NCBI GenBank assembly: GCA_002010975.1
Contig: MTLU01000031.1
Coordinates: 1-33,770 of the forward strand
Direction: 5' to 3'
DNA length: 33,770 nt
DNA from: Candidatus Bathyarchaeota archaeon JdFR-07
GTDB lineage: Archaea > Thermoproteota > Bathyarchaeia > Bathyarchaeales > Bathycorpusculaceae
Made by a program: the position numbers and the translations under genes
The notes under the pieces: generated by a model
Database searches by the model: none
Seen by the model: the letters and a program-made list of their open reading frames with translations, nothing else
What the model was told of the DNA's origin: nothing
In this document: positions 1 to 33,770 of the stretch, piece after piece
How the letters are laid out: every line of letters starts with the position of its first letter
How positions within the stretch are numbered: position 1 is the first letter of the stretch

Positions 1-383
1 ATGTAAGTTATGGTTTCGTTTAGACCGTAGTTTGAGGAGGCATTTACTGCAAAGTACAACGGCAATTCAGCGCTGATAAGTTCACGAGCATGATGATAGC
101 CAACAAAGAGCACCTCAGGCTTTGGGCAAGTTATGTTTTCGTTTGTTAATCTGGCGCAGTAAATGTCATTGTTCTGCCAGCTCTTACCAATAGAGAAAAC
201 ATCAACTAGATCTGGATATGTTAAATTTAGGTAAAGAAGCGTGTTGACGATTTCGCTATAGTTATGATAATGTGTCCAATCACCCCAGGGAAGAGAAAAC
301 GGCACAAAAGTCCTAGCCGCTTGAACTTGGATAGCACCTATTAGCAGTAGTGTCAACATTATTCCAGAAGTTATTCTTTTCAT
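1..383 (-). CDS. Secreted zinc carboxypeptidase (peptidase M14 family), N-terminal part, truncated by the window start
   Basis: Own translation of the reverse strand from ATG at 383: MKRITSGIMLTLLLIGAIQVQAARTFVPFSLPWGDWTHYHNYSEIVNTLLYLNLTYPDLVDVFSIGKSWQNNDIYCARLTNENITCPKPEVLFVGYHHARELISAELPLYFAVNASS... Signal-peptide-like N-terminus followed by the M14 HxxE zinc motif (HHARE). Open to the window edge, so absent from the ORF track. Confidence 0.85.
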   Translation of the reverse strand, partial: MKRITSGIMLTLLLIGAIQVQAARTFVPFSLPWGDWTHYHNYSEIVNTLLYLNLTYPDLVDVFSIGKSWQNNDIYCARLTNENITCPKPEVLFVGYHHARELISAELPLYFAVNASSNYGLNETITY

Positions 384-662
384 ATTTTCTAACTTCCCTT
401 TAATAATTGATTGTATCCTACAAATTGTAATTAAAGTTTTATCGAAACACTTTAGAGAAGAAAATTCTACCATAGAACCATTTTATTATTATGTCTGGTT
501 TTTACCTGGTATTCTGTTAAGATTGTAGTTCACGATAGCTGGTATAATAATCTCAAGAACAATCGTAATTTCTCTTTAAGAAGCTTTCTGGTAAAAAGGA
601 AGATTTGCAGATAAGTATGTGAAGTAGACCCTATGATAGTAGATCTAGTGGTTTAAGGCTAG

Positions 663-1084
663 ATTTTAGGAGATACAACTGCGTCCTTCCTAGAGAAAAA
701 ATTAGAACAATGTATTCTGATCGGATATCTACAAATGAATTCACTTGTGGGCATGCTTTTCATCAACACAATCGACAGTGGAGCTGGAAACGTCATGTAT
801 GTCAATGTAACTTGGACGTACAAAACATATGAAATAATAATCCAAAGTCAACAAAATATAAAGCTTGATAGAGGAAAGCTAAACACCACCATTCTTATCT
901 CTCCAATGGTATCACAATTATACAATTCAAGTTTGTTGTTGTGTCTGTATATGACGGGAAAATTCAAGATTTTGACATAACATTCAAAGCCTATCTCTAC
1001 CTTAATGATTTATGCCCACCTTCAAGACTAAAGCCAGCCTATACCTTAACAGAGTATCAACTTCGAAAGACTTTCAAAGAATAA
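663..1084 (+). pseudogene. Frameshifted/decayed gene remnant of unknown family
   Basis: Frame open from 663 through the 735..980 ORF (...VNVTWTYKTYEIIIQSQQNIKLDRGKLNTTILISP). A second frame, open from 872 to the stop at 1082-1084, continues with protein-like sequence (NGITIIQFKFVVVSVYDGKIQDFDITFKAYLYLN...KTFKE*). The frames appear to switch near 900-910. Confidence 0.4.
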
Positions 1085-1377
1085 CCATTCATTTTACCTA
1101 ACTATTCTAATTCAATAGCTATTAGAAACTTAGTTAGCTACAAAAGTAATTGCTTAAATAATTGATCCATTGACTTTACGTTAATGCTCCCTAATTATGC
1201 TGCAAATATTTCCCTCGATAAACCATAATTATATTGAAAAATCGGATAGACTTTTTATGATATCGGGATCGTTTAAATGAATTGTAAACAAAAAGAAATT
1301 TCGGTTAAGATTATTCCAATCAATTCTTTTCTATCTAATTTTAAAACGTGACTAAAATTGGAGCTTTCAGAACTATT

Positions 1378-1635
1378 TCACAGTTTATTTAAGGTTTTGG
1401 CTGTTTCAAGAGTTTTTTCTGCTGTTGAGACGGAAAAAAGCAGATCATCAATTGTAGCTATCAAAGTTGTAATTTTTTTATCGCATTTTATTCTTGTAAG
1501 AACTGTCTTATCTTTTAATGATGTCTTAATCCACAGACCTTTCGGTACTTTGAAATTGTCTGGTGAAACAGCTTTGGCTACTGCTTTGGCAAGCTTTTTA
1601 TCTTCATATTGCAGGAATATATCAGCTTCCAACAT
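1378..1635 (-). CDS. pcc1: KEOPS complex subunit Pcc1-like protein
   Basis: 85 aa; size and pattern fit archaeal Pcc1 (KAVSPDN..VPKGLWIKTSLKDKTVLTRIKCDKKITTLIATIDDLLFSVSTAEKTLE). Overlaps the 3' end of the upstream RecJ-like gene, in a cluster with kae1/bud32. Confidence 0.75.
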   Translation of the reverse strand: MLEADIFLQYEDKKLAKAVAKAVSPDNFKVPKGLWIKTSLKDKTVLTRIKCDKKITTLIATIDDLLFSVSTAEKTLETAKTLNKL

Positions 1636-3082
1636 TTTCGCCCTTCAACTGTTTGCCAACTAAATCATTAACAATTCCAAGAAAATTTTCAATTTGCTCC
1701 AAGGGAATCTGAGCTCCGGCTGCAACATTATGCCCGCCACCATTTCCTTGACATTTTTCTGCTGCAACCTGCATAATTTCTCCAAGGTTTACGCCTTTAC
1801 ATGTAACCACGTCTATGGTACGTGCAGAGACTTTTGCTAATCCTTCCTCTGTCACTTGAGCATATGCAATTAACGGTTTCTCCGGATTTGGAAGATTTGT
1901 TGAAAGTATGGAGGATACTGCACCTATTATCTTGTCATCTATAAAGTCTTCGCCGCAAACCACATAGATATTTTCAAGCTCTTTCATTCTCTCTGTTTTC
2001 TCCATGACCCATCCGAGATATTTGTTGATAGTCCGCCTATACTCGGCTAAAACCTTTTCAGCTTCTTCAAGGGCTGCTTTCCTGTCACCCATGCAAATAG
2101 AAACCCCCAAACTCGGTCTGTTCATCCGCCCCGTAGCATTTAGCAAGACAGCAAATTCACGCGCATCTCTAAGGGGGGTCCAGTCTTCTTCGTTTTTTAA
2201 GGTGTAAACATGTCCTATAAGATGGGAAACTTTATAGTGTAACCCTTTAGAAAGAAGATAATCTGCCAGTGCAGAACACAATTTTCGTTTTTCTTCCTCA
2301 GAAAGATCTCTTAAAGCGCGCCATTTTTCACCATGTTTAGGTTTAATGTCTAAGCTTGCCAAAAAAGCCAAACTTTTATCTTCTTCACCGCTTATACCAG
2401 GAATGAACGGGTTAGTGGTTAAGGCCAATGCTTTATGGATTGGACGAGTTTCTCTACCAAAGAAAACAAGGTCTTTTTCAACAGTTAAAAGTCCAGCAGA
2501 AACAGCATCTTCAACTATTTTTTCATTTAGTCCTCCAAGCTTCCGCTGATCGTATTTATCTTGCAAATCTCCGAGAGCTCCAACTATTGCAATAGGGGAC
2601 AGATCAACATTCATTTTGTCAATAGCTTTGGCAACGAAATATGTGATCCCAGAGCCACTGATGTCTTTTGCCCCATCTATATTGTACGAATGGGGATTAA
2701 CTTGCACAACATTCGCTGTTTCATCTCCAGAAATTTGATGGTGGTCAAGAATTACAATTTTAAAATTGGAAACGTTCTCGCTTAGCGTGTTCAGATATCC
2801 ACTCCCAAAATCTGTGAAGATCACTAAGTCTGGTTTGTCAGAAATAATGTCGCCTACAATTTTTTCGTCAATCCACTGAGTTATGCGAATTCTAAAACGA
2901 GCGTCAAGTCTAAAAAGCGTCTTTCCAATTATACCAGCTGCTGCAACACCGTCTGCATCTAAGTGGGAAAAAATATGAACGAAGCCATCATTTTTTATGA
3001 CGTTTAAAATGGTTTTAGCGGCATATTCTATAGAATTTATGAAAGCCTCGAATTTATCCTCGTCAAATGCCATAGCAATCAC
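1622..3082 (-). CDS. DHH-family phosphoesterase, archaeal RecJ-like ssDNA exonuclease (GAN-like)
   Basis: DHH motifs: FSHLDADGVAAAG, DFGSGYL, ILDHHQISG; C-terminal DHHA1-like GNGGGHNVAAGAQI. Confidence 0.88.
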   Translation of the reverse strand: MIAMAFDEDKFEAFINSIEYAAKTILNVIKNDGFVHIFSHLDADGVAAAGIIGKTLFRLDARFRIRITQWIDEKIVGDIISDKPDLVIFTDFGSGYLNTLSENVSNFKIVILDHHQISGDETANVVQVNPHSYNIDGAKDISGSGITYFVAKAIDKMNVDLSPIAIVGALGDLQDKYDQRKLGGLNEKIVEDAVSAGLLTVEKDLVFFGRETRPIHKALALTTNPFIPGISGEEDKSLAFLASLDIKPKHGEKWRALRDLSEEEKRKLCSALADYLLSKGLHYKVSHLIGHVYTLKNEEDWTPLRDAREFAVLLNATGRMNRPSLGVSICMGDRKAALEEAEKVLAEYRRTINKYLGWVMEKTERMKELENIYVVCGEDFIDDKIIGAVSSILSTNLPNPEKPLIAYAQVTEEGLAKVSARTIDVVTCKGVNLGEIMQVAAEKCQGNGGGHNVAAGAQIPLEQIENFLGIVNDLVGKQLKGENVGS

Positions 3083-3151
3083 GGTAAAGCTAAGAATGGA
3101 GTTGCTTTTAAAATTATATAAAGGTATGTAACTTCTCTTTTGTTGCCTTGG

Positions 3152-3592
3152 CTAGCCTAGAGACGCTATTTTTGGTTCATATTTCCAATTTGGAGGTAGG
3201 ATACCTTCACGTTTGTAATATCTGGAGAGCTTGTGAATTCTTGCTTCAATTAGCTGGAGGGCTCTTTTATTGTGCAAATCTTTCTTGTTTTTCTCAAGGT
3301 GAACAGCTAGACGCGAAGCTTTTTTTAACAAGTTTCCCAGATCTTCTGGAATTGTGAGTGCTAGTCCAGATTCTTTAAGAATTTCGGTTATGGTTTTTCC
3401 TGTAATAGATTTAACAAGTGGAATTGCATATTGATCTCTTAGAATTACTCCTATGCGGCTCGGCGGGTTTCCGTCTTTAGCTAGTTTTATCACTAATGCC
3501 TCTACCTCTTCTGGCTGATATTTACACCAGTTTGGAGGCCTTTTACTGACCGGTCTTGTGGAATGCGATTTCCCTTTTTCCTGTTTAGGCAT
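3152..3592 (-). CDS. rps15: 30S ribosomal protein uS15
   Basis: 146 aa; archaeal uS15 pattern RPPNWCKYQPEEVEALVIKLAKDGNPPSRIGVILRDQYAIP...ARIHKLSRYYKREGILPPNWKY. Confidence 0.95.
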   Translation of the reverse strand: MPKQEKGKSHSTRPVSKRPPNWCKYQPEEVEALVIKLAKDGNPPSRIGVILRDQYAIPLVKSITGKTITEILKESGLALTIPEDLGNLLKKASRLAVHLEKNKKDLHNKRALQLIEARIHKLSRYYKREGILPPNWKYEPKIASLG

Positions 3593-3653
3593 TCTTTACC
3601 CCTTAAACTCTGTATGAGCGATGTTAGACGGATATAAAAAGATTGTCTACACG

Positions 3654-4244
3654 CTATTTAAGCTTCTTATAAAATTCCGCAAATTTTCTCAGGGCTTTAG
3701 CTCGATGCGAATATTTGTTCTTTTCCTCAACATCCATTTCAGCAAATGTCTTATTGCTATTCAAAGGCCTAAAAATTGGATCGAAACCAAAGCCGTGTTT
3801 ATTTTTCGCCTTCCGTGGTTCTTTTACTATCTCTCCCATAGCTTCGCCTTTAAAACATAGTGGTGTCTCTATATCTGCGTCACAATAGGCGATTACAGAC
3901 TGAAATTTCGCCTTTCTATTTTCGGTCTGCTCCATAAGTTTAAGCAAACCCTCGTTGCCAATAGTTTTGTACACATATGAAGCGTAAGGTCCGGGAAAAC
4001 CGTTTACGGCTTCCACAAACAACCCTGCATCTTCGACTATAATTGGCAAGTTACATTTCTTAAAAGCCTCTATAGCACTTGTTTTTGCTATTTCTTCGAG
4101 ATTTTCACTTTGAATTTCTAAAGTCTTCACCCTAATCATAGCCACGGCCATCTGAAATTCGTTGAAGATTTTACGAGCTTCGTTAAACTTGTTAATGTTG
4201 TTTGTTGCAAAAAAAATTACTTTGCCTTTAAGGGAAAAATGCAT
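3654..4244 (-). CDS. rdgB: XTP/dITP diphosphatase (Ham1/RdgB family)
   Basis: FFATNNINKFNEARKIF near the N-terminus; VEDAGLFVEAVNGFPGPYASYVYKTIGNEGLLKLM; GFGFDPIFRP; SHRAKAL. Confidence 0.93.
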   Translation of the reverse strand: MHFSLKGKVIFFATNNINKFNEARKIFNEFQMAVAMIRVKTLEIQSENLEEIAKTSAIEAFKKCNLPIIVEDAGLFVEAVNGFPGPYASYVYKTIGNEGLLKLMEQTENRKAKFQSVIAYCDADIETPLCFKGEAMGEIVKEPRKAKNKHGFGFDPIFRPLNSNKTFAEMDVEEKNKYSHRAKALRKFAEFYKKLK

Positions 4245-4245
4245 C

Positions 4246-4647
4246 TTAAACCACTTTTTTAGCGCCTTCCGCTGAAACGCTGAAGTATTTTTCCCAGTTT
4301 AGCTGAACTACTTCTAAAATATTACCATCAGGATCGGTGAAAGTTGCTTGTCTTCCACCCCAAGGTTCCTCATGTAATCCCTTGATAAATTTAACACCTT
4401 TCTTTTTTAGTTCATTGTACGTTTTTTCCACGTTATCTACTAAAAATTCTACAGAAGGTGATAAGGGAGTTACTTTTTGCTTTTCTTTGATTTTCGGAAT
4501 TAACCCGATTTCGATTCCGCCACACTCAAAACCTACATAACTGGAAAATTCATACTTCTTTTCTAAACCTAACGTTTTCTCGTAGAATTCTGCTGCCCTT
4601 TTTAAGTTAGAAACATAAAAAGTTATACCCCAAACGGTTTTAATCAT
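4246..4647 (-). CDS. VOC-superfamily (glyoxalase/bleomycin-resistance fold) protein
   Basis: ITFYVSNLKRAAEFYEKTLGLEKKYEF ... GGRQATFTDPDGNILEVVQ, typical VOC pattern. Confidence 0.88.
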   Translation of the reverse strand: MIKTVWGITFYVSNLKRAAEFYEKTLGLEKKYEFSSYVGFECGGIEIGLIPKIKEKQKVTPLSPSVEFLVDNVEKTYNELKKKGVKFIKGLHEEPWGGRQATFTDPDGNILEVVQLNWEKYFSVSAEGAKKVV

Positions 4648-4648
4648 T

Positions 4649-5314
4649 CTAGTTGCCCTCTTTCCTTTCTGCTACATATCTTCCTCTCTTTTTTATCTCG
4701 CTTATCTTATCTAAAACATTTTTTGCCGTATCGCTACCAACCACTTCTGTGTATCCATCTATAATTGCCTTAAAACATTCATCAGCAAAATCAAAATGTG
4801 TACTTTGCAATGCTCGCTTCATCAAATGTAAGTCCACTCCTTTAGCTTCAAGCTCTTTCGTCTTCTCACAAAGGCCAAAATCCACAAAGAAAATTTTCCC
4901 TTCAGAATTTAAAATCATATTCGACGTTGTCAAGTCACCATGAATAATTCCATACTCGTGAAGTCTACCAACTAATTCGCCTATTTTGAAACATATTTTT
5001 TTTCTTTTGTCCACAGAAATATTACTAAAGAGTTGTTTTATCTGTTTTCCGTCTATAAACTCCATTATTATTGTGGTTTTTTTCATATCCACCAGAAAAA
5101 TCGTTGGAGTAGGCACACCAGCATTTTTTGCTTCATGCATTATTTGAGCTTCATGAGTTGTTCTGTATGTTCTAATTTGGTTATCGAGTCTTGAAGGACG
5201 GTATTTTTTGGCCAAACGTTTCTTGATTACCACCTTTCTGCCATGCCATTCTGTAAGGTAAAGATTTGCCTCAGCACCCTTTTTTATTAGAATTGGGGCC
5301 TTTACTTTATCCAT
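4649..5314 (-). CDS. bud32: Kae1-associated serine/threonine protein kinase Bud32
   Basis: KKGAEANLYLTEWHGRKVVIKKRLAKKYRPSRLDNQIRTYRTTHEAQIMHEAKNAGVPTPTIF...IIHGDLTTSNMIL...FVDFGLCEKTKELEAKGVDLHLMKRALQSTH. Confidence 0.96.
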   Translation of the reverse strand: MDKVKAPILIKKGAEANLYLTEWHGRKVVIKKRLAKKYRPSRLDNQIRTYRTTHEAQIMHEAKNAGVPTPTIFLVDMKKTTIIMEFIDGKQIKQLFSNISVDKRKKICFKIGELVGRLHEYGIIHGDLTTSNMILNSEGKIFFVDFGLCEKTKELEAKGVDLHLMKRALQSTHFDFADECFKAIIDGYTEVVGSDTAKNVLDKISEIKKRGRYVAERKEGN

Positions 5315-6312
5315 GGTATTGCCACTTCTTCAAGCCGCCATTTAAGCCTGACAAAGCTTTTTTCAACTGGTGTTGTAACTCCATGACGATAGGCTAAGAT
5401 CCCGGTCCAAGCAATCATGGCACCGTTATCGATGGAGAACTGTGTAGGAGCAACGCAAAAATTGGCATCATGTTCCTCTGCAATGTATTTAATCATAGAC
5501 TGTAATCTTTTGTTCGCAGCAACCCCTCCAGTTAATAGAACTTCTTTTTTCTCTGTATGAGTCAATGCTCTCTCAGTAATTTCTGTTACCATGGAAAAAG
5601 CTGTTTCCTGCAAACTATAACATAAATCTTCAAGGCTATAGGTAGACTGCTTTAGTAAGTTTACTGTCGCCGTCAGCAATCCGCTTAAAGAAACATCCAT
5701 TCCTTTTACTGTATATGGAAGTGGTATTAGCTTTTTACCTTTACCAGCAATTTTTTCCACCATAGCCCCAAAAGGCAAACCTGCCCTTTGGCTTAACCCT
5801 GCCTCTCTTGCAAAAACGTCTAAACAGTTTCCGAGGGCTATATCCAAGGTTTCACCAAAAACTCGATATCGCCCAGAGTCAAAAGCCGAAACAATTGTGT
5901 TTCCACCAGAAACATAGAGCGTTAGAGGGTCAGCAGCACCCGTTGTTAATTTCCCAATCTCTATATGTGCTACACAATGGTTAACGCCAACTAATGGAAC
6001 ATTTAGATAAGCTGCCAAAGCGCGAGCCACAGTAGCGCCTGTTCGAAGACATGGACCTAATCCCGGACCTTGGGAAAAGGCTATTATCGATATTTCTTTC
6101 AGTTTTATCTTGGCTTTTTTAAATGCTTCTTCCAAGACTTTGTCTGCAACTTCAGCATGGTGCCTAGCAGCTTCTCTAGGGTGAATTCCTCCTTTTTCTG
6201 GTATGTACGCGCTTATTACATTTGCTAGTATCTTTCCGTCAAAGTTGGATATTCCAACGCTAAAGTCATCTGCCGTGGATTCTATTCCTAAACAGTAAGA
6301 TTTCTTCATCAT
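5302..6312 (-). CDS. kae1: tRNA N6-adenosine threonylcarbamoyltransferase Kae1
   Basis: CLGIESTADDFSVGIS, HHAEVADKVLEEAFK, FSQGPGLGPCLRTGA, NHCVAHIEIG, LTGGVAANKRLQ. The ORF extends to 6354, but the conserved N-terminus fits the MMKKSYCLGIEST start at 6312 or 6309. Overlaps the start of bud32. Confidence 0.96.
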   Translation of the reverse strand: MMKKSYCLGIESTADDFSVGISNFDGKILANVISAYIPEKGGIHPREAARHHAEVADKVLEEAFKKAKIKLKEISIIAFSQGPGLGPCLRTGATVARALAAYLNVPLVGVNHCVAHIEIGKLTTGAADPLTLYVSGGNTIVSAFDSGRYRVFGETLDIALGNCLDVFAREAGLSQRAGLPFGAMVEKIAGKGKKLIPLPYTVKGMDVSLSGLLTATVNLLKQSTYSLEDLCYSLQETAFSMVTEITERALTHTEKKEVLLTGGVAANKRLQSMIKYIAEEHDANFCVAPTQFSIDNGAMIAWTGILAYRHGVTTPVEKSFVRLKWRLEEVAIPWIK

Positions 6313-6423
6313 TTTCTTTCCCAGTACATACGATGTCTTCACGATTATCTTCAATAGACAAGGCTACATGTTTTTATGTAAAATCGCATATATATTAACA
6401 TACAAGAGATCAGGGACTATAGG

Positions 6424-6801
6424 ATGCCGAAACCTAACGATCTAGAACAAAAAGCCCTTCAACTTATTGTAAATTCAGGACATGAAGGGATACTTCAATC
6501 TGAACTGTGGCATAAGCTAGGCGCAAGCAGTAGGGAAGGGTCCAGAATAGCCATAAAGCTAGAAAATAAGGGACTTATACGCCGAGAAAAGGAACTTCAA
6601 AACGGCAGATGGACTTATAGACTGTTTCCTAAAAGACTGCCTGCTTCTATGGATTCTATCGCTGACTGCCCATGTTTAATGTGTCCAGACAACTCAAGAT
6701 GTGATCCATCCAACGTTATTTCACCACAAACATGCGAAAAACTTACGGACTGGCTTTTTACCATCGCTAAAAACTATCCTAAAGCCTTAGGTGACAGCTA
6801 G
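6424..6801 (+). CDS. Transcription factor TFE-beta / RPC34 (hRPC39)-like protein: winged helix plus C-terminal Cys cluster
   Basis: N-terminal winged-helix pattern (GILQSELWHKLGASSREGSRIAIKLENKGLIRREKE). C-terminus CPCLMCPDNSRCDPSNVISPQTCEKLTDWLF matches, from memory, the RPC39/TFE-beta Fe-S tail (C-x2-C-x5-C...ISPxxCxxxTxWL). Confidence 0.82.
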   Translation: MPKPNDLEQKALQLIVNSGHEGILQSELWHKLGASSREGSRIAIKLENKGLIRREKELQNGRWTYRLFPKRLPASMDSIADCPCLMCPDNSRCDPSNVISPQTCEKLTDWLFTIAKNYPKALGDS

Positions 6802-6803
6802 TT

Positions 6804-7418
6804 TTGCCTAAAGCTTGGATTCAAGAAAGGAAAAAAGACTATTATTACAAAAAAGCCAAAGAAGAAAAGTACCGTTCAAGAGCTGTATACAAACTTTTTC
6901 AAGCTGTTAAAAAATACAAGTTTATCGGCAAAGGTGATACTGTGGTTGATTTAGGTGCGGCTCCAGGAGGTTGGATTCAAGCTGCAAGCAAGATTGTGGG
7001 AAAAGAAGGGTTTGTTTTAGGGGTTGACCTAAAGCCTATAGACACATTTTCACGAGACAATATTCACACCATTGTAGGCAACATAAATGACGAAGAAACA
7101 CTTGAACAGATTTTAAAAATACTTCCTGAAAAGGCTGACGTAGTGATCTCCGATGTTTCCCCAAACATTTCTGGAATATGGGAAGTTGATCATGCTCGTC
7201 AAATAGACTTAGCAGAACGATCCCTAGAAATAGCCTTAGACATTCTGAGACCTTCAGGAAATTTTTTCGTTAAAGTTTTTCAAGGAGATATGTTGAACGA
7301 TTTTGTTGAAAAAGTTGAAAAACATTTTCGAATTGTTAAGATATTTAAGCCAAAAGCAAGTCGTGCAAAAAGCTCTGAAATGTTTGTTCTAGGGCTTTTT
7401 CTAAAGCAAGGTAGTTAG
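6804..7418 (+). CDS. rlmE: FtsJ/RlmE family 23S rRNA (uridine-2'-O-)-methyltransferase (TTG start)
   Basis: YRSRAVYKLFQAVKKYKFIGKGDTVVDLGAAPGGWIQAASKIVG...VISDVSPNISGIWEVDHARQIDLAERSLEIALDILRPSGNFFVKVFQGD. Confidence 0.95.
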   Translation: MPKAWIQERKKDYYYKKAKEEKYRSRAVYKLFQAVKKYKFIGKGDTVVDLGAAPGGWIQAASKIVGKEGFVLGVDLKPIDTFSRDNIHTIVGNINDEETLEQILKILPEKADVVISDVSPNISGIWEVDHARQIDLAERSLEIALDILRPSGNFFVKVFQGDMLNDFVEKVEKHFRIVKIFKPKASRAKSSEMFVLGLFLKQGS

Positions 7419-7461
7419 CAGCAAACATATAATTTGAAGACATAGATTAAATAGTGTAAAG

Positions 7462-8169
7462 GTGGAAAATGTGCGGGTTGTTGCAGCGGACTCTTCAGCA
7501 GCTATACTTAACGATATGTTTGAACCTATCTCAATTGTTTCAGCAGCAGCAGTGCTTGTGTCTCCTCCTTACAGAGAACCAAATACACATTTGGCTGAAC
7601 CCATTTTCATTAACGCAGCAAATGGACACGAAGCTGTAGTGCACGAAGCTGAACTTTGCAGAGAATTATTAACTAAAGTTAAGGCCGATATTGTGCATCT
7701 AGATATGTCTTTAGGAGCAATTCCACTGGAACAGCTTTCTCCAATTCAGTTTTCCAATATGAAGATTTCCAGTAGTGCAAAACGACATCTTCTCAAGATT
7801 CTACCAAAATTGAGGAAAATTGCAGGTGAAATTGCCCAAAGATATAGAATTGAGGTTTTAGCCATTGGTAAGGAAAGCGTTCCAGTAAGAGTAGCAGAGT
7901 TAACAGCGGGAGCTCATGCCATCTTATACACCTGTGAAAAAGCTATAAAAGATAAAAAAACAACAATACTGGGCCTACCTCTAAAATGCCAGCCGAAAAT
8001 AATTGACACGAAAATTTATCTGCAATCGCTTATGGCTGCAGAACACGACATAAGAGGTTATGCTGAAGACAGCCACGGTCTTTTGGAAAAGGTTAATATC
8101 ACAGAAATGTTAAACCCATCGGCAAGAGGCTTCAGAGCCTTAAAAATAAAGGTTAAAAGAGGTAGATAA
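7462..8169 (+). CDS. Archaeal conserved protein, DUF4152-like (GTG start)
   Basis: 235 aa, starts VENVRVVAADSSAAILND; overall pattern recalls the archaeal DUF4152 family. Family name recalled, not searched. Confidence 0.6.
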   Translation: MENVRVVAADSSAAILNDMFEPISIVSAAAVLVSPPYREPNTHLAEPIFINAANGHEAVVHEAELCRELLTKVKADIVHLDMSLGAIPLEQLSPIQFSNMKISSSAKRHLLKILPKLRKIAGEIAQRYRIEVLAIGKESVPVRVAELTAGAHAILYTCEKAIKDKKTTILGLPLKCQPKIIDTKIYLQSLMAAEHDIRGYAEDSHGLLEKVNITEMLNPSARGFRALKIKVKRGR

Positions 8170-8727
8170 TTGATTTTTAGTAAATATTGGAAAAGCTTTC
8201 CCACGAGAACCAAGCGATTGTTAACAATTTTAATTTTCTTTTTCATATCGTTCCTTATAACAGCTACAGGCGTATTAACACCTTTATCTCAAGAAGAAGC
8301 TAAAGCAATAAGCAAAGAGCTTAATCAAAGACGAGAATCCATAAAAGAAATGGACTTTTTTCAAAGCACTTCATCCATTTTTGGAAACAACTTTATGATT
8401 TGCTTGTTATCCTTCACGCCTATTGCTGGTCTTGTTTTTGGTTTTTTTGTACTCTATAGCACGGGAATTGTGATAGCTGCAGACAGCATCGCCTTAGGTT
8501 TTCCACCTTTTCTCGGACTCATTTCTCTTTTTTTTCTGCCCATCGCTTGGATGGAGTTTTTGGCATATTCAATAGCTTTCGCTGAAAGTGCTTGGCTAAC
8601 ATGGTCCATAATTAAAGGAAAGGGCAAAAATGAGCTTGCAAAAACTTGCATTTTTATTGCAATTTCTGCTATAGTTTTGCTTGCAGCCGCGTTTATTGAA
8701 ACTCTTTTGATTCAAATTATTTTGTAA
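8170..8727 (+). CDS. SpoIIM/DUF95-like integral membrane protein
   Basis: Hydrophobic helices; IFGNNFMICLLSFTPIAGLVFGFFVLYSTGIVIAADSIALG..LIALFFLPIAWMEFLAYSIAFAESAW-type pattern typical of stage II sporulation protein M homologues. Confidence 0.7.
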   Translation: MIFSKYWKSFPTRTKRLLTILIFFFISFLITATGVLTPLSQEEAKAISKELNQRRESIKEMDFFQSTSSIFGNNFMICLLSFTPIAGLVFGFFVLYSTGIVIAADSIALGFPPFLGLISLFFLPIAWMEFLAYSIAFAESAWLTWSIIKGKGKNELAKTCIFIAISAIVLLAAAFIETLLIQIIL

Positions 8728-9571
8728 TTTCTAAGCTAATGTCAAGAGCCTTAGCACTATGAGTTATTTCCCCTAAGCTTATGATGTCGACTCCTGTTGA
8801 GGCGTATTGAAGAAAGTTCTCTTTTGTTATACCGCCACTGGCCTCCAACAAAACTTTTTCACGAAGATGCATCTTTTTAAGTAGTCTAATCGCTTTTTCT
8901 ATTTTCTTTAGAGAAAAATTATCAAACATAATTATATCAACTCCAGCTTTCGCTGCATCAATCACGTCTTCAACTTCCGTTATTTCAACCTCAATTCTCT
9001 GGCTGAAAGAAACGTTACTTTTAGCCACCTCTACAGCTTTTTTTAGATTTCCTGCAATCTTTATGTGATTGTCCTTTATCAAAACCATATTATCTAAATG
9101 TAGTCTATGGGTGTCCCCCCCTCCTACCAAAACAGCCTTTTTATCAAAATATAGTAGCCCAGGAGCAGTTTTTCTTGTACATGCAACCTTTGTTTCTAGT
9201 CTATTTTTCCGAATTTCTTCTACCAGTTTTCTTGTAACTGTAGCTATTCCACTCATTCGTGAAATAATATTAAGAAGTGTTCGCTCTGCTGAAAGTATAG
9301 TTCGAGTTTTTCCGGATATTTTAAGCAAAACTTGTAAACTGCTTATTTTTTGTCCATCTTTAACCAATGCTTGAGTTTTTAGCCCTAAACTTTCTGACAA
9401 GATAGTCGCTTCTTCAATTCCGCAAACAACTCCAGAGTCTTTTGCTATCACCTTTGCTTCTGTAACGCTTTCTTCTGGAACAATTATGGAGGTTGTTATG
9501 TCGCCTTGTCCTAGATCTTCAGCAAGTATTCTAAGCAATTTTTCTTCCAAAATTTTGTGTGGTAGGAACAT
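8717..9571 (-). CDS. nadC: Nicotinate-nucleotide pyrophosphorylase (carboxylating)
   Basis: EDLGQGDITTSIIVPEES, ERTLLNIISRMSGIATVTRKLV, ACTRKTAPGLLYFDKKAVLVGGGDTHRLHLDNMVLIKDNHIK, LEASGGITKENFLQYASTGVDIISLG. Confidence 0.97.
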   Translation of the reverse strand: MFLPHKILEEKLLRILAEDLGQGDITTSIIVPEESVTEAKVIAKDSGVVCGIEEATILSESLGLKTQALVKDGQKISSLQVLLKISGKTRTILSAERTLLNIISRMSGIATVTRKLVEEIRKNRLETKVACTRKTAPGLLYFDKKAVLVGGGDTHRLHLDNMVLIKDNHIKIAGNLKKAVEVAKSNVSFSQRIEVEITEVEDVIDAAKAGVDIIMFDNFSLKKIEKAIRLLKKMHLREKVLLEASGGITKENFLQYASTGVDIISLGEITHSAKALDISLEITK

Positions 9572-9608
9572 GTTTTAATCTTTTAACGAATAGACTTAAA
9601 ATACTTGT

Positions 9609-10784
9609 TTACTTGTTTACCATGGCAACTATTGTTTCCACAACTGTTCTTAAACCATCGTATTTTAAAACTTCCCTTTGAATCTCTCTAAGCCTTTTTT
9701 GAACCGTTGCTTTAAGCATATGTCTAACATTCTTCAGAAGTCTTTCCTTATTCAACTTTTCTTGTGGAATAATTTTTGCAATGCCCAAATCATCTGCTTG
9801 CTTTGCATTGCTCAATTGTTCTGTATGATTTGGCGTAGGTACAAGAATCATTGGTTTACCGTAACATAAGCATTGTGTTAAGGTTCCATGTCCAGCGCGT
9901 CCTATAACTAGATCGCAAGTTTTGAGGTATTCAAACCTGTTTGGAATCCATTTGTAAATTGTCACATTTTTGTAGCGTGCTGGGTTACTGTCCGCATTAG
10001 GATAGCCTAAGGACATAACAATTTCATAATCTTCTGGAAACCCCAATAATATCTTCCTCAAAATTCCTATCAAAAAGGCTTTTTCTCTAACAGGACCACT
10101 TAACGATACAAAAATTACTGGTTTTTCCTTTGGTAGCTGTAGTTTTTTTCGCAGTACTTTTTCATCAGGTAAATGTTCTGGTCTAGTAGGCAGGATTGGC
10201 CCGATCAGTTTCACTCTTTTTTTGTATGATTTTGGAATGTTTAGGTTTCCAGCGCATATGGTGTAAGGTTTTGGCAAGTCTGGTATTAAGAGCATGTTTC
10301 CGCTTGTCCACATTTTTCCAATGAGGGCTAACGTTACAGAATCGGCGAATCTGGCTAAACGCAGGAACCGTCTTCTTCGAGGTATTATCACTTGAAACTG
10401 GTTTAAAATGCAAATTCTCGGTATTCTCAGAATTCTTGCAGCCAGTAAAGGCGAAATGCGAGAGTCGGAAACAACAACATCTGGATTAAATTTTTCAATG
10501 CTTTCTATTTCTGCATTGATCTGCTCTAAAAGGGTGAAAGAAGCTAAAAATGGTCCTGGATTTACTGCTGTTTGTCTAAAGTCTATGGTTCCATCCGGTT
10601 TAACCTGAAAGCCTATTGGCGGAGCCTTTACAAGGGGGAGCTTTTCTTTTTGTAGATAGCTTATGCCTTCGCGATAAGTAGAAAAAAGTACTTGCGCTTT
10701 TCTTTCCAAAAGTTTCTTTGCTATAGGAATACATCTTCCCACGTGACCTAAACCAATGCCACAAGGAGCAAAATAAACACGCAT
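9609..10784 (-). CDS. MurG/UGT-like glycosyltransferase
   Basis: YFAPCGIGLGHVGRCIPIAKKLLERKAQVLFSTY N-terminus; C-terminal donor-binding region CDLVIGRAGHGTLTQCLCYGKPMILVPTPNHTEQLSNA. Confidence 0.85.
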   Translation of the reverse strand: MRVYFAPCGIGLGHVGRCIPIAKKLLERKAQVLFSTYREGISYLQKEKLPLVKAPPIGFQVKPDGTIDFRQTAVNPGPFLASFTLLEQINAEIESIEKFNPDVVVSDSRISPLLAARILRIPRICILNQFQVIIPRRRRFLRLARFADSVTLALIGKMWTSGNMLLIPDLPKPYTICAGNLNIPKSYKKRVKLIGPILPTRPEHLPDEKVLRKKLQLPKEKPVIFVSLSGPVREKAFLIGILRKILLGFPEDYEIVMSLGYPNADSNPARYKNVTIYKWIPNRFEYLKTCDLVIGRAGHGTLTQCLCYGKPMILVPTPNHTEQLSNAKQADDLGIAKIIPQEKLNKERLLKNVRHMLKATVQKRLREIQREVLKYDGLRTVVETIVAMVNK

Positions 10785-10788
10785 AAAA

Positions 10789-11415
10789 TCATTTCCAGCC
10801 GAGAAACTTCCGCCTGATTTTGCCTTTAGGATTTTCTTCTTCGAAAATTATAGCTTGAAACTTGTAGATTTTGGTGTTATTTAACAACCAGCAATCGGGA
10901 GGCAAACCGGCTTTAAGGCAGCATTGGCAGAGGAACTCCTCTGTATCCCAATTCCATTCTACTGGTACTTGAGGGAGAAGTAATCCTTTGAATCCGCCCC
11001 TCTCAACAATTAATCCATCTTGTCCAATCCTAATTTCTTTAGGGTATTCATTTGGTTTTTTGACCTTTATGATTTGAGGAGGAGTAAGGACACTTATTTC
11101 AAAAACTACTTTGTTAAGTTCTTCCAGCAATAAAGGCTGAAAGCGCGGATCTTGGGTGGCCGAGCTTATAGCAGAATCGATAATTGCTTCAACAAGAGGA
11201 GTTGTAGGGTAAGGAGAGCCTATGCATCCTCGTAGTTCTCTTTCTTTGTCATGTACCTTGTTTATTGTAACAAATACCCCACAAGGTTGAAAAAGCTTCT
11301 CATCAATTTTTTCGCATATTTCTAATTTTTTCCCCTTTTTTAAATATTCTTCGACGGCTTTGCGGGCGAGTTTAACTAGAAATGTTCCTTCTTTTAATGT
11401 TAGATCGAAAGGCAC
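10789..11415 (-). CDS. AMMECR1 domain protein
   Basis: GVFVTINKVHDKERELRGCIGSPYPTTPLVEAIIDSAISSATQDPRFQPLLLEELNKVVFEISVLTPP; QVPVEWNWDTEEFLCQCCLKAGLPPDCW. Confidence 0.95.
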   Translation of the reverse strand: MPFDLTLKEGTFLVKLARKAVEEYLKKGKKLEICEKIDEKLFQPCGVFVTINKVHDKERELRGCIGSPYPTTPLVEAIIDSAISSATQDPRFQPLLLEELNKVVFEISVLTPPQIIKVKKPNEYPKEIRIGQDGLIVERGGFKGLLLPQVPVEWNWDTEEFLCQCCLKAGLPPDCWLLNNTKIYKFQAIIFEEENPKGKIRRKFLGWK

Positions 11416-11478
11416 TTTATACTTTCACCTTCAATTATAGACACTGGTGTTTTTGTAAGAATGCTTCCTGGTTTCAGA

Positions 11479-12096
11479 TTAAAATTTTATTGATTCTTCT
11501 TGCGTGCCCTCTTTAGTTATCAAAAGAAAGTCTATTCCGTCTCCGCTCATAATGTCCCGGCTTATAGCAGACTTTACGGATCTTATAACGAGATCTTTTG
11601 CTTCGTCTAATGTTAGGCTTGTCCTGTATCCTTCTTCAAGAACCCCCATGGCAATTTCAGTGCCTGACCCTACTACTGCATATTTGTCAGGTATCACTGA
11701 GCCAAGAATGTCCAAAACATAAAGTGCAGCTCCCTCATCATCTATTCCGCCGACAATGGTTTGCGTAATTAATGGAGCCAACCTTCTGGCGAAGAGAAGA
11801 TTTGACATAAGTTTAGCTGCTGATTTTACAGATATGGGCCTTCCTACATCTAAGTTAAATAGGTTAGCATAAGCTTCAACTTCTCTTACAAGAATTTGCA
11901 TATCGGAGACTAATCCTGCACACGCAGCTCCTATGTGATCTGTTATTTTGAAAACTTTTTTCCCGCCTTTACTAACAACAAGATAGCCAAAAGAAACTCT
12001 TTTCTCAGATGCTAAAATCACACCCTCAGGGAAAGTTACTCCAACGGTCGTAGCACCTGGAATCCAAAGATGTTGAAACTGTGCATCCCTTTCCAT
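11479..12096 (-). CDS. psmB: Proteasome beta subunit, apparently non-catalytic (Ala at the Thr1 position)
   Basis: GATTVGVTFPEGVILASEKRVSFGYLVVSKGGKKVFKI...VVGSGTEIAMGVLEEGYRTSLTLDEAKDLVIRSVKSAISRDIMSGDGIDFLLI. The codons are ggt gct acg acc gtt gga. Confidence 0.93.
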   Translation of the reverse strand: MERDAQFQHLWIPGATTVGVTFPEGVILASEKRVSFGYLVVSKGGKKVFKITDHIGAACAGLVSDMQILVREVEAYANLFNLDVGRPISVKSAAKLMSNLLFARRLAPLITQTIVGGIDDEGAALYVLDILGSVIPDKYAVVGSGTEIAMGVLEEGYRTSLTLDEAKDLVIRSVKSAISRDIMSGDGIDFLLITKEGTQEESIKF

Positions 12097-12261
12097 GCCT
12101 GTTCACCTTTCTCGTTGATATGCACGGGACACACTATTAAACTTAATGTCTTCTAACCTATAGATAATAATCATGCGAATTACTTTCCAATTTTCAAATC
12201 TAACCACAGAGCTAAATAGGTTTGAGACATTCTATTTAAGCTTCAAAGGAAGAGTAAGTAC

Positions 12262-12858
12262 ATGATATCTCTCCATATTAAAAAAGCTGAAGACATTTGG
12301 ATTGGAGTTGCTTATGAAGGGAAAAAAATTTTTGCAACGACGTTTGCATTTACTGAGACCCATGCTTTGCGACGTTTATTGCATAACATTCCTTTCAATG
12401 TTCCCTTTCAGAAGGCTGAAGCGCCTTCTAATTTTGCTGCACTTGTTACTGATTCAATAAAAGGTATCTACGAGGGAAAAGGTCTCCACAACAATTTTTC
12501 TTTAGCTACTGAGTATTTGAGACCATATGCTAGGAAAATAATCGAAGTAGTCACATTTATCCCAGTGGGATATGTGTCTTCTTACGGGTGCATAGCCAAA
12601 GCTGCAGGTGGAAGCCCAAGAGCAGTAGGACGTGTTATGGCTACAAATCCTTTTGCACCTATTGTTCCATGTCATCGAGTTGTAAATTCTGACTTTACTT
12701 TAGGAGGTTATGGCGGTGGCTTACATGCAAAATTGGAGATTTTAAGCAGAGAAAAAAGAGGATATTCTTCTGAAAAAGAAATTAGTGTAAATGACGATAA
12801 ATTGCGCGTCTTTCCAGTTGAGATTGTCTTCAGAAAATTGAAAAAGAGTAAATGTTAA
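12262..12858 (+). CDS. ogt: Methylated-DNA--protein-cysteine methyltransferase (O6-alkylguanine)
   Basis: IPVGYVSSYGCIAKAAGGSPRAVGRVMATNPFAPIVPCHRVVNSDFTLGGYGGGLHAKLEIL contains the PCHRV active site. Confidence 0.95.
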   Translation: MISLHIKKAEDIWIGVAYEGKKIFATTFAFTETHALRRLLHNIPFNVPFQKAEAPSNFAALVTDSIKGIYEGKGLHNNFSLATEYLRPYARKIIEVVTFIPVGYVSSYGCIAKAAGGSPRAVGRVMATNPFAPIVPCHRVVNSDFTLGGYGGGLHAKLEILSREKRGYSSEKEISVNDDKLRVFPVEIVFRKLKKSKC

Positions 12859-12891
12859 TTCACTGATATTTGTTAACTTGTATTAAAAGGG

Positions 12892-13425
12892 ATGTGTCGC
12901 ATGGTTAGACGTGGTCTTTACATTGGGCGTTTTCAACCATTTCATCTGGGTCATTTAGGGGCTATAAAAGATATTTTGAGAGAAGTAGATGAGCTTGTCA
13001 TTGTTATTGGCAGTGCCCAATACAGTCATCGCCTTAATAACCCTTTTACAGCAGGAGAGAGAATGGTCATGATTAGGAGGGCTTTAGAGGAAGCTGGATT
13101 GGCTTACACGCGTTTTTGGGTGGTTCCCGTGCCTGATGTTCACTTGCATATGTTGTGGGTTTCCGCTGTAGAAGGTTACACTCCTAACTTTGATGTTGTA
13201 TACTCTAATGAACCTCTAACACGGCGACTTTTTATCGAAGCAGGCTATGAAGTTAAGGCTATTCGTTTTCATGAAAGAAAGCTTTACTCTTCTACAGAGA
13301 TTAGGAAACGGATGCTGGAGGACAAAAGCTGGGAGGAACTTGTTCCTAAAAGTGTAGCTGCGTTCATAAAAGAGGTTGATGGTGTTAATCGACTTCAGGA
13401 TTTGAACAAGAGCGATAAATTGTAA
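12892..13425 (+). CDS. nadM: Nicotinamide-nucleotide adenylyltransferase (archaeal NadM type)
   Basis: GLYIGRFQPFHLGHLGAIKDILREVDELVIVIGSAQYSHRLNNPFTAGERMVMIRRAL; YSSTEIRKRM. Confidence 0.96.
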   Translation: MCRMVRRGLYIGRFQPFHLGHLGAIKDILREVDELVIVIGSAQYSHRLNNPFTAGERMVMIRRALEEAGLAYTRFWVVPVPDVHLHMLWVSAVEGYTPNFDVVYSNEPLTRRLFIEAGYEVKAIRFHERKLYSSTEIRKRMLEDKSWEELVPKSVAAFIKEVDGVNRLQDLNKSDKL

Positions 13426-14194
13426 TCTTGTCGCCAGCTTTTACACTAAACTCTTCTGAGGCATTACCCTGATTTATGGAGATTTCCAGGAAATCGTGAC
13501 TCCCAATTATCGCCAACGGTTCTCCAGGTTTGACATCCGCATAAGACGCACAAACCTTCATCTTCATTTGTCTATCTTTAAGTTCCATACAAACTACATC
13601 TCCAATCTTTAACAATTCTTTTCCACGAAAATTAGTGATAATATTTCCAAAACCATCAACATGAAGAATTTCGCCCACAACCTTGTTTTTACGTCTGAGA
13701 ATTTTCGCGAATTCTGGGATAGTAAATTCATGGATTTCTGGTCCAAACTCTGATAATTCTACTCCTTTTGCCAAGTGTGCAGCTGCAGGAGCGAATATGT
13801 CTCTGCCATGAAATGTATTTGAAACTCTGGGCAACATGAGTTTTCGATTTGAGATTTCATAAATGCTTGTAATACCTTGTTTTCTTGCAGCCAAAATAAG
13901 AACACCGTTGTCTGGTCCAATGTAATAGGCCTTTTTTGTCTTAATGATTATTGGCTTTCTTTTTGTTCCTACCCCTGGATCGACCACAACGACATGAATT
14001 GTGTCTTTCGGAAAGTACGGTGCTGCAGAAGCTAACACATAACCGCCCATTTTTACGTTGAATTTCTCTATCTCATGGGTTAGATCGACAATTCTTACGT
14101 CTGGCTTTATATTCAAAATCACAGCTTTCATTTCTGCAACATATGGATCCTTTAAGCCAAAATCTGTGGTCAGAGTTATTATAGGATTTTTCAT
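13385..14194 (-). CDS. SAM hydroxide adenosyltransferase (DUF62 family)
   Basis: ITLTTDFGLKDPYVAEMKAVILNIKPDVRIVDLTHEIEKFNVKMGGYVLASAAPYFPKDTIHVVVVDPGVGTKRKPI; YIGPDNGVL; FHGRDIFAPAAAHLA. The ORF extends to 14248; the likely start is MKNPIITLTTDFG at 14194. Confidence 0.93.
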   Translation of the reverse strand: MKNPIITLTTDFGLKDPYVAEMKAVILNIKPDVRIVDLTHEIEKFNVKMGGYVLASAAPYFPKDTIHVVVVDPGVGTKRKPIIIKTKKAYYIGPDNGVLILAARKQGITSIYEISNRKLMLPRVSNTFHGRDIFAPAAAHLAKGVELSEFGPEIHEFTIPEFAKILRRKNKVVGEILHVDGFGNIITNFRGKELLKIGDVVCMELKDRQMKMKVCASYADVKPGEPLAIIGSHDFLEISINQGNASEEFSVKAGDKITIYRSCSNPEVD

Positions 14195-14204
14195 ATGCTT
14201 TGAA

Positions 14205-14741
14205 TTAATGTTTCTGCTCTTGTATTTTTTGCTCTTCTGCTTTTGCACTCTCTATGTATGCTGCAGTTACTTTTTGAAGCTGCTCTTCTTTTTTACGCTT
14301 TTTTCTAGATCGTATGTCTATTATAAGCATGAGAATATATGGTATTAGCAAATATCCCGTTGCGATGAATGGATTATGAAAAAGCGTAGCTATAGTAAAC
14401 ATATGGTTGTTTATTGTTCCCTTATATATTAGTAATGTATCTTGAATAAGAAACGCTATAAAAGTTAATATTAGACATACAAAGAACTGGACAAGCACGC
14501 TTCTTTCTTTTCCAAGAATCACAGATGGAATGGCCGAGGATAGAACAAAAACCCATGCAAAGGCATATATGAACACAAGGACGTTCACTTTCGAAGATAG
14601 CCAAATAGCTCCCGAGGGCCAAAAAAGGCCAATGTAGGAAATGACAGATACAACAGCTACCTGTGTGAAAAGCTGATAGCTAACCATCAAAATCCAAGCA
14701 ACTGAAATGTATAGAGGAGTTGCTATGGCTGCCTTTCCCAA
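14205..14741 (-). CDS. Polytopic membrane protein of unknown function with a charged cytosolic tail
   Basis: About five hydrophobic segments followed by RSRKKRKKEEQLQKVTAAYIESAKAEEQKIQEQKH; no family recognised. Confidence 0.65.
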   Translation of the reverse strand: MGKAAIATPLYISVAWILMVSYQLFTQVAVVSVISYIGLFWPSGAIWLSSKVNVLVFIYAFAWVFVLSSAIPSVILGKERSVLVQFFVCLILTFIAFLIQDTLLIYKGTINNHMFTIATLFHNPFIATGYLLIPYILMLIIDIRSRKKRKKEEQLQKVTAAYIESAKAEEQKIQEQKH

Positions 14742-14873
14742 ACTAAATACCTCTTATACTAAAGAATAAGGAATCTCATATCTTAAGTTTTACGCTACTC
14801 TGCTTTATTCCAAACCAATACCAAACACGCTAAAAATAAGGAAAGGCTTATTCGTTAAGGATGCTCATCCTGT

Positions 14874-15650
14874 TTGAACATACAAAGGATGCTTGATATG
14901 CTAGAAAAGACAACAAATGAAAAACAAACCACTAAAAACATTGCTTTAACAGCATGCTTCACAGCACTATATGTAATTTTATCTTTTATACCCCTATCGC
15001 AAATAATAGGTTGGATGGGAAAAACCATCACTGCAGCAACAATTCTTGCACCCATCATAGGTATAATAATTGGACCATATCTTGGTTTACTTTCTTCTTT
15101 TTCCGGTGGAATTTTGGCACTTTTATTTAACCTTTCTTTTTCTCTGCCGAGCCTAGTGGCAGGGGGTGTCGCTTCATTGTTTGGTGGTTGGCTTTCTAAT
15201 GGAGAACGTGGTCTTTGCATATTCACATATTTTTCACTACTATTCTTCTTTGGTTTTTATCCCTTTGTGGGTCCTGTTTGGCTTTATCCTCCTTTAATGT
15301 GGTTTCAAATAATTGGCTTTCTGATCCTAATTTCACCTTTGCAGTCCAAGGCTTTGAGAAATCTACGCTCTAAAAATAACGCCAATTTGACCGCTACTTT
15401 TTTCCTACTTCTCCTTGTTTCAACTTTGGCAGGTCAGATTGCTGGATCTTTAGCTTTTGAAGTTATTTCTTGGCCCGTTTTTATAGCAGATATAACCGCA
15501 TGGAAAGCTGCGTGGCAATTATTAACTTACATATATCCAGCTGAACGCCTAATCATAGCGCTGTCCGCTACTTTTCTTTGTGTACCTATTCATAAGGTTC
15601 TGCAGAACGCTAATTTGCTTAAGAAGAAAACGAATAATCGTCTCCTCTAA
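14874..15650 (+). CDS. ECF-transporter S-component-like integral membrane protein
   Basis: KNIALTACFTALYVILSFIPLSQIIGWMGKTITAATILAPIIGIIIGPYLGLLSSFSGGILALLF plus further TM segments. The true start may be ATG at 14889 or later; the track start is TTG. Confidence 0.65.
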   Translation: MNIQRMLDMLEKTTNEKQTTKNIALTACFTALYVILSFIPLSQIIGWMGKTITAATILAPIIGIIIGPYLGLLSSFSGGILALLFNLSFSLPSLVAGGVASLFGGWLSNGERGLCIFTYFSLLFFFGFYPFVGPVWLYPPLMWFQIIGFLILISPLQSKALRNLRSKNNANLTATFFLLLLVSTLAGQIAGSLAFEVISWPVFIADITAWKAAWQLLTYIYPAERLIIALSATFLCVPIHKVLQNANLLKKKTNNRLL

Positions 15651-16398
15651 GGATCTCCATAAATATGCATTGATTCTTTGGCATCGCCATATCTGTGAAA
15701 CTATATGTGTTGTCATCAAAGTCCACAGGAGCATCTCTAATTAACACAACAGGGGTTATTTCGGCTGCTTCACCCATGATTAGATGGGCCGCGGAAGCTA
15801 AATCATCAGCAACAGCATGTCGCGTAACTGTTAAAGGTTTACCGTAAATGTCTTTGTTTGTTCTAAAATCTTTTATAGGCTTGAAGCCGGCAACAGCCAA
15901 AGCGAAACCAGTGGTGCCCATTCGAAGGGGAATTAAACCACTATCCACAACTAAAATTGCGATATTCTTGCCTGTTTTGTGTCTTATTTTGCTTCGAATT
16001 TCTTTCACGAACCCTTTAAGATTATGTGGCCAAAAAACCACATAGCCTTCTGGAGCGTTCTTATTGTCTATTCCTGCATTAGCAGTAAAAACCCCATCTT
16101 TCAATGTGAGTACAGCCTTTTCTACTCCACCATATATCTTATCTGATTCACGTAAAATTAGTTCTGCATATTCTGGTTCTAAAGAAAAATGTTTCGCTAG
16201 TTCTAGTGCTTTCTCTGAAGGTTTAACATTCTCTAGTTTAACCAAGCGTCCTTCAGCGTAAGCTATGATCTTCGAAGTCAAAGCTAAAATATCTTTATCT
16301 TCTAATTGTAAATTTTGTTTCTCTAGAGACTTAAGAATAACATTCACAACGTCATCGCCCGTTTTGATAATTTCTGTTTTGACCGCGTATAACTTCAA
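15619..16398 (-). CDS. cofE: Coenzyme F420-0:L-glutamate ligase
   Basis: KDILALTSKIIAYAEGRLVKLENV...VVDSGLIPLRMGTTGFALAVAGFKPIKDFRTNKDIYGKPLTVTRHAVADDLASAAHLIMGEAAEITPVVLIRDAPV. Confidence 0.94.
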   Translation of the reverse strand: MKLYAVKTEIIKTGDDVVNVILKSLEKQNLQLEDKDILALTSKIIAYAEGRLVKLENVKPSEKALELAKHFSLEPEYAELILRESDKIYGGVEKAVLTLKDGVFTANAGIDNKNAPEGYVVFWPHNLKGFVKEIRSKIRHKTGKNIAILVVDSGLIPLRMGTTGFALAVAGFKPIKDFRTNKDIYGKPLTVTRHAVADDLASAAHLIMGEAAEITPVVLIRDAPVDFDDNTYSFTDMAMPKNQCIFMEILRGDDYSFSS

Positions 16399-16401
16399 CT
16401 T

Positions 16402-16686
16402 TTATCCTCCATGAATTACGGGTATCAAAAGTATTTCATCTCCTTCTTTCAATATGGTTTCCAATCCTTTAAGTACGCTGATTTCTTTTCCATTTACTAG
16501 AATCAAAGCGTTGGGTCTAGGGTCGTCAAGTTCAGGATCAATTAAAACTTTCTCCAGTTTGGGCAATTTTCTGCCGAGTTCCTTAAAAATTTCCTTTAGC
16601 ATAATATGACCTTTAATTTCAAGGGTTATTTTGTCTTTTTTAGAAAAGTTTCGAAAAGAACCAAGAAATTTTACAGTTATAACCAT
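16402..16686 (-). CDS. MoaD/ThiS-like ubiquitin-fold protein (SAMP-like), C-terminal di-glycine
   Basis: 94 aa, KFLGSFRNFSKKDKITLEIKG...NALILVNGKEISVLKGLETILKEGDEILLIPVIHGG, ending in GG. Confidence 0.88.
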   Translation of the reverse strand: MVITVKFLGSFRNFSKKDKITLEIKGHIMLKEIFKELGRKLPKLEKVLIDPELDDPRPNALILVNGKEISVLKGLETILKEGDEILLIPVIHGG

Positions 16687-16704
16687 GTTAGTATTCTCCT
16701 ATTT

Positions 16705-18105
16705 TTACAAAACAACCATTACACAAACATCGTTGACGTTTGTTCCAGTTTGCCCGGTGAAAATCAAGTCTTCCATTTTTAAAAAAAAGTTGTAAGAATC
16801 ATTTTCAGCTAAATATTCTTCTGAAACTAAACCTCTCTTAGAAGCTCTCTCTAGGCTTTTCCCATCAATAATTGCTCCTGCGGCGTCTGTAGGCCCATCT
16901 ACTCCGTCAGTGCTCATAGCAGCTAAAACTGCTCCATTTATGCCTTTAATTTTTGGTATAGCCGCTAAAGCCAGTTCTTGATTTCTTCCTCCTATGCCTT
17001 TTCCGATGACTGTTACAGTTGTTTCTCCACCAGCAACTATTGCAGCAGGATTTCTAAGCGGATTTTGAGAAACATGTATTTCCTGAATTATTGATGCCAT
17101 CATAACCCCGACGTGTCTTGCTTCTCCTTCTAATGTTGTTGTTAACAAAAGAGTGTTTAGCCCCTTAGATTTTAGATAATTATAAGCTGCAAGACTAGCA
17201 GTTCTATTGTTTCCAACAACTACATTGAAAACTTTTCGAAAAATCGCGTCGTCTGGTTTAGGTGTTTCAGAAATGAGACCTTTCTCTCCATCAGAAAGGA
17301 CCTTTCTTACAGATGCTGGAGCTTTTTCCCATAGGCTGTATTTTTTCAGAACCCTTTTGGCATCTTTAAAGGTAGTCGAATCGGGAACTGTGGGACCTGA
17401 AGCAATAAACTCTAACGGGTCTCCGATAACATCGGAGAGGATAAGGTTCAAGATTGTGGCAGGGTAAGTTCTTTTTTAAGTTCTTTTTGCAAGCCAGCCT
17501 CCTTTGATGTTAGAGATATGTTTCCTCACAGTATTGATTTCGTTTATTGTAGCACCAGACTTAAGAAGCATATCTGTAATTTTCTTTTTGTCAGCTAACG
17601 AAATCCCCTCTCGTGGTAGGGGCATAAGACTTGAACCACCGCCTGAGATTAAACATATTACTAAATCATTTTCTTTTGCAGTCTCTACAAGATCGATAAT
17701 ACCTTGTGTTCCTTCTACGCCAGCCTTATCAGGAATAGGATGGCTGGCCTCATGAAGCTTTATAATTTCGGTTTTTGGAGTATATCCATACGGAACATTA
17801 ACGATACCGTCTTTTATGCGGCTGCCCAGAATTTGTTCTAGAGCCTCAGCCATTGAACCGCTTGCTTTGCCTCCACCTACCACATAGATGTTCTTAAAAT
17901 TGTTAAGTCTGAACATGTAATCCTCTACCAAAAGCTTCGAGTTTTTCAAAAGAATTTTTGACCTGATTATCTGTTTGGGATCTACAGCCTTCAAGGCATA
18001 TTCAAGACTCGAGAGAGCCAACATTCTGGCTTTTCTGTTAAGAGAGGTTTCACCATTTTCTATGAGAATTTCTTTGTTTTTTATGGCTGCCATGGGATGA
18101 TTCAT
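16705..18105 (-). pseudogene. Glycerate 2-kinase (MOFRL/DUF4147 family), interrupted by an in-frame TAA; read as two ORFs, 17476..18105 and 16705..17451
   Basis: N-terminal ORF ends HISNIKGGWLAKRT*. The same frame continues KRTYPATILNLILSDVIGDPLEFIASGPTVPDSTTF...GGRNQELALAAI...STDGVDGPTDAAGAIID...FTGQTGTNVNDVCVMVV. Homologues are a single protein of about 440-460 aa. Confidence 0.88.
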
Positions 18106-18186
18106 TGTAATTCACTTATTTGCTGCGTAAGTGTAATAAGTCAACGTTAATAAAGAATTTTGCAAGTTGAATTTCGGTGAATTTGC

Positions 18187-19191
18187 ATGCAAAAACCAAA
18201 AGTTTATGTAACACGTGAAATTCCAGAAAGAGGCTTAAAGATAATCAAGGAACGTTTTGAAACTGAAGTTTGGTCTGAATATGCTCCACCCCCAAAAAAT
18301 GTGATTATCGAGAAAGCTAGAAATGTGGACGCATTAGTTTCACTTTTATCTGACAAAATTGATGCCGAAGTTTTTGACGCTGCGCCAAAACTGAAAATAG
18401 TATCACAGTTAGCCGTAGGATTCGACAACATAGACGTCACAGAAGCCACAAAAAGGGGGATATACATAACTAACACTCCAGGCGTTCTTACCGAAACAAC
18501 AGCAGATTTTGCTTGGGCTTTGTTAATGGCCGTTGCGAGACGTGTTGTTGAAGCAGACAAATATGTGCGCACAGGACAGTGGAAGGTAGGTTGGCATCCT
18601 AGTATGCTTTTAGGTAGAGATATTTATGGAGCAACAATAGGCATAGTAGGTGCAGGGAGAATTGGACAAGCGGTAGCCAGAAGGGCTAAAGGTTTTAACA
18701 TGAAAATACTTTATTACGATGTTATTTCGAGAACAGAATTAGAGAAAGAATTAGGTGCAAAACGAGTAGATTTAGACACTCTTTTAAGAGAATCAGATTT
18801 TGTAAGCATTCATGTTCCATTAATGAAAGAGACTCATCACCTAATAAATGCTGAAAAGCTTAAACTTATGAAGAAAACAGCTTATCTAATAAACAATGCA
18901 CGTGGACCAGTGGTTGATGAGAAAGCATTATACGAGGCTTTAGAAGAGGGAAAAATTGCTGGTGCCGGGCTCGATGTTTTTGAAAAAGAACCAACACCCG
19001 CGGATAATCCTCTGCTTAAGCTAGACAATGTAGTTGTAGCTCCACACATTTCAAGTGCAAGCCATGAAACACGTTCCAAAATGGCCGAGATGGTTGCAGA
19101 AAATCTGGTGGCGTTTTTTGAAGGGCGACAACCACCTAATCTTGTAAACCCAGAAGTGATGAAAGTAAAACCTTTATCTAAAATTATCTAA
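18187..19191 (+). CDS. D-2-hydroxyacid dehydrogenase, glyoxylate/hydroxypyruvate reductase type
   Basis: KVYVTREIPERGLKIIKERFETEVW; TTADFAWALLMAVARRVVEADKYVR; GATIGIVGAGRIGQAVARRAKGFNMKILYYD; LINNARGPVVDEKALYEALEEGKIAGAGLDVFEKEP. Confidence 0.95.
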   Translation: MQKPKVYVTREIPERGLKIIKERFETEVWSEYAPPPKNVIIEKARNVDALVSLLSDKIDAEVFDAAPKLKIVSQLAVGFDNIDVTEATKRGIYITNTPGVLTETTADFAWALLMAVARRVVEADKYVRTGQWKVGWHPSMLLGRDIYGATIGIVGAGRIGQAVARRAKGFNMKILYYDVISRTELEKELGAKRVDLDTLLRESDFVSIHVPLMKETHHLINAEKLKLMKKTAYLINNARGPVVDEKALYEALEEGKIAGAGLDVFEKEPTPADNPLLKLDNVVVAPHISSASHETRSKMAEMVAENLVAFFEGRQPPNLVNPEVMKVKPLSKII

Positions 19192-19279
19192 CATAAATTT
19201 AAAATCAGTTGCACTGCAATAGTTAAATACTTCTTTTTTAAACCTTTTACATTCTACTCTGAGTTTGATGGTGATTTAA

Positions 19280-20452
19280 GTGAATTCCATCTATGCTGAT
19301 CGCATGAAAAATCTGGGAACCGAAACAGCCTTCGAAGTTCTTGCAAAGGCTAAAGCTCTTGAAAGGCAAGGCCGAGAGATCGTGCATTTAGAAATTGGTG
19401 AACCTGATTTTGATACTCCAGAAAACATTAAGAAAGCTGCTGTAAAAGCTCTCTATTCCGGTTACACACATTATACTCCTTCCGCCGGAATTCCAGAGTT
19501 GAGAGAAGCCATTGCAGAATACATTTCTAAAACTAGGGGAATAGAGGTTGATCCTGAAGAAGTTGTTATAACTCCGGGTGCAAAACCCATCATGTTTTTC
19601 AGTATTCTAGCATGTGTCAACACCGGGGAAGAAGTCCTTTATCCTAATCCAGGTTTTCCCATATACGAATCTGTAATAAATTTTGTTGGAGCTAAACCTG
19701 TGCCTATACCGCTTTTAGAAAAGAATGATTTTAGATTTGACACAGAGTACGTTAAAGAAAAAATAACAAAAAAGACTAAAATGATCATTTTAAATTCACC
19801 AGAAAACCCGACAGGCGGAGTGTTAACAAGGGAAGATTTGAAAACTATAGCTGATTGTGTCTCTAATAGAGATGACATCATCATATTGTCAGATGAAGTG
19901 TATAGCCGAATAATCTACGAGGGAGAACATGAAAGCATATCCTCACTTGAAGGAATGAGGGAAAAAACCATAATTCTTGATGGTTTTTCGAAAACCTATG
20001 CCATGACTGGGTGGAGGCTTGGATACGGTGTTATGCGGAAGGATTTAGCTCAAAAAATTGCACAGCTTATGACCAATTCAAACTCTTGTACTAATGCTTT
20101 TGTTCAAATGGCTGGAGTTGAAGCCTTAAAAGGTCCCCAAGACGAAGTTACTAAAATGGTAAAAGAATTCAAAAATCGAAGAGAAATAATAGTTTCAGGT
20201 TTAAATGAAATTAAAGGTATAACATGCAAAAAGCCTCGCGGAGCCTTCTATGTTTTTCCAAATATAGTTGAAACAGAGATGGACTGTCGTAAACTTTCTG
20301 ATTATCTGCTTAACGAGGCTGGAGTGGCCGTTTTGCCAGGAACGGCTTTCGGAAAATATGGCGAAGGCTATTTGCGTCTTTCTTTTGCCAACTCTGTAGA
20401 AAATATTAGGAAAGCTTTAGAGAGAATCTCAAAAGCTATAGAAAAAATGTGA
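19280..20452 (+). CDS. PLP-dependent class I/II aminotransferase (AspC-like)
   Basis: EIGEPDFDTPENIKKAAVKALYSGYTHYTPSAGIPELREAIAEY; NSPENPTGGVLTREDL; LSDEVYSRIIYEG; DGFSKTYAMTGWRLGYGV. Confidence 0.95.
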   Translation: MNSIYADRMKNLGTETAFEVLAKAKALERQGREIVHLEIGEPDFDTPENIKKAAVKALYSGYTHYTPSAGIPELREAIAEYISKTRGIEVDPEEVVITPGAKPIMFFSILACVNTGEEVLYPNPGFPIYESVINFVGAKPVPIPLLEKNDFRFDTEYVKEKITKKTKMIILNSPENPTGGVLTREDLKTIADCVSNRDDIIILSDEVYSRIIYEGEHESISSLEGMREKTIILDGFSKTYAMTGWRLGYGVMRKDLAQKIAQLMTNSNSCTNAFVQMAGVEALKGPQDEVTKMVKEFKNRREIIVSGLNEIKGITCKKPRGAFYVFPNIVETEMDCRKLSDYLLNEAGVAVLPGTAFGKYGEGYLRLSFANSVENIRKALERISKAIEKM

Positions 20453-20456
20453 TTCT

Positions 20457-20831
20457 TTAATCTTCTACTTTCTCCCCTGTCATAGTTGCAACTATATCTG
20501 ACGCTAACTGTACTAGAGCATCTGCTTTCTTAATTGCTTGCCTTCCATCTACATCACCCAATTGCGCCATTTGCTGAACCATCATCTCTATTTCCATTAA
20601 ACACCTTAAAACAGGATCTTTTACTGTTTGTGTTTGCTGTGCAACTTCTCTTATTATGTTTTCTATAAATGCAGGTTCTCCAAGACTGTAATAGATTGCG
20701 TTCCGCGCTTTCCGTATAGCCTCTAAGACCATACTTGGAGCCATGTAAGGCATTTTCCTTGCTGCTTCTAGCTCGGCTTTCGCTTCTCGCAAATATCTGA
20801 GCGCCCATCCCTTTCTATATGCGTCCATCAT
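20457..20831 (-). CDS. Conserved small all-helical protein of unknown function
   Basis: 124 aa helical composition: GWALRYLREAKAELEAARKMPYMAPSMVLEAIRKARNAIYYSLGEP... HEPN-like appearance only; family not confirmed. Confidence 0.65.
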   Translation of the reverse strand: MMDAYRKGWALRYLREAKAELEAARKMPYMAPSMVLEAIRKARNAIYYSLGEPAFIENIIREVAQQTQTVKDPVLRCLMEIEMMVQQMAQLGDVDGRQAIKKADALVQLASDIVATMTGEKVED

Positions 20832-20883
20832 GGTTCAACGATCCTTCATTGCAGCTTTTAATGACAGATAGAGTTTTAAAAGG

Positions 20884-21108
20884 TTATCCACTTTCTGTAT
20901 TTTTAACTTGTGAAGATGAAGGTTGCAATCTGGAAAAGACGTTTGTTATGTAACCTGCAATTTTATTCCTGACTTTAGGGGTTGACCCTCTAATAAGGGT
21001 TTGAACAATACGCTTGTTATGTTCAAAATCGTTTGAAAATTTGTCGGGAAAACGTCTAACAAGCTCTCTAGCTACGCGTTTAATATGTTCCGTTCGCACA
21101 CTTCCCAA
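20884..21108 (-). CDS. rps17e: 30S ribosomal protein eS17 (TTG start)
   Basis: MGSVRTEHIKRVARELVRRFPDKFSNDFEHNKRIVQTLIRGSTPKVRNKIAGYITNVF is characteristic of S17e. Confidence 0.95.
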   Translation of the reverse strand: MGSVRTEHIKRVARELVRRFPDKFSNDFEHNKRIVQTLIRGSTPKVRNKIAGYITNVFSRLQPSSSQVKNTESG

Positions 21109-21190
21109 GGTTATGCCACCAACTCTCTTCCAGTATCCCTGTCATCTTTCAGCATCATAGCTGAAAAGTAAACACTCATAGACAACAACA

Positions 21191-21970
21191 CTAATTTAAC
21201 TTTACTCCGAAAAAATTTTCAAAGTTCGTAACTATTTGCTCGGCGGCTTCGGAAGCATCCATCCCTTTAATTTTGGCAATAGCCTCGACAACTGTTGGGA
21301 TAAAGGCAGGAGTTGTTCTCTTCCCGTTAAAAGGCGATCTGAAAAAGCGTACAGGTCCATCAGTTTCTGTAAGTAGATTGGTTAACGGTACTCTCCTAAC
21401 AACCTCACGTATTCCATTAGAATAGAGGGTAGGTGCTCCTTCAGTAATATAATATCCGTTTTGAACAGCCTTCTTTAAAGCACTAATTGGGTTACTAAAC
21501 CAGTGTAGGAGGATTCGCTTAACGTTGTATGAGGGAAGCATTTCAACAATTTGCGCCGTTGTGCCACGGGAATGGATTATTACTGGCAGATCCAGTTTCT
21601 CAGCCAAATGCAACATTTCGTCAAAAACTTTTAGTTGTTTGCTCCATATGTCTTCATATTTGTAGTCTAACCCTATCTCTCCAATTGCAACAATGGAGCT
21701 GTTTTGCCCTTTCTTAGAAATTAAATCTAACATTTCTTGGAATTCGGTTTCTTCTAGGGAAATCACACTCCATGGATGTATGCCTATGGCAGCATAAACC
21801 ATACGAGGATATTGCTTGGCTAATTTTAAACTTCTAACACTTGTTTCCAAATTCATGGAGTTTGAAACTAAGGCTATTACATTGGAGTTTTTTGCTTCAT
21901 TTATAATTTCATCAATACAGTTGGCATATTCTTCATCTGACAAATGTATGTGAGCATCAACGAACCTCAT
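21191..21970 (-). CDS. tatD: TatD-family metal-dependent hydrolase
   Basis: FVDAHIHLSDEEY; AAIGIHPWSV; AIGEIGLDYKYEDIWSKQLKVFDEMLHLAEKLDLPVIIHSRG; LLTETDGPV. Confidence 0.93.
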   Translation of the reverse strand: MRFVDAHIHLSDEEYANCIDEIINEAKNSNVIALVSNSMNLETSVRSLKLAKQYPRMVYAAIGIHPWSVISLEETEFQEMLDLISKKGQNSSIVAIGEIGLDYKYEDIWSKQLKVFDEMLHLAEKLDLPVIIHSRGTTAQIVEMLPSYNVKRILLHWFSNPISALKKAVQNGYYITEGAPTLYSNGIREVVRRVPLTNLLTETDGPVRFFRSPFNGKRTTPAFIPTVVEAIAKIKGMDASEAAEQIVTNFENFFGVKLN

Positions 21971-22172
21971 TTGGTCACCACTTTGAGCATAAAACTACGA
22001 TTTTAGTTGCTTTTATGATTTCCTATCAAAATTAAGTAGACCATGGTTATGTTTAAATTAATGCGTCGGCCGGGCAGGAATTATTCAGATGTTATTTTAA
22101 ACGAATTTTGCTCTGTAAGACTAAATAAATAGGATTTTTGCCAGAAGAAAGATAATAAACGTTAAATATTGC

Positions 22173-22180
22173 TTTAAATA
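22173..22180 (+). promoter_or_regulatory. Putative archaeal TATA box for the histone gene
   Basis: TTTAAATA about 30 bp before ATG 22207, which supports a near-leaderless ATG start over the upstream GTG at 22198. Confidence 0.45.
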
Positions 22181-22206
22181 GAAAAAGAGGCTACGGAGTG
22201 GTCTTT

Positions 22207-22428
22207 ATGGCAGATTTGGAATTAGCTGTAGCTCCCATGCATAGAATTTGCAAAAAGGCAGGAGCTGAAAGAGTAAGCGAAGCTGCAGCGAAAGAATTAG
22301 CTAAGGCATTAGAGGAAATTGGCATAAAAATTGCCAAAGAGGCTTTAGATTTTGCGATGCATGCTGGAAGAAAAACAGTAAAGGCAGAGGACATAGAAAT
22401 CGCTTCGAAAAAAGTTATGGGCAAATAA
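22207..22428 (+). CDS. Archaeal histone
   Basis: [70 protein letters not shown], a single histone fold. The ORF track starts at GTG 22198. Confidence 0.95.
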
Positions 22429-22546
22429 CTTTTTCACCAACCCTTTCTTTTTAATTTGCTTGTGTAAAGTTGAAATAGAATAGTATTTATGTAGTTAGAA
22501 AGGCTAAAAAACTACTTTGTAATTTCATTTATTGGAAGTGTTAAGC

Positions 22547-22870
22547 ATGGGCGGGAAAAAGAAACTTAGTTTAAAACAAATGGAGCGTATGCAAGCGAAA
22601 AGAGATGAAGAGGAAAGAAAGAAAAGAGAGAAAAAAGGATCAATGCTGAGAGAAAAGAAGCCATTAGGAATAGTCCCGCCAGATCCAAGAAATGAAAAAA
22701 TTGTTAGCGAATTAAAGAAAATGCCAGTGTTGACACCTTACACTGTAGCTTCCCATTTTAACATTAGAATAAGCACTGCAAAAGATTTTCTTGAACAATT
22801 AGAAGAGAATGGCATTATACAATTTGTTTCCGGAAATCATGATATAAAGATATACAAACCAAAGCAATAG
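22547..22870 (+). CDS. rps25e: 30S ribosomal protein eS25
   Basis: Basic N-terminus MGGKKKLSLKQMERMQAKRDEEERKKREKK, then winged helix MPVLTPYTVASHFNIRISTAKDFLEQLEENGIIQFVSGNHDIKIYKP. Confidence 0.92.
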   Translation: MGGKKKLSLKQMERMQAKRDEEERKKREKKGSMLREKKPLGIVPPDPRNEKIVSELKKMPVLTPYTVASHFNIRISTAKDFLEQLEENGIIQFVSGNHDIKIYKPKQ

Positions 22871-22916
22871 CAAACTAGGATGACTGCTTAGTTTCTAAAA
22901 GGGGTTTTAAAGGCGA

Positions 22917-23396
22917 TTGGGGTTTCCTGAAAGAGTTTACACAAAAGATGAAGTGAGAAAGGCTAAGGAGCTTATAGATAAGGGATATAAACACAGATTA
23001 AAAATCATTGGAACCAAAGAATTTAAGGAGAAAGCAAGAGAAGCGCTTAAACTTGTTAAAACAGCTGGTTACTATGATTTTCTTAAAACTTATATTAGAG
23101 GCATAATCGAAATTGACGGTTTAACTCAGCTTCGGGAATCTGAGGCAGCCATTTGGGCAAATAAATATGCAGTTAAGAATCCTGTGGACGCTGCCAGTCT
23201 TTTCATACAAAAAGCTTTTCACATGAAGGAATTTTTAGAGGGAAAATTGTATTATGGTGGACAAGCAGAGAAACGTTCCGATGAAGAACGCATGCGTTTT
23301 CTCGAAATTTTGAAGAACAAAACTCGTAAAGAAGAAGTAAGAGAAGAATGTGAAAGGCTTTTGACTTTATGGAACGAAAGCTATTTGGTTTACTGA
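22917..23396 (+). CDS. Conserved archaeal protein of unknown function (TTG start)
   Basis: 159 aa, ERVYTKDEVRKAKELIDKGYKHRLKIIGTKEFKEKAREALKLVKTAGYYDFLKTYIRGIIEIDGLTQLRESEAAIW..., charged and helical; no family recognised. Confidence 0.75.
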   Translation: MGFPERVYTKDEVRKAKELIDKGYKHRLKIIGTKEFKEKAREALKLVKTAGYYDFLKTYIRGIIEIDGLTQLRESEAAIWANKYAVKNPVDAASLFIQKAFHMKEFLEGKLYYGGQAEKRSDEERMRFLEILKNKTRKEEVREECERLLTLWNESYLVY

Positions 23397-23770
23397 ATGC
23401 TTTCTACTCGAATTTTTGTTCCGCTTTTGACTTGGTTGAAAAGTTCAAGGTTTTTCGTTATTTTTCCTAAAACGTTTACTGGGCTATAGGGTTGAGATTC
23501 ACCATAGAATATGCATAGGGCGCTTCCCATAGGCCAAAATGCGATTGTTCCCTTTTCAACAGTGCTTTTGGCTTTCTCTTCTCCCATTTTGACAGGGGTT
23601 TCGAAATAAACTTCTTCTTTCCAAATGGCGGCTCTTCCTTCTATTGGAAGTTTTCGCATAATCATATCTATGGTTCTCGGCGCCAAAAAGCGTACAAGTT
23701 CACCTTCTGCTTCACCTAATCCTTCAATGACAAATTTGATTTTTATCCGTGAAATTTCTTCTTCGCTCAT
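23390..23770 (-). CDS. Cyclophilin-like fold protein (DUF369/PF04126-like)
   Basis: IKFVIEGLGEAEGELVRFLAPRTIDMIMRKLPIEGRAAIWKEEVYFETPV...VEKGTIAFWPMGSALCIFYGESQPYSPVNVLGKI. Confidence 0.85.
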   Translation of the reverse strand: MSEEEISRIKIKFVIEGLGEAEGELVRFLAPRTIDMIMRKLPIEGRAAIWKEEVYFETPVKMGEEKAKSTVEKGTIAFWPMGSALCIFYGESQPYSPVNVLGKITKNLELFNQVKSGTKIRVESIQ

Positions 23771-25098
23771 TGCTTAATCATCTCCATTATGGATTTTTCA
23801 AGTATTTCTTCAAGAGAATTTGGACCAAGAATACGGAGCTCATATTTTACTCTTACTGCGGGTTTGTTGATATTCATGACTCTCCTTAAATCGATAGGTG
23901 TACCTATTACTACAACGTCACATGGTGTGCGAGTAATTGTTTCTTTAAGTTCGCTTATTTGTTCCTTGCCGTATCCTAATGCCGGAAGAATTGCTCCTAG
24001 ATGGGTATATTTTTGGTAGGCTTTTTTTATAGAACCTACAGCATAAGGTCTGGGGTCCACAATTTCATTAGCTTCAAACCTCTTCGCTATTATCGTAGCA
24101 GCACCATATGGCATATCACCGTGAGTCAAGGTCGGACCATCTTCTATTACTAACACCCTTTTTTCTTTGATTAATTCTGGCTTGTCAACCGTTATAGGCG
24201 AGGCAGCCTCAAGAATTATGGCGTTAGGGTTAACTGTTTTTATGTTTTCTTTAACCTTCTGAACATTTTCAGGTTTAGCCGTTTCCACCTTGTTTATTAT
24301 TACTACATTTGCCATTCGCAGATTAGCTTCTCCAGGATGATACGTGAGTTCATGTCCTGGTCTATGAGGATCTGCAACGACGATGTGTAAATCTGGTTGA
24401 TAAAAAGGAAGGTCGTTGTTGCCACCGTCCCATACAATGACATCAGCCTCTTTTTCTGCCTCTCCCAAAATTTTCTCGTAGTCTACACCCGCGTAAACGA
24501 TTATGCCATTGTCTATGTGCGGTTCGTACTCCTCTCTTTCTTCAATAGTGCACCCATACTTATCTAAATCTTCATAGGAAGCAAAACGTTGGCAAACCTG
24601 CTTTCTTAAATCACCATAGGGCATGGGATGCCTTATGACTACAACTCTTAAGCCCTTATTTTTAAGGATTTTTGCAACTTTCCGTGAGGTTTGGCTTTTT
24701 CCGGATCCTGTTCGGACAGCTCCCACAGATACTACTGGAACTTTAGCTTTCAACATTGTTGTTTTCGGTCCCATAAGACGGAAGTCTGCGCCGCTTGCCA
24801 AGGCTAAGGAAGCCTTGTGCATTACATATTCGTGAGAAACATCGCTGTAGGCAAAAATAACTTGGTCAACATCATATTTTTTCACTAATTCTGGTAGCTT
24901 TTCTTCTGGGTATATAGGTATGCCGTTTGGATATTTTGAACCAGCGAGTTCTGGGGGGTAAACTCTTTCTTCTATGCCAGGTATTTGTGTGGCTGTGAAG
25001 GCTACAACCTCGTATGCGTCATTGTTTCTGAAATGGACGTTAAAGTTGTGGAAGTCTCTTCCCGCAGCACCCATTATAATGATCTTGATTTTTTGCAT
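23767..25098 (-). CDS. Cyclic 2,3-diphosphoglycerate synthetase-like P-loop protein
   Basis: IIMGAAGRDFHNFNVHFRNNDAYEVVAFTATQIPGIEERVYPPELAG; VSVGAVRTGSGKSQTSRKVAKIL; VIRHPMPYGDL; DVIVWDGGNNDLPFYQPDLHIVVADPHRPGHE. Confidence 0.85.
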   Translation of the reverse strand: MQKIKIIIMGAAGRDFHNFNVHFRNNDAYEVVAFTATQIPGIEERVYPPELAGSKYPNGIPIYPEEKLPELVKKYDVDQVIFAYSDVSHEYVMHKASLALASGADFRLMGPKTTMLKAKVPVVSVGAVRTGSGKSQTSRKVAKILKNKGLRVVVIRHPMPYGDLRKQVCQRFASYEDLDKYGCTIEEREEYEPHIDNGIIVYAGVDYEKILGEAEKEADVIVWDGGNNDLPFYQPDLHIVVADPHRPGHELTYHPGEANLRMANVVIINKVETAKPENVQKVKENIKTVNPNAIILEAASPITVDKPELIKEKRVLVIEDGPTLTHGDMPYGAATIIAKRFEANEIVDPRPYAVGSIKKAYQKYTHLGAILPALGYGKEQISELKETITRTPCDVVVIGTPIDLRRVMNINKPAVRVKYELRILGPNSLEEILEKSIMEMIKQ

Positions 25099-25175
25099 AA
25101 GTTTTCCCCAACAAGAATTTAAAATGGGAATATCTTACTACAGAATTTATTCCATATAAACGTTAACTTGAGGTC

Positions 25176-26279
25176 CTATTCTAGAAGATGTAGGAGCGTA
25201 TGACTTATGTATTCTACTTGCTCTTGTGTGACGTTTGGGTGGACCGGTAGTGAGAACACTTGATTTGCAGCTTTTTCTGTTTCTGGAAGCCGATATTTTC
25301 TGAATTTGCTATAGTAAGGCATCAAATGTATAGGACATCTATAGTAAACCTGAGCGTCAATTCCTTTTTGTCTTAACTTTTCTAGAATTCTGTTTCTTTG
25401 CTGTTTTTCCGCGTTTTTCAATCTTACGGTATATAAGTACCAACTGTGTTGATAACCGTCGGGTTCTTTTGGTAATTCCAGTTTTTCTGCATCTTTTAGA
25501 TTTTCAGTTAATTTTTCCGCGTTTTCCCGTCTTTTAGCCAAGAATCTTGGCAGTTTTTCTAGTTGCACACTTCCTATTGCCGCTTGAATTTCAGGCATGT
25601 GATAGTTATGCCCAAGCATTATAGACTTGTATTTTTCTTTTTCTCCATGGCTTCTCATAAATCGCATTTTTTCAGCCAGTTCATCATCATTTGTTGTCAC
25701 CATTCCCCCTTCGCCTGTCGTCATGTTTTTGCTTGCATAAAAACTCCAGCAGGCAGCATCTGCAAAAGTTCCAAGCGGTTTTTCTTTGTAGCTGGCTCCA
25801 TGAGCTTGCGCCGCATCTTCGATGATTATTAATCCGTGTTTTTCTGCAATTTCTTTTATGGGTTGCATGTTGGCTGGCAAGCCGTAAAGGTGCACTGGCA
25901 TCACTGCCTTCGTCTGGTCTGTTATGCACTTCTCAATTTTCTCAGAAGAAACATTGTATGTTTCCGGATCGATGTCTACAAAAACTGGCTTGGCCCCAAC
26001 AAGGACAACAACTTCTGCCGTTGCTACAAATGTGAAACTAGGCAAAATTACTTCGTCTCCAGTTTTTATGTTAGCTGAAGAAAGGGCTAAATGCAGGGCA
26101 GCTGTACCAGTGTTCACTGCTATCGCATGTTTTGCTCCTACAAATTTTGCAAATTCCTTTTCAAATTTTGTAACCATTGGACCCGCGCCTAGTCCATGGG
26201 TTAAAATTCCGCTTTCTAAAACCTTTACAACAGCTTCTATTTCCTCTTTGCCAATTTGGGGTGCGTTTATAGGAATCAT
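25176..26279 (-). CDS. DegT/DnrJ/EryC1/StrS family PLP aminotransferase
   Basis: GAKHAIAVNTGTAALHLALSSANIKTGDEVILPSFTFVATAEVVVLVGAKPVFVDIDPETYNV; IIEDAAQAHGASYKEKPLGTFADAACWSFYASKNMTTGEGGMVTTND. Confidence 0.96.
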   Translation of the reverse strand: MIPINAPQIGKEEIEAVVKVLESGILTHGLGAGPMVTKFEKEFAKFVGAKHAIAVNTGTAALHLALSSANIKTGDEVILPSFTFVATAEVVVLVGAKPVFVDIDPETYNVSSEKIEKCITDQTKAVMPVHLYGLPANMQPIKEIAEKHGLIIIEDAAQAHGASYKEKPLGTFADAACWSFYASKNMTTGEGGMVTTNDDELAEKMRFMRSHGEKEKYKSIMLGHNYHMPEIQAAIGSVQLEKLPRFLAKRRENAEKLTENLKDAEKLELPKEPDGYQHSWYLYTVRLKNAEKQQRNRILEKLRQKGIDAQVYYRCPIHLMPYYSKFRKYRLPETEKAANQVFSLPVHPNVTQEQVEYISHTLLHLLE

Positions 26280-26362
26280 CTTATCGCCTAAGGCAAAATA
26301 TACAATTCTTGTTGCTAATAACTTATGCGTTCGCGTTTTTGCATTAAAAGAGGAGGAAAAAA

Positions 26363-26989
26363 TTAAAGCAGATTTAGGTTTTTAATTCTTCTTAAAAATT
26401 CTTCTATTTCTCTTTCCACTTCCTGTTTTCGTTTAACCAGAAAATCCAGCTCTTCTTTTAATTCTTCAAGCCATTTTTTTATGGTTAATCCGCATTTTTC
26501 TTCGGACATAGGAACCAGATATTGTGAGATATCTTGGGGTGCAGTTTTTCCCAACAGTTCTAAGGGATAGTTTATTTGTTGGAATTTGGAAAAGGGGAAG
26601 AAATGCCTTGTTGATTTAGGTTTCATTAGACATCCGCTTAACCCGGCAGATATCACTTTCTCGATAGGTATTTCGTTGTTTGAATTGCATATGTAACGGT
26701 GAATTCTTCGTGTTCCCACACGTATTTTCGGATTTTTAAAAACATCAATGAGTATCGTGGGAATGAATGTGTAACCTAGATTTTTTAGAGCTAGCCAACG
26801 GTGCATTCCGTCAAGAATCACATGTGTTTTGTTATCTGCTATTATTGGATACTTTAGAAAACCATCGCTAAGTATCTCTCTTTTAAGAAGTTCCAGATAA
26901 AGGGGTGAACCCTTTTCGTGAGGCTTTAATTCGTTAATTGGCATCAAAACAATGTTGGTATGTTTTTCTAGAGAGATTATGGACGTCAC
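26363..26989 (-). CDS. ParB/sulfiredoxin-fold protein of the SerK/SbnI type (putative free-serine kinase) with a C-terminal coiled-coil tail
   Basis: INELKPHEKGS...KYPIIADNKTHVILDGMHRWLALKNLGYTFIPTILIDVF...MKPKSTRHFFPF. The order LKPHE / DGxHRW / xPKxTRHxxPF matches SerK-type proteins as I recall them. C-terminal EELKEELDFLVKRKQEVEREIEEFLRRI. Confidence 0.75.
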   Translation of the reverse strand: MTSIISLEKHTNIVLMPINELKPHEKGSPLYLELLKREILSDGFLKYPIIADNKTHVILDGMHRWLALKNLGYTFIPTILIDVFKNPKIRVGTRRIHRYICNSNNEIPIEKVISAGLSGCLMKPKSTRHFFPFSKFQQINYPLELLGKTAPQDISQYLVPMSEEKCGLTIKKWLEELKEELDFLVKRKQEVEREIEEFLRRIKNLNLL

Positions 26990-27000
26990 CAGATTTCACC

Positions 27001-28365
27001 TTAGCGGTTGAAGGTTGGGATTTCTATTCTCTCTGGTTGGTAATCCACAAGTTTGCCTTCGAGGAATTGTTCGTAAGCTGAAAGATCAAGCAAGCCGTGT
27101 CCGCTATAGTTCATGGCGATAATCTTTTTTTCTCCTGTCTTTTTACATCTTAAAGCCTCGTCTACCACATATTTGAGGCTGTGAGCAGTTTCTGGTGCGA
27201 TTATTAATCCTTCAGTCTGAGCTAAAATTCTAGCTGCTTGGAAAATTTCGGTTTGGTTGTAAGCAACTGAGCGTATATAGCCTTTGTGTATTAGATATGA
27301 TATTGAAGGGGCCATTCCGTGGTATCTTAAACCACCAGCATGGATTGGAGGACAAGCATATCCGTGGCCTATTGTTAACATCTTAAGTAAGGGAGTCATC
27401 TTTCCTGTGTCGCCATAGTCATAAGTGTATTTGCCTTTCGTTGTATGGGGGACTGCCTTAGATTCACATGCCACAAATTTTGTGTCTGTTTTGCCTTTTA
27501 GTTTGTCCATCAGAAAGGGATAGCAGAAACCGGCGTAGTTGGAGCCTCCTCCTATGCATCCGCAGATTACATCAGGGTATTTGTCTATGAATTCAAACTG
27601 TTTTTTTGCTTCTAAGCCTATTATGGTTTGATGCATAAGAACATGATTAAGGACTGAGCCTAGAGAGTATCTTGTGTCTTCATGGGTTAGGGTATCTTCT
27701 ATGGCTTCGCTTATGGCTATTCCGAGTGTTCCAGGGTTTTCAGGGTTTTCTTTTAGGAGTTTTCTTCCAAAATTTGTTTGGTTGCTTGGAGATGGAAACA
27801 TTTCTGCGCCATATATTTGAGCAATGATTCGTCTGCCTGGTTTTTGATAGTAACTTGCTTTAACCATGTAGATTCTGCATTTTAATCCGAAAATGGTGCA
27901 TGAAAAGGCTAGAGCTGTTCCCCACTGGCCTGCTCCTGTTTCTGTTACTAGTCTTTTTATCCCTTGTTCTTTGTTATAGTAGGCTTGAGCAAGAGCAGTG
28001 TTTGTCTTGTGGCTTCCAGTAGGGCTGAAGTTTTCGCATTTGAAATATATTTGTGCTTGGGTTTTCAGATATTTTTCTAATCTTCTAGCTCTATATAGAG
28101 GCGTTGGGCGTGGCAACCTCTGATAGGCGTCAAGTACTTCATCGGGTATTTTGATATAACGTTGTGTGGAAACTTCTTGTTTTATAAGTTCTTTTCCAAA
28201 GATCCTTTCTAGAAGTTGGGGGCTTATGGGTTTTAGAGTTGTGGGATCTAAAGGTGGTGGCAGGGGTTCGGGGAGGTCTGCTTGGATGTTGTACCATTCA
28301 GTTGGGATTTCTTCAGGATTCAGTTGGATAAAGCTTTCATTGTTTTTTGATTTATGCATATACAT
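27001..28365 (-). CDS. trpB2: TrpB2-type tryptophan synthase beta-like PLP enzyme
   Basis: LPEPLPPPLDP...RPTPLYRARRLEKYLKTQAQIYFKCENFSPTGSHKTNTALAQAYYNKEQGIKRLVTETGAGQWGTALAFSCTIFGLKCRIYMVKASYYQKPGRR...CIGGGSNYAGF; the N-terminal extension is typical of TrpB2. Confidence 0.95.
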   Translation of the reverse strand: MYMHKSKNNESFIQLNPEEIPTEWYNIQADLPEPLPPPLDPTTLKPISPQLLERIFGKELIKQEVSTQRYIKIPDEVLDAYQRLPRPTPLYRARRLEKYLKTQAQIYFKCENFSPTGSHKTNTALAQAYYNKEQGIKRLVTETGAGQWGTALAFSCTIFGLKCRIYMVKASYYQKPGRRIIAQIYGAEMFPSPSNQTNFGRKLLKENPENPGTLGIAISEAIEDTLTHEDTRYSLGSVLNHVLMHQTIIGLEAKKQFEFIDKYPDVICGCIGGGSNYAGFCYPFLMDKLKGKTDTKFVACESKAVPHTTKGKYTYDYGDTGKMTPLLKMLTIGHGYACPPIHAGGLRYHGMAPSISYLIHKGYIRSVAYNQTEIFQAARILAQTEGLIIAPETAHSLKYVVDEALRCKKTGEKKIIAMNYSGHGLLDLSAYEQFLEGKLVDYQPERIEIPTFNR

Positions 28366-28472
28366 GTACCTCTATGTGTTTTTTTGTCCATTTATGTATA
28401 TTAGTAGACTTAAAAGTACACGAACATATTTATACTTTATTGCACAAAAACGTACATTAAGGAAAACGCAAT

Positions 28473-28976
28473 ATGTGGAACAATATAAAAAAACACTTAG
28501 AAGCATATCCTGAACGGTTAAAAGTAGCGCGCGTCTTAGTGGAAAACGGACTAAGTGTAAAAGACGGAAAAATTTACCTTAACGAAATTGAGATTCCACC
28601 AATACGCATAGCCCGTGTCGCTGGAGTAGATAGACGCACAGTGAACGAGACTCTTAATACTATAAGATCACATCGGGAGCTTCGAATGATATTTGAAGGA
28701 TTGCGTTCTGCTGGCCATTCATTAAAGGAGATTGCTAGATATTTAGATTTAGGGGTTGTGGAAATAACTCCGGTAGACGCCAGAATTCCTGGCATTCTGG
28801 CGAATTCTGCTATGATCATTGCTAAAAAAGGCTTGAGTATAAGGCAGGCGATAGTGGATGATCCTGAACTTTCTCCTGAACCTAAACTTACGTTGATTGT
28901 TGAAAGAAAAATTCCTGGAGAGCTAGTTCCAGAATTCTTAAAAATAAGTGGAGTAGCCAAAGTTTCGATATACTAG
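28473..28976 (+). CDS. HTH plus ACT-domain regulator of amino-acid metabolism (COG2150-like)
   Basis: N-terminal helical DNA-binding-like region (PPIRIARVAGVDRRTVNETLNTIRSHRELRMIF); C-terminal ACT-like region (GILANSAMIIAKKGLSIRQAIVDDPELSPEPKLTLIVERKIPGELVPEFLKISGVAKVSIY). Divergent from trpB2. Confidence 0.82.
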   Translation: MWNNIKKHLEAYPERLKVARVLVENGLSVKDGKIYLNEIEIPPIRIARVAGVDRRTVNETLNTIRSHRELRMIFEGLRSAGHSLKEIARYLDLGVVEITPVDARIPGILANSAMIIAKKGLSIRQAIVDDPELSPEPKLTLIVERKIPGELVPEFLKISGVAKVSIY

Positions 28977-29101
28977 GCGCATAACTGTGGCATAGTTTAG
29001 AATACTTCTATGGGCGGAAGTTTTAAACAAAGTTTTGCTCTCATGGTTAGACAAGTTTTATATTTCCTGAGAGTTTTAGTAGGCGTCAAAGGTGAAAGGT
29101 T

Positions 29102-30319
29102 ATGGTAAATTTTGATTTCAGTGAAGAACAAAAATTATTTCGAAAAGCAGTTCGCGAATGGTGTGAAAAAGAACTTCCCTTAGAAAGAATCAGAGAGATG
29201 GACAGCCAAGGCGAAATCCCTAAAGAAATAATCAAAGGTTTAAGCGATTTGGGACTTCTTCTTATGACTATTCCAGAAGAACATGGGGGAGCTGGCACTG
29301 ATTGGACCACTGCATGCATAGCAGCAGAGGAGTTGGGATACGCTGACATAAGCATCGCTTTGCCTGTACTCTTCCTAGTTGAAAATTCTTGGGGCTTTGT
29401 GGTGGATAAATACTGCACAGAACAAATCCGTGAGAAAGTGATTCGCAAAGCAGTGAAAGGTGAAGCTTTTGTTGGCATAGCCTCAACAGAGTCTGGCGGT
29501 GGCTCAGATGTCGCAGCAATAAAAACCACAGGTCGAAAAGAAGGAGATTATTGGATTATAAATGGAGAGAAAACCTACATAAGTGGTACAGAAGAAGTTA
29601 AGAAACTAGGAGGGGGGTACTTTCTATTAGCGAGAACTTCGCCTCCTCCACCTGGAGCTTCTCATAGGGGAATCACGGCTTTTTATTTGCCTATAAATGC
29701 TGGTGGCGTCGAACTTGGCAAGCGTCTAGAGGAAATGGGAAGGATGGCTATATCCACTGGAAGCATAATCATGGAAAATGTTAAGATACCTGACAGTTAT
29801 CGGTTAGGGGAAGAAGGAAAGGGATTCTATTTAACTATGGAAGGTTTTGACAATGCAAGACTTCTAATAGGTGCTACATGTTTGGGGGCTGCGCAGAGGG
29901 CTCTAGAAATTGGTATGGAGTACATCAAAGAAAGGAAAGCTTTTGGAAATCCTATAGGAAAGTATGAAGGAATACAGTTTGACCTTGCAGATCTTTGGGC
30001 TGAACTTGAGGCTTTAAGGTCTTTGGTTTATAGAACAGCTTGGATGAATGATGAGAAGTATAAGAATAAACGTTTCACGCCTCATGAAGTAGCAAAATAC
30101 ATATCGGCAGTTAAGTTGAAAGTTCCTCCTTTCGCTTTCAAAACTTTTGAGCATGTGCTGCTATGGTTAGGTGCTTGGGGATACAGTAAAGAATGTCCCC
30201 TTGAAATGGGATTACGCGGGATAATGTCATATTATATAGGCGCGGAAGGCACTGTAAACATTCAAAGAATAGTTATAGCAAGGGAACTGTTAGGAAAAGA
30301 TTACATACCATACAAATAG
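29102..30319 (+). CDS. Acyl-CoA dehydrogenase
   Basis: FSEEQKLFRKAVREWCEKELPLERIREMD; GIASTESGGGSDVAAIKTTGRKEGDYWIINGEKTYISGTE; YIKERKAFGNPIGKYEGIQFDLADLWAELEALR; GAEGTVNIQRIVIARELLG. Confidence 0.96.
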   Translation: MVNFDFSEEQKLFRKAVREWCEKELPLERIREMDSQGEIPKEIIKGLSDLGLLLMTIPEEHGGAGTDWTTACIAAEELGYADISIALPVLFLVENSWGFVVDKYCTEQIREKVIRKAVKGEAFVGIASTESGGGSDVAAIKTTGRKEGDYWIINGEKTYISGTEEVKKLGGGYFLLARTSPPPPGASHRGITAFYLPINAGGVELGKRLEEMGRMAISTGSIIMENVKIPDSYRLGEEGKGFYLTMEGFDNARLLIGATCLGAAQRALEIGMEYIKERKAFGNPIGKYEGIQFDLADLWAELEALRSLVYRTAWMNDEKYKNKRFTPHEVAKYISAVKLKVPPFAFKTFEHVLLWLGAWGYSKECPLEMGLRGIMSYYIGAEGTVNIQRIVIARELLGKDYIPYK

Positions 30320-30435
30320 CTTTCTACGCCCTTCAACCTTTTTATTTATTTGAATTCTTTAAGTTCTTCATGTTAGATAGCAAAAATACTTAAATACTTT
30401 CTTTTAGTGCGCTCCTTCAAAGACGAGGAAATAAT

Positions 30436-31581
30436 ATGCATGAGGATGAAGAGAAAACATATTTTTGGTCGGGGAACGAAGCATGCGCAGAAGCAGCGAT
30501 AATTGCTGGGTGCCGTTTCTTTGCTGGATACCCTATATCTCCAGCTAATGAAATCGCTGAACTTATGGCGAAAAAACTGCCCAAGGCTAACGGTATATTC
30601 ATGCAAATGGAGGACGAGCTTGCTTCCATTGGAGCTGTTATGGGTGCAAGCTGGTGTGGAGTAAAGGCAATGACAGCAACCTCTGGACCAGGATTCAGCT
30701 TAATGCAGGAAACAATTGGCTGGGGATTTATGACAGAAACCCCATGTGTAATAGTGGATGTTCAAAGACTTGGTCCAGGTACTGGACAAGCGACTAAATG
30801 CGGACAAGGAGATGTAATGCAGGCTCGTTGGGGAACACACAGCGACTATATGGCAATTGTGCTCTCTCCAAATTCTGTGCAAGAAACTTTTGAACTAACT
30901 ATAAGGGCGTTTAATTTGTCCGAAAAATATCGCACTCCAGTTATTCTTTTAACCGATGAAACAATTGCTCACGTGAGAGAACGAATTACAGTGCCGAAGA
31001 AAGAAAGAATAGAGATAATTGACCGTAAAAAGCCAACTCCTAAGGATAGAAGGTTTTTTGGTTTGGAAGATATTGCACCTATGCCTGCAGTGGGCGAAGG
31101 TTTCAATGTGGCGGTTACTGCTTCAACCCATAATGAGTATGGAATTCGGTTTACCGCAGATCCACTGATCCATAGACGTCTTGTAGAAAATATTAACAAC
31201 AAAATAAGAAAGAATGCTAGTGAGATAGAAGATGTGGAAAGATACAACGTTGAGGACTGCCAAGTAGGTGTTGTTTCTTATGGCTGTACTTCTCGTGGTG
31301 TTTATGAGGCGATTAAAGAGGTAGAAAAAAGAGGGGTCAAAATTGGCCATATACGACTAAAAACTTTGTGGCCTTTCCCAGAAAAAGCTGTAAGGGATCT
31401 GGCAAAAAATTCTGAAAAGATAATTGTTCCGGAGATGAATTTAGGACAAATTTTCTACGAGGTTAAAAGAGTGGCATGTAACGTTGATGTTGTACCGGTA
31501 AATAAGATAGGCGGTGGGGAACTAATTACTCCTGAAGAAATTTTTGCAAAAATATTGGAAGGAGGTAGTCAAGATAACTGA
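30436..31581 (+). CDS. korA: 2-oxoacid:ferredoxin oxidoreductase alpha subunit
   Basis: GNEACAEAAIIAGCRFFAGYPISPANEIAELMAKKLPKANGIFMQMEDELASIGAVMGASWCGVKAMTATSGPGFSLMQETIGWG; CVIVDVQRLGPGTGQATKCGQGD. Confidence 0.95.
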   Translation: MHEDEEKTYFWSGNEACAEAAIIAGCRFFAGYPISPANEIAELMAKKLPKANGIFMQMEDELASIGAVMGASWCGVKAMTATSGPGFSLMQETIGWGFMTETPCVIVDVQRLGPGTGQATKCGQGDVMQARWGTHSDYMAIVLSPNSVQETFELTIRAFNLSEKYRTPVILLTDETIAHVRERITVPKKERIEIIDRKKPTPKDRRFFGLEDIAPMPAVGEGFNVAVTASTHNEYGIRFTADPLIHRRLVENINNKIRKNASEIEDVERYNVEDCQVGVVSYGCTSRGVYEAIKEVEKRGVKIGHIRLKTLWPFPEKAVRDLAKNSEKIIVPEMNLGQIFYEVKRVACNVDVVPVNKIGGGELITPEEIFAKILEGGSQDN

Positions 31582-32398
31582 ATTTTCTGTTCAAAAATAT
31601 ATGCGCAGTTTGAGGCAACCATTCTGTCCAGGATGCGGTTTATTCTCACTCACTCATGCTTTTTTAAAAGCTGTTTATGAATTGGGCTATGAAAACTTGA
31701 GTAAATTTGTTTTTTGCAGCGGGATTGGCTGTTCTTCGTGGATCCCATCGCCTTATTTTATGGCGGATTCTATCCATACTCTTCACGGAAGAAGCATCCC
31801 TGTAGCGACTAGCATAAAACTTCTACGTCCAGATCTTAATGTTGTGGTGTTTGGAGGAGATGGTGACATTGTTGGGATAGGGTTAAATCATTTTATTCAT
31901 GCAGCAAGAAGAAATACGGACATCCTTGTCATCATGGGTAATAACATGGTTTACGGGATGACAGGAGGTCAAGTGGCTCCTACTACTCCACTTAAAACAA
32001 GGACAACAACTACGCCTTATGGAAGCTTTGAATACCCTTTAGATGCGGCAAAACTAGCAGCTGTAGCAGGCGCATCATATTCTGCTCGTTGGACCACCGC
32101 CCATCCGAAAGAGTTGAAAGAGGCATTAAAAAAAGCAATTGGTCTAGATGGTTTTAGATTTATAGAGGTTATAACGCAATGCCCTACAGCTTTTGGAAGA
32201 AAGGCTGGATTCAGAAATGTTGGAGAAATGTTGAAATGGTTTAAGGATAGTGCTGTTTTGGTTCAGCAAGCAGATAAAATGGATCAAGAAGAGCTTGAAG
32301 GAAAAATAGTCATTGGAGAATTTGTTGAGCGGAAGCGTGCCACGCTTGTTGAAAACGTTTATGCAATTATGAAGGAGGCGCAGAGAAATGGTAAATAG
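31544..32398 (+). CDS. korB: 2-oxoacid:ferredoxin oxidoreductase beta subunit
   Basis: LRQPFCPGCGLFSLTHAFLKAV; FCSGIGCSSWIPSPYFMADSIHTLHGRSIPVATSIKLLRPDLNVVVFGGDGDIVGIGLNHFIHAARRNTDILVIMGNNMVYGMTGGQVAPTTP. Track start is TTG; the true start is uncertain. Confidence 0.95.
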   Translation: MQKYWKEVVKITEFSVQKYMRSLRQPFCPGCGLFSLTHAFLKAVYELGYENLSKFVFCSGIGCSSWIPSPYFMADSIHTLHGRSIPVATSIKLLRPDLNVVVFGGDGDIVGIGLNHFIHAARRNTDILVIMGNNMVYGMTGGQVAPTTPLKTRTTTTPYGSFEYPLDAAKLAAVAGASYSARWTTAHPKELKEALKKAIGLDGFRFIEVITQCPTAFGRKAGFRNVGEMLKWFKDSAVLVQQADKMDQEELEGKIVIGEFVERKRATLVENVYAIMKEAQRNGK

Positions 32399-32945
32399 AA
32401 TTGAGATTAGGATAGCTGGACATGGTGGTCAAGGCGTGGTTTTAGCGGGCCAGATACTTGGTAAAGCTGCAGTTTATGATGGAAAGAATGCCTTGCAAAC
32501 GCAATCTTATGGGTCAGAAGCTAGAGGAAGCTCTGCAAAAAGTGAAGTTATAATTTCTGACCATAGAATAAATTTTCCAGCTGTAAGAAAATGCGATATT
32601 TTAATCGCTATGAATCAGGAGGCTTTGGATAAAAATTTAGTAGCTTTAAAGGAAAAGGCCATCTTAATTGTTGACAGCACAAACGTGCATGAGATCCCTC
32701 AAACCAAGGTAAGAGTGTTTAAGGTTCCGGCGACTGAAGTTGCTCAAAAAACATTTGGAAAAAGTCTCTACGCTAATATGGTTATCCTGGGAGCCTTGGC
32801 AAAAATAACTCAAATAGTGAGCACCAAAGCATTAGAAAGGGTCATAAGAGAAAGTGTTCCACCAGAAACTATGGAAGCTAATCTAAAGGCTTACAAGAAA
32901 GGATTACAACTGAGTAATGGAAGTGTATTGCAGGGTCCTAACTAA
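32388..32945 (+). CDS. korG: 2-oxoacid:ferredoxin oxidoreductase gamma subunit
   Basis: IRIAGHGGQGVVLAGQILGKAAVYDGKNALQTQSYGSEARGSSAKSEVIISDHRINFPAVRKCDILIAMNQEALDK. Confidence 0.95.
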   Translation: MVNRIEIRIAGHGGQGVVLAGQILGKAAVYDGKNALQTQSYGSEARGSSAKSEVIISDHRINFPAVRKCDILIAMNQEALDKNLVALKEKAILIVDSTNVHEIPQTKVRVFKVPATEVAQKTFGKSLYANMVILGALAKITQIVSTKALERVIRESVPPETMEANLKAYKKGLQLSNGSVLQGPN

Positions 32946-32980
32946 CAGTTTTTAAACTTATAACGTCAACTATTACTCTT

Positions 32981-33770
32981 ATGCTTTATGAAATAGAATG
33001 TTCTAGATGCGGTCACCTTTCTAAAAGTCTTCTTAACTTTAAATGTCCCGAATGTAGCCAACCTCTTTCTATTAAGCTAATGTTTGATTTTGAAATTGAG
33101 AAAATTGAAAGTAACAACTATAGTCTATGGCGTTACTTGAAATTCTTTCCCTATGCAAGAGAAGAAAACATAGTTACCCTTGGTGAGGGATGGACGCCAC
33201 TAGTAAAATTCTCGGAAAATGTCTACTTTAAATGTGAATATTTGAATCCAACGGGTTCTTTCAAAGATAGAGGCTCCACCATGCTGATTTCTGCTTTATG
33301 CGAAAAAATTGATAAAATTAGAGGGTACATATCTGAAGATTCTTCAGGTAATGCTGGAGCTTCTGTTGCTGCATATGCAGCTCGTGCGAAGCTTAAAGCG
33401 AGGATATATGTTCCAGAAAATATTTCTGGGCCAAAATTTAATCAAATAAGGTTTTATGGTGCAGAAGTTTTCAAAGTTTTTGGTTCTAGAAAAAGAGTTG
33501 CGGAAGAAGCACAGAGAAGAGAACATGGAAAAGTATACGTTGGTCATATACTTCATCCATTGTTTAGAGATGGAATAAGAAGCCTTGCTTATGAAATAGC
33601 AGAACAGTTGCATTGGAAGGCTCCTGAGTACGTTTACTTGCCTGTTTCTGCTGGCACGCTGCTTCTAGGCGTTATAGCGGGGTTTAAGCATCTCGCTAAA
33701 TCGAAAGTTATACGTAAAATTCCAAAGATAGTGGCTTGTCAGACACGGCAAGTCTCACCTCTTTATCACA
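32981..33770 (+). CDS. Threonine synthase-like PLP enzyme with N-terminal zinc ribbon, truncated by the window end
   Basis: Own translation from ATG 32981, open to the edge: MLYEIECSRCGHLSKSLLNFKCPECSQPLS...LGEGWTPLVKFSENVYFKCEYLNPTGSFKDRGSTMLISALCEKIDKIRGYISEDSSGNAGASVAAYAARAKLKARIYVPENISGPKFNQIRFYGAEV... Missed by the track because it lacks a stop in the window. Confidence 0.92.
   Translation, partial: MLYEIECSRCGHLSKSLLNFKCPECSQPLSIKLMFDFEIEKIESNNYSLWRYLKFFPYAREENIVTLGEGWTPLVKFSENVYFKCEYLNPTGSFKDRGSTMLISALCEKIDKIRGYISEDSSGNAGASVAAYAARAKLKARIYVPENISGPKFNQIRFYGAEVFKVFGSRKRVAEEAQRREHGKVYVGHILHPLFRDGIRSLAYEIAEQLHWKAPEYVYLPVSAGTLLLGVIAGFKHLAKSKVIRKIPKIVACQTRQVSPLYH

Follow-up and report, generated by a model that had tools for sequence, protein, structure and literature searches.

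Does the serine kinase-like gene that directly follows trpB2 supply TrpB2 with a substrate for tryptophan synthesis? The question is raised by a locus in an archaeal MAG (907,597 bases, 65% complete), from which we analyzed a stretch of 33,770 nucleotides, referred to here as the window. TrpB2 enzymes are reported to depend on O-phospho-L-serine (Sep) for tryptophan synthesis (Busch 2014, as cited in PMC11917138). A 2007 survey described TrpB2 as lacking a conserved gene neighborhood outside trp operons, and P. horikoshii keeps TrpB2 without any other trp gene, a retention that was left unexplained and for which another function was suspected (PMC1854888). Our best reading of the locus, to which we give a probability of roughly 0.7, is that the kinase-like protein and TrpB2 form a module leading from serine through Sep to tryptophan by indole salvage.

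Organization of the locus

The trpB2 gene (27001..28365, minus strand) encodes a TrpB-like PLP enzyme of 454 amino acids. A preliminary description of this DNA placed a SerK-like gene 11 bp past trpB2 on the same strand, and both open reading frames were confirmed; the second gene (26363..26989, minus strand) has a GTG start and encodes a 208-amino acid protein, a predicted compact free-serine kinase of the SerK/SbnI type. The SerK-like reading frame is not a chance ORF because 21 Bathyarchaeia genomes from three families carry orthologues with 53-74% identity. The SerK-like gene and trpB2 are probably in one operon. Divergent from trpB2 is a gene for a TrpY-family transcription regulator (28473..28976, plus strand, 167 amino acids), and 3’ of the SerK-like gene is a DegT/DnrJ/EryC1 aminotransferase gene (25176..26279, minus strand; PF01041, 458 bits). 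The DegT gene is a conserved neighbor in the window’s family only, is missing beside the pair in three loci (L174-L176) and is probably outside the kinase-TrpB2 module. The window had also been described as free of trpA, and trpA was found neither there nor in the 65%-complete source genome. At the end of the window, a PALP-family gene (32979..33770) is truncated by the contig end; its counterpart in G001 (L035) is a threonine synthase. A phage search gave distant matches at most.

The kinase-like protein

LKPHE, DGMHRW and MKPKSTRHFFPF, which the preliminary description had picked out, are present at residues 21-25, 60-65 and 122-133 of the 208-amino acid protein. LKPHE is encoded at 26915..26929, the DGMHRW nucleotide-binding loop, which replaces the ParB GERR box, at 26795..26812, and the PKSTRH motif (residues 124-129), the counterpart of PKTTRH near the C-terminus of Tk-SerK, at 26603..26620, all on the minus strand. 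E25 aligns with Tk-SerK E30, the residue altered in the E30A/E30Q structures 5x0e/5x0g/5x0j/5x0k. Residues E25, D60, G61, H63, R64, T127, R128 and H129 are invariant across the TrpB2-linked and long SerK forms (18 sequences).

The proposed membership in the SerK/SbnI family rather than ParB held in the family search, in which the protein scored 54.7 bits against NCBIfam SerK (E 7.5e-15), 31.6 bits against SbnI and 16.1 bits against Pfam ParB_N, below the gathering cut-off of 26.3. The score of 54.7 bits is far from the 380-bit cut-off of the NCBIfam SerK equivalog (NF053625), and the protein is therefore a compact, distant SerK/SbnI member and not a SerK orthologue. The top matches of a PDB sequence search were SbnI (5uje, E 2.6e-8) and SerK (5x0b, E 8.6e-8), and a separate second match paired PKSTRHFFPF with PKTTRHVLPF of SerK. 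This second match, separate from the first, shows that the protein lacks a middle stretch of about 90 residues that SerK has; the part linking the N-terminal domain to the TRH motif is shorter by about 90 residues than in Tk-SerK and the long archaeal forms.

A confident AlphaFold2 model was built from the 18-sequence alignment (pLDDT 88.9, pTM 0.81). The SerK Glu, the DGxHR loop and the KSTRH motif, whose loss would have spoken against a kinase, are intact in the alignment, and in a structure search the nine best PDB folds of the model were all SerK/SbnI (E 4e-8 to 1e-6, probability 1.00, 223-250 alignment columns, TMq 0.49-0.56), with ParB, Noc and sulfiredoxin folds ranking later, from about E 1e-3 upward (ParB from E 2e-3). 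No HTH domain was matched in the family search, and the model past residue 133 consists of a linker and a single long helix; the neighboring genes are trpB2 and the DegT gene, with no parA beside the SerK-like gene. A ParB partition protein was rejected on the ParB_N score below cut-off, the missing HTH domain and the missing parA neighbor. The long helix (residues 163-206 in the model) agrees with the coiled-coil C-terminal tail noted earlier, which was annotated as a coiled-coil-like helical tail at residues 163-208 (26366..26503, minus strand). The tail is kept in the TrpB2-linked orthologues only and is missing from short and long SerK relatives alike. Taken together, sequence and model predict a compact variant of the SerK/SbnI kind of free-serine kinase. 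An archaeal SerK-like protein has been shown to bind CTP (PMC12704722). Homologues of SerK are reported from all of Pyrococcus.

A protein of this fold might instead be a nucleotide-binding regulator or partner, ParB- or SbnI-like, acting on TrpB2 or the operon with no kinase activity. The ParB fold, the annotation of SbnI as both regulator and kinase, and a predicted C-terminal coiled coil that could bind a partner would all suit such a role. We consider it quite improbable, given that the catalytic Glu and the KSTRH motif are conserved, that an HTH is missing, that a TrpY regulator is already there and that SerK relatives are fused to a Sep-consuming enzyme.

TrpB2 and the divergent trpY gene

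The TrpB2 protein scored 680 bits against TIGR01415 (cut-off 518.85), and its PDB matches included 6hul (5e-148) and 4qys (4e-138). It resembles the TrpB2 structures 4qys, 6hte and 6hul in fold, in sequence and in carrying, within AGGLRYHG, an Arg at the position of a TrpB1 Asp; in an alignment with TrpB1, this residue is R347 and the PLP lysine is K120. Busch 2014 reportedly ties the Sep specificity of TrpB2 to this Arg. The TrpB2s of known structure include that of Sulfolobus solfataricus, and they are not known to have a SerK neighbor. S. solfataricus differs in having a trp operon (PMC1854888). In G001 and G262, the TrpB2 encoded before an orthologous SerK is 57-58% identical and represents another TrpB2 lineage. 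A second, divergent TrpB2 stands alone in G000 and G001 (L040:6857-8158 and L041:3252-4547); it adjoins a conserved gene for a 344-amino acid FEN1-resembling protein and a methyltransferase-like gene.

The product of the divergent gene matched the TrpY family (NF053754) at 188.8 bits, above the cut-off of 180, and the gene is conserved beside trpB2. Between trpY and trpB2 is a conserved block, ATGTACGTTTTTGTGCAATAAAGTATAAATATGTTC (28422..28457, minus strand), which aligned in 13 loci and contains a TATA-like box plus TGTAC/TGYGCA boxes; judged from its sequence, it may be a promoter/operator. The exact TRP box TGTACA was not enriched in the window (2 observed vs 5.9 expected). A similar layout occurs in Methanothermobacter, where a TrpY-family gene is divergent beside the tryptophan synthesis genes of the trp operon (PMC6737238), whereas here just trpB2 and the kinase gene follow. 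A divergent TrpY-type repressor probably controls the pair, and this control may be Trp-responsive. The TrpY homologue of T. kodakarensis does not regulate trp (PMC6737238).

The regulator also bears on which nucleophile TrpB2 uses. TrpB2 might join kinase-made Sep to a nucleophile other than indole and so form another beta-substituted alanine, in keeping with the other function suspected for the P. horikoshii enzyme, which is kept without other trp genes (PMC1854888). The adjoining TrpY-family regulator, the strong match to characterized TrpB2 structures and the Sep-dependent tryptophan synthesis reported for TrpB2 (cited in PMC11917138) make this unlikely.

Recurrence of the pair

Whether the two genes are found together in related genomes was examined in a sample of 91 genomes of the window’s family and in a class-wide search of 257 genomes. 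Family orthologues of the kinase, 61-74% identical, were found in 17 genomes of 12 genera among the 91. Beyond the family, the class-wide search found one more orthologue within the order, in a second family, and three outside the order, all in one family of the class. TrpB2 was directly upstream on the same strand in 20/20 checkable orthologous loci from three families, checkable loci being those whose contig reaches far enough (20 of the 21 orthologue genomes). The gaps between the two genes were mostly -20 to +36 bp, with two exceptions of 64 and 211 bp. These genomes are nearly all draft MAGs, and those that are related do not count as independent cases.

A divergent trpY gene usually accompanies the pair, and it stays divergent from trpB2 in the other families, where the DegT gene is gone. 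Because TrpY persists where DegT is lost, we regard TrpY-TrpB2-SerK as the core of the locus. In a wider phylum sample (200 genomes; 60 neighborhoods), no other SerK relative adjoined TrpB2. A non-orthologous SerK relative was found beside TrpB2 once only, in the 8%-contaminated MAG G276, to which we give little weight.

The pair and loss of the trp pathway

The presence of the pair is associated with loss of trp genes. In the window’s family, trpA was missing in 16/17 pair genomes and found in 56/74 others (Fisher p 1e-7); when the comparison was limited to genomes with completeness of 90% or more and contamination of 5% or less, it was missing in 11/11 pair genomes and found in 38/42 others (p 2e-8). 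These p-values overstate independence because the genomes are related. The same 16 pair genomes also lacked trpC and trpD, with weak trpD matches of 45-58 bits falling below cut-off. The exception, G256 (6% contamination), has SerK beside TrpB2 plus trpA, as does G276 (8% contamination).

The association can also be seen within a single genus, in which G237 has trpA/trpC/trpD and a TrpB2-DegT locus with no kinase, and G238, G239 and G240 have the kinase and no trp genes. In G253, trpA is present and TrpB2 is directly followed by DegT. G241, G244 and G235 also have trpA, and a gene resembling NAD kinase takes the place of SerK between TrpB2 and DegT; these NAD kinase-resembling genes encode proteins of about 375 amino acids (L146:4048-5205, L162:7128-8252 and L164:7142-8281). 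The occurrence of the same kind of TrpB2 without SerK in trpA-bearing genomes speaks against the module, and there the donor must therefore come from elsewhere or serine must be used. Some trp-less genomes of the family carry neither the kinase nor this TrpB2. In one genus, a short SerK gene and the trpA gene of a trp operon are arranged tail-to-tail (L044, L047, L050, L052 and L055); these five loci, where the gene is on the opposite strand to trpA, were not counted as support.

Serine degradation with no tie to tryptophan would be a different purpose for the pair, with Sep passing into glycolysis and TrpB2 acting as a serine/Sep deaminase. Thermococcus SerK does feed serine to central metabolism (PMC5120207), and TrpB2 was once proposed as a serine deaminase; however, characterized TrpB2 proteins deaminate serine poorly (PMC1854888), and the association of the pair with trp gene loss and with TrpY leaves this highly improbable.

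Possible sources of phosphoserine

A canonical phosphoglycerate dehydrogenase (PGDH) was not found in 16/17 pair genomes, where the best PGDH score was below 316 bits. Full-length or high-scoring PGDH (>350 bits) was present in G237, G241, G276, G253 and G172, and in G239, the one pair genome with a full-length SerA. The window’s own PGDH match is a glyoxylate reductase (540.6 bits vs a cut-off of 455), and the copies with similar scores are probably glyoxylate reductases as well. SepRS gave partial matches alone, at 75-91 bits and below the cut-off of 380.65; they look like PheRS. On these partial matches, tRNA-dependent cysteine synthesis was set aside. Since neither high-scoring PGDH nor SepRS was found, the kinase is the most evident Sep source in most pair genomes.

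SerK relatives linked to O-phosphoserine sulfhydrylase

Other SerK relatives are linked to a second kind of Sep-using enzyme, O-phosphoserine sulfhydrylase (OPSS). Short SerK relatives of about 140-200 amino acids are encoded directly upstream of a cysteine-synthase-family gene at nine loci, with gaps of -49 to +44 bp; the best PDB match of one tandem partner is A. pernix OPSS (1wkv, E 2e-56), N-terminal extension included. These tandem pairs, which come from several archaeal families (L051, L053, L056, L063, L065, L069, L070, L072 and L096), are candidate serine-to-cysteine modules. In at least seven genomes of the window’s family, SerK and OPSS form a single-chain fusion of 573-589 amino acids (Bathyarchaeia fusion ORFs of short SerK with OPSS: L115, L116 and L119-L124). 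Of the indirect evidence that proteins of this kind make Sep, this linkage carries the most weight. TrpB2-linked and OPSS-linked SerK relatives fall in different clades (141 columns).

The OPSS N-terminal extension is itself a SerK-like domain (hhalign probability 98.8, E 1.1e-16), but a degenerate one in which the HE and DGxHR residues are gone. It makes up the first ~100 amino acids of L065:5847-7028 and its relatives and the middle part of the fusions. At four loci (L085, L087, L090 and L091), long SerK forms immediately follow genes for SerA-like proteins and class V aminotransferases.

Service to OPSS elsewhere suggests that kinase-made Sep could be combined with sulfide by TrpB2, the pair substituting for cysteine synthase in genomes without CysK. 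The PALP enzymes of G001, a 100% complete genome, are IlvA, two ThrC-like proteins and two TrpB2s, with no cysteine synthase among them, and SepRS was not found, both of which fit this reading. However, six pair genomes (G238, G239, G240, G246, G255 and G256) have a separate SerK-OPSS fusion for cysteine, the TrpB2 still matches the TrpB2 family and adjoins TrpY, and the presence of SerK follows trp gene loss, so that we assign cysteine synthesis by the pair a low probability. The co-occurrence in these six genomes fits an arrangement in which cysteine and tryptophan synthesis each have a Sep supply of their own.

The proposed route from serine to tryptophan

In the serine-to-tryptophan module that we favor, the SerK-like protein would use ADP or ATP to phosphorylate free L-serine, giving Sep, with Glu25 the likely base. 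TrpB2 would then take Sep, and not serine, as the beta-carbon donor and convert Sep and indole to L-tryptophan and phosphate. Indole would be taken from outside, making tryptophan by salvage; because trpA, trpC and trpD are absent, it would have to be imported or come from another source. We infer the kinase activity, the use of Sep by this TrpB2 and indole as the acceptor from the protein families and the gene context, as we do physical contact of the enzymes; contact between kinase and TrpB2 is speculation.

Relation to known systems

SbnI (S. aureus, 5uje; S. pseudintermedius, 6nr6) is a free-serine kinase with a fold in common with the 208-amino acid protein, and it works with SbnA, a Sep-using fold-type II PLP enzyme. 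It differs in being bacterial, in serving a siderophore pathway and in having a longer C-terminal part. Tk-SerK (TK0378; 5x0b-5x0k) shares the fold over most of the chain, the Glu (E30/E25), the DGxHRW loop and PK[ST]TRH, but it has about 242 amino acids, whereas the 208-amino acid protein is without the middle of about 90 residues and has the added coiled-coil tail. Tk-SerK also differs in serving cysteine and serine assimilation, and a TrpB2 neighbor was not reported (PMC5120207). A. pernix OPSS/CysO (1wkv) and its relatives beside or fused with short SerK are alike in coupling a Sep-using PLP enzyme to a SerK-type protein, and differ in their product, cysteine, and in the clade from which their SerK relatives come.

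SerK, SbnI, TrpB2 and OPSS are already known, and what is new is the way in which these kinds of enzyme are combined, together with the compact form of the kinase. The open-access papers searched contained no mention of the SerK-TrpB2 pair, its tie to trp loss, the compact kinase or the SerK-OPSS fusion, which is weak evidence of novelty. A broader reading, to which we give about even odds, is that trp-less archaea have a dedicated SerK-TrpB2 tryptophan route using scavenged indole, and that SerK-type kinases act as a plug-in Sep supply for various PLP enzymes (TrpB2, OPSS) through operons or fusions, perhaps with direct hand-over.

Part of the archaeal ParB-fold annotation hides likely small-molecule kinases, and the relatives described here name many candidate serine kinases for lineages with an unclear cysteine source. 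For TrpB2 itself, a kinase partner that recurs with trp loss offers a concrete test of why the enzyme is retained, namely whether SerK-supplied Sep serves indole salvage.
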